Below are positions 1 to 64,000 of a stretch of DNA of 64,000 nucleotides, piece by piece (within the stretch, counting starts at the first letter, position 1; every line of letters begins with the position of its first letter). The notes under the pieces were generated by a model that was not told where the DNA came from, searched no databases, and worked only from the letters and a program-made list of their open reading frames with translations. The stretch is taken from the NCBI RefSeq assembly GCF_002890915.1, contig NZ_POUT01000003.1, positions 248,001-312,000 of the forward strand, given 5' to 3'. The stretch comes from Stutzerimonas stutzeri. Its GTDB lineage: Bacteria > Pseudomonadota > Gammaproteobacteria > Pseudomonadales > Pseudomonadaceae. The position numbers and the translations under genes were made by a program.

Positions 1-187
1 GCGCCTGTCGTTGCTCGGCAGTGTCCGCCAGGGCCTGGCCGACCCGCTGGGCAAGGGTGCAGCCGAAGTCCGGGTGCTCGAGTACCGTCTGCCGGAAGAG
101 ATCGGCCAGTGCCGGTTCGGTATCCAGGGCCCGTTCCGCCTGGGCACGCAAGTCGTTCCATGAAGAGCTGGCAGAGTGAAACTGCAT
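1..187 (-). CDS. cysE: Serine O-acetyltransferase, N-terminal part (cut by window edge)
   Basis: Only the first 62 codons are present; the gene continues beyond the left edge. The peptide begins MQFHSASSSWNDLRAQAER and continues with EPALADLFRQTVLEH, which lines up well with the helical N-terminal domain of CysE (WNNIKAEA..., EPMLASFYHATLLKH in E. coli, from memory). CysE acetylates serine with acetyl-CoA, the first step of cysteine synthesis, in the cytoplasm. The ATG at 185-187 is the only plausible start. The gene is divergent from the aminotransferase at 343. The hexapeptide-repeat catalytic domain lies outside the window, so the family call rests on the N-terminal domain alone. Confidence 0.7.
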   Translation of the reverse strand, partial: MQFHSASSSWNDLRAQAERALDTEPALADLFRQTVLEHPDFGCTLAQRVGQALADTAEQRQA

Positions 188-223
188 GGTGAATTCCTTG
201 TGGCTATCGATCTGTGCCTTGTC

Positions 224-237
224 GCTACAACTGTAGC
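224..237. promoter_or_regulatory. Small palindrome in divergent intergenic region
   Basis: GCTACA-AC-TGTAGC is a perfect 6-bp inverted repeat between the divergent genes at 187 and 343. Its position suits an operator, but no regulator can be named and a chance palindrome of this size is possible. Confidence 0.25.
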
Positions 238-342
238 AGGCCGAATCCTCACACCCCGGACGCGCTCGTATCCGGCCGCCGCGATCGGCTATCCTGTTTC
301 TCCCTGCCGCATCCCGTCGGGCAGGCCTGTCGGAAGGCTGTG

Positions 343-1491
343 ATGCTCATCAGTAAATTGCCCCATGTCGGCACGACCATCTTCACCACCATGTCCCAGC
401 TGGCTGCGGATAGCGGTGCGCTCAACCTGTCCCAGGGCTTTCCCGATTTCGACGGCCCCGATGCCCTGCGCGAGGCGCTGGCGCGACATGTCATGGCCGG
501 GCACAACCAGTACGCGCCGATGACCGGCCTGCCCGCGCTGCGCGAGCAGGTCGCGGCCAAGGTGGCCACGCTGTATGGCCGGCCGGTGGATGCGGCCAGC
601 GAGGTGACGATCACCCCCGGCGCCACCCAGGCGATCTTCTGCGCGATCCAGGCGCTGATCCGGCCGGGCGACGAGGTCATCGTCTTCGATCCCTGCTACG
701 ACAGCTACGAGCCGTCCGTGCAACTGGCTGGCGGCATCTGCATCCACCAGCAGCTGAGCCTGCCGGATTTTCGCATCGACTGGCAGCGCCTGGCCGATGT
801 GATCGGCCCGCGCACGCGGCTGATCGTCCTCAACACCCCGCACAACCCCAGTGGCGCGCTGATCGACGGCGACGACCTGGATCGCCTCGCCGCACTGATC
901 CGCGAGCGCGATATCTACCTGCTCAGCGACGAGGTCTACGAGCACCTGGTCTTCGACGGCCGCGAGCACGCCAGCGTGCTGCGCCACGACGAGCTGTACC
1001 GGCGCAGCTTCGTCGTCAGCTCGTTCGGCAAGACCTACCACGTCACCGGCTGGAAGACCGGCTACGTGGTGGCGCCGCCGGCACTCAGCGCCGAGCTGCG
1101 CAAGGTTCACCAGTACGTCAGCTTCACCGGCGTGACGCCGCTGCAATGGGCGCTGGCCGACTTCATGGCCGCGCATCCCGAGCACATCGCCGAGCTGCCG
1201 GCCTTCTACCAGGCCAAGCGCGATCTGTTCTGCGACCTGCTGGCCGGTTCACGCTTCGGTTTCAAGCGGGCCGCGGGGACCTACTTCCAGCTGGCCGACT
1301 ATTCGGCGATCCGGCCGGATCTGGACGATGTGGCGATGGCCGAATGGTTGACGCGCGAACATGGCGTGGCGAGCATTCCGATCTCGGTCTTCTATCAGCA
1401 GGCGCCGGCGGATCTGCGGCTGGTGCGTTTCTGTTTTGCCAAACGGGAGGAGACGCTGCGTCAGGCGGCGGAACGACTATGCGCGATCTGA
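343..1491 (+). CDS. PLP-dependent methionine/glutamine-type aminotransferase (YbdL-like)
   Basis: Class I/II fold-type I aminotransferase of 382 aa. It has the N-terminal LNLSQGFPDFDGP segment typical of the KAT/YbdL group, NTPHNPSG at about 164-171, the cofactor-binding DEVYEH at about 196-201, and the PLP lysine K230 in SFGKTYHVTGWKTGY. YbdL-type enzymes transaminate methionine or its keto acid. The ATG at 343 is preferred over upstream GTG codons because the YbdL family begins with such a motif (SKLPHVGTTIF) and the length then matches (about 386 aa). It overlaps the next gene, an omega-amidase homologue, by 13 bp. The substrate is inferred from family and context. Confidence 0.85.
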   Translation: MLISKLPHVGTTIFTTMSQLAADSGALNLSQGFPDFDGPDALREALARHVMAGHNQYAPMTGLPALREQVAAKVATLYGRPVDAASEVTITPGATQAIFCAIQALIRPGDEVIVFDPCYDSYEPSVQLAGGICIHQQLSLPDFRIDWQRLADVIGPRTRLIVLNTPHNPSGALIDGDDLDRLAALIRERDIYLLSDEVYEHLVFDGREHASVLRHDELYRRSFVVSSFGKTYHVTGWKTGYVVAPPALSAELRKVHQYVSFTGVTPLQWALADFMAAHPEHIAELPAFYQAKRDLFCDLLAGSRFGFKRAAGTYFQLADYSAIRPDLDDVAMAEWLTREHGVASIPISVFYQQAPADLRLVRFCFAKREETLRQAAERLCAI

Positions 1492-2273
1492 ACGATTTGC
1501 CGGATCTCGAACTGGCCCTGATACAGACCAGCCTGGTCTGGCAGGATGCGGCGGCCAACCGCGAGCGCTTCACCGTGCTGCTGGAACAGGCGCGCGGCGC
1601 CGATCTGATCATTCTTCCGGAAATGTTCACCACCGGCTTCTCCATGGACTCCGCCGCCCTGGCCGAGCCCGAGGAAGGGCCGAGCTATGTCTGGCTGCGC
1701 GAGCAGGCCGTCCGGCTGGATGCGGTGGTGACCGGCAGCGTGATCATCGAGGCCGCCGACGGCAGCCACCGCAACCGCCTGCTCTGGGCGCGGCCGGATG
1801 GCGAGGTGCTGCACTACGACAAGCGCCATCTGTTCCGCATGGCCGGCGAGCACAAGCACTACACGCCGGGGCTGCAACAGGCCCTGTTCGAGGTGAATGG
1901 CTGGCGCGTGCGGCCGCTGATTTGCTACGACCTGCGTTTCCCGGTCTGGAGCCGCGACCCCCACGGCACCGATCTGCTGCTCTATACCGCCAATTGGCCG
2001 GCCGCCCGGCGCGATGCCTGGAACCGCTTGCTGCCGGCCCGGGCCATCGAGAACCTGTGCTTCGTCGCGGCGGTCAATCGCGTCGGCGAGGACGGCAAGG
2101 GCTATCCCTACAGCGGCGACAGCCAGGTGCTGGATTTCAAAGGCGATACGTTGCTGGCAGCCGGCGAGGCCGACGGGGTGTTCCGGTGCTCGCTGAGGGC
2201 CAGGGACCTGGCCGCTTTCCGCGAGCGCTTCCCGGCCTATCACGATGGCGACGAATTCGAGCTGAAGGCCTGA
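1479..2273 (+). CDS. Omega-amidase / carbon-nitrogen hydrolase (YafV-like)
   Basis: Nitrilase-superfamily hydrolase of 264 aa with the Glu-Lys-Cys triad visible: E48 in ILPEMFTTGF, K115 in HYDKRHLF, and C149 in LICYDLRFP. YafV/omega-amidase enzymes hydrolyse alpha-ketoglutaramate or alpha-ketosuccinamate, the product left when glutamine or asparagine donates its amino group. The start codon lies inside the end of the aminotransferase gene, so the two are probably translationally coupled and act in succession: transamination, then deamidation that pulls the reaction forward. The protein looks cytoplasmic, without a signal peptide. Confidence 0.87.
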   Translation: MRDLNDLPDLELALIQTSLVWQDAAANRERFTVLLEQARGADLIILPEMFTTGFSMDSAALAEPEEGPSYVWLREQAVRLDAVVTGSVIIEAADGSHRNRLLWARPDGEVLHYDKRHLFRMAGEHKHYTPGLQQALFEVNGWRVRPLICYDLRFPVWSRDPHGTDLLLYTANWPAARRDAWNRLLPARAIENLCFVAAVNRVGEDGKGYPYSGDSQVLDFKGDTLLAAGEADGVFRCSLRARDLAAFRERFPAYHDGDEFELKA

Positions 2274-2318
2274 CGCTGGTCCGGTAGCTTGCGCATTGGC
2301 TTTGGCTTTGGCTTTGGC

Positions 2319-2410
2319 GGCAGGCCTGCGGCCTGCATCGCCGCGAGGGCGTGCCCACAGGCTCGCTGGATGCTTGCTGCTTTTGTGGGAGGCCCGACCC
2401 CGGGGCGATG
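2319..2410 (+). repeat. REP/BIME-type unit, copy A
   Basis: About 92 bp running from GGCAGGCCTGCGGCCTGCAT to CCCCGGGGCGATG. The left part (GCATCGCCGCGAGGG...CCAC) and right part (GTGGGAGGCCCGACC) are imperfect inverted copies of one REP-like palindrome. A close copy follows immediately (2423-2515), with others at 14142 and, inverted, at 54818. A GGCTTT triple repeat lies just to its left. Confidence 0.7.
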
Positions 2411-2422
2411 CTTTTGGTTTTG

Positions 2423-2515
2423 GGCAGGCTTGTGGCCTGCATCGCCGCGAGGGCGCGCCTCCCACAGGGTTCGGTGTGGGCTGGCTGCTTTTGTGGGAGC
2501 CGACCCGGGGCGATG
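2423..2515 (+). repeat. REP/BIME-type unit, copy B
   Basis: Tandem copy of the preceding unit, separated by 12 bp (TTGTGGCCTGCATCGCCGCG, later GGGAGCCGACCCGGGGCGAT). It fills the space before the flavin-reductase-like gene, whose own short leader begins right after it. Confidence 0.7.
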
Positions 2516-2560
2516 GATGGGCTATGGTCTGATCATGCTGTTCGATTCGGGAGTGGTTCG

Positions 2561-3094
2561 ATGAAAACCCCGCTTTCCCTGTCCGATGTCTATGCCATTC
2601 TCGAGCCCGGCCCCGTGCTGCTGCTCGGTACCGCGCAGGATGGCCGCGCCAACCTGATGGCCATGTCCTGGCACTGCATGCTGGAGTTCGAGCCGCCCCT
2701 GGTCGGCTGTGTGGTCAGCGCGGCGAACTACTCCTTCGCTGCGCTGCAGGCGACCGGCGAATGCGTGCTCAACGTCCCCACCGATGACCTGGCCCGGCAA
2801 CTGGTGGGGTGCGGCAACAGCCACGGCGACGAAACCGACAAGTTCGCCCGCTTCCGCCTCACCGCGGTGCCGTCCGCCCGGGTGGCGGTACCGCGGGTGG
2901 AGGAGTGCTACGCGAATCTGGAATGCCGCGTGGCCGACCGGCAATTGGTCGGCAGCTACAACTTCTTCATTCTCGAGGTGCTGCAGGCCTGGCACGATCC
3001 CGCAGTCACGGCACCGCGCACGCTGCACCATCGCGGTTATGGCCGGTTCATGCTGGCGGGAGAGGAGATCCAGCTGGACTCGGCGATGCGCTGA
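2561..3094 (+). CDS. Flavin reductase family protein (FMN-binding split barrel)
   Basis: 177 aa protein with the split-barrel pattern of the flavin-reductase-like family: GPVLLLGTAQDGRANLMAMSW near the N-terminus, PPLVGCVVS, and a C-terminal LHHRGYGRFMLAG. Members bind FMN and either reduce free flavin or have unknown substrates. No signal peptide. The ATG at 2561 is preceded by GGGAG about 10 bp upstream and gives a normal family length. It is a lone gene between the repeats and a convergent gene pair, so context does not identify a partner. Confidence 0.75.
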   Translation: MKTPLSLSDVYAILEPGPVLLLGTAQDGRANLMAMSWHCMLEFEPPLVGCVVSAANYSFAALQATGECVLNVPTDDLARQLVGCGNSHGDETDKFARFRLTAVPSARVAVPRVEECYANLECRVADRQLVGSYNFFILEVLQAWHDPAVTAPRTLHHRGYGRFMLAGEEIQLDSAMR

Positions 3095-3463
3095 TCAGCG
3101 CGATACCCGGCGCCTGTGCCACAGCCAGCCATAGACCAGCAGGTTGATCGCGACGACCACCGCCGCCAGCACGTACTGCAGCGGTAGCGTCAGCCAGTGC
3201 GGGTAGATGATCGGCAACAGGTAGTGCTCGATGAAACCGCCACTGTAGCCGACCTCCCCGGCGCGGATGCGCAGGGCCTGTTCCCAGCCGGTGAGCGGGC
3301 AGCCGCGGTCGGCCAGCTGCACGTAGATCGCCCAGCCCACCGCCGGCAGATGCAGCGACAGCAGCCAGCGCCGGCATGCCACCAGCAGACCGCCGAACAG
3401 GGCGAACAGCACGAACCCCAGGTGCAGCACCAGCAGGGCATCGGCGCCGAGCCGGTAGAGCAT
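3095..3463 (-). CDS. DUF2784 family membrane protein
   Basis: 122 aa protein with three or four hydrophobic segments: an N-terminal ADALLVLHLGFVLFALFGGL, a central LHLPAVGWAIYVQLA, and a C-terminal QYVLAAVVVAINLLVYGWLW. The CPLTGWE motif followed by GGFIEHYLLPIIYP is characteristic of DUF2784. Function is unknown. Its ATG overlaps the stop of the upstream gene by one base (TAATG), suggesting coupled translation with the YjdF-like protein. Confidence 0.75.
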   Translation of the reverse strand: MLYRLGADALLVLHLGFVLFALFGGLLVACRRWLLSLHLPAVGWAIYVQLADRGCPLTGWEQALRIRAGEVGYSGGFIEHYLLPIIYPHWLTLPLQYVLAAVVVAINLLVYGWLWHRRRVSR

Positions 3464-4092
3464 TAGCGCGCGTCCACGGCATGCCGCTCGAGCGCGGCAA
3501 TCTGCCGGTCCTGCAGGCGGTCGAGGCCGAGCAGCACCAGGCTGGCGCCGAGCAGTGCGAGCAGCATGTCCGACTGCGTATCCCAGGGGTCGCCCTGGGT
3601 GCCGAGGAAATCGATGGCGCCGCCGCCGGCAATCAGCGCCACCCACCATTCGATCAGTTCGTAGAAGGCGCTGAACGCCAGCGCCACGCAGATCGCCAGG
3701 AAGTTGAGCATCGCTCCGCGGGCGAGGTAGCGCCGGCGCAGCAGGATTTCCCGGGCGACCAGCATCGGCACCAGGCCCTGCATGAAGTGGCCGAGCTTGT
3801 CGTAGGGATTGCGCTGCAGGTCGAACAGCTCCTGCACCCAGAAACCCAGCGGCACGCGTGCATAGGTGTAGGCGCCACCGAGAATCAGCACCAGTGCGTG
3901 CACGGTGATCAGGACATAGAGCAGGCGAGTCAGGGGGAAACGCCGGTAGGTCAGCAGCAGGACCGGCGCGGCGATCAGCACCGGTGCGACTTCGAGCAGC
4001 CAGGTCGCGCGGTCGTAGGGGGCGATGCCGGAAACGATCAGGGCTAGCAGCACCGCCAGCCCGAGGGTTGCGTAAAAGGTCGTCTGCGGCAT
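3463..4092 (-). CDS. DUF2238 / YjdF-like inner membrane protein
   Basis: 209 aa polytopic membrane protein. Family hallmarks include YDKLGHFMQGLVPMLVAREI, SAFYELIEWW, and GTQGDPWDTQSDMLLALLG near the C-terminus. Around six transmembrane segments are visible. No biochemical function is known for YjdF relatives. A TTG at 4107 could add five residues, but the ATG at 4092 has a GGGCAGGG stretch upstream. First gene of a two-gene unit with the DUF2784 protein. Confidence 0.8.
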   Translation of the reverse strand: MPQTTFYATLGLAVLLALIVSGIAPYDRATWLLEVAPVLIAAPVLLLTYRRFPLTRLLYVLITVHALVLILGGAYTYARVPLGFWVQELFDLQRNPYDKLGHFMQGLVPMLVAREILLRRRYLARGAMLNFLAICVALAFSAFYELIEWWVALIAGGGAIDFLGTQGDPWDTQSDMLLALLGASLVLLGLDRLQDRQIAALERHAVDAR

Positions 4093-4176
4093 ACCGGCCC
4101 TGCCCAATTCATGCGGGCCTACAGCATGCCCCCCGGCATGGGTGGCGGCAAGCGGCCGGCGCGTCGCCGGCGGTCT

Positions 4177-4890
4177 TCAGCGGCTGGCCACGGCCTTGCG
4201 CCGGCCGCAACTGCGCGGGTCGACCTCGCCGACGTGAGGGTTGGCGTTGCCCTGCACGCAGGCGATGCTGCGGTTGCGCCAGCGTTCCCACTCGCTGACC
4301 GGATACTGGCGGTTCCAGACGTCGTACAGCCGCTGGTCCTGGCGTGACAGGCGCAATTTGTAGCGCTCGCTCATGTACAGATATGTCCGGGCGATGGCGC
4401 CACGGCTGTATTCGGGCGGCATCGCCGTACGCTGCTTGAAATTCACCACGAAGGGGCAGGCGCCATACTGGCCGGGCTTCTCGGCGAGCATGCCGAAACC
4501 GAAATTGCTGCGGTCGCCGTTCACCTCGCCGACCACCGGCACCAGGTTGTGCAGGTCGGCCTCGGCACGGCTGAACAGCGGATCGTTGGCGGTGCAGTTC
4601 TTGCGTCCGCCCTGTTGCCAGCACTGGCGCTGGTGGCCGATCACCCAGGCGGGGACGATGTGTTCCCATTCGACCCGTTCGGCACGCTGGGGCTGCTTGC
4701 GCGGGACATAGCCGCAACTGGCGAGATCGATACGGTTGCCCTGGAAGCGGCAACCGCAGTAGAAGTCCACGGGGCGCTCGGCATAGATCTTCCAGGCCAG
4801 CTTCTTCGCTTCGCGGAAGGTGCGCGGCGCCTCGGAGTGAGCATTGGAGGAAAACAGCAGGGCAAGCAGGAACACGCTGAAGCGACGCAT
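4177..4890 (-). CDS. Secreted/periplasmic endonuclease I family nuclease
   Basis: 237 aa protein with a clear signal peptide (MRRFSVFLLALLFSSNAHS, cleavage near residue 19). It contains the EndA/NucM nuclease signature: VEWEHIVPAW with the likely general base H77, then RAEADLHNLVPVVGEVNGDRS, a metal-binding region. Several cysteines (YCGCRF, CWQQGGRKNC, ACPF) probably form disulfides, as expected for an exported enzyme. The family degrades double-stranded DNA non-specifically. It stands alone, with an AT-rich leader upstream. Confidence 0.85.
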   Translation of the reverse strand: MRRFSVFLLALLFSSNAHSEAPRTFREAKKLAWKIYAERPVDFYCGCRFQGNRIDLASCGYVPRKQPQRAERVEWEHIVPAWVIGHQRQCWQQGGRKNCTANDPLFSRAEADLHNLVPVVGEVNGDRSNFGFGMLAEKPGQYGACPFVVNFKQRTAMPPEYSRGAIARTYLYMSERYKLRLSRQDQRLYDVWNRQYPVSEWERWRNRSIACVQGNANPHVGEVDPRSCGRRKAVASR

Positions 4891-5065
4891 GGGTATCTCG
4901 ACGACTGACTGAGAGACGCATCCGTGCGGGGCCGCGCATGTTACCTGCCGAACAACTAAAAATCATGAAAAACAATGAGTTAGTTGGTTGCTCAAGTGAA
5001 GTGGGGGGATGGGCGGCGAGGCGAAAGGGGGCTAAGAGGAGATGTCCGGCGCCTGATCGCCCCAT

Positions 5066-5118
5066 ATGGGAGCCAGCTTGCTGGCGATGGCCATTCAACG
5101 GCACCGCCAGCAAGGCTG
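5066..5118. repeat. REP-like palindrome
   Basis: GGGAGCCAGCTTGCTGGCGA followed after a short loop by CGCCAGCAAGGCTG: inverted halves of a Pseudomonas-type REP sequence between the nuclease and the alcohol dehydrogenase genes. Related sequences occur at 6295 and 39103. Confidence 0.6.
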
Positions 5119-5131
5119 CACACTCCGCTGC

Positions 5132-6187
5132 TCAGGCGGCCTTCAGCGTCGCCATGTCGATGACGAATCGGTACTTCACGTCGCTTCTGAGCATCCGCTC
5201 GTAGGCGTCGTTGATGTCCTGCATGCGGATCATCTCGATGTCCGCGACGATGCCGTGCTCGGCGCAGAAATCGAGCATCTCCTGGGTCTCCGCGATGCCG
5301 CCGATCAGCGACCCGGCGATCCGCCGGCGCTTGAAGATCAGCCCGAACACGTTCGGCGACGGGTGCGGCGAGGCCGGGGCACCCACCAGGGTCATGGTGG
5401 CGTCGCGCTTGAGCAGGTTGAGGAAGGCGTCGAGGTTGTGCGGCGCGGCAACCGTATTGAGGATGAAGTCGAAGCTGTTGGCGTGCGCGGCCATCTCGTC
5501 CTGGTTCTTCGATACCACCACTTCCGAGGCGCCGAGGCGCAGGGCGTCTTCCTTCTTGTCCGGCGAGGTGGTGAACAGCACGACCTTGGCGCCCATGGCA
5601 TTGGCGATCTTCACCGCCATGTGGCCGAGGCCGCCGAGGCCGACCACGCCGACTTTCTGCCCCGGGCCGACCTTCCACTGGCGCAGCGGCGAGTAGGTGG
5701 TGATGCCGGCGCAGAGCAGCGGCGCGACGGCGGCCAGGTTGTCGGTATGGCTGACGCGCAGCACGAACTTCTCGTCCACCACGATAATGTCGGAGTAGCC
5801 GCCCAGGGTGTTCTCGCCGCCGCCGAACGCCGGGCCGTTGTAGGTGCCGACGAAACCGTTCTCGCAGTATTGCTCGAGGCCTTCGCCGCAGGACGGGCAG
5901 TTGCGACAACTGTCGACCAGACAGCCGACGCCGGCGATGTCGCCGACCTTGAAACGCGATACGGCCGAACCGACCGCGGTGACCCTGCCAACGATTTCGT
6001 GGCCGGGAACCGAGGGGTAGAGCGTGTTGTTCCATTCGTTGCGGGCGGTGTGCAGGTCCGAGTGACAGACACCGCAGTAGAGAATGTCGATCTGCACGTC
6101 GTTCGCTCCGACGGCACGGCGCGAGAACGAATAGGGGGCGAGCGGCGTGCTCGGGTCGAGGGCGGCGTAACCGATGGCCTTGCTCAT
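5132..6187 (-). CDS. Zinc-dependent NAD(P) alcohol dehydrogenase (CAD/YahK type)
   Basis: 351 aa medium-chain dehydrogenase. Catalytic zinc ligands are C41 in CGVCHSDLH and H63/E64 in GHE. The structural zinc cluster is in CRNCPSCGEGLEQYC. The nucleotide-binding loop is GLGGLGHMAVK, and GGYSDIIVVDE is typical of the cinnamyl-alcohol/YahK group that reduces aldehydes, usually with NADPH. The start at 6187 has an AAAGGAG ribosome site six bases upstream. It is a single-gene unit flanked by REP-like sequences. The physiological substrate is not evident. Confidence 0.85.
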   Translation of the reverse strand: MSKAIGYAALDPSTPLAPYSFSRRAVGANDVQIDILYCGVCHSDLHTARNEWNNTLYPSVPGHEIVGRVTAVGSAVSRFKVGDIAGVGCLVDSCRNCPSCGEGLEQYCENGFVGTYNGPAFGGGENTLGGYSDIIVVDEKFVLRVSHTDNLAAVAPLLCAGITTYSPLRQWKVGPGQKVGVVGLGGLGHMAVKIANAMGAKVVLFTTSPDKKEDALRLGASEVVVSKNQDEMAAHANSFDFILNTVAAPHNLDAFLNLLKRDATMTLVGAPASPHPSPNVFGLIFKRRRIAGSLIGGIAETQEMLDFCAEHGIVADIEMIRMQDINDAYERMLRSDVKYRFVIDMATLKAA

Positions 6188-6519
6188 GGCGGCTCCTTTG
6201 GATTGAAGGGGTGAGTCAATCCTAGTACCGATCCCGGCTGGAGCGATTGCACGATCCTGCCGATGCCTGACGCGTTCCTGCTGGAAGAACCATCGCAGGA
6301 GCCCGCTTGCGGGCGAACCGCGGCGGCGATCGCCGGCAAGGACTCGGCGTCCCCCCGGCTCCAAATCAACGCGCGGGCTGGAGGCCGATGCTCGTGCAAC
6401 AAGCGATGGTTCGTGGGCTTTAGCCTAGGGTAGGCTTTTGCTAGGCTGAAGTGGAGCGCCGCCCGGCCCACCCCTTCGCAGGAAAAGCGGCGAGCCCGCT
6501 GGAGGCTCGCCGGTGGAGG
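6188..6519. other. Intergenic region without gene; REP-like repeat
   Basis: This 332-bp gap between the alcohol dehydrogenase and leuA has no convincing reading frame. It holds a REP-like palindrome at 6295-6362 (AGGAGCCCGCTTGCGGGCGA and an inverted, diverged half) and, at its right end, the leuA terminator. Confidence 0.6.
6483..6512 (-). terminator. Rho-independent terminator of leuA
   Basis: On the minus strand, CGGCGAGCC, a 7-nt loop, and GGCTCGCCG form a perfect 9-bp stem followed by C and four T. It lies 8 bp past the leuA stop codon. Confidence 0.75.
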
Positions 6520-8190
6520 TCAGGCGGCCTTCGCTTCGGCCTCGCGCACCGCGCGGTTCAGCGCGCTGAACAGGGCGCGGATGCTCGCCGTGGTGATGTT
6601 CTCGTCGATGCCGATGCCATGCAGCGGCCGCTCGCCGTCCAGGCGCACCTCGATGTAGGCCGCGGCCTTGGCGTTGCTGCCGGCGCCGATGGCGTGCTCG
6701 TGGTAGTCCATGATCTCCAGCTTGACCGGCAAGGCGGCGACCAGCGCCTCCAGCGGGCCCTTGCCGATGCCGCGCCAGTGGGCGGTCTCACCGTCGCTCG
6801 CGACCTCCACGTCCACTGCACTGGTGCCGTTCTCTTCCTGCAGGCGATGGCCCTTGAGCGTGTACGGCGCGGTGGCCTGCAGGTATTCGGCTTCGAGCAG
6901 CGCATGAATCTGCTTGGCGCTCATTTCCAGGCCGAGGCGGTCGGTCTCCTTCTGCACCACCTGGCTGAACTCGATCTGCATGCGGCGTGGCAGGCTGATG
7001 CCGTATTCCTGTTCGAGCAGGTAGGTGATGCCGCCCTTGCCGGACTGGCTGTTGACGCGGATCACCGCCTCGTAGCTGCGGCCGATATCGGCCGGGTCGA
7101 TCGGCAGGTAGGGGACTTCCCAGAGGCCGTTCGGGTCCTGCTGGGCGAAGCCCTTGCGGATCGCATCCTGGTGCGAGCCGGAGAAGGCGGTGTGCACCAA
7201 GTCGCCGACGTAGGGGTGGCGCGGGTGCACCGGCAACTGGTTGCATTCCTCGACCACCTTGCGCACCGCGTCGATGTCGGAGAAGTCCAGCTGCGGGTCG
7301 ACGCCCTGGGTGTACATATTCAGCGCCACGGTGACCAGGTCGACGTTGCCGGTGCGCTCGCCGTTGCCGAACAGGCAGCCCTCGACGCGATCGGCGCCGG
7401 CCATCAGGCCCAGCTCGGTGGCCGCCACGCCGGTGCCGCGGTCGTTGTGGGTGTGCAGGCTGATCAGCACGCTGTCGCGCCGGGCGATGCGGCGGCCGAA
7501 GTATTCGATCTGATCGGCATAGATGTTCGGCGTGGCCGCCTCGATGGTGGCCGGCAGGTTGAGGATCAGCTTTTGCGCGGGCGTCGGCTGGAACACCTCG
7601 ATCACCGCGTTGCACACCTCGACGGCGAAATCGGTCTCGGTGGAGCTGAACACCTCGGGCGAGTACTCGAAGCGCCAGTCGGTTTCCGGCGCGGCAGCGG
7701 CCAGACGCTTGATGATCTGCGCGGCACTGACCGCGATGTTCACCACGCCGGCCTTGTCCTGGTTGAAGACGATGCGGCGGAAGCTCGGCGCGGTGGCATT
7801 GTAGTAGTGGACGATGGCCCGCTTGGCGCCCTTGAGCGACTCGAAGGTACGGGTGATCAGGTCCTCGCGGGCCTGGGTCAGCACCTGGATGGTGACGTCG
7901 TCGGGAATATGGCCACCGTCGATCAGCTCGCGGACGAAGTCGAAGTCGGTCTGCGAGGCGGAGGGGAAGCCCACCTCGATTTCCTTCACGCCCACCTGCA
8001 CCAGGGTCTTGAAGAAGCGCATCTTCTTCGCTGCATCCATCGGCTCGATCAGCGACTGGTTGCCATCGCGCAGGTCGGAACTGAGCCAGATCGGCGCCTG
8101 GGTGATGGCCTTCGATGGCCAGGTGCGATCGGGGATATCGATGGCCGGAAAGGCGCGATATTTTTTCGATGGATTCTTGAGCATGGTCAT
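6520..8190 (-). CDS. leuA: 2-isopropylmalate synthase
   Basis: 556 aa enzyme condensing acetyl-CoA with 2-ketoisovalerate, the first committed step of leucine synthesis. The catalytic TIM-barrel domain shows [13 protein letters not shown] near residue 40, the metal-binding [11 protein letters not shown], and [12 protein letters not shown]. The C-terminal domain (from about 420) carries the regulatory fold that binds leucine in homologues. The length fits the long LeuA class used by pseudomonads. The start at 8190 ([12 protein letters not shown]) has GGGA upstream; the ATG at 8184 is an alternative. Confidence 0.95.
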
Positions 8191-8213
8191 GGTGGTTTCC
8201 CGAGCGTTCTTCG

Positions 8214-8236
8214 GGCGAGCCGCTTTTCTGCTCGCC
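8214..8236 (-). promoter_or_regulatory. Hairpin in the leuA leader
   Basis: GGCGAGC, a 9-nt loop, and GCTCGCC make a 7-bp stem 24 bp upstream of the leuA start on the transcribed leader. There is no T tract, and I found no leucine-rich leader peptide, so classical attenuation is not supported. The AT-rich stretch at 8240-8340 is the likely promoter area. Confidence 0.3.
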
Positions 8237-8484
8237 TGATTCAATGAGTTATGGTGCGAAGTTAGTGCTTTATGGTTGTCTCGTGCAAGAGTTGAAAGAA
8301 AAATGGTGAAAAACTCCAATATAGAAGAATAAGAAGAATTTCGTGCTGCGATGCGCGCGAAAACATGTGCTTGTTTGCTCGCGAGGATTGCGGCCTCATG
8401 TCGCAGCGTGGTGCCTGAAGCAGGCATGCGATCATCCCGGCACCCCCGCAGGGTACAAGTCACGCTTTACTGAAGGACCGATCG

Positions 8485-8865
8485 GTGTCACGCAAACGGC
8501 TAACGACAATGAGCATCTGGCTTGGCCTGTTCGCCATGCTGATGATCCATGTCGGGCCGTTGTATTCGGCCGTTCAGGCCGCCCAGGCGAACGAGCACCA
8601 TCATCAGCATGCCGGGCACGAGCCTGCGCCGTCCGCCCATGGTCATCATCGGCAGGCGGTGGGGGAGCCCGCATGGCTGTCGGCGCTCGAGCTCTGCGGC
8701 TACTGCGAACTGCTGACGGTCAACCCGCCGCTCACGCTTTCCGTCGCGCTGGTCCTGCCCCGTCATGAACCCGGCTACTTCCAGCCGCTCCCCGAGCAAC
8801 CGCTGCCGCCGGCCTTGCGCCGCAGCAGCGGCCACCCGCGCGCTCCACCGTATTTCCACTGCTGA
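8485..8865 (+). CDS. DUF2946 family protein, copper-receptor associated
   Basis: 126 aa with an N-terminal hydrophobic signal or anchor (MSIWLGLFAMLMIHVGPLYSAVQA), a histidine-rich stretch (EHHHQHAGHE, HGHHRQ) and a CGYC motif near residue 70, all plausible metal ligands. DUF2946 proteins commonly precede TonB-dependent copper receptors, as here (oprC starts 55 bp downstream). The GTG at 8485 has GAAGGA upstream; an ATG at 8509 is possible. A role in periplasmic copper handling is inference. Confidence 0.7.
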   Translation: MSRKRLTTMSIWLGLFAMLMIHVGPLYSAVQAAQANEHHHQHAGHEPAPSAHGHHRQAVGEPAWLSALELCGYCELLTVNPPLTLSVALVLPRHEPGYFQPLPEQPLPPALRRSSGHPRAPPYFHC

Positions 8866-8920
8866 TTGCCCATGAGCCGCTTCGCCGCGGCTGTACACAC
8901 CTGCAGAAGTGGAAATACCT

Positions 8921-11116
8921 ATGCCCAGCAATATTCGTGGCTATGAGGCGCGTGCGCGCCTGTCCGACCGTTTTTCGATTCAACCATCCCGTCTGCGTTG
9001 GCAGTTCGCCCATGCGGCGCTGCTGGCAATGCTTGCCGGTGGCGCTCTGGCGGCCGAGACCGACCATACCGGCCATGCCGAGCAGGCGGACGCCGTCGAG
9101 CTGGCGCCGATGGTCATCACTGGCGTTGGCCAGCAATCGCCGCTGACCGTGGTCACCGACCCGAAGATTCCGCGCCAGCCGATGCCGGCCAGCGACGGCG
9201 CCGATTACCTGAAAACCATTCCGGGCTTTTCCGCCGTGCGCAACGGCGGGGTGAACGGCGATCCGGTGTTCCGCGGCATGTTCGGCTCGCGGCTGAAGCT
9301 GCTCAGCAACGGCGGCGAAATGCTCGGCGCCTGTCCGAACCGGATGGATTCGCCGAGTTCCTACATCAGCCCGGACACCTTCGACAAGCTGACGGTGATC
9401 AAGGGACCGCAGACCGTGCTCTGGGGCCCAGGCACCTCGGCCGCCACCGTGCTCTTCGAACGGGAGCCGGAACAGTTCAGCGAACCCGACTACCGCCTCA
9501 ATGGCAGCCTGCTGGCCGGTTCCAACGGGCGTTTCGATCGCAACCTCGATGCGGCCGCCGGCAATAGCCAGGGTTACGCGCGGCTGATGGCCAACAGCTC
9601 GCAGGCCGACGACTACGAGGACGGCAACGGCGACACCGTGCCGTCGCGCTACGACAAGTGGAACACCGATGTCGCCCTGGGCTGGACGCCGGATGCCGAC
9701 ACCCTGGTCGAGCTGACCGCGGGCCGTGGTGACGGTTACGCACGCTATGCCGGACGTGGCATGGACGGCAGCCAGTTCCAGCGCGAGAGCCTGGGATTGC
9801 GCTTCAAGAAGACCAATATCGGCGAGACCTTCTACGGCCTGGAGGCGCAGGTCTACTACAACTACGCCGACCACATCATGGACAACTACAGCCTGCGCGA
9901 CTTCGTGCCCTCGATGATGATGCCGAATCCGACGCTTTCCCGAGTGGATCGCCGTACGCTCGGCGGACGTCTGGTCGGCACCTGGCAGTGGACCGATGTC
10001 GAACTCAAGGCCGGTGTCGACGCGCAACGCAGCGAGCACCGCAAGGTGATGAACCCGGCGGGTGCCGCCAACCAGATGGTCACTGCGGCTGGCAGCGATG
10101 CGCTGCCCTGGGTACCGGACGCCATGTTGCACAGCTACGGCCTGTTCGGCGAGCTGACCTGGGACATGAGCGAGACCCGGAAGATTGTCAGCGGCCTGCG
10201 GATAGACCTGCACGAGGCCGAGGACCAGCGCGCATTCTTCCGCAGCCACGATACCTCCAGCATGCCCATCGTCTCGCGCGACTGGGACAACCCCACCGCC
10301 GGCGAAACCCGCCGCGACACGCTGTACAGCGGCTTCGTGCGTTACGAGGAAGAGCTCGCCGGCCTGCCGGCGACCTGGTATGCCGGCCTCGGCCATGCCG
10401 AGCGCTTCCCCGACTACTGGGAACTGTTCGTCTCCAACCCGGGGCCGGTCGGCACCGTACAGCCGTTCGACACGGTACGCCCGGAGAAGACCACGCAGCT
10501 CGATATCGGCCTGCAGTATGCCAAGGGGCCGCTGGAAGCCTGGGTGTCCGCCTACGCCGGTGTGGTCGAGGACTACATCCTGTTCAGCTACGTGCCCGGG
10601 GCGATGCCCAACATGATCCGTGCCGAAGTCAGCAACATCGACGCCACCATCGCCGGTGCCGAGATGGGCGCGAGCTATCGCTTCACCCCCAACTGGAAGG
10701 GCGATGCCAGCCTGGCCTACGCCTGGGGCGAGAACCGCAGCGACGATCGCGCCATGCCGCAGATCCCTCCGCTGGAAGGGCGCCTGGGCCTCACCTACGA
10801 GCGTGACAACTGGAGCACCAGCGCGCTCTGGCGTGTGGTCGCGGCGCAGAACCGGGTGGCCGAGAACCAGGGCACCGTGGTCGGCAAGGACTTCGACGAG
10901 AGCGCCGGGTTCGGCGTACTGGCGGTCAATGGCGCGTATCGGCTGAACAAGCACTTCAAGCTCAGCGCTGGCGTCGACAACCTGCTGGACAAGAACTACA
11001 GCGAGCACCTCAACCTGGCCGGCAGTGCCGGCTTCGCCGACTATGGGCTCGATGCCACCAGCCGCGTCAACGAGCCGGGGCGTACCTACTGGGCGCGCGT
11101 CGACATGAGCTTCTGA
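8921..11116 (+). CDS. oprC: TonB-dependent outer-membrane copper receptor (OprC/NosA)
   Basis: 731 aa receptor. The signal region is ALLAMLAGGALAAE (cleavage near 45), followed by a histidine-containing start, a plug domain (DYLKTIPGFSAVRNGG, VIKGPQTVLWGPGTSAATV) and a beta barrel ending in an aromatic residue (RVDMSF). The plug contains CPNRM (C138, M142), matching the C-xxx-M copper site described for P. aeruginosa OprC. A methionine run (SMMMPNP) lies in an extracellular-loop position. The family imports copper across the outer membrane, and NosA of P. stutzeri supplies copper for nitrous oxide reductase. Lies behind the DUF2946 gene. Confidence 0.92.
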   Translation: MPSNIRGYEARARLSDRFSIQPSRLRWQFAHAALLAMLAGGALAAETDHTGHAEQADAVELAPMVITGVGQQSPLTVVTDPKIPRQPMPASDGADYLKTIPGFSAVRNGGVNGDPVFRGMFGSRLKLLSNGGEMLGACPNRMDSPSSYISPDTFDKLTVIKGPQTVLWGPGTSAATVLFEREPEQFSEPDYRLNGSLLAGSNGRFDRNLDAAAGNSQGYARLMANSSQADDYEDGNGDTVPSRYDKWNTDVALGWTPDADTLVELTAGRGDGYARYAGRGMDGSQFQRESLGLRFKKTNIGETFYGLEAQVYYNYADHIMDNYSLRDFVPSMMMPNPTLSRVDRRTLGGRLVGTWQWTDVELKAGVDAQRSEHRKVMNPAGAANQMVTAAGSDALPWVPDAMLHSYGLFGELTWDMSETRKIVSGLRIDLHEAEDQRAFFRSHDTSSMPIVSRDWDNPTAGETRRDTLYSGFVRYEEELAGLPATWYAGLGHAERFPDYWELFVSNPGPVGTVQPFDTVRPEKTTQLDIGLQYAKGPLEAWVSAYAGVVEDYILFSYVPGAMPNMIRAEVSNIDATIAGAEMGASYRFTPNWKGDASLAYAWGENRSDDRAMPQIPPLEGRLGLTYERDNWSTSALWRVVAAQNRVAENQGTVVGKDFDESAGFGVLAVNGAYRLNKHFKLSAGVDNLLDKNYSEHLNLAGSAGFADYGLDATSRVNEPGRTYWARVDMSF

Positions 11117-11135
11117 TCCGGCACAACCGCTGCAA

Positions 11136-11163
11136 GAGTGGGGATGCCGTCTCATCCCCACTC
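11136..11163 (+). terminator. Terminator-like hairpin after oprC
   Basis: GAGTGGGGATG, a 6-nt loop, and CATCCCCACTC: a perfect 11-bp stem 20 bp past the oprC stop. There is no T run, so it may act as an mRNA 3' stabiliser or a weak terminator. Confidence 0.55.
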
Positions 11164-11167
11164 CGGA

Positions 11168-11286
11168 CGTAGGTTGGCGCTGAGGCGCGGGGCGCTGTGG
11201 TGCGGCTCATGGCGCTGGCTTCAGGGATGAGGCAATGGGCAGCGCTCGGCGCCGCGCCATGCCTCGTGCCTCAGCGCCAACCTACG
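11168..11286. repeat. 119-bp element with 19-bp perfect terminal inverted repeats
   Basis: Starts CGTAGGTTGGCGCTGAGGC and ends with its exact reverse complement. It contains no reading frame of note. The same CGTAGGTTGG end appears at 49387-49607 and in part at 42433. The right end overlaps the last codon of the convergent channel gene and supplies its stop. Confidence 0.75.
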
Positions 11287-12577
11287 ATTGACTGGTCATT
11301 TCCACCGAATGCCCCGCCGACCGGTGCAATGCCGGTGCGTCGTGCGGCTCCAGCGATTGGCGCCACTCGCGCATGTCCGCCCCGCTGGGGTGCTGGAACA
11401 CGCGCAAGCCGAACTCCGGCAGGATCGCCAGCAGGTGGTCGAAGATGTCCGACTGGATCGCCTCGTACTGCGTCCAGGCCACCGTATTGGTGAAACAGTA
11501 GATTTCCAGCGGCAAACCATCGGCGGTCGGGCTCAGTTGCCTGACGATCAGCGTCATGCCCTGGTGAATGCCCGGGTGGCTGCGCAGGTAGCGCTCGACA
11601 TAGGCGCGGAAGGTGCCGATGTTGGTGACGCGGCGGGTATTGACCGGCTCCTGGCCACGCTCGGCGAGCTTGGCGTTCCAGGCATCGATCTCCTGGCGCT
11701 TGTTGACCAGATAGTCCTCCAGCAGGCTGAAGCGATACAGCCGCTTGCGCTCCTCGGCATCGAGGAAGTGCACGCTCTGCTGATCCAGGTAGAGGCTGCG
11801 CTTGATTCGCCGGCCACCGGACTCCTGCATGCCGCGCCAGTTCTTGAACGAATCGGAGATGAAGCGCTTGGTCGGGATGCTGGTGATGGTCTTGTCCCAG
11901 TTCTGCACCTTGACCGTGTGCAGGGCGATGTCGATCACGTCGCCGTCGGCATTGAGCTGCGGCATCTCCACCCAGTCGCCGACGCGGATCAGGTCGTTGG
12001 AGGTGATCTGCACACTGGCCACCAGCGACAGCAGGGTGTCCTGGAAGATCAGCATCAGCACCGCGGCCATGGCGCCGAGGCCGGACAGCAGGATCAGTGG
12101 CGAGCGGTCGATCAGGGTGGCGATGATCAGGATGGTGGCGATCGCGTAGAGCACGATCTTCACCACCTGCAGGTAGCCCTTGATCGGGTGCAGGTGGGCG
12201 TCCGAGCGCCGCTGGTAGAGTAGGTTGACGATGTCCAGCACCGCGCCGAGGGCCAGGGCGACGGTCAGTACGATGAAGCCGCCGCAGACGTTGCGGACCA
12301 CCGTCACCGCGGCGTCCGGCAGTCCCGGAACGGTGCCGACGCCGAGCGACAATACCAGCGCCGGGACGATGTTCGACAAACGCTTGATGACGCCGAAGTC
12401 CTGCAGCTGGGTATCGCGCACATGTCGCAGTAGGTGGTAGAGGCCGCGTACCAGGATGCGCTTGACGATCCAGTTGGACAACCACGCGGCGAGGAGCAGG
12501 GTCGCGCTGGCGAGCAGCGTCTGCAGTTCGGGGTGGGCTCTGAGCCAGTCCAGCCAGCCGGCCAGGTCGTCAGTCAT
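11282..12577 (-). CDS. Mechanosensitive ion channel, MscS superfamily (YbdG-like)
   Basis: 431 aa membrane protein. Hydrophobic segments lie at about 20-40, 68-85, 100-122, 135-155 and 160-190, the last followed by the MscS beta domain (LIRVGDWVEMPQLNADGDVIDIALHTVKVQNWDKTITSIPT). The length, HTVKVQNWD and a C-terminal domain with YLVNKRQEIDAWN place it with YbdG/MscM-type miniconductance channels of the inner membrane, which open under hypo-osmotic stress. Its stop codon lies in the terminal repeat of the element at 11168-11286. Single-gene unit. Confidence 0.85.
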   Translation of the reverse strand: MTDDLAGWLDWLRAHPELQTLLASATLLLAAWLSNWIVKRILVRGLYHLLRHVRDTQLQDFGVIKRLSNIVPALVLSLGVGTVPGLPDAAVTVVRNVCGGFIVLTVALALGAVLDIVNLLYQRRSDAHLHPIKGYLQVVKIVLYAIATILIIATLIDRSPLILLSGLGAMAAVLMLIFQDTLLSLVASVQITSNDLIRVGDWVEMPQLNADGDVIDIALHTVKVQNWDKTITSIPTKRFISDSFKNWRGMQESGGRRIKRSLYLDQQSVHFLDAEERKRLYRFSLLEDYLVNKRQEIDAWNAKLAERGQEPVNTRRVTNIGTFRAYVERYLRSHPGIHQGMTLIVRQLSPTADGLPLEIYCFTNTVAWTQYEAIQSDIFDHLLAILPEFGLRVFQHPSGADMREWRQSLEPHDAPALHRSAGHSVEMTSQS

Positions 12578-12678
12578 GGGGGCTCCATCGGGTTGTGGGG
12601 CGGCGGGAAGGGCCGCTGGGGCGCGACCTTAGCAAAGCCGCATGGAGACGCCCAGCCGGCTGTTGCGTCCGCGGCGAT

Positions 12679-13221
12679 TCAGCGGATGAATTCGCGGCTG
12701 ATGCGCTTGAACAGCTCGGTGCCGGCGCGCTCCATCCATTCGAAGGCGACCATCTCCCGCGAAACGATCACCGCGCCGGCCTGGCGCATGCGCGCAAGTG
12801 CCAGCGCCTTGTCCGAGGCGCGGCGCGAACCGACCGCCTCTTCGACGACGAACACCTCATGGTCCCGCGCCAGCAGGTCGAGCACCGTCTGCAGGACGCA
12901 GACATGGGTCTCGCAGCCGCAGACCACGAACTGTCGACGCTCGCCACCGGGACGCTTGAACAGCTCGCCGTCGCCGGCCGCGGAGAAGTGCAGCTTCTCG
13001 AGGATCGCCGCCTCGTCCACGCCCTCGCGCAGGGGCGCGACGGTGAGGCCGAGGCCCTTGCTGTACTGCTCGGTGAGCAGCACCGGTACGCCGACCTGCC
13101 GGGCGACCTGTTGCAGCCAGGCGGTGTGCTCGGCCATGGCGGCGCCGTCGAGGATCGCCGGGAACAGCCGTTCCTGTATATCGACGACCAGCAGGGTGGA
13201 TTCCGTGGCTTTGATGCGCAT
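12679..13221 (-). CDS. Isochorismatase-like cysteine hydrolase
   Basis: 180 aa. The isochorismatase-family triad is visible as D14 (LLVVDIQERL), K76 (AILEKLHFS) and C108 (CGCETHVCVLQT). Members include YcaC-type hydrolases of uncertain substrate. The ATG at 13221 is chosen because AGGA sits nine bases upstream; the ATG at 13228-13230 directly abuts that site. The next gene downstream on the same strand is the xseA-side cluster's neighbour, so no operon partner explains its substrate. Confidence 0.8.
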   Translation of the reverse strand: MRIKATESTLLVVDIQERLFPAILDGAAMAEHTAWLQQVARQVGVPVLLTEQYSKGLGLTVAPLREGVDEAAILEKLHFSAAGDGELFKRPGGERRQFVVCGCETHVCVLQTVLDLLARDHEVFVVEEAVGSRRASDKALALARMRQAGAVIVSREMVAFEWMERAGTELFKRISREFIR

Positions 13222-13247
13222 CGCTGTCATTCCTCGTGGTGATGCGT

Positions 13248-14072
13248 TCAGGGCTTGAACGCGCCGATAAAGATGGCCGGGTCGACCCGGGTGTCGTTGA
13301 GGCTCACGTTCCAGTGCAGGTGAGGCCCGGTGGCGCGGCCGGTGGCGCCCACCTTGCCGAGCACCTCGCCGCGGCCGAGCCGGTCGCCGACCTTCACGTC
13401 GACCGCGGACAGGTGGCAGAACATGCTGATCAGCCCCTGGCCGTGGTCGAGGAAGACCGTCTTGCCGTTGAAGAAGTAGTCGCCGACGAGCGTCACCGTG
13501 CCGGCGGCCGGTGCCTTGATCGGCGTGCCGGCCTTGGCGGCGAAGTCCAGCCCCGAATGCGGGTTGCGCTCCTCGCCGTTGAAGAAGCGGCGCAGACCGA
13601 ACGGCGAGGACAGCGGGCCGTCCACCGGCCGGTCGAACAGCAGGTTGCTCGGCTGGTTCTGGCTGAACTGGCGATAGGCGCGGGTCTGCTCGTCCAGTTC
13701 GCGCGCGATGCGCTTGAGATCGTCCGGGTTCGGATTGACCTGGCGCTGGTTCTTCAGCGTGATGTGCTGCGCGCGGTATTCGCGGGCGTCGACCCGGAAG
13801 CGCTGCGGGCGGCCGTCGACCTGCAGCTGCTGCTCGCCGGGTTGCACCGTGAGTGGGATGCCGACGATGGCGATCCAGCGCTGGCCGTCTTCCTTGATCA
13901 CCAGCGCCGGTTTGTCCTGGTAGCGCACCTGCGGCGCCTGCGGACCATGCCCGGCTGCGATGACGGCAACGCCCCCGGGCACCGGTTTGTTCAGCAGGCG
14001 GGTGATGAAGCCTTCGGCATGGGCGGGAAGGGCAAAGGCGAGGGACAGCAGCAGGACGACGGTACGTGGCAT
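13248..14072 (-). CDS. M23-family peptidoglycan endopeptidase
   Basis: 274 aa. Signal peptide at residues 1-19 (VVLLLSLAFALPAHA), a linker domain with two beta-rich repeats, then a lysostaphin-type peptidase domain from about 150. Zinc ligands are H172 and D176 in NPHSGLDF and H253 in GPHLHWNV, with H251 also in the active site. All catalytic residues are present, so it should be an active periplasmic peptidoglycan hydrolase. Pseudomonads carry a homologue between oprC and xseA. It may share a transcript with the isochorismatase-like gene downstream (26-bp gap). Confidence 0.88.
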   Translation of the reverse strand: MPRTVVLLLSLAFALPAHAEGFITRLLNKPVPGGVAVIAAGHGPQAPQVRYQDKPALVIKEDGQRWIAIVGIPLTVQPGEQQLQVDGRPQRFRVDAREYRAQHITLKNQRQVNPNPDDLKRIARELDEQTRAYRQFSQNQPSNLLFDRPVDGPLSSPFGLRRFFNGEERNPHSGLDFAAKAGTPIKAPAAGTVTLVGDYFFNGKTVFLDHGQGLISMFCHLSAVDVKVGDRLGRGEVLGKVGATGRATGPHLHWNVSLNDTRVDPAIFIGAFKP

Positions 14073-14141
14073 GGGGGGTTCCGCTGGGAGGGATGGCTCA
14101 TCCTCGCGTAAACGCCTGGCGAGGGAAAGGGGACGATGTTT

Positions 14142-14237
14142 GGCAGGCCTGCGGCCTGCATCGCCGCGAAGTCGCGCCTCCCACCGGGTTCGGAGTGCAC
14201 CGGTTGCCTTTGTGGGAGGCCCGACCTCGGGGCGATG
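14142..14237 (+). repeat. REP/BIME-type unit, copy C
   Basis: Third copy of the unit at 2319 (GGCAGGCCTGCGGCCTGCAT ... CTCGGGGCGATG), lying between the convergent ends of no genes but just past the xseA stop. The inverted halves GCGCCTCCCAC and GTGGGAGGC would form a large hairpin in the xseA transcript tail. Confidence 0.7.
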
Positions 14238-14249
14238 TTTTTGGTGCTT

Positions 14250-15626
14250 TTAAAGCAGCGGCAGCGTGACCGGCTCGAGATGATTGTCTTCCACCCTGAC
14301 CTCCAGCTCGCCTTCGCCGAGCCGGGCCTTGAGCCGTTGGCCGGGGTGCGCCTGGCTGGCGCGGCGGATCGCCTGGCCGCGTTCGTCGAGCAGGATGCTG
14401 TAGCCACGGCCGAGGGTGGCCAGCGGGCTGACGATATGGAGCGTCTGCACCAGGCCCTGCAGCTGCTGGCGCCGGCCGTTCAGCGAGGCTTGCATCGCCC
14501 GCGGCAGGCGCTCGGAGAGATGCTCGAGGCGCTGGCGCAGCAGTTTCAGCGTGCGCCCCGGATGCTGTGCGGCGAGGCGCGTGTCTAGGCGCGCCAGGCG
14601 TTCCTGGCCACTGCACAGGCGCCGGTCGATGGCGCGCAGCAGGCGCTGTTCGAGATCGTCGATACGCTGGGCCTGTTGCTGCAGGCGCTCGCCGGGATGG
14701 CGCAGGCGCCGGGTCAGGCTCTCCAGACGCATGGCATCGCGGTGCAGGCGGTCGCGCATGCGCAGCAGCAGGCGTTGCTGCAGGCCGTTCAGGCGCTGCT
14801 GGAGGTCGGCGCTGCTGGGCGCCAGCAGCTCGGCGGCCGCCGAGGGTGTCGGCGCGCGCACGTCGGCGACGAAATCGGCGATCGACACGTCGGTCTCGTG
14901 GCCCACGGCGCTGACGATCGGCGTGGCGCAGGCATCCACCGCGCGTGCCACGGCTTCCTCGTTGAAGCACCAGAGGTCCTCCAGCGAGCCGCCGCCGCGG
15001 GCCAGGATCAGTGCATCGAAACCCTGGGCGTCGGCCAGCTGCAAGGCACGGACGATCTGCCCGGTGGCTTCGCGGCCCTGTACCGCGGTGGGGATCAGGG
15101 TCAGCTCGACCTGCGGCGCGCGGCGGCGGAACACCGAGATGATGTCGCGGATCACCGCGCCGGTCGGCGAGCTGACGATGCCGATGCGCCGCGGATGGGC
15201 GGGCAGGGCGGCCTTGCGCTCGGCGGCGAACAGACCCTCGGCGGCGAGCTTTTCCTTCAGCGCCTCGAAGGCCAGGCGCAGCGCGCCATCGCCGGCCGGT
15301 TCGACGCTGTCGAGGATCAGTTGGTAGTCGCCGCGACCCTCGAACAGCGAAACCTTGCCGCGCACGCGCACCGCCAGGCCGTCGCGCAAGGCCTGGCGTA
15401 CTCGCGCAGCGTTCTGCCGGAACAGCGCGCAACGCACCTGGGCGTTCTTGTCCTTGAGGGTGAAATAGATGTGGCCGGACGCCGGGCGGGCGAGATTGGA
15501 TATTTCGCCTTCGACCCAGACTTGGGCGAACACGTCCTCGAGCAACAGCCGGGCGCGGCCGTTGAGCTGGCTGACGGTGAGCACTTCGCGGTCGAGACCG
15601 AGGCGCTGGAAAGGATCTTTGAGCAT
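14250..15626 (-). CDS. xseA: Exodeoxyribonuclease VII large subunit
   Basis: 458 aa. An N-terminal OB-fold domain (LTVSQLNGRARLLLEDVFAQ, VWVEGEISNLARPASGHIYF) is followed by the catalytic core with SSPTGAVIRDI, LILARGGGSLEDLWCFNEE and SAVGHETDVSIADFVADVRAPTPSAAAEL. A long coiled coil and a C-terminal SPLATLGRGYSI complete the family pattern. With XseB it degrades single-stranded DNA to acid-soluble oligonucleotides in the cytoplasm. The start at 15626 gives the standard MLKDPFQRLGL opening. xseB is not in the window. Confidence 0.95.
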   Translation of the reverse strand: MLKDPFQRLGLDREVLTVSQLNGRARLLLEDVFAQVWVEGEISNLARPASGHIYFTLKDKNAQVRCALFRQNAARVRQALRDGLAVRVRGKVSLFEGRGDYQLILDSVEPAGDGALRLAFEALKEKLAAEGLFAAERKAALPAHPRRIGIVSSPTGAVIRDIISVFRRRAPQVELTLIPTAVQGREATGQIVRALQLADAQGFDALILARGGGSLEDLWCFNEEAVARAVDACATPIVSAVGHETDVSIADFVADVRAPTPSAAAELLAPSSADLQQRLNGLQQRLLLRMRDRLHRDAMRLESLTRRLRHPGERLQQQAQRIDDLEQRLLRAIDRRLCSGQERLARLDTRLAAQHPGRTLKLLRQRLEHLSERLPRAMQASLNGRRQQLQGLVQTLHIVSPLATLGRGYSILLDERGQAIRRASQAHPGQRLKARLGEGELEVRVEDNHLEPVTLPLL

Positions 15627-15740
15627 GGCGGCGATGATACGGGAAAAAGGCGCGAAGGGCGCCGGCGACCGGGCGCGATTGACCTGGGCGGCCAGCGCAT
15701 TAAGCTGCGCGCTGCCCTTCGCCTTCCGTCCGAGCCGTTC

Positions 15741-16292
15741 ATGAGCCACAGCCAAGCGATCATCGTGCCGCGCATTTCCACCTTTCCCGCGCATGAGCCC
15801 CGGGCGCGGGTGATCCTGCGCTGGCTCGCCGAGCGCCGCATCGTCGAGGCGCTGCCGACCACCTGCGGCCGCGGCGTGGGCGGCATGGCCTATGCGATCG
15901 CCCCAGGAGCGCGCGACGTGGTGCGGCACCCGGAACTGCTGCCGTTCGGCGAGGCGATCAACGGTCTGGAGGTCGTCACCCGGCGCTGCATCTACACGCC
16001 GACCCGCGATTTCGCCGAGGAGGCCGGCTGTCCCGAGTGCCGCCGGGAAATCGGCGAGGCGCTGTTCGAGAGCCTGGATGACTGGATGCCCGGCCAGACC
16101 GACAACTTCAGCTGCCCGGAATGCGGCTTCGAGGACGACATCAACGGCTTCCTGTTCATCCCGGCCTGCGCCTTCTCCAACCTCGGCTTCATCTTCAACG
16201 GCTGGGGCGAGGCCGGCTTCGAACAGGCCTTTCTCGACGAGTTCGCCGAACGTCTGGGCTTTGCGGTGGCTCTGGTGATCGATCATCCGTGA
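15741..16292 (+). CDS. Conserved zinc-ribbon protein of unknown function
   Basis: 183 aa soluble protein. Two CPEC motifs (GCPECRREIG near residue 95, SCPECGFEDD near 120) look like a four-cysteine zinc ribbon. The C-terminal part (NLGFIFNGWGEAGFEQAFLDEFAERLG) is well-formed but unlike any catalytic domain I recognise. Homologues in pseudomonads are often labelled as a sugar ABC transporter ATPase, which the sequence does not support: no Walker A or signature motif is present. It lies between xseA (divergent) and guaB. Confidence 0.7.
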   Translation: MSHSQAIIVPRISTFPAHEPRARVILRWLAERRIVEALPTTCGRGVGGMAYAIAPGARDVVRHPELLPFGEAINGLEVVTRRCIYTPTRDFAEEAGCPECRREIGEALFESLDDWMPGQTDNFSCPECGFEDDINGFLFIPACAFSNLGFIFNGWGEAGFEQAFLDEFAERLGFAVALVIDHP

Positions 16293-17888
<1,596 letters not shown>

Positions 17889-17906
17889 TCGGTTGACTCA
17901 ACAGGT

Positions 17907-17968
17907 GCCGGAAGCTGGAAGCTGGGGCCGGAAGCGATGACTTCCGGCTTTCACTTCCAGCTTCCGGC
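17907..17968. repeat. Nested palindrome between guaB and guaA
   Basis: GCCGGAAGCTGGAAG (17907-17921) pairs with CTTCCAGCTTCCGGC (17954-17968). Inside it GCCGGAAG (17927) pairs with CTTCCGGC (17941). A TTTTC stretch follows. It could attenuate or process the guaBA transcript. The direct GGAAGCT repeats suggest it arose by duplication. Confidence 0.6.
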
Positions 17969-18004
17969 TTTTCAGCTTCAAGCTCTTTCCGAAGGAAAGC
18001 CACC

Positions 18005-19585
18005 ATGTCTCATCCTGACATTCACGCCCACCGCATCCTGATCCTCGACTTCGGTTCGCAATACACCCAATTGATCGCCCGCCGTGTGCGCGAGATCGGC
18101 GTCTACTGCGAGCTGCACCCATGGGACATGAGCGAAGAGGATATCCGTGCCTTCGCTCCGCGCGGCATCATCCTCGCCGGTGGCCCGGAGTCGGTCCATG
18201 AGCAAGGCAGCCCGCGCGCGCCGCAGGTGGTGTTCGACCTCGGCGTGCCGCTGTTCGGTATCTGCTATGGCATGCAGACCATGGCCGAGCAGCTCGGCGG
18301 CAAGGTACAGGGCTCGGATATCCGCGAGTTCGGCTATGCGCGCGTCGACCTGGTCGGCAAGTCGAAGCTGTTCGACGGCATCGAGGACCACATGGACGAC
18401 GACGGCGTGTTCGGCCTCGACGTCTGGATGAGCCATGGCGACAAGGTCACCGAGATTCCGGCCGGCTTCCACATCCTCGCCAGCACGCCGAGCTGCGCGA
18501 TCGCCTCCATGGGCGACGACACCCGCGGCTACTACGGCGTGCAGTTCCACCCGGAAGTGACCCACACCCGCCAGGGCGGGCGCATCCTGTCGCGCTTCGC
18601 CCTGGAAATCTGCGGCTGCGAGGCGCTGTGGACGCCATCCAACATCGTCGAGGACGCTATCGCTCAGGTGCGCGCCCAGGTCGGCAATGCCAACGTGCTG
18701 CTCGGCCTTTCCGGCGGGGTGGATTCCTCGGTGGTCGCCGCATTGCTGCACAAGGCCATCGGCGACCAGTTGACCTGCGTGTTCGTCGACAACGGCCTGC
18801 TGCGCCTGCACGAGGGCGACCAGGTGATGGCCATGTTCGCCGAGAACATGGGCGTCAAGGTGATCCGCGCCGATGCCGAGGCGCAGTTCCTCGCCAACCT
18901 GGCCGGCGAAGCCGACCCGGAGAAGAAGCGCAAGATCATCGGCCGCACCTTCATCGACGTGTTCGACGCCCAGGCCAGCAAGCTGGAGAACATCAAGTTC
19001 CTCGCCCAGGGCACCATCTACCCGGACGTCATCGAGTCGGCCGGCGCCAAGAGCGGCAAGGCCCACGTGATCAAGTCGCACCACAACGTCGGCGGCCTGC
19101 CGGAAGAAATGAACCTGCAACTGGTCGAGCCGCTGCGCGAGCTGTTCAAGGACGAGGTGCGCAAGATCGGCCTGGAACTGGGCCTGCCCTACGACATGGT
19201 CTACCGCCACCCCTTCCCGGGCCCGGGCCTGGGCGTGCGCATCCTCGGCGAGGTGAAGAAGGAATACGCCGACCTGCTGCGCCGTGCCGACCACATCTTC
19301 ATCGAGGAACTGCGCAACTTCGACTGGTACCACAAGACCAGCCAGGCCTTCGTGGTGTTCCAGCCGGTGAAATCGGTCGGTGTGGTCGGCGACGGCCGCC
19401 GCTACGCCTGGGTCGTCGCCCTGCGCGCGGTGGAAACCATCGACTTCATGACCGCGCGTTGGGCGCACCTGCCCTACGAGCTGCTGGAGAAGGTCTCCAA
19501 CCGTATCATCAACGAGATCGAAGGCATCTCCCGCGTCACCTACGACGTGTCGAGCAAACCGCCGGCGACCATCGAGTGGGAATGA
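18005..19585 (+). CDS. guaA: GMP synthase (glutamine-hydrolysing)
   Basis: 526 aa. The N-terminal class I amidotransferase domain has nucleophile C87 in GICYGMQT and the H182/E184 pair in QFHPEVTHT. The ATP-pyrophosphatase P-loop SGGVDSS is at 236-242, and the C-terminal dimerisation domain ends [14 protein letters not shown]. It converts XMP to GMP. AAGGAAAG lies upstream of the start. The last codons (GAG TGG GAA TGA) form the left attachment site of the integrative element; the reading frame is intact because the junction preserves the coding sequence. Confidence 0.97.
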
Positions 19586-19588
19586 TCC
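19574..19588 (+). other. attL
   Basis: GAGTGGGAATGATCC: the last three sense codons and stop of guaA plus three bases. Matches the attR copy at 31970 with one difference. Confidence 0.8.
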
Positions 19589-19631
19589 AGTAGCGTTTTT
19601 TACCGTTCAACGTCATTTGCAAAACCCGCCG

Positions 19632-19658
19632 AGGCCCCTGTAAACACAGGGGCCTTTG
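19632..19658 (+). terminator. Terminator behind guaA, supplied by the element
   Basis: AGGCCCCTG, loop TAAACA, CAGGGGCCT, then TTG. A 9-bp perfect stem 47 bp past guaA. It lies inside attL, so it belongs to the element rather than to the original guaA tail. Confidence 0.65.
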
Positions 19659-19750
19659 TGTTTCTGCCGTTCACTAACTATCATCGGGAAACACTTGCTG
19701 GCGACGGTCGATCTGGCGGCGGTTTCTGCCGACACCTCACCGACCGGATT

Positions 19751-19791
19751 TTTACCGCCAGCCCCCTGTGACGGTAAACGGTGACGGTAGA
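19751..19791. promoter_or_regulatory. Candidate integrase arm-type sites
   Basis: TTTACCG (19751, inverted), GACGGTAAA (19770) and GACGGTAGA (19783) cluster just before the integrase start, and a further TTTACCGTT lies at 19599. The same GACGGTAAA occurs at 31886 near attR. Their spacing and placement on both sides suit arm-binding sites, and they could also bind a regulator of int. Confidence 0.4.
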
Positions 19792-19801
19792 GGGCGCGAA
19801 C

Positions 19802-21070
19802 GTGCTGACGGATACGAAACTCAAGAGCCTTAAGGGCCGGGAGAAGGCTTACAAGGTGGCGGACCGCGAAGGGCTTTACGTGGTCGTGTCGCCCAAGGGC
19901 ACCGTGACCTTCCGGTACGACTACCGGATCGCCGGACGGCGCGAGACGCTGACCATTGGGCGCTACGGGGCGGACGCTATGTCGCTCGCCGAGGCGCGCG
20001 AGGAGCTGACCCTGGCGCGCAAGCTGGTGCATGACGGTATTTCTCCAGCCCAGCAGAAGGCCGAGGGGAAGAAGGCCACCAGCGATATCGACACGTTCGA
20101 GGCGCATGCCGGTATCTGGCTGCGCGACGCCGACCTGGCCGAGAGCACCGCAGCTATGCGCAAGAGCATCCTCGACCGGGACGTGCTGGCCGAGCTGGGC
20201 AAGCGCCGAATGGACGAGATCAAGCCGTCGCACGTCATCGCCCTGTGCGACAAGATCAAGGGGCGAGGGGCGCCGGCCACGGCGGTGCACGCCCGCGAAA
20301 TCATCCAGCAGATTTACCGTCACGCCAGCGGGCGCGGCCTGGACCTAGAGAACCCCGCCGAGGCGGTCAAGTCGTCCAGCATCGCCACCTTCAAGCCGCG
20401 CGAGCGTGCACTGGCGCCGGACGAGATCCGCCGCTTCTTGGTGGCGCTGGATGGCTTGGGCGGCACTATGCCCATGTTCAAGCTGGCGCTGCGCGCGATC
20501 CTGCTGACGATGTGCCGCAAGGGCGAGATCATCCATGCGAAGTGGAACGAGGTCGACTTCGCCGGCGCGGTTTGGACCATCCCAGCGGCGCGGATGAAGG
20601 CCGGCAGGGCGCACCGCATCTACCTGAGCCGGCAGATGATCGACCTTCTGGTCGCGCTCAAGGCGTGGGCAGGGAGCAGCCCCTACGTGCTGCCCGGTCG
20701 GTATGAGACGGACCAGCCGATCAGCGACGCCACGCTGAACCGAGTCATTACCCTGACCCTCAAGAAGCTGGAGAAGGACGGCGACCCGATGCCGCCGTTT
20801 ACCGTCCACGACCTGCGGCGCACCGGCTCGACGCTGCTGCACGAGGCGGGCTTCAATTCCGACTGGATCGAGAAGTGCCTGGCGCACGAGCAGAAGTCTG
20901 TGCGGGCGATCTACAACAAGGCGCAGTTCGCCGGCCAGCGCCGCGTCATGCTGCAAGCCTGGGCCGATATGGTCGACGCGTGGGTGCGCGGCGAGAGCGC
21001 GAAGACGATCATCAGCGAGGCCCGAATCGCGGCGATGGAAGCCGCCGACGGTATCGACGGGGATCTGTGA
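19802..21070 (+). CDS. Tyrosine recombinase / P4-type integrase
   Basis: 422 aa from the GTG at 19802 (LTDTKLKSLKGREKAYKVADREGLYV), which matches the usual opening of the DUF4102-containing P4 integrases. An in-frame GTG at 19781 is less likely. The catalytic tetrad region is visible: R239 (LTMCRKGEI), H336 and R339 (VHDLRRTGS), H362 (LAHEQ) and nucleophile Y371 (RAIYNKAQ). It should catalyse insertion at, and with a helper excision from, the guaA 3' end. Its stop overlaps the next start (TGATG). Confidence 0.92.
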   Translation: MLTDTKLKSLKGREKAYKVADREGLYVVVSPKGTVTFRYDYRIAGRRETLTIGRYGADAMSLAEAREELTLARKLVHDGISPAQQKAEGKKATSDIDTFEAHAGIWLRDADLAESTAAMRKSILDRDVLAELGKRRMDEIKPSHVIALCDKIKGRGAPATAVHAREIIQQIYRHASGRGLDLENPAEAVKSSSIATFKPRERALAPDEIRRFLVALDGLGGTMPMFKLALRAILLTMCRKGEIIHAKWNEVDFAGAVWTIPAARMKAGRAHRIYLSRQMIDLLVALKAWAGSSPYVLPGRYETDQPISDATLNRVITLTLKKLEKDGDPMPPFTVHDLRRTGSTLLHEAGFNSDWIEKCLAHEQKSVRAIYNKAQFAGQRRVMLQAWADMVDAWVRGESAKTIISEARIAAMEAADGIDGDL

Positions 21071-21468
21071 TGCGCTCGCCCGCCGAGCTGCTACGCGAGG
21101 CCATGCGAGGCGACGCCACGGCTGCGGCCGAGCTGTGGCAAGCCATCGCCGAGGGCAGGGCGGACGACGCGACGACGCTCGCCTGGGCGCGTGAAGTGGC
21201 CGTGCAGGTTGTGGCTAAGGTGCTGCCGTCGGACCTTCCGGCGAATCGGCGCGCGGAAAAGGCCCGCATGGCGCTGGGCCTCGAAGGCCGGATCGACACC
21301 AACCGGGAGCTGGCCGATTGGGTGGAGTTTGCCGGCGACGGCGCAACAGCCTCGGAGCTGGCCGAGATCGCCGACTTGGTGGTGGACGTCGGCAAGGCTA
21401 AGCCGCACCAGCTCAAGCGAAAGATCGAGCACATTCGCCAGAAGCGAAGGAAGCAACCGAAGGAGTAG
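21070..21468 (+). CDS. Hypothetical element protein
   Basis: 132 aa, soluble. An acidic alanine-rich N-terminal half ends in a strongly basic tail (KPHQLKRKIEHIRQKRRKQPKE), which suggests nucleic-acid binding. I recognise no family. Translation is probably coupled to the integrase through the one-base overlap, so it may act with it. A rho-independent terminator begins at its stop codon. Confidence 0.6.
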   Translation: MRSPAELLREAMRGDATAAAELWQAIAEGRADDATTLAWAREVAVQVVAKVLPSDLPANRRAEKARMALGLEGRIDTNRELADWVEFAGDGATASELAEIADLVVDVGKAKPHQLKRKIEHIRQKRRKQPKE

Positions 21469-21491
21469 GCCCGCCGCGTACGGGCCTTTTT
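21468..21491 (+). terminator. Rho-independent terminator of the integrase unit
   Basis: GGCCCG, 7-nt loop, CGGGCC, then TTTTT. It starts on the last base of the preceding stop codon. Confidence 0.75.
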
Positions 21492-21596
21492 CTTGCCCCC
21501 TGCAGAACGCGCAACAAATCACACGGACGACTTTGTATCGCCCTGTGCCTAACTATCCGTGTCGTTCCATTCCTATCCGCACCGGAGAACGACACG

Positions 21597-21860
21597 ATGC
21601 AACCAATCAAGCGAACGATCCGCCGCCCGGAAGTCCTGGCGAAAACCGGCCTTTCGGCCACCACCATCTACAACCTGGAGAAGCGCGGCGAGTTCCCCCA
21701 GCACTTCATGCTGACGCCGCGCTGCGCCGTCTGGTTCGAAGCAGAGGTCGACGCTTGGCTCGACGAGCGTATGGCTGCGCCGGCCAAGTCCACCCCGGCG
21801 CCGGACGTGGCGCTGCGCAAGTCCAGCCGTGGGCGTGTGGCCCTGGAGGTGCGGGCATGA
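21597..21860 (+). CDS. AlpA-family DNA-binding regulator
   Basis: 87 aa. The winged-helix pattern of AlpA/excisionase-like proteins is clear: RRPEVLAKTGLSATTIYNLEKRGEFPQ, then RCAVWFEAEVDAWLDERMA. AlpA proteins in P4-type elements activate integrase/excision genes or serve as recombination directionality factors. A second, different AlpA-like gene lies at 25917. The stop overlaps the next start (ATGA). Confidence 0.8.
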   Translation: MQPIKRTIRRPEVLAKTGLSATTIYNLEKRGEFPQHFMLTPRCAVWFEAEVDAWLDERMAAPAKSTPAPDVALRKSSRGRVALEVRA

Positions 21861-22036
21861 ACCTGCAAGCAATGGACGCCCTCGTAGCCCGCTTGCTTCA
21901 AGCGCAGGCCGTCCTCAGCGCGTGCCGGGCGGCCGAGGGCACCCTGGCCCAATACGAAGTGCTTAACGCGATGTGGGCTGCCCAGGATCTGCTGCAACAG
22001 GCCCTGGAATCCGCCGGCAAGCTGCAGAACAAATAG
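21857..22036 (+). CDS. Small hypothetical helical protein
   Basis: 59 aa, predicted mostly alpha-helical (MDALVARLLQAQAVLSACRA, AQDLLQQALESAGKLQNK). It is coupled by an ATGA overlap to the AlpA-like gene and followed by a terminator, so the two make one short operon. Family unknown. Confidence 0.55.
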   Translation: MNLQAMDALVARLLQAQAVLSACRAAEGTLAQYEVLNAMWAAQDLLQQALESAGKLQNK

Positions 22037-22056
22037 TCCAGCCGATCCACCCTGAA

Positions 22057-22080
22057 GGCCCGCCATCGCGCGGGCCTTTT
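22057..22080 (+). terminator. Rho-independent terminator of the AlpA operon
   Basis: GGCCCGC, 6-nt loop, GCGGGCC, then TTTT, 20 bp past the stop of the small gene. Confidence 0.75.
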
Positions 22081-22256
22081 CGTTGATCCGTACAACCGGC
22101 TAGATGTTTGACGTTGCTTTTGGCGGTTGGTTAAATGGCCCCAGCAGAAAGCCGGCCGGGTGGCTCAAGTCCCGGATCGCCACCAGTTGCGCCGCCGTGA
22201 TCGCCATCCGACGGGAGGCTGGCCGGCGCAGCGAATACCGGGTGCATCCGGCAGAT
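22081..22256 (+). other. Geneless segment ending in a strong terminator; possible small RNA
   Basis: About 175 bp between the terminator at 22057 and the one at 22257. A frame starting ATG at 22104 has no ribosome site and runs through the terminator, so I do not call it. A segment closed at both ends by terminators, with no supported gene, would suit a small RNA of up to about 170 nt or the leader of the downstream operon. Confidence 0.3.
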
Positions 22257-22307
22257 GGCGCAGTGAGAAGTCACTGCGCCTTTTTCATTTCTGCGCGCAG
22301 TGACTTC
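22257..22307 (+). terminator. Terminator with a third repeat copy downstream
   Basis: GGCGCAGTGA, loop GAAG, TCACTGCGCC, TTTTT: a perfect 10-bp stem (22257-22285). A third copy, GCGCAGTGACTTC (22295-22307), is a perfect complement of GAAGTCACTGCGC (22267-22279). It lies 17 bp before the small gene at 22325. The terminator is solid. Whether the extra copy is an operator or an alternative hairpin is open. Confidence 0.7.
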
Positions 22308-22324
22308 GGACCCGAGGTCACACA

Positions 22325-22534
22325 ATGGAAATCGAGCACATCACCAGCGGCATCGAAGAATACCGCCTGACCTGCGCGGAGTTCGCCGCGCTGAACCGCG
22401 TCAAGCCCGAAACCGTCCGCGAGCGCATTTGCCGGACCGGCTCATATCACGGCGTTCGCCCCCGCAAACTCGCCAGCCGCCGCCTGCTGTTCCCTGCCGT
22501 GCAGGTTGCTCTGGTGCAAGGGGGTGAGGAATGA
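22325..22534 (+). CDS. Small DNA-binding/excisionase-like protein
   Basis: 69 aa. EYRLTCAEFAALNRVKPETVRERICRTGS reads as a helix-turn-helix of the excisionase/MerR-like type, followed by a basic strand (RPRKLASRRLLFPAVQVALVQ) similar to the wing that specifies site recognition. It overlaps the primase-helicase gene by four bases, so it is the first gene of the replication operon and could control it. Confidence 0.6.
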   Translation: MEIEHITSGIEEYRLTCAEFAALNRVKPETVRERICRTGSYHGVRPRKLASRRLLFPAVQVALVQGGEE

Positions 22535-25254
22535 GCGCCGGAAATGAAAACGCCCAACGTGTGACCAGCACGTCGGGCGTCGATACAGCAGAGCAGCTTG
22601 GTGAGAGAACAAGCGTCGACAGTATGGCGGCTGTACAAGAAATGAGCAACCGCCCAGCTGCGAGCACGTCCGACACCCTTGCGGTTCTTCGTCATTCCAA
22701 CCTGCACCTGGCGAAAACCTGGCTGGCCGACGGCGAGATCAGCGCCTACGGCGACGGAAAGCAGTTCAGCCTGGAGCCGGTCGAGGTGGGCGACATTTTC
22801 GGGCTGTCTGAATTGCTGCAGCGCCTGGAGCGCGACAAGCATGCGTGCGTCATACGCGGGCGCTACGTAGGCGACGAACTGGCGAAGGAACGCACCGCGC
22901 CGGAGGACTACAGGCGCGGCAAGGTGCTGCGACGGAAAACGCATTTCGACGACCAGCCGCTGCACTCGGTGCTGATCGAGGTAGACGACTTCGAGCCGAT
23001 CACCGCCGATCCGATCCTCGAGCCGGCGCTGGCGGTCGAGGAGTTCATCCAGAGCAGCCTGCCCGACCCGTTCCTTTGCGCCAGCTACCACTGGCAGCTA
23101 TCGAACAGCGCTGGCTGGCGCAAGAATGTCGGCAAGCTCAAGGTACATATTTGGTTCTGGCTGTCGGAGCCGCGCACGTCTGCCGAGCTGAAAGAGTGGG
23201 CCGGGGCTGTCGGTCTTCCCGCTGACACGTCGGTATTCGACTCAATCCAAGTCCACTACACCAGCGCCCCCGTGTTCCAAGTCGGCGTCTCCGACCCGGT
23301 GCCCGTGCGCAGCGGCTTCGTGCATGGCCTGTGCAGCGACTCGGTAGAGCTGGACATTGAGCCGGCGATCCTCGCGGCGGCTGCTGAGCGTGCGCAACGC
23401 AAGCGGCGCAACCCGCTGGAGCGTACCGGCGAGCACGACGACCTGGCCGAGTACCTGCTGGGGAAGTGGGAGGTGCGCGGCGAAACCCCGGACGGTACCG
23501 GACTGCACATCCGCTGCCCCTTCGACGCTGAGCACACCAGCGACACGGGGCCTTCCTCAACGACCTACTTCCTGAAAGGCACGGGCAGCTTCGAGCGCGG
23601 GCATTTCGTCTGCAAGCACGACCACTGCGCGGGGCGCACCGACGGCGACTTCCTGCATGCGATCGGCTACCTGGGCGACGACTTCGACGATCTGCCCGAG
23701 CCGAGCGAGGAGGAGAAGGCCGAGCAGGAGGCAATCCGCCAGCGCAATGCGGAGCGCGCCGAGCGCATCGCAGAGGCTGCTGTCGAGCGTGCCCGATTCG
23801 AGGGTGGCCGTGACGCCCTGGAAGCCGAACGGCGGGAGTACCAGAAGCGGGAGAACGAGAAGATCGGCGAGGGCGAGCACAAGATCCCCGTGGCCGAGCT
23901 GGTCACGCTGGAGGCGGCGATCAACCGCTTCGTGTTCCTGGCCGATGGCTCGCGCGTGGCCGACGTGTTCAACCCGCACTATGACCTGGCCTTCGCCGAC
24001 TGGGCCGCAGCGCATGCCGCATCGGTCGAGACTTTCCCGCAGCCCGACAAGGAACTGGCCAACGGCAAGACCAAGAAAATGCCCGACAAGATTGTCGCGG
24101 TGAGCGAGTTGTGGCGCGCATCACCCCGGCGCAAGACCGCCGTGTGCCGGACGTTCAAGGCTGGCGGTGCGCTGGTGCTGCCCGACCCGGAGGGGCGCAT
24201 GGCGCTCAACACTTGGCGCCCGTTCGACCGTAGCCTGGCAGTGGATGACCTGCAGGTGGCTGGCGTGGACCTGTTCGTCGAGCACGTCAACTTCCTGTTC
24301 GGCGCCGATGCTGACCGCTTCCTCGACTGGCTTGCCCACATCGAGCAGCGCCCAGGCGAGCTACCACACACCGGATGGCTGCACATCGCCAAGAACTTCG
24401 GCATGGGCCGCAACTGGCTGTCGTCGGTACTGGCTCGCGTGTGGGCCGGCGCCGTGGCCGTCAACCTGGATCTGGTCGGCATGCTGCGCACCGGTTTCAA
24501 CGGGCGCCTGTCGCGCAAGGTGCTGGCGGTGGTCGACGAGATTCGCGAGGGCGGGCGGGATTCGCAGTGGGAGCACAGCGAGAAGCTGAAAAGCACCATC
24601 ACTGAGGAAACCCGCGTCATCAACCCGAAGTTCGGGCGCCAGTCCGTTGAGTTCAACGCTTGCCGCTGGCTGATGTTCTCGAATCACCTGTCGGCGATCC
24701 CGCTGGAGAGTGGCGACCGGCGCGTCGAGGTCGTGGCGACCGAAGCCGCACCGAGGGGCGCGGACTACTACGCCAAGCTGTACGCCGCTTTGAAGTCGCC
24801 GCAGTTCATCGCCGCCGTGGCTGCGTTCCTTGGCAGTCGTGACCTGAGCCGCTTCAACCCCGGCGCGCACGCCGCGAACACCGAGGCGAAGAAAGCCGCG
24901 ACGAAAGCCAGCCAGTCGCCGATGGCCGAGGCGTGCCAGATGCTAATTGACCACTGGCCCGCCGACGTCATCACTGCGGCGCAACTGTTCGAGGTGTTGA
25001 CGGGCCAGTCGGACGGCTCGGTCTCGTCCGCGCATCGCCGGACCCTGGAGCAGTTCGGCATCGAGGCGCTACCCAAGCCGGTGAAGGTCAACGGCAAGGC
25101 CGTGCGCGTGTCGGCGGTGCGGAACAAAGGGCGGTGGAAGGCCGAGGCGGACCCGGCAGCAATCCGGGGGGAGTTGGCCAAGGTCGAGTTGGACCCCCTC
25201 GATATGCACTGCGCGCGGGACTACCTACTGGATCTGGTGGCCGACAAGGCGTAA
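22531..25254 (+). CDS. Primase-helicase (DUF5906-type, superfamily 3-like)
   Basis: 907 aa. The N-terminal half is a putative primase (SVLIEVDDFEPITADP; YHWQLSNSAG; VGKLKVHIWFWL). It is followed by a zinc-binding-like segment with IRCPFDAEH and FVCKHDHCAG (about 325-370), an acidic coiled coil, and a C-terminal helicase domain. The P-loop region reads FGMGRNWLS (623-630), with arginine where a lysine is usual. VLAVVDEIREGG near 665-675 is a plausible Walker B. Such proteins initiate and drive replication of P4-like satellites. A candidate origin follows directly downstream. Confidence 0.75.
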   Translation: MSAGNENAQRVTSTSGVDTAEQLGERTSVDSMAAVQEMSNRPAASTSDTLAVLRHSNLHLAKTWLADGEISAYGDGKQFSLEPVEVGDIFGLSELLQRLERDKHACVIRGRYVGDELAKERTAPEDYRRGKVLRRKTHFDDQPLHSVLIEVDDFEPITADPILEPALAVEEFIQSSLPDPFLCASYHWQLSNSAGWRKNVGKLKVHIWFWLSEPRTSAELKEWAGAVGLPADTSVFDSIQVHYTSAPVFQVGVSDPVPVRSGFVHGLCSDSVELDIEPAILAAAAERAQRKRRNPLERTGEHDDLAEYLLGKWEVRGETPDGTGLHIRCPFDAEHTSDTGPSSTTYFLKGTGSFERGHFVCKHDHCAGRTDGDFLHAIGYLGDDFDDLPEPSEEEKAEQEAIRQRNAERAERIAEAAVERARFEGGRDALEAERREYQKRENEKIGEGEHKIPVAELVTLEAAINRFVFLADGSRVADVFNPHYDLAFADWAAAHAASVETFPQPDKELANGKTKKMPDKIVAVSELWRASPRRKTAVCRTFKAGGALVLPDPEGRMALNTWRPFDRSLAVDDLQVAGVDLFVEHVNFLFGADADRFLDWLAHIEQRPGELPHTGWLHIAKNFGMGRNWLSSVLARVWAGAVAVNLDLVGMLRTGFNGRLSRKVLAVVDEIREGGRDSQWEHSEKLKSTITEETRVINPKFGRQSVEFNACRWLMFSNHLSAIPLESGDRRVEVVATEAAPRGADYYAKLYAALKSPQFIAAVAAFLGSRDLSRFNPGAHAANTEAKKAATKASQSPMAEACQMLIDHWPADVITAAQLFEVLTGQSDGSVSSAHRRTLEQFGIEALPKPVKVNGKAVRVSAVRNKGRWKAEADPAAIRGELAKVELDPLDMHCARDYLLDLVADKA

Positions 25255-25283
25255 GGGCGTCGGCAGTTTGCAGAGGGCATCGG

Positions 25284-25307
25284 GGCCGCCAGGGATGGCG
25301 GCCTTTT
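25284..25307 (+). terminator. Rho-independent terminator of the replication operon
   Basis: GGCCGCC, loop AGGGAT, GGCGGCC, then TTTT, 30 bp after the primase-helicase stop. Confidence 0.75.
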
Positions 25308-25325
25308 GCTGTGTGCGGATGGCGT

Positions 25326-25454
25326 GCGGTTACAGTGGTTACAGCGGTTACGCTGGTTTTATATCGGAGCCTGGAAAGAAATTCTCTTTTTTCTTTTAGC
25401 TGGGCTTTATGGAATCAGCGTAACCAGCGTAACCGCTGTAACCGCAACCACCGG
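25326..25454. other. Candidate replication origin with inverted iteron clusters
   Basis: Left cluster: three GGTTAC words and a final GGTT within 25326-25358, in the order GCGGTTACAG, TGGTTACAG, CGGTTACGC. Right cluster (25417-25454): the reverse-complement words, GTAACC three times ending in AACCACC. The 58 bp between them are AT-rich (TTTTTTCTTTTAG). Phased short repeats flanking AT-rich DNA next to a primase-helicase gene are the usual features of a satellite or plasmid origin. No experiment is implied. Confidence 0.6.
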
Positions 25455-25916
25455 AACAGGGCGGATTGCAGAAAATCTCAGGTTCGAGCGCCGCCAGCAC
25501 CGCGCGAAAGCGAAGCGCTTCGCAACGGGCAGTCTGCACATTTCTGCGGAAAACGCAGTTGGTCAAAAAATAACCAATTGCTTCGCCGCACGCGGCTGCC
25601 GGTAGCGTGAGGATGCCGCCAGCGTAACGGCTCCCGCCAATCGCTCATTTCCTATCGCTGCCTATCCGAATCATTGCTTACCAATCATTAACCGGACTCG
25701 GTGCGCCCAGCAGCGGCGCGACATTCAGCGATCCGGCTGGATTCTTTACCGTCAAGTCCGCCGCCCCGGCGCGCCGGTAATTCACTGACCCGCCCTGGCG
25801 CATTTCTTGGTGCGCTTTTCTGGAAGCCCCGAATGGCGCGGCCTCCAGCGGTGCACGTGACTCCTTGAGCAGCCTTTAGCCTGTACGGGTGATTACTAGC
25901 ACTCAGGAACTAGCGA
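25455..25916. other. Non-coding region right of the candidate origin
   Basis: About 460 bp with no gene I can support. It contains palindromes GCGAAGCGCTTCGC (near 25513) and TTGGT...AACCAA around an A-rich centre (near 25560), a TTTACCG word near 25747, and the probable promoter and leader of the second AlpA-like gene (GGAACTAGCG before 25917). It may extend the origin. Confidence 0.5.
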
Positions 25917-26114
25917 ATGGCAACCATCAAGCTCCTTACCTTCTCCGAAGCCGCCGAAGCGGTCGGACTGCACGAATCGACGGTGCGCCGGCTGGTCCAG
26001 CGCGGCGAGTTCGCGGCGCCTTTGATCCTTTCTCCGCGCCGGATCGCGTTCCGCGAGAAGGACGTCGAGGCCTGGCTTAACTCGCGCCCGGTACAGCAAC
26101 CCGACAACCAGTAA
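25917..26114 (+). CDS. Second AlpA-family regulator
   Basis: 65 aa. LLTFSEAAEAVGLHESTVRRLVQRGEFAAP is a helix-turn-helix, followed by SPRRIAFREKDVEAWLNSRP, the typical AlpA wing and C-terminal helix. It begins the rightward late operon (head-like and terminase genes), so it is positioned to control that operon. It is not a close copy of the AlpA-like gene at 21597. Confidence 0.8.
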   Translation: MATIKLLTFSEAAEAVGLHESTVRRLVQRGEFAAPLILSPRRIAFREKDVEAWLNSRPVQQPDNQ

Positions 26115-26139
26115 CCAGTCCCAGCAGAGAGCGATAGAC

Positions 26140-26802
26140 ATGACCGCACACGTTCAACAAATCAGACAACAGCAGCGCGAGCTGCTGGCCGAGCTGGACA
26201 AGCAAAGGATCGACCACGCCCAGCGCGCCCTGCAGCTCGTCGCGGACCCCACCGACCCGGATCTGATCGAGGCCGTCGAGGCATCGGTCGCCCGTATTGA
26301 GGCCCTGCAGAAGCGCCTGGCGCTGTTCGAGGCGGCTATCAGTGGCGCCCACGTGAAGGACGCCCAGGACGCCGAAGCGGCGCGTCTTAGTTTCGCAGTC
26401 GAGGCCCGCGAGCGGGCCAAAGGCTTGTGCGTCAAGCGCGAAGCGGTTGCGGGCCAAATCGACAAAACCATCGCAGTGCTGGGCAAGCAACTGGCCGAGT
26501 TCAATGACCTGTCCGCGCAGATCAGCCGCGCCGCGCACGACTGCACCAAGTCGATCACTGACAAGGATGACCGCTTCCGCCTGCAGAAGCTGCACCAGAC
26601 CGCTTCGCTGGCGCGCGCGGGCATAGATCACTCTCTCGGAGTGGCCCTGGTCGCAGCGCATGTCGGCGACGCCTTGGCAGAGGGCCGACCGGACCCCTTG
26701 GGGATGTTCAAGCGCGCTGAGGCGAAACCTCTTGCTGAATGCCTGAACTATCGCCAGGACAAGCTGCTGGCACACCTTGACGCCCAACTGCGCGGAGTAT
26801 GA
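26140..26802 (+). CDS. Coiled-coil hypothetical protein
   Basis: 220 aa, almost entirely helical, with long heptad-like stretches (QQIRQQQRELLAELDKQRID, VEASVARIEALQKRLALFEA, GQIDKTIAVLGKQLAEFND). No signal peptide or membrane segment. It lies between the AlpA-like gene and a capsid-decoration homologue, so a structural or assembly role is possible. No family recognised. It does not look like a major capsid protein. Confidence 0.6.
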   Translation: MTAHVQQIRQQQRELLAELDKQRIDHAQRALQLVADPTDPDLIEAVEASVARIEALQKRLALFEAAISGAHVKDAQDAEAARLSFAVEARERAKGLCVKREAVAGQIDKTIAVLGKQLAEFNDLSAQISRAAHDCTKSITDKDDRFRLQKLHQTASLARAGIDHSLGVALVAAHVGDALAEGRPDPLGMFKRAEAKPLAECLNYRQDKLLAHLDAQLRGV

Positions 26803-26806
26803 CTCG

Positions 26807-27193
26807 ATGATCCTTGACCACGGACTGACCTTCTCCGACCGCCAGCAGCTCATTGCCAGCGGCACCAGCACCAACACCATCGAGGCGCCCCAAGCCGCAC
26901 CGGCAGGCGAAAGCCTCGCGCTGCACGTTACCGTCATCGAGGAAACCGACACCGTGCTCGAAGTCGGCGACACCGCCCCGAGCCTGGCCGTGACTCTGCA
27001 GGACAGCGCCGACGGCGTGACCTTCGCCGACGTGGTGACGGTGAACAAGCCGGCAGCGCGCCGAGTGTTCGGCCTGCCGCTCGAAGGCCTCCCGATGCGC
27101 AAGTTCGCCCGCCTGAGCTACACGCTGAGCGGCGACGCCCCGACCTACACCATCACCGCCGCCCTGGTGCTGGGCGAGTCCTACGGAGCCTGA
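26807..27193 (+). CDS. Bbp16-like capsid cement/decoration protein
   Basis: 128 aa beta-rich protein beginning MILDHGLTFSDRQQLIASGTS, with a central LHVTVIEETDTVLEVGDTAPSLAVTLQDSADG and a C-terminal YTITAALVLGESYGA. This pattern resembles the cement proteins of BPP-1-like podoviruses (Bbp16 family), which decorate the capsid surface. The ATG at 26807 follows the previous stop by two bases. It is one of the few virion-type genes in the element, so it may modify a helper capsid or be a remnant. Confidence 0.6.
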   Translation: MILDHGLTFSDRQQLIASGTSTNTIEAPQAAPAGESLALHVTVIEETDTVLEVGDTAPSLAVTLQDSADGVTFADVVTVNKPAARRVFGLPLEGLPMRKFARLSYTLSGDAPTYTITAALVLGESYGA

Positions 27194-27195
27194 CC

Positions 27196-27333
27196 ATGAC
27201 CGACCTTTACGACCTGATGATCCTGGCCGGCGCTGCGCCGTTGCACGACGCCGAGCCGACCCTGCTTTGCCCTGCACCGGAAGCCGACGCCGGCACCGAG
27301 ACCGACACCGACGCCAGCGGCGAGGAGAACTGA
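27196..27333 (+). CDS. Small acidic hypothetical protein
   Basis: 45 aa (MTDLYDLMILAGAAPLHDAE, then a threonine/aspartate-rich acidic tail ending SGEEN). The start lies two bases after the previous stop, the end three bases before the next start, so it sits snugly in the operon. Family unknown. Confidence 0.5.
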   Translation: MTDLYDLMILAGAAPLHDAEPTLLCPAPEADAGTETDTDASGEEN

Positions 27334-27336
27334 GCC

Positions 27337-27987
27337 ATGTACGAGAAATGGGAATCCGAGCACTCGGCAACCGAAACCCAGGTGCGCGAGGAGCTGGGCT
27401 TGCTGAACCAACCGGTGAAGGCCGAGCGCGACGACAACGACGACCCGTTCGCCAACATGTTTCCGAGCATGGCGGAGGCGAAGTCCGAGGCCAAGACCGC
27501 CCCGGCTGCGCCGCTGGTCGAGGTGCCGGCAGATATACAAGCCATGCGCGAGCAGGCACGGGCCGAAGACCCCGCGCTTCGCATGTACCCGCCTGAAAAG
27601 CAGATCACGGCCATTTCCGAGAACGCATTCGACAGCGTGCCGGACATGCCCCAGGAGCAGCGCGTCGCCGTCGCCCACGAGCTGCGCCGGATGACCGCCG
27701 ACCTGGGCTTCGGCAACAACGACGTGAGCGAGCTGAACAACCGCATCCGCCAGATCGAGGCCAACCCGCTCGACGTCGGCCAGGCCCGCGCCGAGGCGTC
27801 GAAGCTGCTGGTGCGCGAGTTCGGCAAGGATGCAGATCGCGCACTCGCCGACGCTCGCAAGCTGGTGATGCGCGATCCGCGCGTGGCGCAGATCATCGAG
27901 CAGACCGGCCTGGGCGACGACCCGCAGACCATCCTCAAGTTCGCCAAGCAGGCGCGCAGCCTTCGCCAGAAGGGGAAACTGAAATGA
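27337..27987 (+). CDS. Hypothetical phage-type protein, scaffold-like
   Basis: 216 aa hydrophilic protein with an acidic N-terminal half (ERDDNDDPFANMFPSMAEAK) and a helical C-terminal half ending in DPQTILKFAKQARSLRQKGK, a basic tail. An acidic helical body with a basic tail is common in phage scaffolding proteins, and the gene follows a capsid cement homologue. The assignment is inference from composition and position. The C-terminal segment (ARKLVMRDPRVAQIIEQTGL) recalls other phage-associated hypothetical proteins. Confidence 0.5.
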   Translation: MYEKWESEHSATETQVREELGLLNQPVKAERDDNDDPFANMFPSMAEAKSEAKTAPAAPLVEVPADIQAMREQARAEDPALRMYPPEKQITAISENAFDSVPDMPQEQRVAVAHELRRMTADLGFGNNDVSELNNRIRQIEANPLDVGQARAEASKLLVREFGKDADRALADARKLVMRDPRVAQIIEQTGLGDDPQTILKFAKQARSLRQKGKLK

Positions 27988-28058
27988 TCCCGCTGACCTT
28001 TGAGCTGCTTACCGCCGCGCTGGCCCTGCTCGCCATCGTCGAGGAGGTGCTGGCATGA
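27984..28058 (+). CDS. 24-residue hydrophobic microprotein
   Basis: MIPLTFELLTAALALLAIVE followed by EVLA. It begins on an ATGA overlap with the gene before and ends on an ATGA overlap with the gene after, which argues that it is translated. It would form one short membrane helix. Function unknown; a spacer peptide for translational coupling is the alternative. Confidence 0.35.
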   Translation: MIPLTFELLTAALALLAIVEEVLA

Positions 28059-28252
28059 CCACCGACAAGACCATTGCGCTGGTCGAGCAGTGCGAGGGGC
28101 TGGCCATCAAGGCCGGCATCCTCGACGCGCACGACGTGCACGTGCGCCGAGAGGTGCGCGTGGCCCTGCTCGACGCCTTCGCGGCATCGCAGCGGGCCGC
28201 GTGCCTCGGCGACCTGCTGGACATGCGACGGATGAAGGGGGTGCAGGCATGA
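28055..28252 (+). CDS. Small hypothetical protein
   Basis: 65 aa, charged and helical (TIALVEQCEGLAIKAGILDA, RREVRVALLDAFAASQRAAC). Coupled by four-base overlaps on both sides and preceded by GGAGG. No family recognised. Confidence 0.5.
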   Translation: MTTDKTIALVEQCEGLAIKAGILDAHDVHVRREVRVALLDAFAASQRAACLGDLLDMRRMKGVQA

Positions 28253-28419
28253 CCCTGGCCGAGCGTTTCGAGCAACAGCAGCCGGTCGTTATCGACTGGC
28301 TGCGCCGGCAGCATTGGGGCGCCGACGCGCTCGCGCTCCAAGTGCATCACAACCCTTATCTGGTGGCGATCCTGCACGAGTACATCGAGCGGGAGCAGGC
28401 ACTACAGGCCGCAGCGTGA
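28249..28419 (+). CDS. Small hypothetical protein
   Basis: 56 aa (MTLAERFEQQQPVVIDWLRR, QVHHNPYLVAILHEYIEREQ). Probably three helices. ATGA-coupled to the preceding gene. No family recognised. Confidence 0.5.
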   Translation: MTLAERFEQQQPVVIDWLRRQHWGADALALQVHHNPYLVAILHEYIEREQALQAAA

Positions 28420-28428
28420 GGTGAGCGA

Positions 28429-28674
28429 ATGGCAAAGCGCATGGTGGCGGTGAACGAGCTGAATCTGCGCATTGGTGAGGATCACTGCAACGCGAAGCTG
28501 AGCAACCGAGACGTGGACTCGATCCGCGAACTGCACGAGGAGCACGGCGCGTCCTACGACCGGCTCTTGGACTGGTTTCCGGTGAGCAAGTCGCTGATAG
28601 CGAAGATTTGCCGGTACGAGATACGCGCGCAGACGCCAATGCGCTGGAGAGCGCCCCGTGCGCCGAGGAAATAA
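28429..28674 (+). CDS. Small helix-turn-helix protein
   Basis: 81 aa. LSNRDVDSIRELHEEHGASYDRLLDWFPVSKSLIAKICRY has the layout of a helix-turn-helix seen in phage NUMOD- or HNH-adjacent small proteins and small regulators. The C-terminal tail is basic (MRWRAPRAPRK). Overlaps the next gene by 17 bp. A DNA-binding role is inferred. Confidence 0.5.
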   Translation: MAKRMVAVNELNLRIGEDHCNAKLSNRDVDSIRELHEEHGASYDRLLDWFPVSKSLIAKICRYEIRAQTPMRWRAPRAPRK

Positions 28675-28963
28675 CGGCACCGGCTACGTTCCGACCCGGC
28701 TTGTTGCGCTTGCCTGCAACGCGACGGGGCACCCCGTCGGCGCCAGCCATCCCAACGCGAAACACGACGACACCCTACCGGCCCGAGCGCGCGAGATGCG
28801 CGCCCAGGGCTTGACCTATCGAGCCATCGGCGAGGCCTTGGGCGTGAGCGAGTGGACCGCGCGGCATTGGGCCGTCGGCGACCGCCGCAACGTGCCGGCC
28901 CAGCGCACGATCATGCGTCGCGTGCCGGTGCAGCAGCATGAGGAGCAGCACATTGACCAGTGA
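28658..28963 (+). CDS. Helix-turn-helix protein, possible packaging or regulatory factor
   Basis: 101 aa from a GTG (RRGNNGTGYVPTRLVALACN). The centre, ARAREMRAQGLTYRAIGEAL followed by GVSEWTARHW, is a Trp-repressor/resolvase-like helix-turn-helix. Such domains occur in small terminase subunits and in regulators. Position two genes before the large terminase favours either role. The start is uncertain because no strong ribosome site is present. Confidence 0.5.
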   Translation: MRRGNNGTGYVPTRLVALACNATGHPVGASHPNAKHDDTLPARAREMRAQGLTYRAIGEALGVSEWTARHWAVGDRRNVPAQRTIMRRVPVQQHEEQHIDQ

Positions 28964-29441
28964 AGTACAGCGCGCCGAGGGCGGGCTATTTATCCCAGGG
29001 CACGCGCCCCGCAGCCCCGGCAGGCCGAAGGGGCAAGGCCCCAGCGCTGCCGAGCAGGTGCGTGCGCTGATCGAGCCGCACAAGGCCGAGATCATTGCGA
29101 AGGCCGTCGAACTGGCCAAGGCCGGCGACCCGCAGTCGCTGCGCCTGTGCCTGGAGCGACTGGCACCAGCGCCACGGCCCGAGGCCGAGAAGGTAGTCGT
29201 GCCGGGGCTGGCCGATGCGCCGACCCTGCAGGCGAAGGCGACAGCCATCCTGGCCGCAGTGGCTGGGGGGCAGATCAGCGCCGAGGCCGGCGACAAGCTG
29301 CTGCGGATGCTGGACACCTACGGAAAGGCCGTGGTGCTGGACGAGCACGAGCGGCGCTTGCGCGCCATCGAGGAAGGCAAGCCCCGCCCCGGTGTGGCGG
29401 CACTGCTGGGCGACCGCTACGACGCGGAGGGCCTGGTATGA
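28953..29441 (+). CDS. DUF5681-like protein, small-terminase candidate
   Basis: 162 aa. An N-terminal basic motif (SPGRPKGQGPSAAEQVRALI) resembles the GRPKG-containing family found next to terminase genes. A helical region with ISAEAGDKLLRMLDTYGKAV follows. The TTG at 28953 is chosen because GAGGAG lies seven bases upstream; the in-frame ATG at 28938 has no such site. ATGA-coupled to the large terminase, which is the usual position of the small subunit. Confidence 0.6.
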   Translation: MTSEVQRAEGGLFIPGHAPRSPGRPKGQGPSAAEQVRALIEPHKAEIIAKAVELAKAGDPQSLRLCLERLAPAPRPEAEKVVVPGLADAPTLQAKATAILAAVAGGQISAEAGDKLLRMLDTYGKAVVLDEHERRLRAIEEGKPRPGVAALLGDRYDAEGLV

Positions 29442-31261
29442 GCGTGCAAGCATTCGAGCGCCGGCTGGCGACCCTGGAGGCGGCGAAGGCATCGGCGGGC
29501 ACGGGCGACCTGCGCCAGCAGATCCTGCACGCCCGTACCGTTGGCCCTGCGCCGACGCACACCCGCGACGAGCTGCAGGAACTGGCCGAGGGCGACAACG
29601 CCACCGGGCGCATTGCGCGCGGCTGGCTGCGCATTGGCTACGTGCTGCCAGGGCGCCCACGTGGGGAGCAGACGCCGGCAATCGACCCTGCCACGGCACT
29701 GCCGGCAATGGCAGGCTACCTGTACGACAAACCGCTAGAGTTTGTGCTGTTCGCCTATGACTGGACGCGCGACCGCTCGCTGGCCGTCGTTGAGCTGCCC
29801 GAACGGTGGAGGCTGATCTACGACAGCGAGCACGGGCCGGATGCGTGGGCGTGCGAGCTGCTGGAGCACTTGGGCGACTCGGTGCGCGCTCGCGGCTTCG
29901 ATGGGCGCAACGCGGTGGACGCGATCCGCGAGGCCATCAGCTCCGGCCACGGTATCGGCAAGTCTGCGATTACCGCCTGGCTGGTCAACTGGATCATGTC
30001 CACCCGTCCGAACGCGCGCGGCGTGGTCACTGCCAACACCGCCCCGCAGCTCGAATCGAAGACCTGGGCGGAGATCGGCAAGTGGACGAAGCGCAGCGTG
30101 TTCTGCGCATGGTTCGACGTGACGACCGGCAAGGGGTCCATGCGGATGACGGCCAAGGGCTTCGCTGAGTCCTGGCGCTGCGATGCGCAGACGTGCCGGG
30201 AGGAGAACAGCGAGAGCTTCGCCGGCCTGCACGCCGCCGACTCGACGGCCTTCTACGTGCTCGACGAGGCGTCCGCTATCCCGGCTGCGATTTGGGAGGT
30301 TCTGGAGGGCGGTTTGACCGACGGCGAGCCGCACGTCTATGCCTTCGGCAACCCGACCCGGAACAGCGGGCGCTTCTTCGAGGCGTTCAACGGCCAGCGG
30401 CACCGCTGGCACAGCCGGCAGATCGACAGCCGCAGTTGCCAGATCACCAACAAGAACCAGATTCAGGAGTGGATCGACGACTACGGCATCGGCTCCGACT
30501 TCGTGAAGGTCCGCGTGCTCGGCCAGTTCCCGAGCGCCAGCAGCCTGCAGTTCATCGGGCGCGAGCTGGTCAACGACGCCCAGGTGCGGGAGGTCGAGAT
30601 CGAGCGTTTCCAGCCCGTCATTCTCGGCGTTGACCCGGCCCGCTTCGGCGGCGACGCCTCGGTCATCTGGACCCGGCAGGGGAGGAACGCGCGGGACATT
30701 CCTCCGATCCGCCTGCAGGGTGTGGACACGATGACCCTGGCCGCGCGAGTGGCTGAGCACGCGAACTTTCTGCGCGGTGCTGGACATAGCGTCATCATCA
30801 ACGTGGACGGCGGCGGCGTGGGCGGCGGAGTGATTGACCGGCTGCGGTCGGTCGGCTTCGACGTGAACGAGGTGCAGTTCGGATCGAGGGCGCTGGACCC
30901 GCGCCGCTGGGCCAACCGGCGCGCGGAGATTTGGGGCCTGATGCGCGAATGGCTGGCCGGTGGTGCGATCCCGCGCGACGAGGGACTGGCGACGGACCTG
31001 TGCGCGGTGGAATACGGCTACAACGCCGCCGACGCGATCCTGCTGGAGAAGAAGGAGTCGATGAAGGCGCGCGGCTTGGCCTCGCCCGACTCGGCGGACG
31101 CCCTGGCCGTCACCTTCGCTGTGCCGGTGGCGCTGACCGTGCCGGGGCAGGAGCATCTGGAGCGGAACGACCAGCGCCGCGAGTACAACCCGTATGCGAG
31201 CACGCCGCGCGGCGACAAGCGCCGAGGCTACGATCCACTCGGCGCCCTGGGGCGTAGGTAA
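29438..31261 (+). CDS. Phage terminase large subunit
   Basis: 607 aa. A Walker A SGHGIGKS lies at 169-176 and a Walker B FYVLDE at 272-277, with a coupling motif region in YAFGNPTRNSGRFFEAF. The nuclease domain begins ILGVDPARFGGDASVIW (D399), continues with INVDGGGVGGGVIDRL, and ends SPDSADALAVTF. All ATPase and RNase H-like nuclease acidic residues appear intact, so DNA translocation and cleavage activity is likely. An unusual 90-residue N-terminal extension (GDNATGRIARGWLRIGYVLP) precedes the ATPase. This is the packaging motor of the element. Confidence 0.9.
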   Translation: MSVQAFERRLATLEAAKASAGTGDLRQQILHARTVGPAPTHTRDELQELAEGDNATGRIARGWLRIGYVLPGRPRGEQTPAIDPATALPAMAGYLYDKPLEFVLFAYDWTRDRSLAVVELPERWRLIYDSEHGPDAWACELLEHLGDSVRARGFDGRNAVDAIREAISSGHGIGKSAITAWLVNWIMSTRPNARGVVTANTAPQLESKTWAEIGKWTKRSVFCAWFDVTTGKGSMRMTAKGFAESWRCDAQTCREENSESFAGLHAADSTAFYVLDEASAIPAAIWEVLEGGLTDGEPHVYAFGNPTRNSGRFFEAFNGQRHRWHSRQIDSRSCQITNKNQIQEWIDDYGIGSDFVKVRVLGQFPSASSLQFIGRELVNDAQVREVEIERFQPVILGVDPARFGGDASVIWTRQGRNARDIPPIRLQGVDTMTLAARVAEHANFLRGAGHSVIINVDGGGVGGGVIDRLRSVGFDVNEVQFGSRALDPRRWANRRAEIWGLMREWLAGGAIPRDEGLATDLCAVEYGYNAADAILLEKKESMKARGLASPDSADALAVTFAVPVALTVPGQEHLERNDQRREYNPYASTPRGDKRRGYDPLGALGRR

Positions 31262-31314
31262 TTGCACCGCCATTGCGCTATAACTCCCGGCTTCGCAACG
31301 GAGCCGGGGGCGGC

Positions 31315-31893
31315 ATGAAAGGATGGCGGGCGATCAAATGGGCGCAGCGCCGTGTGCGCTGGGGCATGACAGGCCACGTTCACACCGACCGCGAAGTGCT
31401 CGAAGCGGTCCACGATCTGTACAAAGAGGACTTCATAACCAAGGTCAACGCAGGCGACGGGAGACCCATGATCCCTATCGACGTCCGCGCTGTCGCGTCT
31501 TCCTTGGGTATGAACGCCGACATGCTGTTCGGTCGGCTTTACTACGACCTGGCGCACCGGCTGCGCGTGCGTGACCCGAACAACTCGACGTTGGTTGCTG
31601 CATCGTTGTTCGAGCTTAAGGTCGGGACGGACAAGCACGTCGTTAACATCCCATACTTGGCTGCCGAGCTGGCACGGCAGAATGAGCAGCGGGCGCGCCA
31701 CATCTGGACCGTCTGGCTGGCCATCCTGGCGCTTACCGTGTCGGTTGCCTCTGCCATTCTGCAGTACCGCGCCCCCGAGCCGCTTACGGTCACGCAGTCT
31801 ACGAGCGCTGGCCAAGGTGTTGCGTGTCTGCGACCATTGCAAACGTCGCCCTCTCAAGCGACAGGGCCGAGCACATTTCCCGATGGACGGTAA
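31315..31893 (+). CDS. Hypothetical membrane protein, element cargo
   Basis: 192 aa. A soluble basic N-terminal domain (MKGWRAIKWAQRRVRWGMTG; VLEAVHDLYKEDFITKVNAG; IPIDVRAVASSLGMNADMLF) is followed near residue 140 by one membrane helix (HIWTVWLAILALTVSVASAI) and a short tail. The ATG at 31315 follows GGGGG. It is the last gene before attR, separated from the terminase by 53 bp, the position where satellites often carry accessory cargo. A defence or superinfection function is possible but has no sequence support. Confidence 0.55.
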   Translation: MKGWRAIKWAQRRVRWGMTGHVHTDREVLEAVHDLYKEDFITKVNAGDGRPMIPIDVRAVASSLGMNADMLFGRLYYDLAHRLRVRDPNNSTLVAASLFELKVGTDKHVVNIPYLAAELARQNEQRARHIWTVWLAILALTVSVASAILQYRAPEPLTVTQSTSAGQGVACLRPLQTSPSQATGPSTFPDGR

Positions 31894-31894
31894 A
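31886..31894 (+). promoter_or_regulatory. Candidate right arm-type site
   Basis: GACGGTAAA, identical to the word at 19770 near the integrase, lies 76 bp inside attR. A matching site on the other arm fits integrase binding. Confidence 0.35.
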
Positions 31895-31969
31895 TATGAC
31901 GCCTGTTCTCAAGGGGCTTGAGCTGGAGGCCCAGCATTTATGCGGTTTACGGCCTTCTCGTTGATAATT

Positions 31970-31984
31970 GAGTGGGAGTGATCC
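31970..31984 (+). other. attR
   Basis: GAGTGGGAGTGATCC. Preceded by ATT, it still spells Ile-Glu-Trp-Glu-stop, the C-terminus of GuaA, with one silent change (GAG for GAA). This is a guaA remnant at the right junction. Confidence 0.8.
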
Positions 31985-32001
31985 CGCAACGCTGCATGAA
32001 G

Positions 32002-32024
32002 AAACCGGCTTAGGCCGGTTTTTT
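32002..32024. terminator. Rho-independent terminator, probably the original guaA terminator
   Basis: AAACCGGC, loop TTAG, GCCGGTTT, TTT. It lies 18 bp beyond attR, the distance expected of the native guaA tail before insertion. It also overlaps the end of the converging MocR gene, so it may serve both. Confidence 0.75.
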
Positions 32025-33451
32025 CATGGGCGCGGGTTGAAGCCGAGACGCCGGACGATATCGACCAAGCGATCGCAGGCTTTCGCGAGTTCCTTGGTCG
32101 GTGATGTCGCAACGCCCAACAAGAGTCCGGACCGGCTGCTCTGCGTAGAGGCATACCAAGCCGAGAGCGGGACCGGAAGCATGCCGAAAGCCAGCATCTC
32201 ACGCGCAATGCTGAGATCCGACGTGCCATCGGGCAACCGCAGCAGGACGGCCAGGCCCGTCGCCGTGAGGCCATCGGTGTCGAAATGGGGCCGCAGCTCC
32301 GCCAGCAGATCTTCCCGTTTGGCGGCATAGGCGCGCTTCAAACGGCGCAGGTGGCGCAGATAATGGCCTTCGCGCATGAATTCCGCAGTCGCGAGTTGCG
32401 TGGAGGGGCCCGGCGGCGGGGCGAGACAGGCTGCAACCTCGGCAAAGCGGGCCATGAGCTCGACTGGCGCAACGATAAACCCAAGGCGGAGTGTCGGGCT
32501 GATCGTCTTGCTGAACGAGCCGATGTGGATGACCCGCCCGGCGCGATCGAGCGATGCCAGCGCCGGCGCGGCCCGCCCGGCCAGTTGCAGCTCGCTCAGA
32601 TAGTCGTCCTCGATGACCCAGGCCCCGCTCGCGGCGGCCCAGTCGAGCAGGCGCAGGCGCCGTTCGAGTGACAAGGTCGTTCCGAGCGGCGCCTGCTGCC
32701 CGGGCGTCACCACCACCAGCCTGGCGTCGGGGGCGTGGCGCAGGCCATGGTCGATGTCGATACCGTCAGCATCGACAGGGATCGGCGAGAGAGACAAGCG
32801 AGCCAGTTCGAGCCCCTTGCGGGTGAACGGGAAGCCCGGCTCTTCCATCCAGGCTTGCTCGCCTTCGAGACCCAGCACCCGGAGCGCCAGTCCCAGTCCC
32901 GCGGCATAGCCACCGGTGACGATGATCTGCGACGGCGAGCAGTCGATGCCGCGGGCGATGGCGAGGTAGCCTGCGATCTCGCGCCTGAGTTCGAGCTCGC
33001 CACGCGGGTCCGGATAGCGGGGCGCCGCGCTCGCTTCGGCGCGCACCGCATTGGCGCGGATGCGTGCGAAGAGCGTGGCCGGAAAGGTCTCCGTTGCCGG
33101 GACGCCCATCTGGAAGAGGGCCGGCCCCTGGGTCATCTCCTGGTAGATCTCCATGAAGGACCCGGGATCCGGCCGCGGTTCGCTCTTCACCACCGCGCGA
33201 GGACGCGGGGCGACGCGGGTTCCACTCGCGCGGGACGCGACGATCAGCTGGCCCGCATCCAGCTTCTCATAGGCTGCCTGCACGGTGCCCCGGGCGACGC
33301 CGAGCTGGGCGGCGAGGTCTTGCCAAGAGGGCAGGCGGGCGCCCGGTTCCAGCACGCCGCTTTCGATCGCGGTCGCAATGCCGCGCCGGATTTGCTCGGT
33401 GAGCGGCGTCTTGGCGGAGCGGTCAAGGTTCAGGTTCAGGGGCTTCGTCAT
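32024..33451 (-). CDS. MocR-family transcriptional regulator (GntR HTH + aminotransferase fold)
   Basis: 475 aa. The N-terminal winged helix (PLTEQIRRGIATAIESGVLE, LAAQLGVARGTVQAAYEKLD) is joined by a linker of about 40 residues to a fold-type I aminotransferase-like domain (PRYPDPRGELELRREIAGYL, VIEDDYLSEL). It contains the PLP-lysine motif SFSKTISPTLRLGF. MocR proteins use PLP as effector. Transcribed away from the cupin-AhpD pair at 33542, which is the likely target. The GC-rich gene ends inside the terminator next to attR. Confidence 0.85.
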   Translation of the reverse strand: MTKPLNLNLDRSAKTPLTEQIRRGIATAIESGVLEPGARLPSWQDLAAQLGVARGTVQAAYEKLDAGQLIVASRASGTRVAPRPRAVVKSEPRPDPGSFMEIYQEMTQGPALFQMGVPATETFPATLFARIRANAVRAEASAAPRYPDPRGELELRREIAGYLAIARGIDCSPSQIIVTGGYAAGLGLALRVLGLEGEQAWMEEPGFPFTRKGLELARLSLSPIPVDADGIDIDHGLRHAPDARLVVVTPGQQAPLGTTLSLERRLRLLDWAAASGAWVIEDDYLSELQLAGRAAPALASLDRAGRVIHIGSFSKTISPTLRLGFIVAPVELMARFAEVAACLAPPPGPSTQLATAEFMREGHYLRHLRRLKRAYAAKREDLLAELRPHFDTDGLTATGLAVLLRLPDGTSDLSIAREMLAFGMLPVPLSAWYASTQSSRSGLLLGVATSPTKELAKACDRLVDIVRRLGFNPRP

Positions 33452-33452
33452 G

Positions 33453-33466
33453 CTGTCGTAGTACAG
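33453..33466. promoter_or_regulatory. Possible MocR operator
   Basis: CTGT, 6 bp, ACAG: a short inverted repeat right at the MocR start, in the divergent promoter region. Similar CTGT/ACAG words are described for some MocR targets, but one copy is weak evidence. Confidence 0.3.
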
Positions 33467-33541
33467 TATTTTTCAGCGTTTTTGGTTCTTTTTTCTGGTC
33501 CTGTGCGGCGCTATCTTGCGTGTGGCAGAAGGAGAAAGTCC

Positions 33542-33961
33542 ATGAAGATGCGATCCATCGTTACCGCTACCTGCGCGGCCCTCGCAGTTGCCAGTGCGTC
33601 GTCGGTCTTGGCTCACGAAGCCCAGGCCGAAAGCGTCACCCAGAACTTCGAGCAGCCCATTCCCAATCTTCCCGGCAAGTCGTTGATCGCCGTGGAAGTC
33701 GATTATGCGCCCGGCGCGGCTTCCCCGGCCCATACTCACGCGAAATCGGCCTTCATCTACGCCTACGTGATCTCGGGCGCGATCGAGTCGAAGGTGAACG
33801 ATGGCGAGACGCGTATCTATCAGGCCGGCGAGAGCTTTGCCGAACCGCCGAACGCGCGCCATTCGATCAGCCGCAACGCGAGCAAGACCGAGCCGGCGAA
33901 GCTGCTCGCGGTCTTCGTCCTCGACACCGGCGACAACCCGCTGACCACTCCCACTAAATGA
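33542..33961 (+). CDS. Exported cupin-domain protein, copy 1
   Basis: 139 aa. The signal peptide MKMRSIVTATCAALAVASAS extends to about residue 24 (SVLAHE). The cupin motifs are visible: SPAHTHAKSAFIYAYVISGA and ETRIYQAGESFAEPPNARHS, with histidines H64, H66 and H106 as probable metal ligands. Function unknown; cupins of this type may act in stress response. AGAAGGAG lies eight bases upstream of the ATG. Divergent from MocR and 19 bp ahead of the AhpD-like gene. A close paralogue is at 43047. Confidence 0.8.
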   Translation: MKMRSIVTATCAALAVASASSVLAHEAQAESVTQNFEQPIPNLPGKSLIAVEVDYAPGAASPAHTHAKSAFIYAYVISGAIESKVNDGETRIYQAGESFAEPPNARHSISRNASKTEPAKLLAVFVLDTGDNPLTTPTK

Positions 33962-33980
33962 CCTTCGAGGGAAGAGCAAC

Positions 33981-34436
33981 ATGAGCAAACGACTGGACTA
34001 CAACCAGATTGCGCCGAACGGTGCCAAGGCCCTCGGCGGGGTCTATGGTTATGTCATGCAGAGCGGCCTGCCCGCCGAGCTGGTGGAGCTTGTCTATCTG
34101 CGCGTCTCGCAGATCAACAACTGCGCCTACTGCCTCGATATGCATACCCGGGACCTGGTGAAGAAGGGGGTGTCGATCGAAAAACTCGCCCTGGTTCAGG
34201 CCTGGGCGGAAGGCGGCAAGCTCTTCAGCGACACTGAGCGCGCCGCGCTGGCCTGGGCCGAGACGGTGACGCGTGTGGCCCAGACCGGAGTGCCGGACGA
34301 CGCCTATCAGGCTGCGCGTGAGTTTTTCGGTGAGAAAGAGCTGGTCGACCTCACGATCGCGATCAGCCTGATGAACGCCTTCAACCGCATGGCGATCAGC
34401 TTCCGCAATACGCCCCAGGCGGCAATCAAGAGCTGA
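33981..34436 (+). CDS. Carboxymuconolactone decarboxylase/AhpD-like protein, copy 1
   Basis: 151 aa all-helical protein with the AhpD-type active-site motif NCAYCLDMH (C48, C51, H55). This motif supports a disulfide reductase or peroxidase-type activity rather than true decarboxylation. It is 19 bp behind the exported cupin, and the AhpD-like protein itself has no signal peptide. About 17 differences by eye separate it from the paralogue at 42574, so the pair is closely related. Confidence 0.85.
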   Translation: MSKRLDYNQIAPNGAKALGGVYGYVMQSGLPAELVELVYLRVSQINNCAYCLDMHTRDLVKKGVSIEKLALVQAWAEGGKLFSDTERAALAWAETVTRVAQTGVPDDAYQAAREFFGEKELVDLTIAISLMNAFNRMAISFRNTPQAAIKS

Positions 34437-34479
34437 GTGAAGCGCACCGCGGCGCTCGCACTACGAAGGCGTTCCTCTC

Positions 34480-34743
34480 ATGAGAGTCTTTGTTGCGGGG
34501 GCCACCGGTGCGGTGGGCCTTCCCCTGGTGCGCGCGCTGTGCATCCTGGGTCATCGGGGTCATCGGGGTCATCGGGGTCATCGGGATGATGCGGGCCGGG
34601 CCGGGCGTCGATCGCCTGCGCGAGCTTGGCACCTCTGCGGCCATCGTCGATGCCTTCGACCGCCAGGCGGTCCGCGATGCGATTGCGGCGGCTACGCCGG
34701 ATATGGTCATTGACCAGCCTACCTCGCTGCCATCGATGCCGTA
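34480..34743 (+). pseudogene. Broken NAD(P)-binding reductase/epimerase gene
   Basis: Starts correctly (MRVFVAGATGAVGLPLVRAL), the GxxGxxG dinucleotide-binding motif of SDR/epimerase proteins. A four-fold GGGTCATCG repeat then shifts the frame. The sequence recognisable in the next frame (MRAGPGVDRLRELGTSAAIV; FDRQAVRDAIAAATPDMVID) continues to a stop at about 34744, well short of a full reductase. The remaining two thirds are missing. Likely third gene of the original MocR-controlled set. Confidence 0.75.
34548..34583 (+). repeat. Four-copy 9-bp tandem repeat
   Basis: GGGTCATCG four times in a row, then GGATGATG. It is the site of the frame change in the reductase pseudogene. Slippage or unequal crossing at such repeats is a known cause of this damage. 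Confidence 0.85.
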
Positions 34744-34928
34744 ACCGCCGCTGTAGCGGGCCCATGAGGGCCAGGCCAATGCCGTGGTCTCGCGCCTCTG
34801 CCGGCTCTGCCTGAACCCTGGGACGGCTTCTCGTATGCGGCATCCCGGCATCGGCAAGCTACTGCCGGGGTCGCATATGGATACAGAGGGTGTAGAATCC
34901 CGCGCCCCAAAATCCAGGAGACAATACG

Positions 34929-35246
34929 TTGGTGATTCATTACTCCGCGTCCAATGAGCATGTCGCATGTGGGCGAACCGGATCCAGGCTGAACAGCTCT
35001 CGGGAACAAACGCAGGTTTCGTGCAAGCTCTGCCTTCGCGTCATTGAGAAAGGGGCCAATGAGCCGGTGCGCAAGACACCCAGCCTTGCCGAGCTCAGAG
35101 CTGCCGCAAAAGCTGCGAAAGCGAGTGCCGCGGTTGCGAAGCCGGCGGCCGTCCTGACACCTCGCGCCGAATGGCAGAAACGTCTTGAGCAACTGCCGGG
35201 GCGCAATCGCCTTCCCCGTGGCATCTCACGGCAAACCTTCATCTAG
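34929..35246 (+). CDS. Hypothetical protein with C-terminal basic tail
   Basis: 105 aa from a TTG (CAGGAG lies 8 bp upstream; the next codon GTG is an alternative). Cysteines at HVACGR and SCKLCLRV suggest a small metal-binding fold near residues 14 and 32-35. The rest is lysine- and alanine-rich (LAELRAAAKAAKASAAVAKP) with a basic end. Homologues of this small family occur in pseudomonads without a known function. Confidence 0.55.
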   Translation: MVIHYSASNEHVACGRTGSRLNSSREQTQVSCKLCLRVIEKGANEPVRKTPSLAELRAAAKAAKASAAVAKPAAVLTPRAEWQKRLEQLPGRNRLPRGISRQTFI

Positions 35247-35641
35247 CCGTCTTACCTTCACCTTGACGTGGTGAGCGCTGCCGCCACGTCCTGCATCAGG
35301 TACCCGTGCCGGGGCTTCCCACTCTCCGTCGCCCGGGTGCTGCTCCATCCGCCGCCCGCTGCGTCCGGGAATTCTCCTCGAATGGCCTTCACCGTGGCCG
35401 CCTTGCCGTTCTGGGCGGCCGCAGCGGGATGCTCGGGCCGATCGAACGGCGGGGCTGTTGCAACGCGGTAGTTCGCCGAATCGAGATGGCGTCGCTTTCA
35501 TGCCCGGCCTTTGGCCATAGACCGCCCGAGGTTATTCGGCTCATGGCTCAGCCCGGGTGGCCAGATGCCGATTCCGTCTAATGTCCGCCGCTGCGCATCA
35601 TAAGCTGTTAGAAGAGCGTTCCGCTCGGCGAGGAGACGATC
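35247..35641. other. 395-bp region without a supported gene
   Basis: No complete gene. On the minus strand an open frame of 80 codons (35258-35497) reads protein-like (ATVKAIRGEFPDAAGG; TESGKPRHGYLMQDVAAALT) but has no start codon and ends between unrelated genes, so it may be a decayed fragment. A GAGGAG site before 35642 belongs to the DUF1326 gene. Confidence 0.45.
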
Positions 35642-36280
35642 ATGGCCACCTATACCGATTGGCGTCTGCACGGCCCCGGCGTGGATCTGTGCAACTGCAA
35701 CTATGGCTGCCCCTGTCAGTTCAACGCACCTCCGACGGATGGCAAGTGCGAGGCGGCGGTCGGCTTCCACATCGTCGAGGGGCATTTCGGCGAGACCTCG
35801 CTCGACGATCTGCACGTGGCCTGTACCTTCGCCTGGCCGGGGGCGATCCACGAAGGGAACGGGCAATGCCAGGCATTCATCGACGAGCGTGCCAGTGAGC
35901 CTCAGCGCCAGGCGCTGCTGACCATCCTCAGCGGCCAGGAACAGGAGCCGACGGCGCTCTTCGCGATCTTCGCCAGCACGCTGTCGACCATGCACGAGCC
36001 ACTGTTCGTCCCGGTCGAGGTACTGAGCGATCGGGACTCGCTGACCGCCAGCATCCGCGTACCCGGCCTGATCGAGGGCAAGGTCGAGCCCATCCTCAAT
36101 CCAGTGGACGGCTCGCCGCATCGGGCGCGGATGGTGCTGCCGGAGGGCTTCGAATTCGGCGAGGCCGATTGCGCCAGCGCCGAGTTCAAGACCTCGGGTG
36201 CCATCGCCCTGGAGTATGCCGGCAGCAATGCCATGCTCTACGACCTGCATATGGGACCCAATGGCATCATTCGCGCCTAG
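35642..36280 (+). CDS. DUF1326 domain protein
   Basis: 212 aa. Starts WRLHGPGVDLCNCNYGCPCQ, whose cysteine-rich CNCNYGCPC is the family hallmark and a plausible metal-binding site. The rest is a beta-rich domain (LSGQEQEPTALFAIFASTLS; EPILNPVDGSPHRARMVLP). No signal peptide. The family typically lies next to DUF2182, as here, with a 20-bp overlap. Function unknown; a role with the membrane protein and a copper enzyme is inferred only from position. Confidence 0.8.
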   Translation: MATYTDWRLHGPGVDLCNCNYGCPCQFNAPPTDGKCEAAVGFHIVEGHFGETSLDDLHVACTFAWPGAIHEGNGQCQAFIDERASEPQRQALLTILSGQEQEPTALFAIFASTLSTMHEPLFVPVEVLSDRDSLTASIRVPGLIEGKVEPILNPVDGSPHRARMVLPEGFEFGEADCASAEFKTSGAIALEYAGSNAMLYDLHMGPNGIIRA

Positions 36281-37022
36281 CCGCATCGATTGGGGCGCGG
36301 CGGCCGCCGGCAGCGGCATACTCGCGCTCTGCGCGCTGGCCTGGTATTGGTCGGCGCGCGAGGCGTCGCTCATGGCGGCCATGGGCGATATGCAGATGCC
36401 GCCTACCGACTGGTTTTCCCCGCAGGGGCTGTTCGTCCTGGGCATGTGGCTGACGATGATGCAGGCGATGATGTTGCCGGCGGCTCTGCCGATGATCCTG
36501 CTCTATCGTCGCTGCGTACTGAGAGACCGGCAGCGGACCGCCCGGCTCTGGCTGTTCTGTGCCGCCTACGTGCTGGTGTGGTCCGGCTTTGCCCTGTTGC
36601 TGAGCGGCTTGCAGGCGCTCGGCGAGCATGCCGGTGTGCTCGATCCGATGCGCCTGCGCCTGCCGCCGGCGCTGGGTGGCCTGGTCCTGCTGGTGGCCGG
36701 CCTGTACCAGCTGAGTCGGGCCAAGGCCGCCTGCCTGCGGCATTGCCAGAGCCCGCTAGGCTTCCTGCAGCATCATGCCCGTCCGGGGCTGGCCGGCGCC
36801 TGGCTGACCGGCCTGCGGCATGGCCTTTACTGCCTGGGCTGCTGCTGGGCGTTGATGCTCGTGCTGTTGGTGGTGGGAGCCATGAGTCTGTGGGGCATGG
36901 CGCTGCTCAGCCTGCTGGTGCTGGCGGAAAAGCTGCTGCCCCTGGGCGAGGGCTGGCGCCGCTGCAGCGGTGCGCTGCTGATCGCCGCCGGCTTGCTGTT
37001 GCTGTTCTGGGCGCGCGCCTGA
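36261..37022 (+). CDS. DUF2182 polytopic membrane protein
   Basis: 253 aa with about six membrane helices. The family signature MLPAALPMILLYRR follows WLTMMQAMM (methionine-rich, a possible metal site), and the second half has GLRHGLYCLGCCWALMLVLL (cysteine-rich) and VVGAMSLWGMALLSLLVLAE. The family is described as a predicted metal-binding integral membrane protein. The start at 36261 lies within the end of DUF1326. A multicopper oxidase gene follows 129 bp downstream. Confidence 0.8.
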   Translation: MASFAPSRIDWGAAAAGSGILALCALAWYWSAREASLMAAMGDMQMPPTDWFSPQGLFVLGMWLTMMQAMMLPAALPMILLYRRCVLRDRQRTARLWLFCAAYVLVWSGFALLLSGLQALGEHAGVLDPMRLRLPPALGGLVLLVAGLYQLSRAKAACLRHCQSPLGFLQHHARPGLAGAWLTGLRHGLYCLGCCWALMLVLLVVGAMSLWGMALLSLLVLAEKLLPLGEGWRRCSGALLIAAGLLLLFWARA

Positions 37023-37151
37023 GCGGGCGCTTCCTGCGTGGCACGTCTCGTTGCGGCCATCGGACACAGCCTCCGGAGCGGCGACGGTCGCACAATCCCA
37101 AGCGTTAATGAGAAACTATGTCGTCTTCATCGCAAGGGATTTCCGGGGATC

Positions 37152-38522
37152 ATGCCGTTTACCCGCAGACAGATACTCACTGGCCTGGTCGGGCTGGGCG
37201 TCGCCGGCGCAGGCGTTGGGGGCGTACGCTACTGGCTCGGGCGTCCCGCCGATGTCACCACGCACGACTATGAATTGATCGCCGCGCCGCTCGATGTCGA
37301 GCTGGTGCCTGGCCATTCGACGCCCGCCTGGGCCTATGGTGGCCAGGCACCGGGCCTGGAACTGCGCGGCCGCCAGGGCGACTGGCTGCGGGTGCGCTTC
37401 ATCAACCGCCTGCCGCAGCCGACCACCATCCACTGGCACGGCATCCGCCTGCCACTGGAAATGGATGGTGTGCCCTATGTGTCGCAGTTGCCGGTACTGC
37501 CCGGCGAATTCTTCGATTACCGCTTCCTGCTGCACGATGCCGGAAGCTTCTGGTATCACCCGCACACCGCCAGTGGCGAGCAGCTGGGGCGCGGGCTGGT
37601 CGGTCCGTTGATCGTCGAGGAACGCGAGCCGAGTGGTTTCCGCCATGAGCGTACGCTGAGCCTGAAGAGCTGGCACGTCGACAAGCAGGGTGCCTTCACC
37701 GAATTCAGCGTGCCCCGCGAGGCGGCGCGTGGTGGCACGCCCGGCGTGCTGTCGACGGTGAACGGCGAGCACGGGCCGACGCTGGATCTGCCGGCCGGGC
37801 AGATCGTGCGCCTGCGCGTGCTGAACCTCGACAACACGCTGACCTACCGGCTGAACCTGCCGGATGGCGAGGCGCGCATCTATGCCCTGGACGGCCATCC
37901 GGTCGCGCCACGTCCGCTGGGCAAGGAGTACTGGCTGGGCCCGGGTATGCGCATCGAACTGGCGCTGCGGGTGCCGGCGGCCGGCACGGAGCTGTCGCTG
38001 CGCAACGGGCCGCTGCGCCTGGCGACCCTGCGCTCGGTGGCGAGCGGCGAGGCGGCAGGCGATTGGCCGCCGCCGCTGCCGGCCAATCCGGTGGCCGAAC
38101 CGGACCTGCAGCGCGCCGAGACGCTGCGCTTCAATTTCGAATGGGCCGGCAACCTGTCGACCGACGTCGAGCAGGGCGGCGCCTACACGTTCTGGCAGAT
38201 CAATGGCCAGGCCTGGGACATCAACGACAAGAGCTGCGCCGAACGGCCGATCGCGACCCTCAAGCGGGACGGCCACTATATCTTCGAGTTGCGTAACCTC
38301 AGCCAGTATCAGCATCCGATCCATCTGCACGGCATGGCCTTCAAGGTTCTCGCCTCCAATCGCCGGAAGATCGATCCCTGGTTCACCGATACCTACCTGC
38401 TGGGCAAGAACGAAACGGCGCGAATCGCCCTGGTGGCGGATAATCCCGGCGTCTGGATGTTCCACTGCCATGTCATCGACCATATGGAAACCGGTCTGAT
38501 GGCCGCGATCGAGGTGGTGTAG
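37152..38522 (+). CDS. Multicopper oxidase
   Basis: 456 aa. A Tat-type signal (FTRRQILTGLVGLGVAGAGV) indicates export of the folded, copper-loaded enzyme. All four copper-ligand motifs are present: HWHG, WYHPH, HPIHLHGMAF and the C-terminal HCHVIDHMETGLM, so type 1, 2 and 3 centres should form. In P. aeruginosa a metallo-oxidoreductase gene follows guaA, so this gene was probably the original guaA neighbour before the insertions. The substrate is not evident. Confidence 0.9.
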   Translation: MPFTRRQILTGLVGLGVAGAGVGGVRYWLGRPADVTTHDYELIAAPLDVELVPGHSTPAWAYGGQAPGLELRGRQGDWLRVRFINRLPQPTTIHWHGIRLPLEMDGVPYVSQLPVLPGEFFDYRFLLHDAGSFWYHPHTASGEQLGRGLVGPLIVEEREPSGFRHERTLSLKSWHVDKQGAFTEFSVPREAARGGTPGVLSTVNGEHGPTLDLPAGQIVRLRVLNLDNTLTYRLNLPDGEARIYALDGHPVAPRPLGKEYWLGPGMRIELALRVPAAGTELSLRNGPLRLATLRSVASGEAAGDWPPPLPANPVAEPDLQRAETLRFNFEWAGNLSTDVEQGGAYTFWQINGQAWDINDKSCAERPIATLKRDGHYIFELRNLSQYQHPIHLHGMAFKVLASNRRKIDPWFTDTYLLGKNETARIALVADNPGVWMFHCHVIDHMETGLMAAIEVV

Positions 38523-38544
38523 CGCAGGCCCTATGGTTGGAATC

Positions 38545-39051
38545 ATGAAGAAACCACAGATCATCGATCGCGGTCAGGACGAGCGCTTCATGCGCGAGGC
38601 GCTGGCGCTGGCGGCGCAGGGCGCGGCGCTGGGAGAGGTGCCCGTGGGCGCGGTGCTGGTGCAGGATGGCCAGGTCATCGGGCGCGGCTACAACTGCCCG
38701 ATTTCCCGGCACGACCCCAGCGCCCACGCGGAAATGGTGGCGATCCGCGAGGCCGCGCTGAGCATGGAGAACTATCGTCTGCCGGGCAGCACGCTGTACG
38801 TGACGCTGGAGCCCTGCAGCATGTGCGCCGGGCTCATCGTGCATTCGCGCATCCGGCGCGTGGTGTACGGCACCACCGAGCCGAAGGCCGGCGTGGTGGT
38901 CAGCCGTGGGCAGTTCTTCGCGCAGGAATTCCTCAACCATCGGGTACTGGTCGAGGGCGGGGTGCTGGCGCAGGAGTGTGGCGCGGCGCTCAGCGAGTTC
39001 TTTCGGCTGCGGCGGCAGAAGGGGCGGGCGGACGGTTCGGCAGGCGGCTGA
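38545..39051 (+). CDS. tadA: tRNA-specific adenosine deaminase
   Basis: 168 aa. Zinc-binding motifs H61-A-E63 (AHAEMVAIRE) and PC91SMC94 (LEPCSMCAG) are those of the tRNA adenosine-34 deaminase, which makes inosine at the wobble position of tRNA-Arg. Motifs GEVPVGAVLV and NHRVLVEGGVL complete the family. The ATG at 38545 is chosen; ATG at 38533 would add four residues. It is 22 bp behind the multicopper oxidase. Confidence 0.93.
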   Translation: MKKPQIIDRGQDERFMREALALAAQGAALGEVPVGAVLVQDGQVIGRGYNCPISRHDPSAHAEMVAIREAALSMENYRLPGSTLYVTLEPCSMCAGLIVHSRIRRVVYGTTEPKAGVVVSRGQFFAQEFLNHRVLVEGGVLAQECGAALSEFFRLRRQKGRADGSAGG

Positions 39052-39102
39052 TGCCGGCGTGCCGCATATACCCCTTTGTGCCTGGCGACCCCGGAGCCGT
39101 CC

Positions 39103-39133
39103 GCGAGCATCGCCAGCAAGCTGGCTCCTACAG
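39103..39133. repeat. REP-like palindrome
   Basis: GCGAGCATCGCCAGCAAGCT followed by GGCTCCTACAGG: one arm of the Pseudomonas-type REP family also seen at 5066. Confidence 0.55.
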
Positions 39134-39186
39134 GACGCGTGCGGGCTTGCCGTGCCTGTCCGAAGCCGTAGGGGCGTGAATCGCGC

Positions 39187-40284
39187 TCAGTGAGCCGCAG
39201 CGGCTGCCGGGAGTGTGTCGCGTGCGGCGACGCTGCCCTGGGCCGGGAATATCACCAGATGATCGGCGGCAATGGCGATGCCCACATCCTGGCCGGTGGG
39301 GTAGTCGGCATGGCTGGGGAAGATGGCCACCAACTGATTGCCGGTGGGCAGCTGCAGCCGGTAGAGCGTCGAGGCGCCGAGGAACGTCTTGCCGATGATC
39401 AGGGCGCGCAACGGGCTGTCCGGCCGATAGACGATGTCGTCCGGGCGCAGCAGGACGTCCACCGAGCTGCCCGTCGGCCAGTTGTAGGCGCGGTTGCCGT
39501 GGATGATGCCGAGCTCGGTCTGCACGGTTTCCGGGTCGAGCAACTGGCCGCGAATGAAGTAGCCCTGACCGATGAAGCTGGCGACGAAGGGCGTCAGCGG
39601 CTCGTGATAGAGGTTGAAGGGCGTGTCCCACTGCTGCAGGCGGCCATCCTTGAACACGCCGACCTGATCGCTGACCGCGAAGGCCTCTTCCTGATCGTGG
39701 GTGACCAGGATCGCGCTGGTATTGCGTGCCTTGAGAATCTCGCGCACCTCATGGCTGAGGCGCCGGCGCAACTCCACGTCGAGATTGGAGAAGGGCTCGT
39801 CGAGCAGCAGCAGGGCCGGTTCGGGGGCCAGAGCGCGAGCCAGCGCCACGCGTTGCTGCTGGCCGCCGGACAGTTCGTGCGGGTAGCGCTTGCCGAGCGC
39901 CGGCAGATGCACCAGTTCGAGCATCTCGGCGACGATGCGTTGGCAATCTGGGTGCTTGCGGATGCCGAAGGCGATGTTTTCCGCCACGCTGAGGTGCGGG
40001 AACAGGGCGTAGTCCTGGAATACCATGCCGATGCGGCGCTTCTCCGGCGCCAGGGTGAAGCCGGCGCGGGAAATCACCGTGTCCGTCAGCTGTATTTCGC
40101 CCTGATGCACCGGCTCGAAGCCGGCAATGGCGCGCAGGGTGGTGGTCTTGCCGCAACCCGAGGGGCCCAGCAGGCAGCCGATATCGCCGCGATTCAGGTG
40201 CAGGCTCAGGTGCTGCACGATGCTCTGCGTACCATAGCCGCAGGCCAGGTCACGCAGTTGCAGTAGCGGCGGTTCGCTTCTCAT
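39187..40284 (-). CDS. ABC transporter ATP-binding protein (FbpC/PotA-like)
   Basis: 365 aa. Walker [10 protein letters not shown], signature [15 protein letters not shown], Walker [14 protein letters not shown]-loop [14 protein letters not shown], and a C-terminal regulatory TOBE-type domain ([20 protein letters not shown]). The domain arrangement matches ATPases of periplasmic-binding-protein importers for iron or polyamine. No partner permease or binding protein lies nearby, so the substrate is unclear. The start overlaps the argF stop by four bases; pseudomonads have this gene next to argF. Confidence 0.85.
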
Positions 40285-41201
40285 GCGTGGTGGTAGGCGG
40301 GCTCGACGAGAAATTCGAGCAGCGCCTTCTGTACATGCAGGCGATTCTCCGCCTGGTCCCAAGCGACCGAGCGGGGGTCGTCGAGCAGGTCTTCGCTGAT
40401 CTCCTCGCCACGATGCGCCGGCAGGCAGTGCATGAACAGCACGTCCTCGGCGGCGCAATCGAGCAGGGCGCGGTCGACCTGGTACGGACGGAAGGTGGCG
40501 AGGCGCGCGGCGACTTCGTCCTCCTGGCCCATCGAAGCCCAGACATCGGTGCTGATCAGGTGCGCGCCAGCGGCGGCCTCGCGTGGATCGCGCATCACCT
40601 GCACGCGGTCGCCGGCACGGGCCAGCAGCGCGGCGTCAGGCTCGTAGCCCTCGGGGCAGGCGACCTTCAGCTGGAAATCGAACTGGATCGCCGCTTCTAT
40701 ATAGGTGTTGCACATGTTGTTGCCGTCGCCGATCCAGGCCACCGTCTTGCCGGTGATGCTGCCGCGGTGCTCGTGGAAGGTCTGCATGTCGGCCAGCAAC
40801 TGGCAGGGGTGCAGGTCGTCCGACAGGCCGTTGATGACCGGCACGCTGGAGTGCGCGGCGAAATCGGTCAGGGTCGAGTGAGCGAAGGTGCGGATCATCA
40901 CCGCGTCCAGCATGCGCGACATGACGATGGCCGAATCGCTGATCGGCTCGCCGCGGCCAAGCTGAGTGTCGCGCGGCGACAAGAAGATCGCCTGGCCGCC
41001 GAGCTGGATCATGCCGGCTTCGAAGGACAGCCGGGTGCGGGTCGAGGCCTTTTCGAAGATCATGCCCAGTACGCGGTTCTTCAGGGGTTCGAACAGCATG
41101 CCACGCTCGCGCAGATCCTTCAGCTCGATGCCGCGGCGGACCAGGTCGATCAGCTCCTGGGGCGTGCAGTCCATGAGTGAGAGAAAATGCCTTGCGCTCA
41201 T
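40281..41201 (-). CDS. argF: Ornithine carbamoyltransferase (anabolic)
   Basis: 306 aa. Carbamoyl-phosphate-binding STRTR at 53-57, HPCQ in [12 protein letters not shown], and the ornithine-loop cysteine in [11 protein letters not shown] are all present. It makes citrulline from ornithine in arginine synthesis. The start at 41201 gives [17 protein letters not shown], the standard pseudomonad anabolic opening. Four-base overlap with the ABC ATPase downstream. Confidence 0.95.
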
Positions 41202-41475
41202 ATCAACTACCTTTATTGCCACAGCGTGCAGTCCTGGGATTTCCGGGGAAAAGAGGGACCGACGACTGGGGGTCGCACGGGGAGCGACGAAACGGGAAAG
41301 GCGCGATCTTATCCAGAAACCAAGCGCAGGCGCAAATCTCGCCCCGGCCTGGTGCAATGCCCTGAATCGCAGCATTGGCGGCCTTTGCAGCGTCATTAAA
41401 GCTGAGTCCTTCGCTCGGCTTTCGGGAAGGATTTCCGTTACAATGCGCGGCAACCGTGTCTAGCCGAGGTACTCC

Positions 41476-41802
41476 ATGGATATCATCGAAACCATCAAAG
41501 AACAGATCGCCAACAACCCGGTGCTGCTGTACATGAAAGGCTCGCCCAATGCCCCGCAGTGCGGGTTCTCCGCGCGCGCTACCCAGGCGGTGATGGGCTG
41601 CGGCGAGAAGTTTGCCTACGTGGACATCCTGCAGAACCCGGAAATTCGCGCCAACCTGCCGAAGTACGCCAACTGGCCGACCTTCCCGCAACTGTGGGTC
41701 AACGGCGAGCTGGTCGGCGGCAGCGACATCATTCTCGAGATGTTCGAGAAGGGCGAACTGCAGGCACTGATCAAGTCGGCGGTGGGTAAGACCGACGCCT
41801 GA
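41476..41802 (+). CDS. grxD: Monothiol glutaredoxin, Grx4 type
   Basis: 108 aa. The CGFS active site is at C29-S32 in APQCGFSARA. WPTFPQLWVNGELVGGSDII is the glutathione-binding region. These proteins carry [2Fe-2S] clusters and assist iron-sulfur cluster delivery in the cytoplasm. A TACAAT -10-like hexamer lies about 32 bp before the ATG. A strong terminator follows. Confidence 0.95.
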   Translation: MDIIETIKEQIANNPVLLYMKGSPNAPQCGFSARATQAVMGCGEKFAYVDILQNPEIRANLPKYANWPTFPQLWVNGELVGGSDIILEMFEKGELQALIKSAVGKTDA

Positions 41803-41840
41803 GCCGCGGTTTCGCCCGTTTCGCGAGTCCCGTTGTAACG

Positions 41841-41872
41841 AATGCCCGCATCGAGAGATGCGGGCATTTTTA
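41841..41872 (+). terminator. Rho-independent terminator of grxD
   Basis: AATGCCCGCAT, loop CGAGAG, ATGCGGGCATT, then TTTT: an 11-bp perfect stem. Confidence 0.85.
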
Positions 41873-41959
41873 TTGCTCCTGAAATATGCCGACAAGGACG
41901 AGTGGCGAACGGCCCGCGATCTTTGTGCCGTTTCGTTTGTCTATTGGCCGCGTGGCGAA

Positions 41960-41985
41960 GGAGCCCGGCGTTTTCGCCGGGCTCC
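41960..41985. repeat. Strong isolated hairpin
   Basis: GGAGCCCGGCG, loop TTTT, CGCCGGGCTCC. The stem extends outward with GCGA/TCGC. It is GC-rich without T tract on either strand; lies between grxD's terminator and the VanZ-like gene. Confidence 0.5.
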
Positions 41986-42064
41986 TCGCCCCTGTCCTAC
42001 TGCGCCGCCTGCCGTGGGTGTGCCTTGAACGAGAGTAGTCCGCCTTATACCGTATCTGCGTGCC

Positions 42065-42409
42065 GTGCCCTTTCTGATCGTGTTGGCGGTCGTGCTGTTC
42101 AATGGCTTGAAACCCGAGCCTGTTCCGCAACTTTTCGATCAGCAGGACAAGCTGCACCACCTGCTCGGATTCGCCGCTCTGGCCTTCACCTTGCGTCTGG
42201 CCTTTCCCCGGGGTTCCTTTCTCTGGGGCTTGTTGCTGACGGTGGCGGCTGCGCTGCTGATCGAGATGGGGCAGGGCTTCCTGCCGAACCGGATGGCGTC
42301 CCGCTGGGACATGTTGGCGAACGTGCTTGGGGTGTTGCTGGGATGGGGGTGTTCGTTGTTGGCGCAGGGCTGGTTGCGCCAGCGCTTCAGCGAGCCGTTG
42401 GTCGAATGA
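42065..42409 (+). CDS. VanZ-like family membrane protein
   Basis: 114 aa from a GTG with no better start in frame (a stop lies at 42026). VanZ-family layout: first helix LIVLAVVLFNGLKP, then DQQDKLHHLLGFAALAFTLR, the aspartate/lysine-histidine pattern, and PNRMASRWDMLANVLGVLLG. The family is linked to glycopeptide resistance in other bacteria, but most members have unknown function. Start uncertain. Confidence 0.65.
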   Translation: MPFLIVLAVVLFNGLKPEPVPQLFDQQDKLHHLLGFAALAFTLRLAFPRGSFLWGLLLTVAAALLIEMGQGFLPNRMASRWDMLANVLGVLLGWGCSLLAQGWLRQRFSEPLVE

Positions 42410-42573
42410 TCGCGGCTCTTTGTATGCGTCCTACCGTAGGTTGGCGCACCGCGTCTCAACCCAGCCTGATGACTCGATCCTGCAATGTAGATAGCGCTCC
42501 GTTCTCCCACGCTCCCGGGTAACCAGAGCCCGCCGCTGGCGGGCTCGCATGGTTGAGCTGGTGCGCGATGTCC

Positions 42574-43029
42574 TTAATCCGTGATTGCCGCCTGCGGCGT
42601 ATTGCGGAAGCTGATCGCCAAGCGATTGTAGGCGTTCATCAGGCTGACCGCGATCGTGAGGTCGACCAGCTCTTTTTCACCGAAAATCTCACGCGCAGCC
42701 TGATAGGCGTCATCCGGCACTCCGGTCTGCGCCACGCACGTCACCGTCTCGGCCCAGGCAAAGGCAGCGCGCTCGGTCTCGCTGAAAAGGTTGCCACCTT
42801 CCTCCCAGGCCTGAACCAGGGCAAGTTTCTCGACCGGCACGCCCTTCTTCACAAGGTCTCGGGTGTGCATGTCGAGGCAATAGGCGCAGTTATTGATCTG
42901 TGAGACGCGCAGATACACCAGTTCCACCAGTTCGGCGGGCAGGTCGCTCTGCATGACGTAGCCATACACGCCGCCAAGAGCCTTGGCGCCATTCGGGGAG
43001 ACTTGGTTGTAGTCAATACGCTTGCTCAT
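42574..43029 (-). CDS. Carboxymuconolactone decarboxylase/AhpD-like protein, copy 2
   Basis: 151 aa, the same length as copy 1 at 33981 and about 89% identical by eye (17 differences). The NCAYCLDMH motif is intact. AAGGAT lies just upstream of the ATG at 43029. Third gene of an OYE-cupin-AhpD operon, 17 bp after the cupin. Confidence 0.85.
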   Translation of the reverse strand: MSKRIDYNQVSPNGAKALGGVYGYVMQSDLPAELVELVYLRVSQINNCAYCLDMHTRDLVKKGVPVEKLALVQAWEEGGNLFSETERAAFAWAETVTCVAQTGVPDDAYQAAREIFGEKELVDLTIAVSLMNAYNRLAISFRNTPQAAITD

Positions 43030-43046
43030 GATGTCATCCTTCAAGG

Positions 43047-43466
43047 TTATTCGATGGGGGTGGTCAGCGGGTTGTCGCCGCTATCGAGAACAAAGACAGC
43101 GAGCAGCTTCGCCGGCTGGGTCTTGCTTGCGTTGCGGCTCACTGAATGAACCGCTTTCGGCGGCTCGGACCAGCTTTCGCCCGCCTGATAGATGCGCGTC
43201 TCGCCGTCATTCACCTTCGATTCAATCGCACCCGAGATGACATAGGCGTAAATGAAAGCCGAGCTCGCGTGGGTGTGGGACGGAGAGGCTGCGCCCGGCG
43301 CATACTCGACTTCCACTGCATGCAACGACTTGCCCGGAATGTTGGGGATGGCGGCCTCGAAGTTTTTCGTGACGGTTTCCGTCTGGTCGTCATGGGCCAG
43401 GACTGGGGGCGCGCCTATAACGGCGAGGGTGGCGTAGATGGCCGAGGCCAGGGATCGTAACTTCAT
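43047..43466 (-). CDS. Exported cupin-domain protein, copy 2
   Basis: 139 aa, equal in length to copy 1 at 33542. The signal peptide (LASAIYATLAVIGAPPVLAH) is diverged, while the cupin core (SPSHTHASSAFIYAYVISGA; ETRIYQAGESWSEPPKAVHS) is nearly identical. Middle gene of the operon, 39 bp after the OYE gene. Confidence 0.8.
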   Translation of the reverse strand: MKLRSLASAIYATLAVIGAPPVLAHDDQTETVTKNFEAAIPNIPGKSLHAVEVEYAPGAASPSHTHASSAFIYAYVISGAIESKVNDGETRIYQAGESWSEPPKAVHSVSRNASKTQPAKLLAVFVLDSGDNPLTTPIE

Positions 43467-43505
43467 GGCGGTTTGCTCTTTGATGAATGGGAAGGAATCC
43501 ATGGC

Positions 43506-44585
43506 TCAGCCGGCTGGCTGCATCCGGTCCGGCAGTCGCGGGTAGTCCGTATAGCCGCGCGCACCGCCGCCGTAGAAGGTCTGCGGGTCGGGCTCGTTAA
43601 GAGGTTGGCCGGTACGTAGGCGCTGCACGAAGTCCGGATTGGACAGCGCCCACCGGCCGACGGGGGATACATCCGCCAGGCCGGACTCGACGTCCTGCCC
43701 GATCAGTTCCAAAGGCCGATTTACGCGGTTCACCAGTAGCACGCCAGGCCACAGGGCTCGGATATCCTTGAGCAGGGGCTCATCGCCGTTGTGGGCAACA
43801 TGCAGGTAGGCCAGATCCAGTTGCGCCAGCTCGGCCACCAGCGTGCGATACAGCTCGCCGTAGTTCTTGCCTTCGTCGATGCCGCCCAGGCGCGAGCCGG
43901 GCGACAGGCGGATGCCCGTGCGATCGGCGCCGATCTCGCCGGCCACGGCGGTAGCGACTTCCAGGGCGAAACGGATGCGGTTGGCGATCGAGCCGCCATA
44001 GCGATCCTCGCGAGTGTTGGCATTGGGCGAAAGGAACTGCTGGATAAGGTAGCCATTGGCGGCATGGATCTCCACGCCGTCCGCGCCCGCCGCAATCGCC
44101 CGGGCGGCCGCCAGACGGAAGTCCTCCACGGTGGCCTGGATTTCGTCCAGCGACAGTGCCCGCGGCTGGAGTGCTTGCTGGATACCAGTAGGCGTGTAGA
44201 TCTGCGCGTCAGGTGCGATGGCCGACGGCGCAACCGCCTGGCGGCCATGCAGCGTGTTGTCGGGGTGGGACATACGCCCGGCATGCATGATCTGAATGAA
44301 CAGGTGGCCACCCTCGGCATGTACGGCATCGGTGATCTGGCGCCAGCCGGCGACATGAGCGTCGGTGTGGATACCCGGGGAATTGAGGAACCCCTGGCCG
44401 TCCTCCGACGGCTGGGTGCCTTCGGAAATCAGCAGGCCCAGCGAGGCACGCTGCGAATAGTATTCCGCGGCGAATTCGCCCGGGGTGCCATCCGGCAGTG
44501 CGCGGCTGCGGGTCAGCGGCGACATCGCCAGGCGATGCGGAAGGTTCATGCGACCGATACGGATCGGATCCCAGAGAGTAGTCAT
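43506..44585 (-). CDS. Old-yellow-enzyme family alkene/nitroester reductase
   Basis: 359 aa FMN-dependent reductase. Family motifs: LAMSPLTRSRALPDGTPGEF (FMN contact), FIQIMHAGRMSHP, GVEIHAANGYLIQQFLSPNA (with the catalytic H/N pair region) and NTREDRYGGSIANRIRFALE. NemA/XenB-type enzymes reduce activated C=C bonds, nitroesters and electrophiles with NAD(P)H. GGAGAACACC precedes the ATG. First gene of the operon divergent from the LysR regulator, so its inducer may be an electrophile sensed by LysR. Confidence 0.9.
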   Translation of the reverse strand: MTTLWDPIRIGRMNLPHRLAMSPLTRSRALPDGTPGEFAAEYYSQRASLGLLISEGTQPSEDGQGFLNSPGIHTDAHVAGWRQITDAVHAEGGHLFIQIMHAGRMSHPDNTLHGRQAVAPSAIAPDAQIYTPTGIQQALQPRALSLDEIQATVEDFRLAAARAIAAGADGVEIHAANGYLIQQFLSPNANTREDRYGGSIANRIRFALEVATAVAGEIGADRTGIRLSPGSRLGGIDEGKNYGELYRTLVAELAQLDLAYLHVAHNGDEPLLKDIRALWPGVLLVNRVNRPLELIGQDVESGLADVSPVGRWALSNPDFVQRLRTGQPLNEPDPQTFYGGGARGYTDYPRLPDRMQPAG

Positions 44586-44650
44586 GGTGTTCTCCTTCGC
44601 GAAGGGTTTTTGGAGCGCGGGGAAGCGCGTGACCAACACAGTAGATGGGT

Positions 44651-44701
44651 CCATATATGGTGTGAAGACTGTATTATGTGGACGGTTCGTCTCATATATG
44701 G
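44651..44701. promoter_or_regulatory. Repeated CATATATGG words in divergent promoter
   Basis: CCATATATGG (44651-44660, perfect palindrome) and CATATATGG (44693-44701, overlapping the LysR start) lie 42 bp apart between the OYE operon and the LysR gene. Two like sites about four helical turns apart are typical of a LysR-type operator pair. Confidence 0.5.
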
Positions 44702-45609
44702 ATCGCTTTATGGATTTGTCCTCATTAGCAGATTTCCAACTGGTTGCTTCTCAAGGCGGATTCGGCAAAGCCAGCCGACTCAGTGGACGGCCCAAGGCCA
44801 CGTTATCCAGGCGTGTGATGGACTTGGAGCGCAGCCTTGGAATACGGCTGCTCGAGCGCGGTGCACGCGCGCTGCGTTTGACCGAGGAAGGGCAGGCCCT
44901 GCTGGAGCGCGTCCAGGGGCCGCTAGCTGAAATCGTCGAAGCCGGGGATCTGGTGGCCTCGGGGTTGTCTACCCCGCGAGGTCGTCTGCGCGTCAGTGCG
45001 CCGGTGTTGTTTTCGATGACCCTGCTGGGCCGTCTGGCGGCTGGTTTCGCGCAGGCCTACCCGGACGTGCGGCTGGACATCGTGGCCGATGACCGCAACA
45101 TCGATCTGGTGGAAGACGGCTTCGACGTCGTCATACGAGTCAACCCCAGTCCTGATGTGGGGCTCGTGGGGCGCTGCTTTGCCCGAGATGAAATGCTGCT
45201 GGTCGCATCTCCCTCGCTCAAGCGCCCGACCATAGCGGTCGGGGGGGAGACGCCGTCCGTCCCTGCGATCACCTTTTCGAGCAAATACGATGGCGGCCTA
45301 TGGCGCTATCAGGATGGCGATACGCTGAACAGTGTCATGCCCGACATCAGAATCCAAATGTCGTCACTGCTGATGATGCGTGATGCGGTTCTGGCTGGAG
45401 CCGGTGCGGCACTGCTTCCCAGGTCATTGGTGGAAAGTGCGGTGGCCAGAAATGGCCTCGTCATATGGGGGCGCATGCTGGACCGCCCCATCGAGCTTTG
45501 GGCACTTCACAATTCCCGCCGCCTGGTCAGTACCAAGGTGACCGCCTTTATGGAATACCTGCGCAACGCGTTTCCAACACATACCCTGTCGGGTATTGAG
45601 TTGCCTTAA
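44698..45609 (+). CDS. LysR-family transcriptional regulator
   Basis: 303 aa. The N-terminal winged helix (LADFQLVASQGGFGKASRLS; RPKATLSRRVMDLERSLGIR; LLERGARALRLTEEG) is followed by a periplasmic-binding-like effector domain (LDIVADDRNIDLVEDGFDVV; ARDEMLLVASPSL). Start ATG at 44698, with 44710 an alternative. Divergent from the OYE-cupin-AhpD operon, which is the likely target. Confidence 0.88.
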   Translation: MDRFMDLSSLADFQLVASQGGFGKASRLSGRPKATLSRRVMDLERSLGIRLLERGARALRLTEEGQALLERVQGPLAEIVEAGDLVASGLSTPRGRLRVSAPVLFSMTLLGRLAAGFAQAYPDVRLDIVADDRNIDLVEDGFDVVIRVNPSPDVGLVGRCFARDEMLLVASPSLKRPTIAVGGETPSVPAITFSSKYDGGLWRYQDGDTLNSVMPDIRIQMSSLLMMRDAVLAGAGAALLPRSLVESAVARNGLVIWGRMLDRPIELWALHNSRRLVSTKVTAFMEYLRNAFPTHTLSGIELP

Positions 45610-45612
45610 GTC

Positions 45613-45641
45613 TCGAGTCTGGCTCCGCGACCTGGACTCGA
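45613..45641. repeat. Partial copy of tRNA-Asn 3' end
   Basis: TCGAGTCTGGCTCCGCGACC and the next nine bases match 45766-45794, the region at the tRNA-Asn 3' end, over 29 bp with one mismatch. It resembles an attachment site left by an integrated element or a failed copy of the tRNA end. It lies just behind the LysR gene. Confidence 0.7.
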
Positions 45642-45737
45642 CTGTGTAGCAGAACGCGCTTCAGCGCGGCCCCGGAGGGGTGGGGCCGGAGGCCGAATAA
45701 CCTGGGACGCAGTCCCTGGTGAGAGTCCGACGGGCAA

Positions 45738-45766
45738 TAAAAAGCCCCGGTATTAACCGAGGCTTT
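45738..45766 (-). terminator. Rho-independent terminator of tRNA-Asn
   Basis: On the minus strand AAAGCCTCGG, loop TTAATA, CCGGGGCTTT, then TT: stem with one G-T pair. It lies 7 bp past the tRNA 3' end. Confidence 0.7.
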
Positions 45767-45772
45767 CGAATC

Positions 45773-45848
45773 TGGCTCCGCGACCTGGACTCGAACCAGG
45801 GACCCAATGATTAACAGTCATTTGCTCTACCGACTGAGCTATCGCGGA
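45773..45848 (-). tRNA. tRNA-Asn (GTT)
   Basis: 76 nt on the minus strand from TCCGCGATAGCTCAGTCGGT to encoded CCA. Acceptor TCCGCGA/TCGCGGA, D arm GCTC/GAGC, anticodon loop CTGTTAA in stem AATGA/TCATT, T arm CCTGG/CCAGG. Anticodon GTT. Confidence 0.97.
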
Positions 45849-45952
45849 ACAACGGTGCGTATCCTACTGTTTGGAAAGGAGAAGTCAACCCCTTCGAGCC
45901 TTTCCGGCAGCAGGTCCGCCAGGCGGGGCCGAGGCCCCGTTGGCGGCGGCGA

Positions 45953-47149
45953 TCAGAGGACCTGGACGATGGCGTCGGTCACGTGGCCGATGTTGTTGCG
46001 GTTCAGGGCGGCGGCGCAGATGCGGCCGGTGGCGATGGCGTAGACGCCGAACTCGACGCGCAGGCGCTCGACCTGTTCGGCGCTGAGGCCGGAGTAGGAG
46101 AACATGCCACGCTGGGCGGCGACGAAGCCGAAGTCCTGCTTGGCGCCCTTGGCCGCCAGTTGCTCGACCATGCTCAGGCGCATCTCGCGGATGCGATCGC
46201 GCATCTCGCCCAGCTCGGCTTCCCACAGGGCGCGCAGTTCCGGGCTGCTGAGCACGCTGGAGACGATGATGGCGCCATGGGTCGGCGGGTTGGAGTAGTT
46301 GGTGCGGATCACGCGCTTGACCTGCGACAGCACGCGCGCCGACTCGTCGCGGTTCTGGGTGACCATCGACAGCGCGCCGACCCGCTCGCCGTACAGCGAG
46401 AAGGACTTGGAGAACGAGCTGGAGACGAAGAAGGTCATGCCCGATTCGGCGAACAGGCGCACCGCGGCGGCGTCTTGCTCGATGCCGTCGCCGAAACCCT
46501 GGTAGGCGATGTCGATGAACGGAACGTGGTCGCGCTCCCTGAGCACGTCGAGGATCTGCTTCCAGTCGTCCAGGGCCAGGTCGACGCCGGTGGGGTTGTG
46601 GCAGCAGGCGTGCAGCACGACGATGGAGCGCGCCGGCAGGTTGCGCAGGTCGGCGAGCATGCCGGCGCGGTCGATGCCGTGGCTGGCCGCGTCGTAGTAG
46701 CCGTAGTGGCGCACCGGGAAGCCGGCGGACTCGAACAGCGCGCGGTGGTTCTCCCAGCTCGGGTTGCTGATGGCGACCACCGCATCGGGCAGCAGGCGCT
46801 TGAGGAAATCCGCGCCGACCTTGAGCGCGCCGGTACCGCCGAGCGCCTGGGCGGTGACGACGCGGCCCTCGGCGATCAGGGCGGAGTCGTCGCCGAACAG
46901 CAGCTTCTGCACGGCGGCGTCGTAGGCGGCAATACCTTCGATCGGCAGGTAGCCGCGGGGCGCATGGGCGGCGAGGCGGGCCTGTTCGGCCTCGGCGACG
47001 GCGCGCAGCAGGGGAATGCGACCTTCTTCGTTGTAGTAGACACCGACCCCGAGGTTGACCTTGTTCGGCCGCGTGTCGGCGTTGAAGGCTTCAGTGAGGC
47101 CGAGGATGGGGTCGCGCGGCGCCATTTCGACAGCGGAGAACAAACTCAT
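45953..47149 (-). CDS. Aromatic/aspartate aminotransferase (class I)
   Basis: 398 aa. Opens MSLFSAVEMAPRDPILGLTE, the pattern of the TyrB/AspC/PhhC group. The substrate-binding NPTGVD motif (CHNPTGVDLALDDW), the PLP-phosphate region SFSKSFSLYGERVGAL with the active-site lysine, and the C-terminal arginine-containing ATGRICAAALNRNN are present. Lies between tRNA-Asn and uvrB on the opposite strand from uvrB. Confidence 0.9.
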   Translation of the reverse strand: MSLFSAVEMAPRDPILGLTEAFNADTRPNKVNLGVGVYYNEEGRIPLLRAVAEAEQARLAAHAPRGYLPIEGIAAYDAAVQKLLFGDDSALIAEGRVVTAQALGGTGALKVGADFLKRLLPDAVVAISNPSWENHRALFESAGFPVRHYGYYDAASHGIDRAGMLADLRNLPARSIVVLHACCHNPTGVDLALDDWKQILDVLRERDHVPFIDIAYQGFGDGIEQDAAAVRLFAESGMTFFVSSSFSKSFSLYGERVGALSMVTQNRDESARVLSQVKRVIRTNYSNPPTHGAIIVSSVLSSPELRALWEAELGEMRDRIREMRLSMVEQLAAKGAKQDFGFVAAQRGMFSYSGLSAEQVERLRVEFGVYAIATGRICAAALNRNNIGHVTDAIVQVL

Positions 47150-47341
47150 GGTGAGGGGGCTCGAAGGGAAGAGTGACAGATTCATCACCCCTCGCGTCGG
47201 CGCGCAGGGTGATGCGCAAACGGGGCGGTAGTATAGCGGTCATGCCTGTCGCCTGCGATATGCTAGTGCGGATTTATCGCGGGCTTCGTCGACTTCGCCG
47301 TGGGCGAAAATCCGGGGTTTCGCGCCTTTCAGAGGATCGAT

Positions 47342-49357
47342 ATGTCTCAGTTCGAACTGGTCACGCGTTTCAAGCCGGCCGGCGACCAGCCGGAGGCCAT
47401 CCGGCAGATGATCGAGGGCATCGAGGCCGGGCTGTCGCACCAGACGCTGCTGGGCGTGACCGGCTCGGGCAAGACCTTCAGCATCGCCAACGTCATCGCC
47501 CACGTGCAGCGGCCGACGCTGGTGCTGGCGCCGAACAAGACCCTGGCCGCGCAGCTCTACGGTGAGTTCAAGGCGTTCTTCCCGCACAACGCGGTGGAGT
47601 ATTTCGTCTCCTACTACGACTATTACCAGCCGGAAGCCTACGTGCCGTCGTCGGACACCTTCATCGAGAAGGATGCCTCGATCAACGACCACATCGAGCA
47701 GATGCGCCTGTCGGCGACCAAGGCGCTGCTGGAGCGGCCGGACGCGATCATCGTCACCACGGTGTCGTGCATCTACGGCCTGGGTGATCCGCAGTCCTAC
47801 CTGAAGATGGTGCTGCACATCGACCGCGGCGACCGTCTCGACCAGCGCGAACTGCTGCGGCGCCTGACCGGCCTGCAGTACACCCGCAACGACATGGATT
47901 TCGCCCGCGCCACCTTCCGCGTGCGCGGCGACGTGATCGACGTGTTCCCGGCCGAATCGGACCTGGAGGCGGTGCGCATCGAGCTGTTCGACGACGAGGT
48001 GGAAAGCCTGTCCGCCTTCGACCCGCTGACCGGCGAGGTGATCCGCAAGTTGCCGCGCTTCACCTTCTACCCCAAGAGCCACTACGTGACGCCGCGCGAG
48101 ACGCTGCTCGAGGCCATCGAAAAGATCAAGGACGAGCTGCGCCAGCGCCTCGACTACCTGCGCAGCCAGAACAAGCTGGTGGAGGCTCAGCGGCTGGAGC
48201 AGCGCACCCGTTTCGATCTGGAAATGATCATGGAACTGGGCTACTGCAACGGCATCGAGAACTACTCGCGCTACCTGTCCGGGCGCGAGGAGGGCGAGCC
48301 GCCGCCGACGCTGTTCGACTACCTGCCGGCCGATGCGCTGCTGGTGATCGACGAGTCCCACGTCTCGGTGCCGCAGGTCGGGGCCATGTACAAGGGCGAC
48401 CGTTCGCGCAAGGAAACCCTGGTCGAATACGGCTTCCGCCTGCCGTCGGCGCTGGACAACCGGCCGATGCGCTTCGACGAATGGGAGGCGATCTGCCCGC
48501 AGACCATCTTCGTTTCCGCCACACCGGGACCGTACGAGGCCGAGCATGCCGGGCGGGTGGTCGAGCAGGTGGTGCGCCCGACGGGGCTGGTCGACCCGCA
48601 GATCGAGGTGCGCCCGGCGCTGACCCAGGTCGACGACCTGCTGTCGGAAATCCGCAAGTGCGTGGCCAAGGAAGAGCGCGTGCTGGTCACCACCCTGACC
48701 AAGCGCATGGCCGAGGACCTCACCGACTACCTCGGCGACCACGACGTGCGGGTGCGCTACCTGCACTCGGACATCGATACGGTGGAACGGGTCGAGATCA
48801 TTCGCGACCTGCGCCTGGGCACCTTCGACGTGCTGGTGGGCATCAACCTGCTGCGCGAGGGCCTGGATATGCCGGAAGTGTCGCTGGTGGCCGTGCTCGA
48901 TGCCGACAAGGAAGGCTTCCTGCGCTCCGAGCGCTCGCTGATCCAGACCATCGGCCGCGCCGCGCGCAACCTCAACGGCCGGGCGATCCTCTATGCGGAC
49001 AACATCACCGGTTCCATGCAACGCGCCATCGACGAGACCGAACGTCGGCGCGCCAAGCAGATCGCCTTCAACGAGGCGCATGGCATCGTGCCCAAGGGCG
49101 TGAAGAAGGATGTGCAGGACATCCTCGAAGGCGCCACCGTGCCCGGCTCACGCAGCCGCAAGCGGCGCAGCGAGGCCAAGACGGCGGAGGAAAGCGCGCG
49201 CTACGAGAACGAGCTGCGCTCGCCGAGCGAGATCACTAAGCGCATCCGCCAGCTGGAAGAGAAGATGCTGCTGCTGGCGCGCGACCTGGAATTCGAGGCC
49301 GCCGCCGAGGCGCGTGACGAAATCCACAAGCTGCGCGAGCGGCTGTTGCAGGTCTGA
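47342..49357 (+). CDS. uvrB: Excinuclease ABC subunit B
   Basis: 671 aa. Walker [10 protein letters not shown] at 38-46, the beta-hairpin region [20 protein letters not shown] used for damage verification, helicase motifs in [20 protein letters not shown] and [16 protein letters not shown], and a C-terminal UVR motif ([20 protein letters not shown]) that contacts UvrA/UvrC. It works in nucleotide excision repair. The start at 47342 follows a GAGGAT site. Confidence 0.97.
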
Positions 49358-49386
49358 CAGCTCGGCATACTGCTAGCGGCCAGCCC

Positions 49387-49607
49387 CGTAGGTTGGGTTG
49401 AGCCGCGTAGCGGCGAAGCTCGACGTCGTACGGGCTCAAGGCTGTGCACAGGCATTTCCCGTGGGAACGCCATGGCGGATGTGCCACCTGATGGTCCGCC
49501 ATGTTGGGCTTCGCTTTGCTCAACCCAACCTACGGACGCTTCGACGGCTGGGAGGGTGGCCGCCGGACCGTAGGTTGGGTTGAGCCGCGTAGCGGCGAAG
49601 CCCAACA
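49387..49607. repeat. CGTAGGTTGGGTTGAG repeat cluster, MITE-like
   Basis: CGTAGGTTGGGTTGAG at 49387-49402, its inverse at 49519-49534 and a direct copy at 49569-49584. The first two bound a 148-bp segment as terminal inverted repeats that extend with GCGAAGC blocks. No gene lies here. The same end sequence occurs at 11168-11286. Confidence 0.65.
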
Positions 49608-49705
49608 GCACACGGACCAAGGCCGGCCTCCCGTATGCCGAAATCCATATCCTGCGCTCTCGGCACCGAGCGAATACGCGTGGCAATTCGGGCTGTGTTG
49701 CCACG

Positions 49706-51259
49706 CTAATGGCCGCCGGCACCGGCCTGCCTGTTCTGCGGTAGCGGGCGGGTCAGCACCACGGCAAGCATGCTGATCGCCAGGGCGATGCCGACGAAAT
49801 GGAAGGCATCGTTGTAGGCCATGATCAGCGCCTGCTGGTGGGTGATCTCGCTGAGCCGGCCCAGCGCCGCCTGCTCGCTGCCCAGCTGCGCGGCCAGGGC
49901 GGCCAGGCGCTCGGCGACCGCCGGGTTGGTCGGCACCAGCGCTTCGCGCAGGTAGTCGAAATAGACCTTGCTGCGGCTGTCCAGCAGGGTCGCCAGCAGG
50001 GCGATGCCGATGGCGCCGCCCAGGTTGCGCAGGATGTTGAACAGGCTGGACGCCGATCCCGCGTCCTGGGGTTGCACATAGGCCGTGGCGATCAGCGAGA
50101 CGGTCACCATGATCAGCGGCTGGCCGAAGGCACGGATGATCTGGATCGGATGGAACTGGTCGCCGGCGAAATCGGGGTTGAGCACACCCGAGGCGAAGCT
50201 GGACAGGCCGAACAGGGCGAAGCCCACGGCGCACAGCCATTTCGGCGCGACGACCTTCATCAGCTTGGGCACCAGCGGAATCAGGAACAGCTGCGGAATG
50301 CCCATCCACATGATTACCTGGCCGATCTGCAGGGCGTTGTACTGCTGGATCTGCGCCAGGTACAGCGGCAGCAGGTAGATCGAACCGTAGAGCCCGAGGC
50401 CCATGCCGAGGCTGGCGATGCTGCTCAGGCCGAAGTTGCGCTCGCGCAGGATGCCCAGGTTGATCAGCGGGTTGGGTCGCGACAGCTGCAGGATCACGAA
50501 CAGGATCAGGCTGAGCAGGGCGATCACGCCCAGTTCGACGATCAGGCTCGACTCGAGCCAGTCCTTGCGATGGCCTTCTTCGAGAAATACCTGCAGGCAG
50601 CCGAGGCCGGCCGCCAGCGTGACGATGCCGGCGTAGTCGGTGCTCTTCAGCAGTTCCCAGTGCGGTGGTTTCTTTTCCAGGCCATAGAGCAGGCCGGCGA
50701 TCATCACCAGCCCCGGCGGCACGTTGATGTAGAAGATGTACTCCCAGCCCCAGTTCTCGGTGAGCCAGCCGCCGAGCGTCGGACCGATCGACGGGGCGAA
50801 GGTCGCGGTGATGGCGAACAGCGCCATGCCCTTGGCGCGGTGGTGCTCCGGCAGCTTGATCAGCGTCAGGGTGAAGGCCAGCGGAATCAATGCGCCACCG
50901 GTGAAGCCCTGCAAGGCACGGAAGACGATCATGCTTTCCAGGTTCCAGGCCAGTGAGCAGAGCAGCGAAGAGATCAGGAAGCCGATCGACACCCAGACCG
51001 CCAGCCGACGAGCCGAGAGCAGCTGTACCAGCCAGGCGGTCAGCGGAATCATGATGATCTCCGCTACCAGGTAGGAGGTGGAGATCCACGAGCCTTCCTC
51101 CAGCGTGGCCGAGAGTGCGCCCTGGATGTCCTTGAGCGACGAGTTGGTGATCTGGATATCCAGTACCGCCATGAAGGCGCCGAGCATGGCGCTCATCACC
51201 GCGATCCAGTCGCGTCGGCTGGGCTCGCCCTCGGGGCGGATCAGCGCATCAGCGGCCAC
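49706..51259 (-). CDS. DHA2-family MFS drug efflux permease (EmrB-like)
   Basis: 517 aa with 14 predicted membrane helices. N-terminal motif [20 protein letters not shown] and the motif-C region ([20 protein letters not shown]) identify the DHA2 subfamily that works with EmrA-type periplasmic adaptor proteins and an outer-membrane channel. The GTG start at 51259 overlaps the EmrA-like gene by 11 bp, so the pair is translationally coupled. Substrates unknown. Confidence 0.88.
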
Positions 51260-52301
51260 GGAGGTCGACCCTGACGTCCACCGACATGCCGGGGCGGATG
51301 CGACCCCCGAGCGGGTTGTCGCGGGCGAAGGTCAGCTTGACCGGAATGCGCTGGACCACCTTGGTGAAGTTGCCGGTCGCGTTGTCCGGCGGCAGCAGGC
51401 TGAACTGCGCGCCGGACGCCGGGAAGAGGCTCGCCACGCGGCCTGCGATGGGGGTATCGGGAAAGCTGTCGAAGGTCAGCTCGGCCGTCTGGCCCTCGTG
51501 CATGTGGCCGATCTGGGTTTCCTTGAAGTTGGCCTGGACCCAGATGTCCTCGTCCGGGACCACCGACATCAGGTAGGCGCCGACCGCCACGTATTGCCCG
51601 GTGCGCGCCGAGCGCTGGCCGACGATGCCGCCGATGGGCGAGCGGATCTCGGTGCGCCCGAGATTCAGCGCGGCCTGTGCGATCTGTGCGCGGGCGCTGT
51701 CGATCTGCGCTTGCAGGCGCTGCAGTTCTGCCTCGAGCGTGTCGACCTGCTGGCGCTGGGCGCTCAGGTCTGCCTCGGCCTTCTGCTGCTGCGAGCGGGC
51801 CACGCGGGCATCGGCCGAGAGTGTCGTCACGCGCTCCTCCGAGACGAAGCCGGGCTTGCGCAGCGCCTCGGCGCGAGACAGATCGAGCTGGCTGCGTTCC
51901 AGGTTCGCCTGTGCGGCGCCCAGGGCGGCCTGGCTGGCGGCGATCAGGCTGTTCTGCTGGGCCAGGCGGCTGCGCGCCTGGACGAGCTCGGCCTCGTGTG
52001 TCGCCAGGCTGGCGCGGGCCTGTTCGAGCGCAAGGCGGAAATCCCCGGCTTCGAGCGTCACCAGCAGGTCGCCGGCGGCGACATGCTGGTTGTCCTCCAC
52101 GTGCACCCGCTCGATGCGCGCGGCCAGTTGACTGGCGATACGGGTGATCTCGCCCTGCACGTAGGCATTGTCGGTGTGCTCGTAATGGCGGTCGATGAAG
52201 AACCAGTGGGCGAGCAGGGCGGCCGCGGCCAGCAGTACAACGGTCACGAAGAGGAACAGTCGGCGTTTCAGCGTGGCGGGCATGTCGAGGCTCGTTGCCA
52301 T
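51249..52301 (-). CDS. EmrA-like membrane-fusion protein
   Basis: 350 aa. An N-terminal membrane anchor ([20 protein letters not shown]) is followed by a lipoyl-like motif ([32 protein letters not shown]) and a long coiled-coil hairpin ([20 protein letters not shown]), then a beta-barrel domain with [20 protein letters not shown]. It bridges the inner-membrane EmrB-like pump to an outer-membrane channel; no outer-membrane gene is adjacent. Confidence 0.88.
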
Positions 52302-52547
52302 GGCGGTCGGCCAGGCAATCTAGCAGCGTTCAGCCTTGGAAATAAACTGTTACAGGTACGGGAATTTCGCTGCATTCAGGAAACGTCGGCTCGCGTCGTT
52401 CCCGGCGCGGCGGCCAGCGCTGCCGGTGATGAGTGGCCGCTTGGTAGAGCCGGAGGAGGTCCGCCTGCTAACATCGCGTCTTTCCGCGTACCGACCTGCT
52501 CATCTGCCGGTCGCCGTGTTTTTCAGTGGCCTGGATTCGAGACCAAC

Positions 52548-54047
52548 ATGACCACCGTCCGTACCCGTATCGCGCCGTCGCCGACCGGCGACCCCCACGT
52601 CGGCACCGCCTATATCGCGCTGTTCAACCTGTGCTTCGCCCGGCAGCACGGCGGCCAGTTCATCCTGCGCATCGAGGACACCGACCAGTTGCGCTCGACC
52701 CGCGAATCGGAACAGCAGATCTACGACGCGCTGCGCTGGTTGGGTATCGAGTGGGACGAGGGCCCCGACGTCGGCGGCCCGCACGGCCCGTACCGGCAGA
52801 GCGAGCGTGGCGCGATCTACAGGAAGTACTCGGACGAACTGGTCGCCAAGGGCCATGCCTTCCCCTGCTTCTGCAGCGCCGAACGCCTCGAACAAGTGCG
52901 CGCCGAGCAGATGGCCAACAAGGAAACCCCGCGCTACGACGGGCACTGCATGCACCTCGATCCGGCCGAAGCGCAGCGCCGCGTTGCCGCCGGCGAGTCC
53001 CACGTGGTGCGCATGAAGGTGCCGAGCGAGGGCGTCTGCCAGGTGCCGGACATGCTGCGCGGCACCGTCGAGATCGGCTGGGACCGCATGGACATGCAGG
53101 TGCTGATGAAGGCCGACGGCCTGCCGACCTACTTCCTCGCCAACGTCGTCGACGACCACCTGATGGGCATCACCCACGTGTTGCGCGGCGAGGAATGGCT
53201 GCCGTCGGCACCGAAGCTGATCAAGCTCTACGAGTACTTCGGCTGGGAACAGCCGCAGCTGTGCTACATGCCGCTGCTGCGCAATCCGGACAAGAGCAAG
53301 CTGTCCAAGCGCAAGAATCCCACCTCGGTGACCTTCTACGAGCGCATGGGCTTCCTGCCGCAGGCGATGCTCAACTACATCGGCCGCATGGGCTGGTCGA
53401 TGCCGGACGAGCGCGAGAAGTTCACCCTGGCGGAAATGATCGAGCACTTCGACATCAACCGCGTTTCCCTCGGCGGGCCGATCTTCGACCTGGAGAAGCT
53501 TTCCTGGCTCAACGGCCAGTGGCTGCGCGAGCTGTCGCTGGAGCAGTTCGCTGCCGAAGTGCAGCGCTGGGCGCTGAATCCCGAATACCTGATGAAGATC
53601 GCGCCGCACGTGCAGCAGCGGGTGGAAACCTTCAGCCAGATCGCGCCGCTGGCCGGCTTTTTCTTCTCCGGTGCGCTGAACCTCGATCCGGCCCTGTTCG
53701 CCCACAAGAAGCTGGATGCAACCCAGGTGCGCCAGGTGCTGCAGCTGATCCTCTGGAAGCTCGAAGCCCTGCGCCAGTGGGAGAAGGAGCGCATCACCGC
53801 CTGCATCACCCAGGTGGCGGAGCATCTGGGCCTCAAGCTGCGTGATGCGATGCCGTTGATGTTCGCCGCCATCACCGGCCAGGCCAGCTCGGTGTCGGTG
53901 CTCGACGCCATGGAAATCCTCGGGCCGGACCTGACCCGCTTCCGCCTGCGCAACGCGCTGGAATTGCTGGGTGGCGCGTCGAAGAAGGAAACCAAGGAGT
54001 GGGAAAAGCTGCTGGCGACCCTAGAGTCTGCTCCCATTTCGTCGTGA
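52548..54047 (+). CDS. gltX: Glutamyl-tRNA synthetase
   Basis: 499 aa class I synthetase. HIGH-type motif in [14 protein letters not shown] at about 9-22, KMSKS-type motif in [10 protein letters not shown], and the anticodon-binding domain in the C-terminal third ([20 protein letters not shown]). The ATG at 52548 gives the standard [18 protein letters not shown] opening. Charges tRNA-Glu, whose two genes follow at 54391 and 54637. Confidence 0.97.
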
Positions 54048-54215
54048 GCCGCGCAAAAACAGGCTCCGGCGCGGCCGCGAACGAAACGGGAACAGACCCT
54101 AACCTGAGCCGGCCGACGGGTGGAGCAGGGCGCGAGCGGGCTTCGCAGGCGCCATTCGTCGGCGGTAAGTAGTTGTTCCTAATGCCAAAAAACTTCGGCT
54201 GCGGTCGAAAATATT

Positions 54216-54245
54216 GTTGACACTGCCCAGGGGCGCCCCTAATAT
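54216..54245 (+). promoter_or_regulatory. Promoter of the tRNA-Ala/Glu cluster
   Basis: TTGACA (54216-54221) and TAATAT (about 54240-54245) with an 18-bp spacer whose GC-rich GGGGCGCCCC part is palindromic. It is about 20 bp before the first tRNA-Ala. A GC-rich discriminator (GCGCCCCGTC) suits stringent control, as in many stable-RNA promoters. Confidence 0.75.
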
Positions 54246-54263
54246 GCGCCCCGTCCTCGAGAT

Positions 54264-54339
<76 letters not shown>

Positions 54340-54390
54340 ATCTCGATCGCCACACCGGTCGCTTCGATCGGTCGCCTTTGAAGGGCTTGC

Positions 54391-54466
54391 GTCCCCTTCG
54401 TCTAGTGGCCTAGGACACCGCCCTTTCACGGCGGTAACAGGGGTTCGAGTCCCCTAGGGGACGCCA
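54391..54466 (+). tRNA. tRNA-Glu (TTC), copy 1
   Basis: 76 nt, GTCCCCTTCGTCTAGTGGCC to encoded CCA. Anticodon loop CTTTCAC in stem CCGCC/GGCGG gives TTC. Identical to the copy at 54637. Confidence 0.97.
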
Positions 54467-54515
54467 CTATTTCGCGATGCGTACTGCGCATCGCACGTCG
54501 CGAGACGCTAAATCC

Positions 54516-54591
<76 letters not shown>

Positions 54592-54636
54592 ATTTCCAGC
54601 GATCTGCAGAAGCATTGCGGTTCGTACGAAGGTTTC

Positions 54637-54712
54637 GTCCCCTTCGTCTAGTGGCCTAGGACACCGCCCTTTCACGGCGGTAACAGGGGTTCGAGTCCCC
54701 TAGGGGACGCCA
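54637..54712 (+). tRNA. tRNA-Glu (TTC), copy 2
   Basis: Same sequence as copy 1, 246 bp downstream of it. Last of the four tRNAs, followed by the terminator. Confidence 0.97.
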
Positions 54713-54739
54713 TTTTTATTGCCCGTCTTGGGCATCAAG

Positions 54740-54768
54740 GGGCCATCTCTCATGAGATGGCCCTTTTT
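54740..54768 (+). terminator. Rho-independent terminator of the tRNA cluster
   Basis: GGGCCATCTC, loop TCAT, GAGATGGCCC, then TTTTT: a perfect 10-bp stem 27 bp past the last tRNA. Confidence 0.85.
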
Positions 54769-54817
54769 GTTTTGCCTGTATGGAAAGCCGGCTAGAGCTG
54801 GCTGGAATATTCAGAGA

Positions 54818-54910
54818 CATCGCCCCGAGGTCGGGCCTCCCACGAAAGCAATCGGTGCACACCGGACCCTGTGGGAGGTGCGCTCTCGCGACGATTGCAG
54901 GCAGGCCTGC
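54818..54910 (-). repeat. REP/BIME-type unit, copy D (inverted)
   Basis: CATCGCCCCGAGGTCGGGCC through GCAGGCAGGCCTGC: the reverse complement of the unit at 14142 with some changes. Between the tRNA terminator and the thioesterase gene. Confidence 0.65.
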
Positions 54911-55036
54911 TGAGGGTCGAGGGCTCGCCCTTGGGTTGCTGAATGCTTCGCCATCGCGCGCAACAACGGGCGTGACTCGCTGGGCTGTCTGCGGTCTCAT
55001 AGGGCGTCGCAAACAATCGGTCGGGAGCTACGAGCA

Positions 55037-55486
55037 ATGAGCTGGGATCAAGCGCAAGCATTCATCATCGATCTTCAGGTGCTGCCCGGGCACATCGACG
55101 AACTCGGTCACGCCAACAACGCGGTCTACGTGACGTGGCTGGAGCAGTGCGCCTGGCAGCATTCCCAGAGCCTGGGGCTCGGGGTGGGCGATTATCGTCG
55201 CCTGGATCGCGCCATGGCGGTGCTGCGACACGAGATCGACTACCTCGCGGCAGCCTACGAAGGCGATCTGCTGCAGTTGGGCACCTGGATTTCCGAGTCC
55301 GATCAGCGTTTGAAGATGAAGCGCAGTTTCCAGCTGATCAGGCCGGCCGATGGCGCGACCCTGCTGCGGGCGCAGACGACTTTCGTCTGTATCGAACTCT
55401 CCAGCGGCAAGCCCAAGCGGATGCCGACGGAGTTCGTTGAGGGTTATGGCCGGGCGCTGGTGCAGCCCTATCCCTTGGAGTTGTAG
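55037..55486 (+). CDS. Hotdog-fold acyl-CoA thioesterase (4HBT/YbgC-like)
   Basis: 149 aa. GHIDELGHANNAVYVTWLEQ is the hotdog-fold active-site helix of the 4-hydroxybenzoyl-CoA thioesterase group, with the residue equivalent to the catalytic aspartate in GHIDELGHANN. The central strands (LRHEIDYLAAAYEGDLLQLG; RSFQLIRPADGATLLRAQTT) are typical. YbgC-type enzymes hydrolyse acyl-CoAs in the cytoplasm; the substrate cannot be read from sequence. Confidence 0.82.
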   Translation: MSWDQAQAFIIDLQVLPGHIDELGHANNAVYVTWLEQCAWQHSQSLGLGVGDYRRLDRAMAVLRHEIDYLAAAYEGDLLQLGTWISESDQRLKMKRSFQLIRPADGATLLRAQTTFVCIELSSGKPKRMPTEFVEGYGRALVQPYPLEL

Positions 55487-55577
55487 GGCGCGCTATTCGC
55501 TGAGCCCCGGTGCGCGAACTGCTCGTGCAGGGTATCGCGGCGCGGGCTCGGCGTCCTCGCCCGCGCCGCGAAAGCCC

Positions 55578-55838
55578 TTAGTTGCCGGACTGTTCGGGGC
55601 GTTTCATCTCGCTTTCCTTGCGCTGCTCGGCGTCCTTGCGCCACTGTTCCTCGTTCTGCTTCTTCATGTGCTTGCGCTTGGCTTCTTCGCGGGCTTCGAT
55701 ATGGGGGTTGCTGGCCTTGTCCTGGCTGGGTTGGGTCTGCATGCCCTGGGGCTGTGTATTCATCATGTCCTGGTCCGCCGTGACGGCGGTGCAGAAAAAT
55801 ACGGCAAGCGCCGCTGCTCCAATGTTTAGGAATCTCAT
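55578..55838 (-). CDS. Small secreted hypothetical protein
   Basis: 86 aa. Signal peptide RFLNIGAAALAVFFCTAVTA (cleavage near 21), then a mature part rich in glutamine, lysine and glutamate (MNTQPQGMQTQPSQ; KRKHMKKQNEEQWRKDAEQR), probably helical and highly charged. No family recognised. Divergent from dinB; the leader is AT-rich. Confidence 0.6.
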   Translation of the reverse strand: MRFLNIGAAALAVFFCTAVTADQDMMNTQPQGMQTQPSQDKASNPHIEAREEAKRKHMKKQNEEQWRKDAEQRKESEMKRPEQSGN

Positions 55839-55939
55839 GTGAACCTCCGGTTGTTCTGCCTGCGGGCGAGTGGCCCGCTCGTCGTCAGTATTGATGACTC
55901 CCGGCGCTCGTGCTTCGTTCCTTGTGGGGCGTGGCTGCG

Positions 55940-57004
55940 GTGACGAGTGTGCGCCCGCGCAAGATCATCCATATCGATTGCGACTGCTTCTATGCGGCGA
56001 TCGAGATGCGCGACGACCCGAGCCTGGCGCGCCGCCCGATCGCCGTCGGCGGTGCCGCGGATCGACGTGGGGTGATCGCCACCTGTAATTACGAGGCGCG
56101 GGCTTATGGCGTGCGTTCGGCCATGGCCTCGGCGCATGCGCTCAAGCTGTGTCCGGACCTGCTGATCCTGCGCCCGCGGATGGATGCCTACAAAGAGGCA
56201 TCGCGGGAGATTCACAACATCTTCCGTACCTACACCGAGCAGATCGAGCCGCTGTCGCTGGACGAGGCCTATCTCGACGTTTCCGCCTGCGAGCATTTCG
56301 CCGGTAGTGCCACCCGCATCGCCGAGGACATTCGTCGGCGGGTCTGGCAGCAGCTGCGCATCACGGTATCGGCCGGCGTGGCGCCCAACAAGTTTCTCGC
56401 CAAGATCGCCAGCGACTGGAACAAGCCCGACGGCCTGTGCGTCATCACACCGGCGCAGGTGGATGGCTTCGTCGAGGCCCTCGAGGTCAAGCGGCTGCAC
56501 GGTGTCGGCCGGGTCACGGCCGAGAAGCTGGCGCGCCTGGGCATTCGCACCTGTGGTGACCTGCGCGAGTGGGGCAAGCTGGAGCTGGTTCGCGAGTTCG
56601 GTGCCTTCGGTGAGCGCCTCTGGGGCTTGGCGCGGGGCATCGACGAGCGGCCGGTGCAGGTGGAGAGCCGGCGCCAGTCGGTCAGTGTCGAGCAGACCTA
56701 CGACCGCGACCTGCCTGATCTGGCGGCCTGCCTGGAACGGCTGCCGGAATTGCTGCAGCAGCTTGGCGTGCGCATGGCGAGGCTGGATGGCGGCTACCGC
56801 CCTGCAAAGCCCTTCGTGAAACTCAAGTTCCATGACTTCACCCAGACGACTCTCGAGCAGGCCGGTGCGGGCCTCGAGCTGGCCGACTATGCCGAGCTGC
56901 TCGGCAATGCCTTCTCTCGCGGCGGCAAGCCGGTCCGCCTGATCGGTGTGGGGGTGCGTCTGATCGATCTGCGTGGCGGCTTCGAGCAACTGAGTCTGTT
57001 CTGA
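55940..57004 (+). CDS. dinB: DNA polymerase IV (Y family)
   Basis: 354 aa from the GTG at 55940; GTG 55949 would begin VRPRKIIHIDCD, and GTG 55910 would add ten residues. Catalytic HIDCDCFYAAIEMRDDP and LSLDEAYLDV hold the metal-binding acidic residues. The palm, finger and little-finger regions follow (DWNKPDGLCVI; VSVEQTYDRDLPDL). A translesion polymerase that extends mispaired primers. No clear LexA box was found upstream. Confidence 0.9.
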   Translation: MTSVRPRKIIHIDCDCFYAAIEMRDDPSLARRPIAVGGAADRRGVIATCNYEARAYGVRSAMASAHALKLCPDLLILRPRMDAYKEASREIHNIFRTYTEQIEPLSLDEAYLDVSACEHFAGSATRIAEDIRRRVWQQLRITVSAGVAPNKFLAKIASDWNKPDGLCVITPAQVDGFVEALEVKRLHGVGRVTAEKLARLGIRTCGDLREWGKLELVREFGAFGERLWGLARGIDERPVQVESRRQSVSVEQTYDRDLPDLAACLERLPELLQQLGVRMARLDGGYRPAKPFVKLKFHDFTQTTLEQAGAGLELADYAELLGNAFSRGGKPVRLIGVGVRLIDLRGGFEQLSLF

Positions 57005-57351
57005 GTGGCGCAGGACCGGCGCGCGCTGTCTGCCCCTGGATAGAGCCTTTCCTCCCGTCTCCGACGAGCCGTTCGTCCGATGTCTGTTTTTGTGACCTGT
57101 TCGAGCGACGAGTGGTCGCAAGGATCCATAGCGCGTGACGATGTATTTACTTGAGAACCCGCGCAACATATTTGACGTTGTTAATTTGACGCTTTAATGG
57201 CGCATGAATTGATCTCCGACAATATTTGGACACGTAAAACCAATATTGTTAGAGTCCTCGGCTAGATGGCAATTTGCTATCTGTCCGTGACCGCAATGTC
57301 GAGCCTCGTTGCACAGCTTTAGCACGAACATTCTTGGCGAGGGAGCCAGTA
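57005..57351 (+). promoter_or_regulatory. Leader and promoter region of the MSHA operon
   Basis: About 347 bp with no gene. It is markedly AT-rich from 57140. ATTTGACG occurs twice (57170 and 57184), and an inverted repeat CAATATTTGG (57220-57229) with CCAATATTG (57240-57248) lies in the middle. TTGACG at 57172 and TTTAAT at 57193 make a poor promoter with a 15-bp spacer. The inverted repeat could be an operator for the pilus genes. Confidence 0.45.
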
Positions 57352-58272
57352 GTGGGTCTGTTTTCCAGAACCAAGAAATCCAGAGCGGCCGGTGTGCTTG
57401 GAATCGAAGTCGATCCGCATGGCATCGCCCTGGCGCAGGTGTCGCGTGTGCCCGGGCAGCAGCCGGCCTTGCTGTGCTGCGAATATCACGAGGCGCCGGT
57501 CGAGGCGCATGCGCAACTGCTCGAAAGGCTCGTGGCCGAGCGCGACCTGCAGGGCCTGCCGGTGAACGTGCTGCTGCATCCCTCCGAATACCAGATCTTC
57601 CTGCTCGAAGCGCCCGATGTGCCATCCGAGGAGTTGCGCGACGCCATGCGCTGGCGCGTCAAGGACATGATCAGCCAGCCACTCGATAACGTGGTGCTCG
57701 ACTGCTTCGCGCTGCCGGAGGACGCCTACCGCGGGCGCACCCGCATGGTCTATTGCGCAGTCCTCGAGAAAAGCCGGATGCAGCATTATGCCCGGCTCAT
57801 GCAGCGCGCCGGTCTGCGCCTGGCGAGTATCGACATCACCGAAATGGCCTTTCGCAACCTCGGCCTGCTCGCCGGTGCCGAGGGCGTGAACCTCGCCTTG
57901 CTGCGGCTGCGCACCAGCGAAGGCCTGATCTGCATCCAGAACGGCGCCGACATCTACATGGCGCGGCATATCGAACATGGCCTGGCCCGCGCCGCCCAGG
58001 ACCTGGGCAGCATGACCCTGGAAATCCAGCGTTCGCTGGACTACTTCGAGAGCCAGCTCGGCAAGGGCTACATCAACCGGTTGATGCTGCTGCCGATGAA
58101 GCAGGACAGCGAGCGAACCCATCAGGCCCTGGCCTCCGGCCTGGCGGTGAACCTGCAGCGGCTCGACCTGCGCGAGCTGTTTCCCGGCCAACCGGTCGCC
58201 GAGCTGCCCGAGGCGCGGCAGGCCTTCTGTTTCGGCGCGGTCGGTGCCGCACTGCGTCAGGAAGCCTGCTGA
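57352..58272 (+). CDS. mshI: MSHA biogenesis protein MshI (PilM-like)
   Basis: 306 aa actin-like cytoplasmic protein of the pilus assembly platform. The N-terminal segment GLFSRTKKSRAAGVLGIEVD and the later LLAGAEGVNLALLRLRTSEG fit the PilM/MshI pattern. GTG start at 57352 (GAGGGAG 7-10 bp upstream). Its stop overlaps the next start by one base. First gene of the operon here. Confidence 0.85.
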   Translation: MGLFSRTKKSRAAGVLGIEVDPHGIALAQVSRVPGQQPALLCCEYHEAPVEAHAQLLERLVAERDLQGLPVNVLLHPSEYQIFLLEAPDVPSEELRDAMRWRVKDMISQPLDNVVLDCFALPEDAYRGRTRMVYCAVLEKSRMQHYARLMQRAGLRLASIDITEMAFRNLGLLAGAEGVNLALLRLRTSEGLICIQNGADIYMARHIEHGLARAAQDLGSMTLEIQRSLDYFESQLGKGYINRLMLLPMKQDSERTHQALASGLAVNLQRLDLRELFPGQPVAELPEARQAFCFGAVGAALRQEAC

Positions 58273-58877
58273 TGCAGAACATCAATCTCTACCAGCACGA
58301 ACGTCGTCGCACGGGCGGCCCGCGGCCGCGGCAGATGCTGCTCGGCGTGGGTGCGCTGGCGCTGCTGATGCTGTTGCATGGAGTCGCGCAGGGCTGGCAG
58401 CTGCGTCAAGCGGCCGAAGCCCGGCAGCAGGCCGAGGCCCAGGCGGCGGCGAACGAGGCACGACTTGCTGCCTTCAAGGCCGATTACCGCGAGCCACAGC
58501 TGGATGCGCAATTGCCGGTCCAACTGGCCGAGCGCGAGGCGGAGAACCGCCAGCTGCAGCGCCTGGCCAGTCACTTGCAGCGCCTCGACAACCAGCTGCG
58601 TGGCGGCTTCGCGCCAGTGCTCGCCGCGCTGGCCGATCGGCATCCGCCGAGTGGGTTGTGGTTGACGCGCATCCGCCTGCAGGCAGGTGGCAGCGACCTG
58701 CTGTTGCGCGGTTTCAGCCAGGACCAGGAGCTGCTGCCGCTTTACCTGGAAAGCCTGGGGCGCAGCGAGGCATTGCGTGGGCGCGAGTTCGCCAGTTTCG
58801 ATCTGCAGCGCGACGACGACGGCCTGCTGCGTTTCCGTCTGTCGTCGCGCCTCGACAAGGAAACCGCCGATGAATAG
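58272..58877 (+). CDS. PilN-like MSHA platform protein
   Basis: 201 aa. The QNINLYQHERRR opening and one membrane helix (LLGVGALALLMLLHGVAQGW), followed by a coiled coil and a ferredoxin-like domain (SGLWLTRIRLQAGGSDLLLR), are the PilN pattern. It anchors MshI to the inner membrane. Coupled on both sides by short overlaps. In other MSHA clusters a second mshI-type gene occupies this slot. Confidence 0.8.
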   Translation: MQNINLYQHERRRTGGPRPRQMLLGVGALALLMLLHGVAQGWQLRQAAEARQQAEAQAAANEARLAAFKADYREPQLDAQLPVQLAEREAENRQLQRLASHLQRLDNQLRGGFAPVLAALADRHPPSGLWLTRIRLQAGGSDLLLRGFSQDQELLPLYLESLGRSEALRGREFASFDLQRDDDGLLRFRLSSRLDKETADE

Positions 58878-59535
58878 TGCCGTGAAGGCGGTCGTGCAAC
58901 GCTGGGGGACGCTGGCGCCCCGCGAGCAGTGGCTGGGCTATCTGGTCGGCCTGGCCCTGCTGGCCATGCTCTACGTGCTGCTGGTCGCCGATCCGCTCGG
59001 CCAGCGTATTGTCGCGCAGGAGAACCAGCGTCAGCTCGCCGAGGCCCACCGCTCGGAGGCGCACAATACGCTGCTCGAGCTGCAGGCACGGCTTGCCGCC
59101 GATCCCAATCGCAGCTATCGGGAGGCCCTGCAGGCCGCGCAAAACGAGCGGGAGCGGATTCTCCGGCGCATCGACGAGGAGACCAGCGCGCTGGTTTCGC
59201 CGGCCCGGATGAAAGCGCTGTTGCAGGACCTGCTGCGCACCCAGCCGCGCCTGCAGCTGGTGCAGCTGGAAAGCTTCAGCACACCGCTGGAATTGCCCGC
59301 CGCGGCGGAGGAGGCCAAGCCAGCGGCGCCGGGCTTCTATCGTCACGGCCTGCGGCTGACGCTGCAGGGCGGCTATTTCGAACTGCTCGACTACCTGCAC
59401 TCGGTTCAGAACAGCGGCTGGCGCCTGCACTGGGACAACCTCGACTACCAGATCGAGGAGGCCGGGCCGGACGCGGCACGGATTACCCTCGAGCTGCATA
59501 CCTTGAGTCGCGAAGCGGGGTGGGTGGGTGTCTAG
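58870..59535 (+). CDS. mshJ: MSHA biogenesis protein MshJ (PilO-like)
   Basis: 221 aa. One membrane helix (WLGYLVGLALLAMLYVLLVA), a coiled-coil segment rich in glutamate and arginine, and a C-terminal beta domain (RHGLRLTLQGGYFELLDYLH). This is the PilO-type partner of the previous protein. Overlaps the previous gene by 8 bp and the next by 8 bp. Confidence 0.85.
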   Translation: MNSAVKAVVQRWGTLAPREQWLGYLVGLALLAMLYVLLVADPLGQRIVAQENQRQLAEAHRSEAHNTLLELQARLAADPNRSYREALQAAQNERERILRRIDEETSALVSPARMKALLQDLLRTQPRLQLVQLESFSTPLELPAAAEEAKPAAPGFYRHGLRLTLQGGYFELLDYLHSVQNSGWRLHWDNLDYQIEEAGPDAARITLELHTLSREAGWVGV

Positions 59536-59854
59536 ATCGTTCCGTGCCGCCTGGCTTGCGTTGCTTCTGCCGGCTTCGGCGTTCGCCATCGACCCGACCC
59601 GGCCGCCCGCCGCCCTCACTCCCGCGCCCGCCGAGCGGCAGGCGTCGGTGGCCTTGCACCTGCAGGCCATCATCCGTACCGGCAAGGTCGCGCGTGCCGT
59701 GGTCAATGGCGCGTCGCTGCGGGTCGGCGACGGCCTGGCCGGCGCCCGCGTGCTGGCGATCAATCCGAATTCCGTCCTGATCGAGCGCGATGGGCAGCGA
59801 CAGCTGTTGCGTCTGGCCGCGCCGGTTATCACTTCGAGCCGAACCACACCATGA
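59528..59854 (+). CDS. mshK: MSHA biogenesis protein MshK (PilP-like)
   Basis: 108 aa from a GTG. A signal peptide (AAWLALLLPASAFA) precedes IDPTRPPAALTPAPAERQAS, a proline-rich linker, and a small beta domain (LQAIIRTGKVARAVVNGASL; RVLAINPNSVLIERDGQRQL). It probably contacts the secretin. Overlaps mshL by four bases (ATGA). Confidence 0.82.
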   Translation: MSRSFRAAWLALLLPASAFAIDPTRPPAALTPAPAERQASVALHLQAIIRTGKVARAVVNGASLRVGDGLAGARVLAINPNSVLIERDGQRQLLRLAAPVITSSRTTP

Positions 59855-61452
59855 TGCCGATCCTTTTGCCGCGCCTCGGCTTCCTGAGCCTGTTCTGTCT
59901 GCTGACCGCCTGCCAGACCTTCGAAGATGGCGACAAGCGCCTGTACGAGCAGAGCAACCGGCTGTTCGAGGAAAGCCTCGAGCAGAGCCAGGCCAAGGCC
60001 GTGCCGCCGCCCTCGGTGCAGGCGGCACTGATTCCGCCGATGAGCCTCGATGCCGCGCCGGGCGCCAGCGGGCCGCGCTTCGACGTGGCGGTCAGCGACA
60101 TGCCGGCCCGCGAGTTCTTCCTCAGCCTGATGGACAGCGCCGGGCAGAACCTGCTGGTGCACCCCGGCGTGACCGGCAACATCACCTTCAGCCTGCGCAA
60201 CGTGACGCTGGAGGAAGTGCTCGCGGCGGTGCGCGACAGCTACGGCTACGACTACCGCCGCACCAGCTACGGCTACCAGATCCAGCCGAACCTGGCGGTG
60301 ACCCGCACCTACGACCTGAACTACCTGAACGTCCAGCGCCAGGGCATGAGCGATACCCGGGTCAGTTCCGGGCAGGTCACCACCAGCGACAACACCGGCA
60401 CGGCGGCGAGCGGCACCACCACCAGCACGACGTCCAGCACGGTCAACGCCAGCCAGCTGCTGACCAGCAGCAACATGGACTTCTGGAGCGAAGTGCGCGA
60501 CGTGGTGGCAATGATGATCGGCAACGAGCAAGGCAACAGCGTGGTGGTCAACCCGCAGGCCGGCCTGCTGGTGGTCCGTGCATCGAGCGCCGACCAGCAG
60601 AACGTCGAGCACTTCCTGCAGCAGGCCCAGCGCAACCTGCAGCGCCAGGTCATCCTGGAGACCAAGATTCTCGAAGTGAACCTGTCCGATGGTTTCCAGG
60701 CGGGGATCAACTGGGCGCAGCTCGGCAGCATGGGCAATGCCGACTTCTCCCTGGGTGTGCAAGGCGACGCGCTGACCGGAGTGGACAATGTTGGCGGTGT
60801 GTTCAGCGCGGCGGTCAGTGTTGGCGACTTCGCCGGCATGCTCCAGCTGCTGGAAACCCAGGGCGATGTGCGCGTGCTCTCCAGCCCGCGTATCTCCACG
60901 CTGAACAACCAGAAGGCGGTGATCAAGGTCGGCACCGACGAATTCTTCGTCACCGATGTTTCCACCACCACCACCTCGCTGGCCGGCGGCACCACCGCGC
61001 CGGACCTGGATATCACCCTGACGCCGTTCTTCTCCGGCATCTCGCTGGACGTGACGCCGCAGATCGACGAGAACGACCAGGTCACCCTGCACGTGCGGCC
61101 CACCGTCAGCCGCGTGCAGGACCAGAACAAGAGCATCCAGCTGGGCGGCGCCGACAACGTCTTCAACCTGCCGCTGGCGCTGTCCACCACGCGCCAGTCG
61201 GACTCCATCGTGCGTGCGCGCAGCGGCCAGGTGGTGGTCATCGGCGGCCTGCTGGAGAACCGCAACACCAACAACGACGCCAACATCCCCTGGGCTTCCA
61301 AGCTGCCGATCGTCGGTGGGCTGTTCCAGCAGCAGCGCAAGGCGCTCCAGCAGACCGAGCTGGTCATCCTCATGCGCCCGCAGGTGATCGATGACCAGGT
61401 CTGGCTCGACGAACTGCGCCGCAGCGCCGAGTCGTTCCGGCAGGTGAGGTAG
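59851..61452 (+). CDS. mshL: MSHA secretin MshL
   Basis: 533 aa outer-membrane secretin. A lipobox-like LLTAC (C21) suggests a lipoprotein. Secretin N domain (NLLVHPGVTGNITFSLRNVT), a serine/threonine-rich linker near 180-205, and the pore-forming secretin domain with VLSSPRISTLNNQKAVIKVG and VVIGGLLENRNTNNDANIPW. It makes the channel through which the pilus exits. The strongest identification in this operon. Confidence 0.93.
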   Translation: MMPILLPRLGFLSLFCLLTACQTFEDGDKRLYEQSNRLFEESLEQSQAKAVPPPSVQAALIPPMSLDAAPGASGPRFDVAVSDMPAREFFLSLMDSAGQNLLVHPGVTGNITFSLRNVTLEEVLAAVRDSYGYDYRRTSYGYQIQPNLAVTRTYDLNYLNVQRQGMSDTRVSSGQVTTSDNTGTAASGTTTSTTSSTVNASQLLTSSNMDFWSEVRDVVAMMIGNEQGNSVVVNPQAGLLVVRASSADQQNVEHFLQQAQRNLQRQVILETKILEVNLSDGFQAGINWAQLGSMGNADFSLGVQGDALTGVDNVGGVFSAAVSVGDFAGMLQLLETQGDVRVLSSPRISTLNNQKAVIKVGTDEFFVTDVSTTTTSLAGGTTAPDLDITLTPFFSGISLDVTPQIDENDQVTLHVRPTVSRVQDQNKSIQLGGADNVFNLPLALSTTRQSDSIVRARSGQVVVIGGLLENRNTNNDANIPWASKLPIVGGLFQQQRKALQQTELVILMRPQVIDDQVWLDELRRSAESFRQVR

Positions 61453-61459
61453 TCGGCAG

Positions 61460-62389
61460 ATGTACGAAGCATTCTTCGGCCTGCGCGAGAAGCCTTTCGC
61501 GCTGACGCCCAACACCGGGTTCATGGTGCAGCTGCCGCCTTATCAGGCCTGCCTGAACCTGCTGCGCGTGGCGCTGGCCGAGGGGGAGGGCTTCATCAAG
61601 GTGACCGGCGAGGTGGGCACCGGCAAGACCCTGCTTTGTCGGGCACTGCTCAAGCAGCTGGATGCCGAGCACTACCAGCTCGCCTGGCTGCCGAACCCGG
61701 CGCTCGGGCCGATGGTGCTGCGCCAGGCGCTGGCGCACGAGCTGCACGTGGCGGACGTCGAGCAGCTGGACAACCATGGCCTGCTCGCCGCACTGCACCG
61801 GCGCTTGATCGAGCTGGCCGGCATGGGCAAGAGCACCGTGCTGCTGATCGACGAGGCGCAGGCCCTGCCGCCGGCAACGCTGGAAGCCCTGCGCCTGCTG
61901 ACCAACCTCGAAACCGAGCAGCGCAAGCTGCTGCAGGTGGTGCTGTTCGGCCAGCCGGAACTGGATGCCACCCTGGCCCGCGAGGATTTCCGCCAGCTGC
62001 GCCAGCGCATCACCTTTTCCTATCGGCTGCGCCCGCTGGACGTCGCCGACACCCGCCGCTACCTGCAGGAGCGCATGGCCGCGGCCGGCTACCAGGGCGA
62101 GCCGCTGTTCAAGCCGGCTGCGGTGCGCCTGCTGGTCAAGGGCAGCGGCGGCATCCCTCGCTTGCTCAACATCCTCGCCAACAAATGCCTGATGGCCGCC
62201 TTCGGCGAGGGCCGGCGCCGGGTCGAAGGGCGTCATGTGCGGCGGGCGTTGAGCGATACCGAGGGCGCGCGTCCGTTCCTGCGCGGCGCTTCGCCGCTGC
62301 GCTGGGCCGTCTGGGCGGGGGCCTTGTCGCTGAGCCTGCTGCTGGGCGCCTGGCCCTGGCTTGGCCGGCTCTCCGAGGTGCTGCCATGA
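61460..62389 (+). CDS. mshM: MSHA ATPase MshM (ExeA-like)
   Basis: 309 aa. AAA-type ATPase: Walker A GEVGTGKT at 50-57, Walker B VLLIDEAQAL, and sensor-type motif RQRITFSYRLRPL. A membrane helix near the C-terminus (WAVWAGALSLSLLLGAWPWL) ties it to the inner membrane. ExeA/MshM proteins help assemble the secretin. Overlaps mshN by four bases. Confidence 0.9.
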   Translation: MYEAFFGLREKPFALTPNTGFMVQLPPYQACLNLLRVALAEGEGFIKVTGEVGTGKTLLCRALLKQLDAEHYQLAWLPNPALGPMVLRQALAHELHVADVEQLDNHGLLAALHRRLIELAGMGKSTVLLIDEAQALPPATLEALRLLTNLETEQRKLLQVVLFGQPELDATLAREDFRQLRQRITFSYRLRPLDVADTRRYLQERMAAAGYQGEPLFKPAAVRLLVKGSGGIPRLLNILANKCLMAAFGEGRRRVEGRHVRRALSDTEGARPFLRGASPLRWAVWAGALSLSLLLGAWPWLGRLSEVLP

Positions 62390-63759
62390 GCCTGGTCAAC
62401 GACATGCTGCGCGACCTCGAAACGCGCCGCGCCACGCCGGTCGAGCGCGAGCGGCTTGCAGGCATGTACGCGGTGGACGAGGCCGCCGCCGCGCGCCGAG
62501 AACGCTTCGAGCGCATGCGTCGTTGGCTGCTGGTGGCGGTGGCGGGTGCGCTGATGGCGATTCCACTGGGCGTGTTCGTCGAGCGGCAACTGGGTGCCGG
62601 CGCCGAAGTGGTCGAGACGCCGGTCGGCGTTCCGGCGCCCGTGGCCCCTGCCGCGACCCGTTTGCTCGACGTGCTGCCGCAGCAGGACGGCAGGCGCTTC
62701 GTGCTGCAACTGCTGCTGGACCGTTCGGTCGGCTACCAGCGCACCGACGAAGGCGGTGCGGTCAGCCTGCGCCTGCCGGGCGTGGAACTGGCCGGCGAGG
62801 CGCGTAGCGGCCGTATCGAGCACGACGGCCTGAGCCTCTCCTGGCGTGTGGAGCAGCAGGGCGAACAGGTCCAGGTGCTGCTGATCGGCATGACCGAGCG
62901 CCTCGACATCCGCGATCGACTCGAGCCGGCCGGCGGCCATTGGCAGCTATGGCTGGAAACCGAGCTGGGTGCGGCCTCGACCGACGAGGCCGTCGACCTG
63001 CAGGACCTGCCGCTCGCCGAGCCGGTGCTGGACGAAGCGGCATTGCCCGAGTGGGTGACCCGCACGGCGCCCGCCGAGCAGGCTCCGGCGCCCCCGACCG
63101 TGCGCGACGCCGAACGCCAAGCCGTGCCGGCAGCGCCGCAAGCCGTGCAGTCGCCTGCCTCGGCCAGGCCGTCCATGCAGATCGGCAGCCATCGCCCGGA
63201 TGCCCTGGACCAGGCACGCGAGGCACTGCGCCAGGGCGACTTCCCGCGCGCCATCGAGCAGCTGCAGGGGCTGCACAAGGCGCAGCCGGACAATCCCGAG
63301 ACGACCCGCTGGCTGGCCCGCGCCTACCTCGCCGCTGGCGACAGCACGACGCTGCTCGGCTGGCTGCCGGCCCAGCTGCAGGCGCGACCATTCGATGCCG
63401 AGCTGCGCATGCTGCTGGCCCGCGGCCAGTTGCTCGGCGGCGACAACGCCGGCGCGCTCTCCACGCTGAAACAGAACCCGCCGGCGCTGGCGAGCGATCC
63501 GGCCTATCACGCCTTGCTCGCCGCGCTGTACCAGCAGGTCGGCGACTGGGCGGGCAGCGCCGCGGTTTACCGGCAGCTGGTCAATGTCCATGGACAGCAG
63601 GCGGCCTGGCAGCTGGGGCTGGCCATCGCCTACGAACAACTCGACCAGCCGCTGCAGGCGGCCCGGCATTATCGCCTGGCGCTGCAGGGGCAGGGGCTGG
63701 ACGGCAGCGCCCGGAGCTTCGCCGAAGAACGGGCCGGCGCCCTGGGAGGTAAACGATGA
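62386..63759 (+). CDS. mshN: MSHA biogenesis protein MshN
   Basis: 457 aa. SLVNDMLRDLETRRATPVER is the typical MshN opening, followed by a membrane helix (WLLVAVAGALMAIPLGVFVE), a proline/alanine-rich linker, and TPR-like repeats from about 275 (ALDQAREALRQGDFPRAIEQ; LASDPAYHALLAALYQQVGD). TPR proteins of this kind support pilus assembly. Overlaps mshE by four bases. Confidence 0.85.
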   Translation: MSLVNDMLRDLETRRATPVERERLAGMYAVDEAAAARRERFERMRRWLLVAVAGALMAIPLGVFVERQLGAGAEVVETPVGVPAPVAPAATRLLDVLPQQDGRRFVLQLLLDRSVGYQRTDEGGAVSLRLPGVELAGEARSGRIEHDGLSLSWRVEQQGEQVQVLLIGMTERLDIRDRLEPAGGHWQLWLETELGAASTDEAVDLQDLPLAEPVLDEAALPEWVTRTAPAEQAPAPPTVRDAERQAVPAAPQAVQSPASARPSMQIGSHRPDALDQAREALRQGDFPRAIEQLQGLHKAQPDNPETTRWLARAYLAAGDSTTLLGWLPAQLQARPFDAELRMLLARGQLLGGDNAGALSTLKQNPPALASDPAYHALLAALYQQVGDWAGSAAVYRQLVNVHGQQAAWQLGLAIAYEQLDQPLQAARHYRLALQGQGLDGSARSFAEERAGALGGKR

Positions 63760-64000
63760 CACCGCAGGACATGCGCCAGCGCAAGATCCGTCTCGGCGAT
63801 CTGCTGGTCCAGGCCGGCCTGATCAGCGAGGCCCAGCTGCAGCAGGCACTGCAAGACCAGAAGCGCACCGGCTCCAAGCTCGGACGCACGGTGCTCGACC
63901 TCGGCTTCATCGACGAAGGGCGACTGCTGCGCGCGCTGTCCGAACAGCTGCAGATTCCCTTCGTCGAACTCAAGCACTACAAGTTCGACAACCAGCTGAC
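63756..64000 (+). CDS. mshE: MSHA pilus extension ATPase MshE, N-terminal part (cut by window edge)
   Basis: 81 codons are present and continue beyond the edge. IRLGDLLVQAGLISEAQLQQ and KLGRTVLDLGFIDEGRLLRA are the two tandem halves of the MshEN motif (RLGxxLVxxG...L), which binds cyclic-di-GMP in MshE-type ATPases. This implies that pilus extension responds to cyclic-di-GMP. The ATPase core is outside the window. Confidence 0.85.
   Translation, partial: MTPQDMRQRKIRLGDLLVQAGLISEAQLQQALQDQKRTGSKLGRTVLDLGFIDEGRLLRALSEQLQIPFVELKHYKFDNQL

Follow-up and report, generated by a model that had tools for sequence, protein, structure and literature searches.

A guaA island of Stutzerimonas stutzeri with its own terminase and no capsid gene, a probable satellite of epsilon15/BPP-1-like podophages

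Can a genetic element with replication, packaging and shell-modifying genes, but without a portal or capsid gene, be a working phage satellite, or is it what a prophage left behind? The question is raised by a locus in S. stutzeri, which we analysed within a stretch of 64,000 nucleotides (the window). A preliminary description of this DNA had proposed a candidate satellite or remnant at 22325-31261. We consider it likely that the locus is an integrated satellite that belongs to a family not yet described and exploits epsilon15/BPP-1-like podoviruses, by the mechanism proposed below. The proposed extent was too narrow, as an integrase (19781-21070) and att repeats lie outside it, although the size of 12.4 kb given there agrees with ours: the island comprises 12,396 bp (19574-31969) inserted at the 3' end of guaA. 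All genes that had been named are present as intact ORFs. The features are as follows.

19574-19587, + strand: attL core GAGTGGGAATGATC, at the guaA 3' end, direct repeat of 31970-31983
19781-21070, +: tyrosine integrase with P4-type arm domain (PF13356, PF00589; phrog_1, E 7e-79)
21070-21468, +: small protein (intact ORF; a relative adjoins the integrase in locus L073)
21597-21860, +: AlpA-like regulator 1 (phrog_66/2790; 70% identical in Thiobacillus element L072)
21857-22036, +: small protein (intact ORF)
22325-22534, +: small, probable HTH/excisionase-like protein (weak phrog_9834 match, E 0.22)
22531-25254, +: primase-helicase (DUF5906), 907 aa (phrog_16950, E 5e-99; PF19263)
25325-25446, no strand: candidate origin, three GGTTACRSY iterons with 9-bp spacing plus three inverted copies
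25917-26114, +: AlpA-like regulator 2 (PF12728, PF05930; phrog_66)
26140-26802, +: coiled-coil protein (similar protein in the same place in L072, L075 and L076)
26807-27193, +: cement (capsid decoration) protein, Bbp16 type
27196-27333, +: small acidic protein (intact ORF)
27337-27987, +: scaffold-like protein (C-terminal ~100 aa homologous to the scaffold-position ORF of epsilon15/BPP-1)
28055-28252, +: small protein (intact ORF)
28249-28419, +: small protein (intact ORF)
28429-28674, +: Bbp27-like small DNA-binding protein (57% identical to BPP-1 Bbp27)
28658-28963, +: second Bbp27-like HTH protein (HTH_23)
28938-29441, +: candidate small terminase (TerS), satellite-specific, DUF5681-like (PF18932, E 0.0012)
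29438-31261, +: large terminase (TerL) with an N-terminal extension of ~75-95 aa (homology, tree, extension alignment)
31315-31893, +: protein with probable transmembrane helix (ORF after terL)
31970-31983, +: attR core GAGTGGGAGTGATC, repeat partner of attL

Site-specific integration, a hallmark of phage satellites, is indicated by the att repeats at guaA (14 bp, with one mismatch in the window) and by the island's own integrase, whose arm, core and catalytic domains are all of P4 type. The same 12,396-bp element is located at guaA in another species of the genus (genome G164), where both 14-bp repeats are exact. The two copies differ at 6 positions across 12,396 bp, whereas guaA itself differs at ~120 positions in 1.57 kb (about 8%) and the chromosomes outside the element are 85-87% identical. 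This comparison shows that the element moved recently between species by horizontal transfer. A nearly identical copy in G164 despite the diverged guaA speaks against a fossil. An empty site with joined flanks was not found in 56 genomes of the genus. Throughout these genomes guaA is kept up to the att core and beyond it every genome differs; the spot to the right of guaA is therefore variable. From 31984 onward, the right flank of the window is absent from other genomes of the genus, and at 54264-54712 a tRNA-Ala(GGC)-tRNA-Glu(TTC) pair occurs twice in tandem.

The primase-helicase and the candidate origin of the preliminary description both held up. In its N-terminal part the primase-helicase is 45% identical to the counterpart in L076, and just 3' of its gene the candidate origin consists of six iterons, arranged as two inverted triplets flanking an AT-rich core. 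The two AlpA-like genes, the second of which has similar genes in all relatives, form a replication module together with the primase-helicase and the iterons.

The absence of portal, major capsid, tail and lysis genes was confirmed. No annotated ORF of the element matched portal, major capsid or lysis families in PHROGs and Pfam, and none matched the portal, capsid or tail proteins of epsilon15, BPP-1 and Tr60_Ab31. The sole tail-labelled match was a weak one of the cement ORF (phrog_9522, 4e-5). No portal or capsid gene was found hidden among the small genes at 26140-28963 by PHROGs, Pfam or direct phage comparison. With no portal, capsid, tail or lysis gene, the island is without genes needed for a particle, as satellites are. 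The reversed late-gene order was likewise verified: the window runs cement, scaffold, TerS, TerL, whereas epsilon15 and BPP-1 run TerS, TerL, portal, scaffold ORF, capsid, cement. After TerL, the island has only the putative membrane protein and attR, and the downstream portal and capsid of the epsilon15/BPP-1 type are absent; L072 likewise has a membrane protein gene after terL. Antisense to TerL there is a 512-aa open frame (29735-31273, - strand), most likely an artefact that stems from GC-rich codon usage.

The cement homologue is a member of the Bbp16 family. Among proteins of solved structure it matches 3j4u_H, the cementing protein of BPP-1 (E 1e-6), and 8cjz, a decoration protein (4e-5); further matches are phrog_427 (6e-10) and epsilon15 gp8 (2e-10). 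An alternative start at 26777 (TTG) was rejected, as the family alignment agrees with the ATG at 26807.

The scaffold-like protein proved to be a homologue of the ORF that immediately precedes the major capsid gene in the phages, its C-terminal ~100 residues being common to epsilon15 gp6, Bbp18 and Tr60 ORF06. By blastp, phage proteins were matched at 5e-10 by the protein of metagenomic fragment L098 and at 1e-4 by that of the window (Bbp18), and hhalign of the satellite against the phage scaffold families gave 94%. When a profile was made solely from phage ORFs that adjoin a capsid gene on its 5' side, satellite scaffolds ranked 1-3 among the 910 ORFs of the window and six loci (L098, 2e-7; L076, 0.0012; window, 0.0028). 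The window protein by itself matches only modestly (HMM E 0.0028). This protein alone gave no match in phage records and viral contigs, and its predicted fold (pLDDT 73) had no significant match in PDB and BFVD.

Database records annotate epsilon15 gp6 and BPP-1 Bbp18 (L081:5224-5940, L082:19715-20404; phrog_458) as protease. Because such proteins have a disordered acidic N-terminus, no Pfam protease match and a position before the capsid gene, they appear to fit a scaffolding protein, a renaming by this analysis. A motif, A-x-x-[LMF]-Y-x, lies within the last 14 residues of 16 of the 19 phage scaffold-position proteins (strict pattern). The satellite scaffold proteins of five loci carry 2-4 copies (composition shuffles, p 0.003 or less) and the window protein has one strict match (p 0.06, not significant), p-values that are optimistic since the pattern was chosen after both sets had been seen. 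CpmB of SaPI1 acts by sharing the C-terminal coat-binding motif of the helper scaffold (PMC5644958). Competition for coat protein is therefore the most economical reading of the scaffold-like protein, by analogy.

The large terminase is 38-47% identical to the terminases of epsilon15, phiV10, Tr60_Ab31 and similar phages and contains recognizable Walker A (SSGHGIGKS) and Walker B-like (FYVLDEA) motifs, in agreement with the earlier assignment. In a tree of 62 rows, in which BPP-1's own TerL is a long branch, nine satellite TerLs form one group (support 100/100) nested among epsilon15/BPP-1-type phages, with the complete phages outside the satellite clade. The nearest phage rows include contigs with a capsid protein 83-90% identical to that of BPP-1, their placing as sisters of the satellite TerLs having a support of only 89/57. 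All satellite TerLs share 75-95 extra N-terminal residues that are absent from phage TerLs. In samples of 391 and 398 genomes, the extended TerL occurred only in the S. stutzeri genome itself and a wider search otherwise found phage-type TerLs without the extension; the family is sparse.

The small-terminase candidate, whose gene overlaps terL by 4 bp, owes its name to this position and to weak DUF5681 similarity. It is 46-75% identical in all relatives and had one weak match in 50,697 phage records. The TerS of the satellites did not clearly resemble that of the phages with which it was compared, and the predicted fold of the candidate (pLDDT 66) had no significant match in PDB. TerL thus appears to have been taken from the phage type and TerS to be a different protein, as would be expected if DNA choice had changed.

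Outside the genus, the nearest TerLs (68-74% identical) were found in two Thiobacillus MAGs, Azonexus hydrophilus and a betaproteobacterial MAG; several relatives come from MAGs. Each of the four lies in an island that has an integrase, AlpA-like genes and replication genes and that ends, or nearly ends, with TerS-TerL, and no portal or capsid gene was found in any of them. The preliminary description had allowed for close relatives that are complete prophages, in which this segment is a decayed part; they are capsid-less islands instead. One Thiobacillus island and the Azonexus island are also inserted at guaA, the second Thiobacillus island (13,955 bp) is at tRNA-Ser, and the integrase of the betaproteobacterial island adjoins tRNA-Gly. 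Each related island has its own small selection of minor virion genes of epsilon15/BPP-1 type: three share the cement gene with the window, three have the internal virion protein Bbp12, one combines Bbp23 (67% identical), Bbp22 and a gp9-like gene, and the Azonexus island has gp15-, gp16- and gp17-like ejection proteins and no recognizable cement or scaffold gene. The same TerS-TerL pair occurs on metagenomic fragments L011, L098 and L099. When the two Thiobacillus islands were compared, dN/dS lay at about 0.1-0.25 in helicase, primase, coil, cement, TerS, TerL and a 149-aa gene; scaffold and Bbp12 were higher, at about 0.45-0.5. Purifying selection maintains the genes in the pairs that were compared.

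Using a capsid profile that recovers three positive controls, we found no epsilon15-type capsid gene in the genome itself, G164, the genomes of the four relatives or 56 genomes of the genus. As no resident helper capsid gene was found, the helper probably arrives from outside as an infecting phage. Capsids and portals of BPP-1 type were found in Xanthomonas and Stenotrophomonas phages of 43-44 kb.

We propose that helper infection would trigger AlpA-driven excision and that the excised circle would replicate from the iterons. The satellite TerS would then pick satellite DNA, and the satellite TerL, derived from the helper type, would dock on the helper portal. The scaffold-like protein may compete with the helper scaffold for coat protein via the shared C-terminal domain and, in most relatives, also via the repeated copies of the scaffold's terminal motif. 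It would thereby redirect shell assembly, the cement protein would stabilize the altered shell, and tail, lysis and most of the particle would be supplied by the helper. That this amounts to a new family, intermediate between PICI and cfPICI, with a private two-subunit terminase, helper capsids, a multivalent scaffold-motif mimic plus its own cement and, in some members, their own ejection proteins, is a wider claim whose chances we judge to be about even.

One variant, which belongs to the satellite reading and is compatible with it, is that head-to-tail multimers are packaged in unaltered helper capsids, in the manner of PICMIs (PMC10803314), and that the cement and scaffold-like proteins serve, for instance, interference with helper assembly. 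With three copies, the 12.4- and 13.96-kb elements would come to 37.2 and 41.9 kb, close to the 39-44 kb of a helper. However, PICMIs are without capsid-remodelling genes, while four of the five members here keep cement and scaffold-like genes, which are under selection in the tested pair; we consider the variant rather unlikely, though it is the strongest of the alternatives. The element has 0.29 of the BPP-1 genome length, close to the one-third that satellites typically have (PMC10803314), and small capsids and trimers in full capsids are both possible.

An epsilon15/BPP-1-like prophage that lost its portal-to-tail block and kept the leftovers would account for the descent of the TerL, cement, Bbp27-like and scaffold-like genes from that phage type, and no helper is resident. 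Against such decay stand the near-identical copy in another species, purifying selection, a TerS and a TerL extension found only in satellites, and the grouping of all island TerLs in one clade apart from all phages. Moreover, five islands in distant hosts have the same end and order and are not random leftovers. The decayed-prophage explanation is largely refuted and we regard it as improbable; the interspecies copy, selection and the architecture kept across distant hosts favour the satellite over the remnant.

Slighter still are the chances of a defence or interference island whose phage parts only block helper assembly and which spreads by other means: interference with helpers is common among satellites and no helper is resident here, but the fact that TerS-TerL, integrase, replication genes and iterons are maintained points to packaging of its own, and no known defence family was matched among the window proteins scanned.

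The preliminary description had suggested a comparison of the satellite with PICI, cfPICI and P4-like elements, and it fits none of them fully. It shares with PICIs and SaPIs the order integrase, AlpA/regulator, primase, origin, packaging, a TerS and, as proposed here, a scaffold-type capsid redirection (CpmB). The PICI core of integrase, AlpA-type regulator, primase and origin stands alongside a TerL and a structural cement protein; in contrast, PMC6092414 and PMC10690885 describe no TerL for PICIs, and these also differ from the relatives of the island, which carry ejection proteins, and in that these ejection genes, TerL and cement are of epsilon15/BPP-1 type. The cfPICIs have their own TerS and TerL, an integrase, a size of about 14 kb and need of a helper for the tail, but encode major capsid, protease, portal and connectors (PMC10690885), of which the island has none. 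P4-like satellites resemble it in P4-type integrase, AlpA, primase and size, and their Sid (size-determining scaffold) and Psu (decoration) are analogues of the island proteins; no Sid-, Psu- or Delta-type gene was matched in the island by PHROGs or Pfam, and P4 has the terminase of the helper act on its cos site (PMC10690885). PICMIs share the core of integrase, alpA and primase but have no identifiable packaging or capsid-remodelling genes, a type element of 6.1 kb (PMC10803314) and insertion at fis, in contrast to guaA, TerS-TerL and cement here. The Streptomyces satellites Mulch and Flayer have their own TerS, TerL and scaffold, but encode portal and capsid and no primase (PMC10690885). 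The epsilon15/BPP-1 podophages are the source type of the island's TerL, cement, Bbp27 and scaffold domain and of the relatives' Bbp12, Bbp22, Bbp23 and gp15-gp17, but are complete phages, 39-45 kb long, in which TerL is followed by portal and capsid. We therefore regard the island as a new variant of phage satellite outside the PICI, cfPICI, P4, PICMI and Streptomyces types as these are described, since their terminase, packaging and capsid gene contents differ.

The literature searched yielded neither a TerL-bearing capsid-less satellite nor any satellite described for podophages of the epsilon15/BPP-1 type. Judged by its description, a possible relative is a glacial scaffold of 15.8 kb that carries integrase, prim-pol, terminase and a tail gene and was reported to be a putative satellite (PMC4490671). 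Among the satellite types covered by this literature, those with their own TerL (cfPICIs, Mulch/Flayer; PMC10690885) also build capsid and portal, and the others use the helper TerL. TerS, TerL, scaffold and cement without capsid and portal would mean that packaging and shell control are separable from the shell, and the family, if real, would stand between PICIs (no TerL) and cfPICIs (whole head). The island offers concrete, testable cases of two things: a satellite TerL for which docking on a portal of foreign origin is a necessity, and scaffold mimicry as a means of redirecting capsids in bacteria other than staphylococci.

The TerL extension and the DUF5681-like TerS are handles for finding more such islands. 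In phage loci with enough flank, a portal gene is usually downstream of TerL. Two epsilon15-type TerS-TerL pairs between host genes (L009:8560-10655; L007:9403-11491, with only about 1 kb of sequence downstream) had no portal found downstream; they are either remnants or minimal elements of a different kind. A TerS-like ORF on one gut contig is accompanied by an apparent tape-measure gene. Six small islands from other genomes of the class (L100, L101, L104, L105, L107 and L111), with no recognizable TerL of satellite type, combine an integrase, replication or AlpA-like genes and a DUF5681/TerS-like gene, and possibly represent a broad class of minimal satellites.

Follow-up and report, generated by a model that had tools for sequence, protein, structure and literature searches.

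The window analysed here, a stretch of 64,000 nucleotides of Stutzerimonas stutzeri DNA, carries a 12.4-kb island at guaA (18005-19585 by Pfam). The left attachment core, ATCGAGTGGGAATGATCC (19571-19588, plus strand), lies at the 3' end of guaA, and the right one, ATTGAGTGGGAGTGATCC (31967-31984, plus strand), marks the right end of the element. Exact att repeats of 14 nt were searched for and not found; the cores are imperfect and were located by eye and by comparison with a genome of another species of the genus (G164), in which the same island of 12,408 bp is present at guaA with six differences. Identity with G164, from which the left boundary was also taken, ends at 31983, where an att-like copy of the guaA end lies. 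That two species share the island almost unchanged, with different right flanks, suggests recent mobility, and its size is that of a satellite. Behind guaA follow, with all assigned genes on the plus strand, a tyrosine integrase (19781-21070; Pfam Phage_integrase, 9.4e-19, plus an arm-binding domain), a primase-helicase of 907 aa (22531-25254), the repeats considered below, an AlpA/excisionase-like helix-turn-helix protein of 65 aa (25917-26114; Pfam HTH_17, 2.1e-12, and Phage_AlpA, 1.7e-5; TIGR01764), a weak endonuclease match, a possible small terminase subunit (28938-29441; weakly DUF5681-like, with phrog_9747 at 5e-5 and DUF5681 below the cut-off) and a large terminase subunit (29147-31261, true start uncertain; phrog_2, 2.2e-41). 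Beyond the right end of the island the host flank consists of ordinary metabolic genes. The host part of the window also contains dispersed inverted repeats around CGTAGGTTGG (11168-11286 and 49386-49585; perfect arms of 18-19 nt) and two tandem tRNA-Ala(GGC)/tRNA-Glu(TTC) pairs (54264-54712).

The primase-helicase gene stops at 25254 and is followed by a terminator-like hairpin (25284-25307, plus strand; GGCCGCC-AGGGAT-GGCGGCC-TTTT, read from the sequence), in the position that t-alpha has in P4. With only four T, this hairpin was not listed by a consensus terminator scan. The first GGTTAC word starts at 25328, i.e., immediately 3' of the gene, as in PICI-type origins. Three words, GGTTACAGT, GGTTACAGC and GGTTACGCT, start at 25328, 25337 and 25346 in exact 9-bp steps and form a left cluster of three GGTTACnnn iterons (25328-25351, plus strand), with a degenerate fourth copy, GGTTTT, at 25355. 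The right cluster (25420-25443, minus strand) mirrors it, with GTAACC at 25420, 25429 and 25438 and a degenerate fourth copy, GGTTGC, at 25444-25449. The original prediction, in which two clusters of three words in opposite orientation face each other across an AT-rich core directly downstream of the primase-helicase terminator, was thus accurate in its plan. Its figure of about 58 AT-rich bases is roughly right once the degenerate fourth copies are included, whereas the exact words are 68 nt apart. Of the further repeats that it expected to run on, those with GGTT ends are weak, namely a single GGTTGC at 25444 and a single CGTTAC at 25624 (both on the minus strand), and no CCGG ends were found.

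The 68 nt between the exact words (25352-25419), the proposed melting region, have a GC content of 40% as compared with 65.7% for the window, and only 0.3% of 68-bp windows are equally AT-rich. Together the two clusters form a perfect inverted repeat of 22 nt (25337-25358 and 25422-25443) around a 63-nt loop, which is the longest with a loop of 20-200 nt in the whole 64 kb and was reached by no shuffle. The words might also have been common chance repeats of the chromosome. However, all four occurrences of the double word GGTTACNNNGGTTAC in the 4.77-Mb genome fall within the 25328-25443 segment, and the control read backward is absent; within the island, the exact GGTTAC words are the six of the two clusters and one more at 26111. 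A chance origin of the repeats was ruled out by this uniqueness in the genome, together with the word controls, the shuffles and the window-wide ranking of inverted repeats. An attachment site was rejected as well, the repeats lying about 5.8 kb inside the element.

The segment 25328-25443 is very probably the replication origin of the satellite-like island, used by the island's own primase-helicase. The proposal of an origin with its own initiator on both arms, made initially from the letters of this DNA, is supported by the analysis and agrees with the comparative evidence given below. A regulatory operator, e.g., of AlpA, or a part of a terminator is very hard to credit. The site does have the primase gene on one side and alpA on the other, with alpA about 470 bp further downstream, and a weak hairpin within the left arm was called by the terminator scan, but mirrored clusters that flank an AT-rich core at a distance of 60-80 bp are ill-suited to an operator, and the same arrays stand behind helicase genes in plasmids and phages that have no annotated alpA neighbour. 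Moreover, no sigma-70-like promoter was found nearby and the segment had no Rfam match, which also eliminated an RNA element as a candidate.

The proposed initiator matches Pfam DUF5906 (2.9e-13) and, in residues 47-408, the PHROG DNA primase family (4.6e-99). For the N-terminal primase part a PDB search gave no match, so that only the PHROG match applies to it. The initiator also has a PDB profile match to 7ola (2.4e-5). The remainder was covered by an alignment-based AF2 model (residues 440-907; 24 sequences; mean pLDDT 90). The closest solved folds to this helicase part are the C-terminal region or ring of NrS-1 polymerase (Z 25.8) and the SaPI5 primase-helicase (Z 16.4), with the D5-type helicases of large DNA viruses as further neighbours. 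The Walker A motif in this clade of helicases reads GxGRN or GxGRS (24382-24429, residues about 618-633; L038, L046, L167-L184), its arginine occupying the position of the catalytic lysine in other SF3 helicases. From the order of helices and a final beta-hairpin in the model, a C-terminal winged-helix domain is predicted at residues about 785-871 (24883-25143, plus strand). The C-terminal domain of SaPI Rep and of SCCmec Cch2 binds iterons (PMC7581432), and the iteron-binding domain of the island protein is most likely this winged helix rather than the N-terminal primase domain, which the original prediction had put forward for a gel shift. Similar repeats also stand behind the genes of three related helicases (L011, L012 and L013) that lack the N-terminal primase part, which would place the recognition determinant in the helicase or C-terminal part. 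The same three loci bear on the idea that the words mark starts of primer synthesis rather than duplex sites of the helicase. NrS-1 polymerase starts at TTTGGTTA, which contains GGTTA (PMC8718748), and NrS-1 helix-bundle domains are present in 4 of the 17 pattern-linked proteins. However, clusters behind helicases that lack the primase part, and the fact that priming needs no mirrored tandem arrays of three, make primase template sites a very unlikely explanation.

When the repeats were sought in related elements, the words proved to be kept in the nearest of the relatives found in other genera, a Dechloromonas contig (L038) that was fetched by the DNA pattern alone and encodes a helicase 57% identical over 608 aa; all words are kept and the core has diverged. 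A viral contig (L046, 36% identity) has GGTTACgag repeats, and two autonomous plasmids of 8.9 kb have GGTTAC/GTAACC clusters behind helicases of 40.8% and 32.2% identity. In other plasmids the words are of GGTTCC and TGTCTC types, those of L013 having been read by eye and not being significant by the inverted-repeat score. Protein searches of the viral contigs found no relatives with the window primase as query and 18 with the Dechloromonas relative. Behind the genes of these phage homologs (37-45% identity), a mirror repeat that outscores every shuffle is present at 16 of the 18 loci, some of which are near-identical to one another, and in 15 cases it lies within 21 nt of the stop. Their words, GAACACA, GGACACA, GACACGCG, CTCAGAAC and more, have changed together in both arms. 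Judged from these sequences, the architecture is kept across relatives while the word evolves. Among the non-mobilizable circular plasmids of 8.7-8.9 kb with a DUF5906 helicase (L009, L011, L012, L013 and L010), several genes of some members are phage-like (major capsid protein, a tape-measure annotation, recombinases), and CP077066.1 (17,382 bp) resembles two such units joined as a dimer.

A blind pattern of the DNA words alone, GGTTACNNNGGTTACN{50,80}GTAACCNNNGTAACC, was matched at 13 loci in genome contigs and 20 in viral contigs, as compared with none for the word read backward and one for another permutation of its letters in the viral contigs. Outward-facing GGTTAC arrangements numbered 45, and a GGTGAC word predicted from a phage relative (L014) gave 32 loci. 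Among 17 large ORFs near the pattern loci, DUF5906 was matched by 13, D5_N by 7 and VapE-like families by 4 (the families overlap), and 23 genes flanking the outward-facing set gave 11 matches each to VapE and DUF5906. In all three sets the flanking ORFs had mostly DUF5906, D5_N, VapE-like and primase domains, more weakly so in the GGTGAC set, and the large ORFs had their 3' end toward the repeats rather than the other orientation at 19 vs. 5, 23 vs. 0 and 18 vs. 5 loci. Some pattern loci (e.g., L037, L045 and L047) have no recognised helicase neighbour, and an AcrB-type transporter is among the 17 neighbours scanned. In seven phage contigs (L066, L071, L072, L082, L090, L104 and L107), GGTTAC clusters that face outward flank a GC-neutral core, with no helicase-sized ORF nearby.

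DUF5906 loci were also sampled regardless of repeats. For mirrors the inverted-repeat score was used, since a strict detector of exact 6-mer mirrors overlooks imperfect arms. A mirror repeat beating all shuffles was present in 15 of the 24 evaluable loci, the window included, as compared with 5 of 120 for genes other than DUF5906. For about a third of the sampled DUF5906 genes, the first 400 bp contained no significant mirror, and the link is therefore not universal. The cores between mirrored iterons in GC-rich hosts often carry alternating purine-pyrimidine tracts (CGCGTGTGCGCG...; e.g., L123, L124, L125, L130, L131, L144, L145 and L161); tracts of at least 12 nt occur in 12 of 32 GGTGAC cores (0.5 expected) and in 4 of 33 GGTTAC cores (0.4 expected), and possibly represent Z-DNA-prone melting elements.

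We propose that the island would first be excised and that the C-terminal winged helix of the primase-helicase would then bind the 9-bp GGTTACnnn iterons on both arms. One SF3-type hexamer could assemble per arm, and the two, facing each other, would melt the AT-rich core and prime bidirectional copying. The dyad symmetry of the arms, and partly that of the cores, is consistent with two hexamers; extra dyad symmetry was present in the cores of 23 of 66 related loci (z below -2). The same symmetry could, on the other hand, be taken as a sign that the protein recognises an extruded cruciform or stem-loop (22-nt stem, 63-nt loop), the words being incidental. A single strand of the repeat segment does fold as one long hairpin (z -9.1), and such a reading has been proposed for the Sulfolobus plasmid pRN1, whose origin was described as a structure without iterons and requires both its 21-nt stem and its 58-nt loop to be intact (PMC4234260). 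We regard it as improbable here. The exact 9-bp word steps inside one arm are superfluous for a hairpin, and in two of the plasmids (L009 and L012) the word is retained in many copies of either orientation, which offer little continuous pairing. Furthermore, when the pRN1 arms (L195:5085-5190) were read again, they resolved into TGTCCA TAG TGTCCA and its mirror, so that the stem itself consists of words at a 9-bp step.

With recognition of the words by the winged helix as the preferred reading, the comparison leans towards the view that mirror-iteron origins, with word steps of about 9 bp and a melting core directly behind the gene, are general for the D5/DUF5906/VapE-type SF3 primase-helicases of satellites, plasmids, phages and archaeal plasmids and are not private to PICIs. 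The word would then be a fast-evolving specificity code for the C-terminal winged helix, with GGTTAC and GGTGAC recurring across phyla; the pRN1 stem-loop would be the same thing, and Z-prone alternating purine-pyrimidine tracts would replace AT-richness in GC-rich hosts. As far as can be judged from sequence comparison, this generality is supported but not complete, because of the DUF5906 genes without a significant mirror and because two archaeal pattern loci (L027 and L039) have no confirmed helicase neighbour. It may also be partly known already, as most subscription literature lay outside the search. For the satellite-like island, the result is an experimentally addressable candidate origin of about 115 bp. 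Since the sequence downstream of each helicase gene shows the repeats directly, an initiator could be assigned to its origin in many uncultured elements, and such natural pairs could serve to derive the code by which a winged helix recognises its word.

Among known systems, the segment 25328-25443 is filed, by its sequence, with the PICI/P4-crr kind of origin. As in the island, PICI and SaPI origins lie directly 3' of pri-rep and have two sets of iterons around an AT-rich region; SaPI Rep binds through its C-terminal domain, and the SaPI5 primase-helicase shares its fold with the island protein. Marks of a PICI-type origin, among them its position and an initiator related to SaPI/PICI Rep with a predicted C-terminal DNA-binding domain, are found here, as is the gene plan of the whole element (integrase, AlpA, pri-rep, putative ori, a specific att site and a single direction of transcription). 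The experimentally tested origin of the PICI EcCICFT073 has the same plan, its region reading CTGTCTACC/GGTAGACAG words, but the word is GGTAGAC there and GGTTAC in the island. Unlike a PICI, the island sits in guaA and has its own large terminase gene, and it was not filed as one because such a gene is absent from the quoted PICI gene plan. P4 is likewise a satellite (11.6 kb) with an integrase and an AlpA-like regulator, and at its crr the alpha gene and terminator are followed by mirrored clusters of GGTGAAC words around an AT-rich core (type I iterons as annotated in the P4 record). However, the unit is present twice in P4 crr, with a separate ori1 4.5 kb away, and only once in the island, so that the likeness does not extend to the whole element; P4 alpha, moreover, has a Toprim primase according to a published paper, in which it differs from the island protein. 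The pRN1 origin, though archaeal, has a comparable layout, its 21-nt arms and AT-rich loop lying 54 bp behind a primase-SF3-winged-helix gene and its terminator. NrS-1 phage polymerase, nearest to the helicase part in fold, differs in that its recognition is of a single-stranded template by the primase/helix-bundle part, whereas duplex sites are proposed for the island. In SCCmec the iterons (AAGTG) likewise follow the helicase gene closely, and the C-terminal domain of Cch2 binds them in isolation (PMC7581432), but this binding needs direct repeats only and the primase-polymerase is separate. This kind of origin is therefore known, and what goes beyond the PICI paper (Fillol-Salom et al.) is its wider reach.
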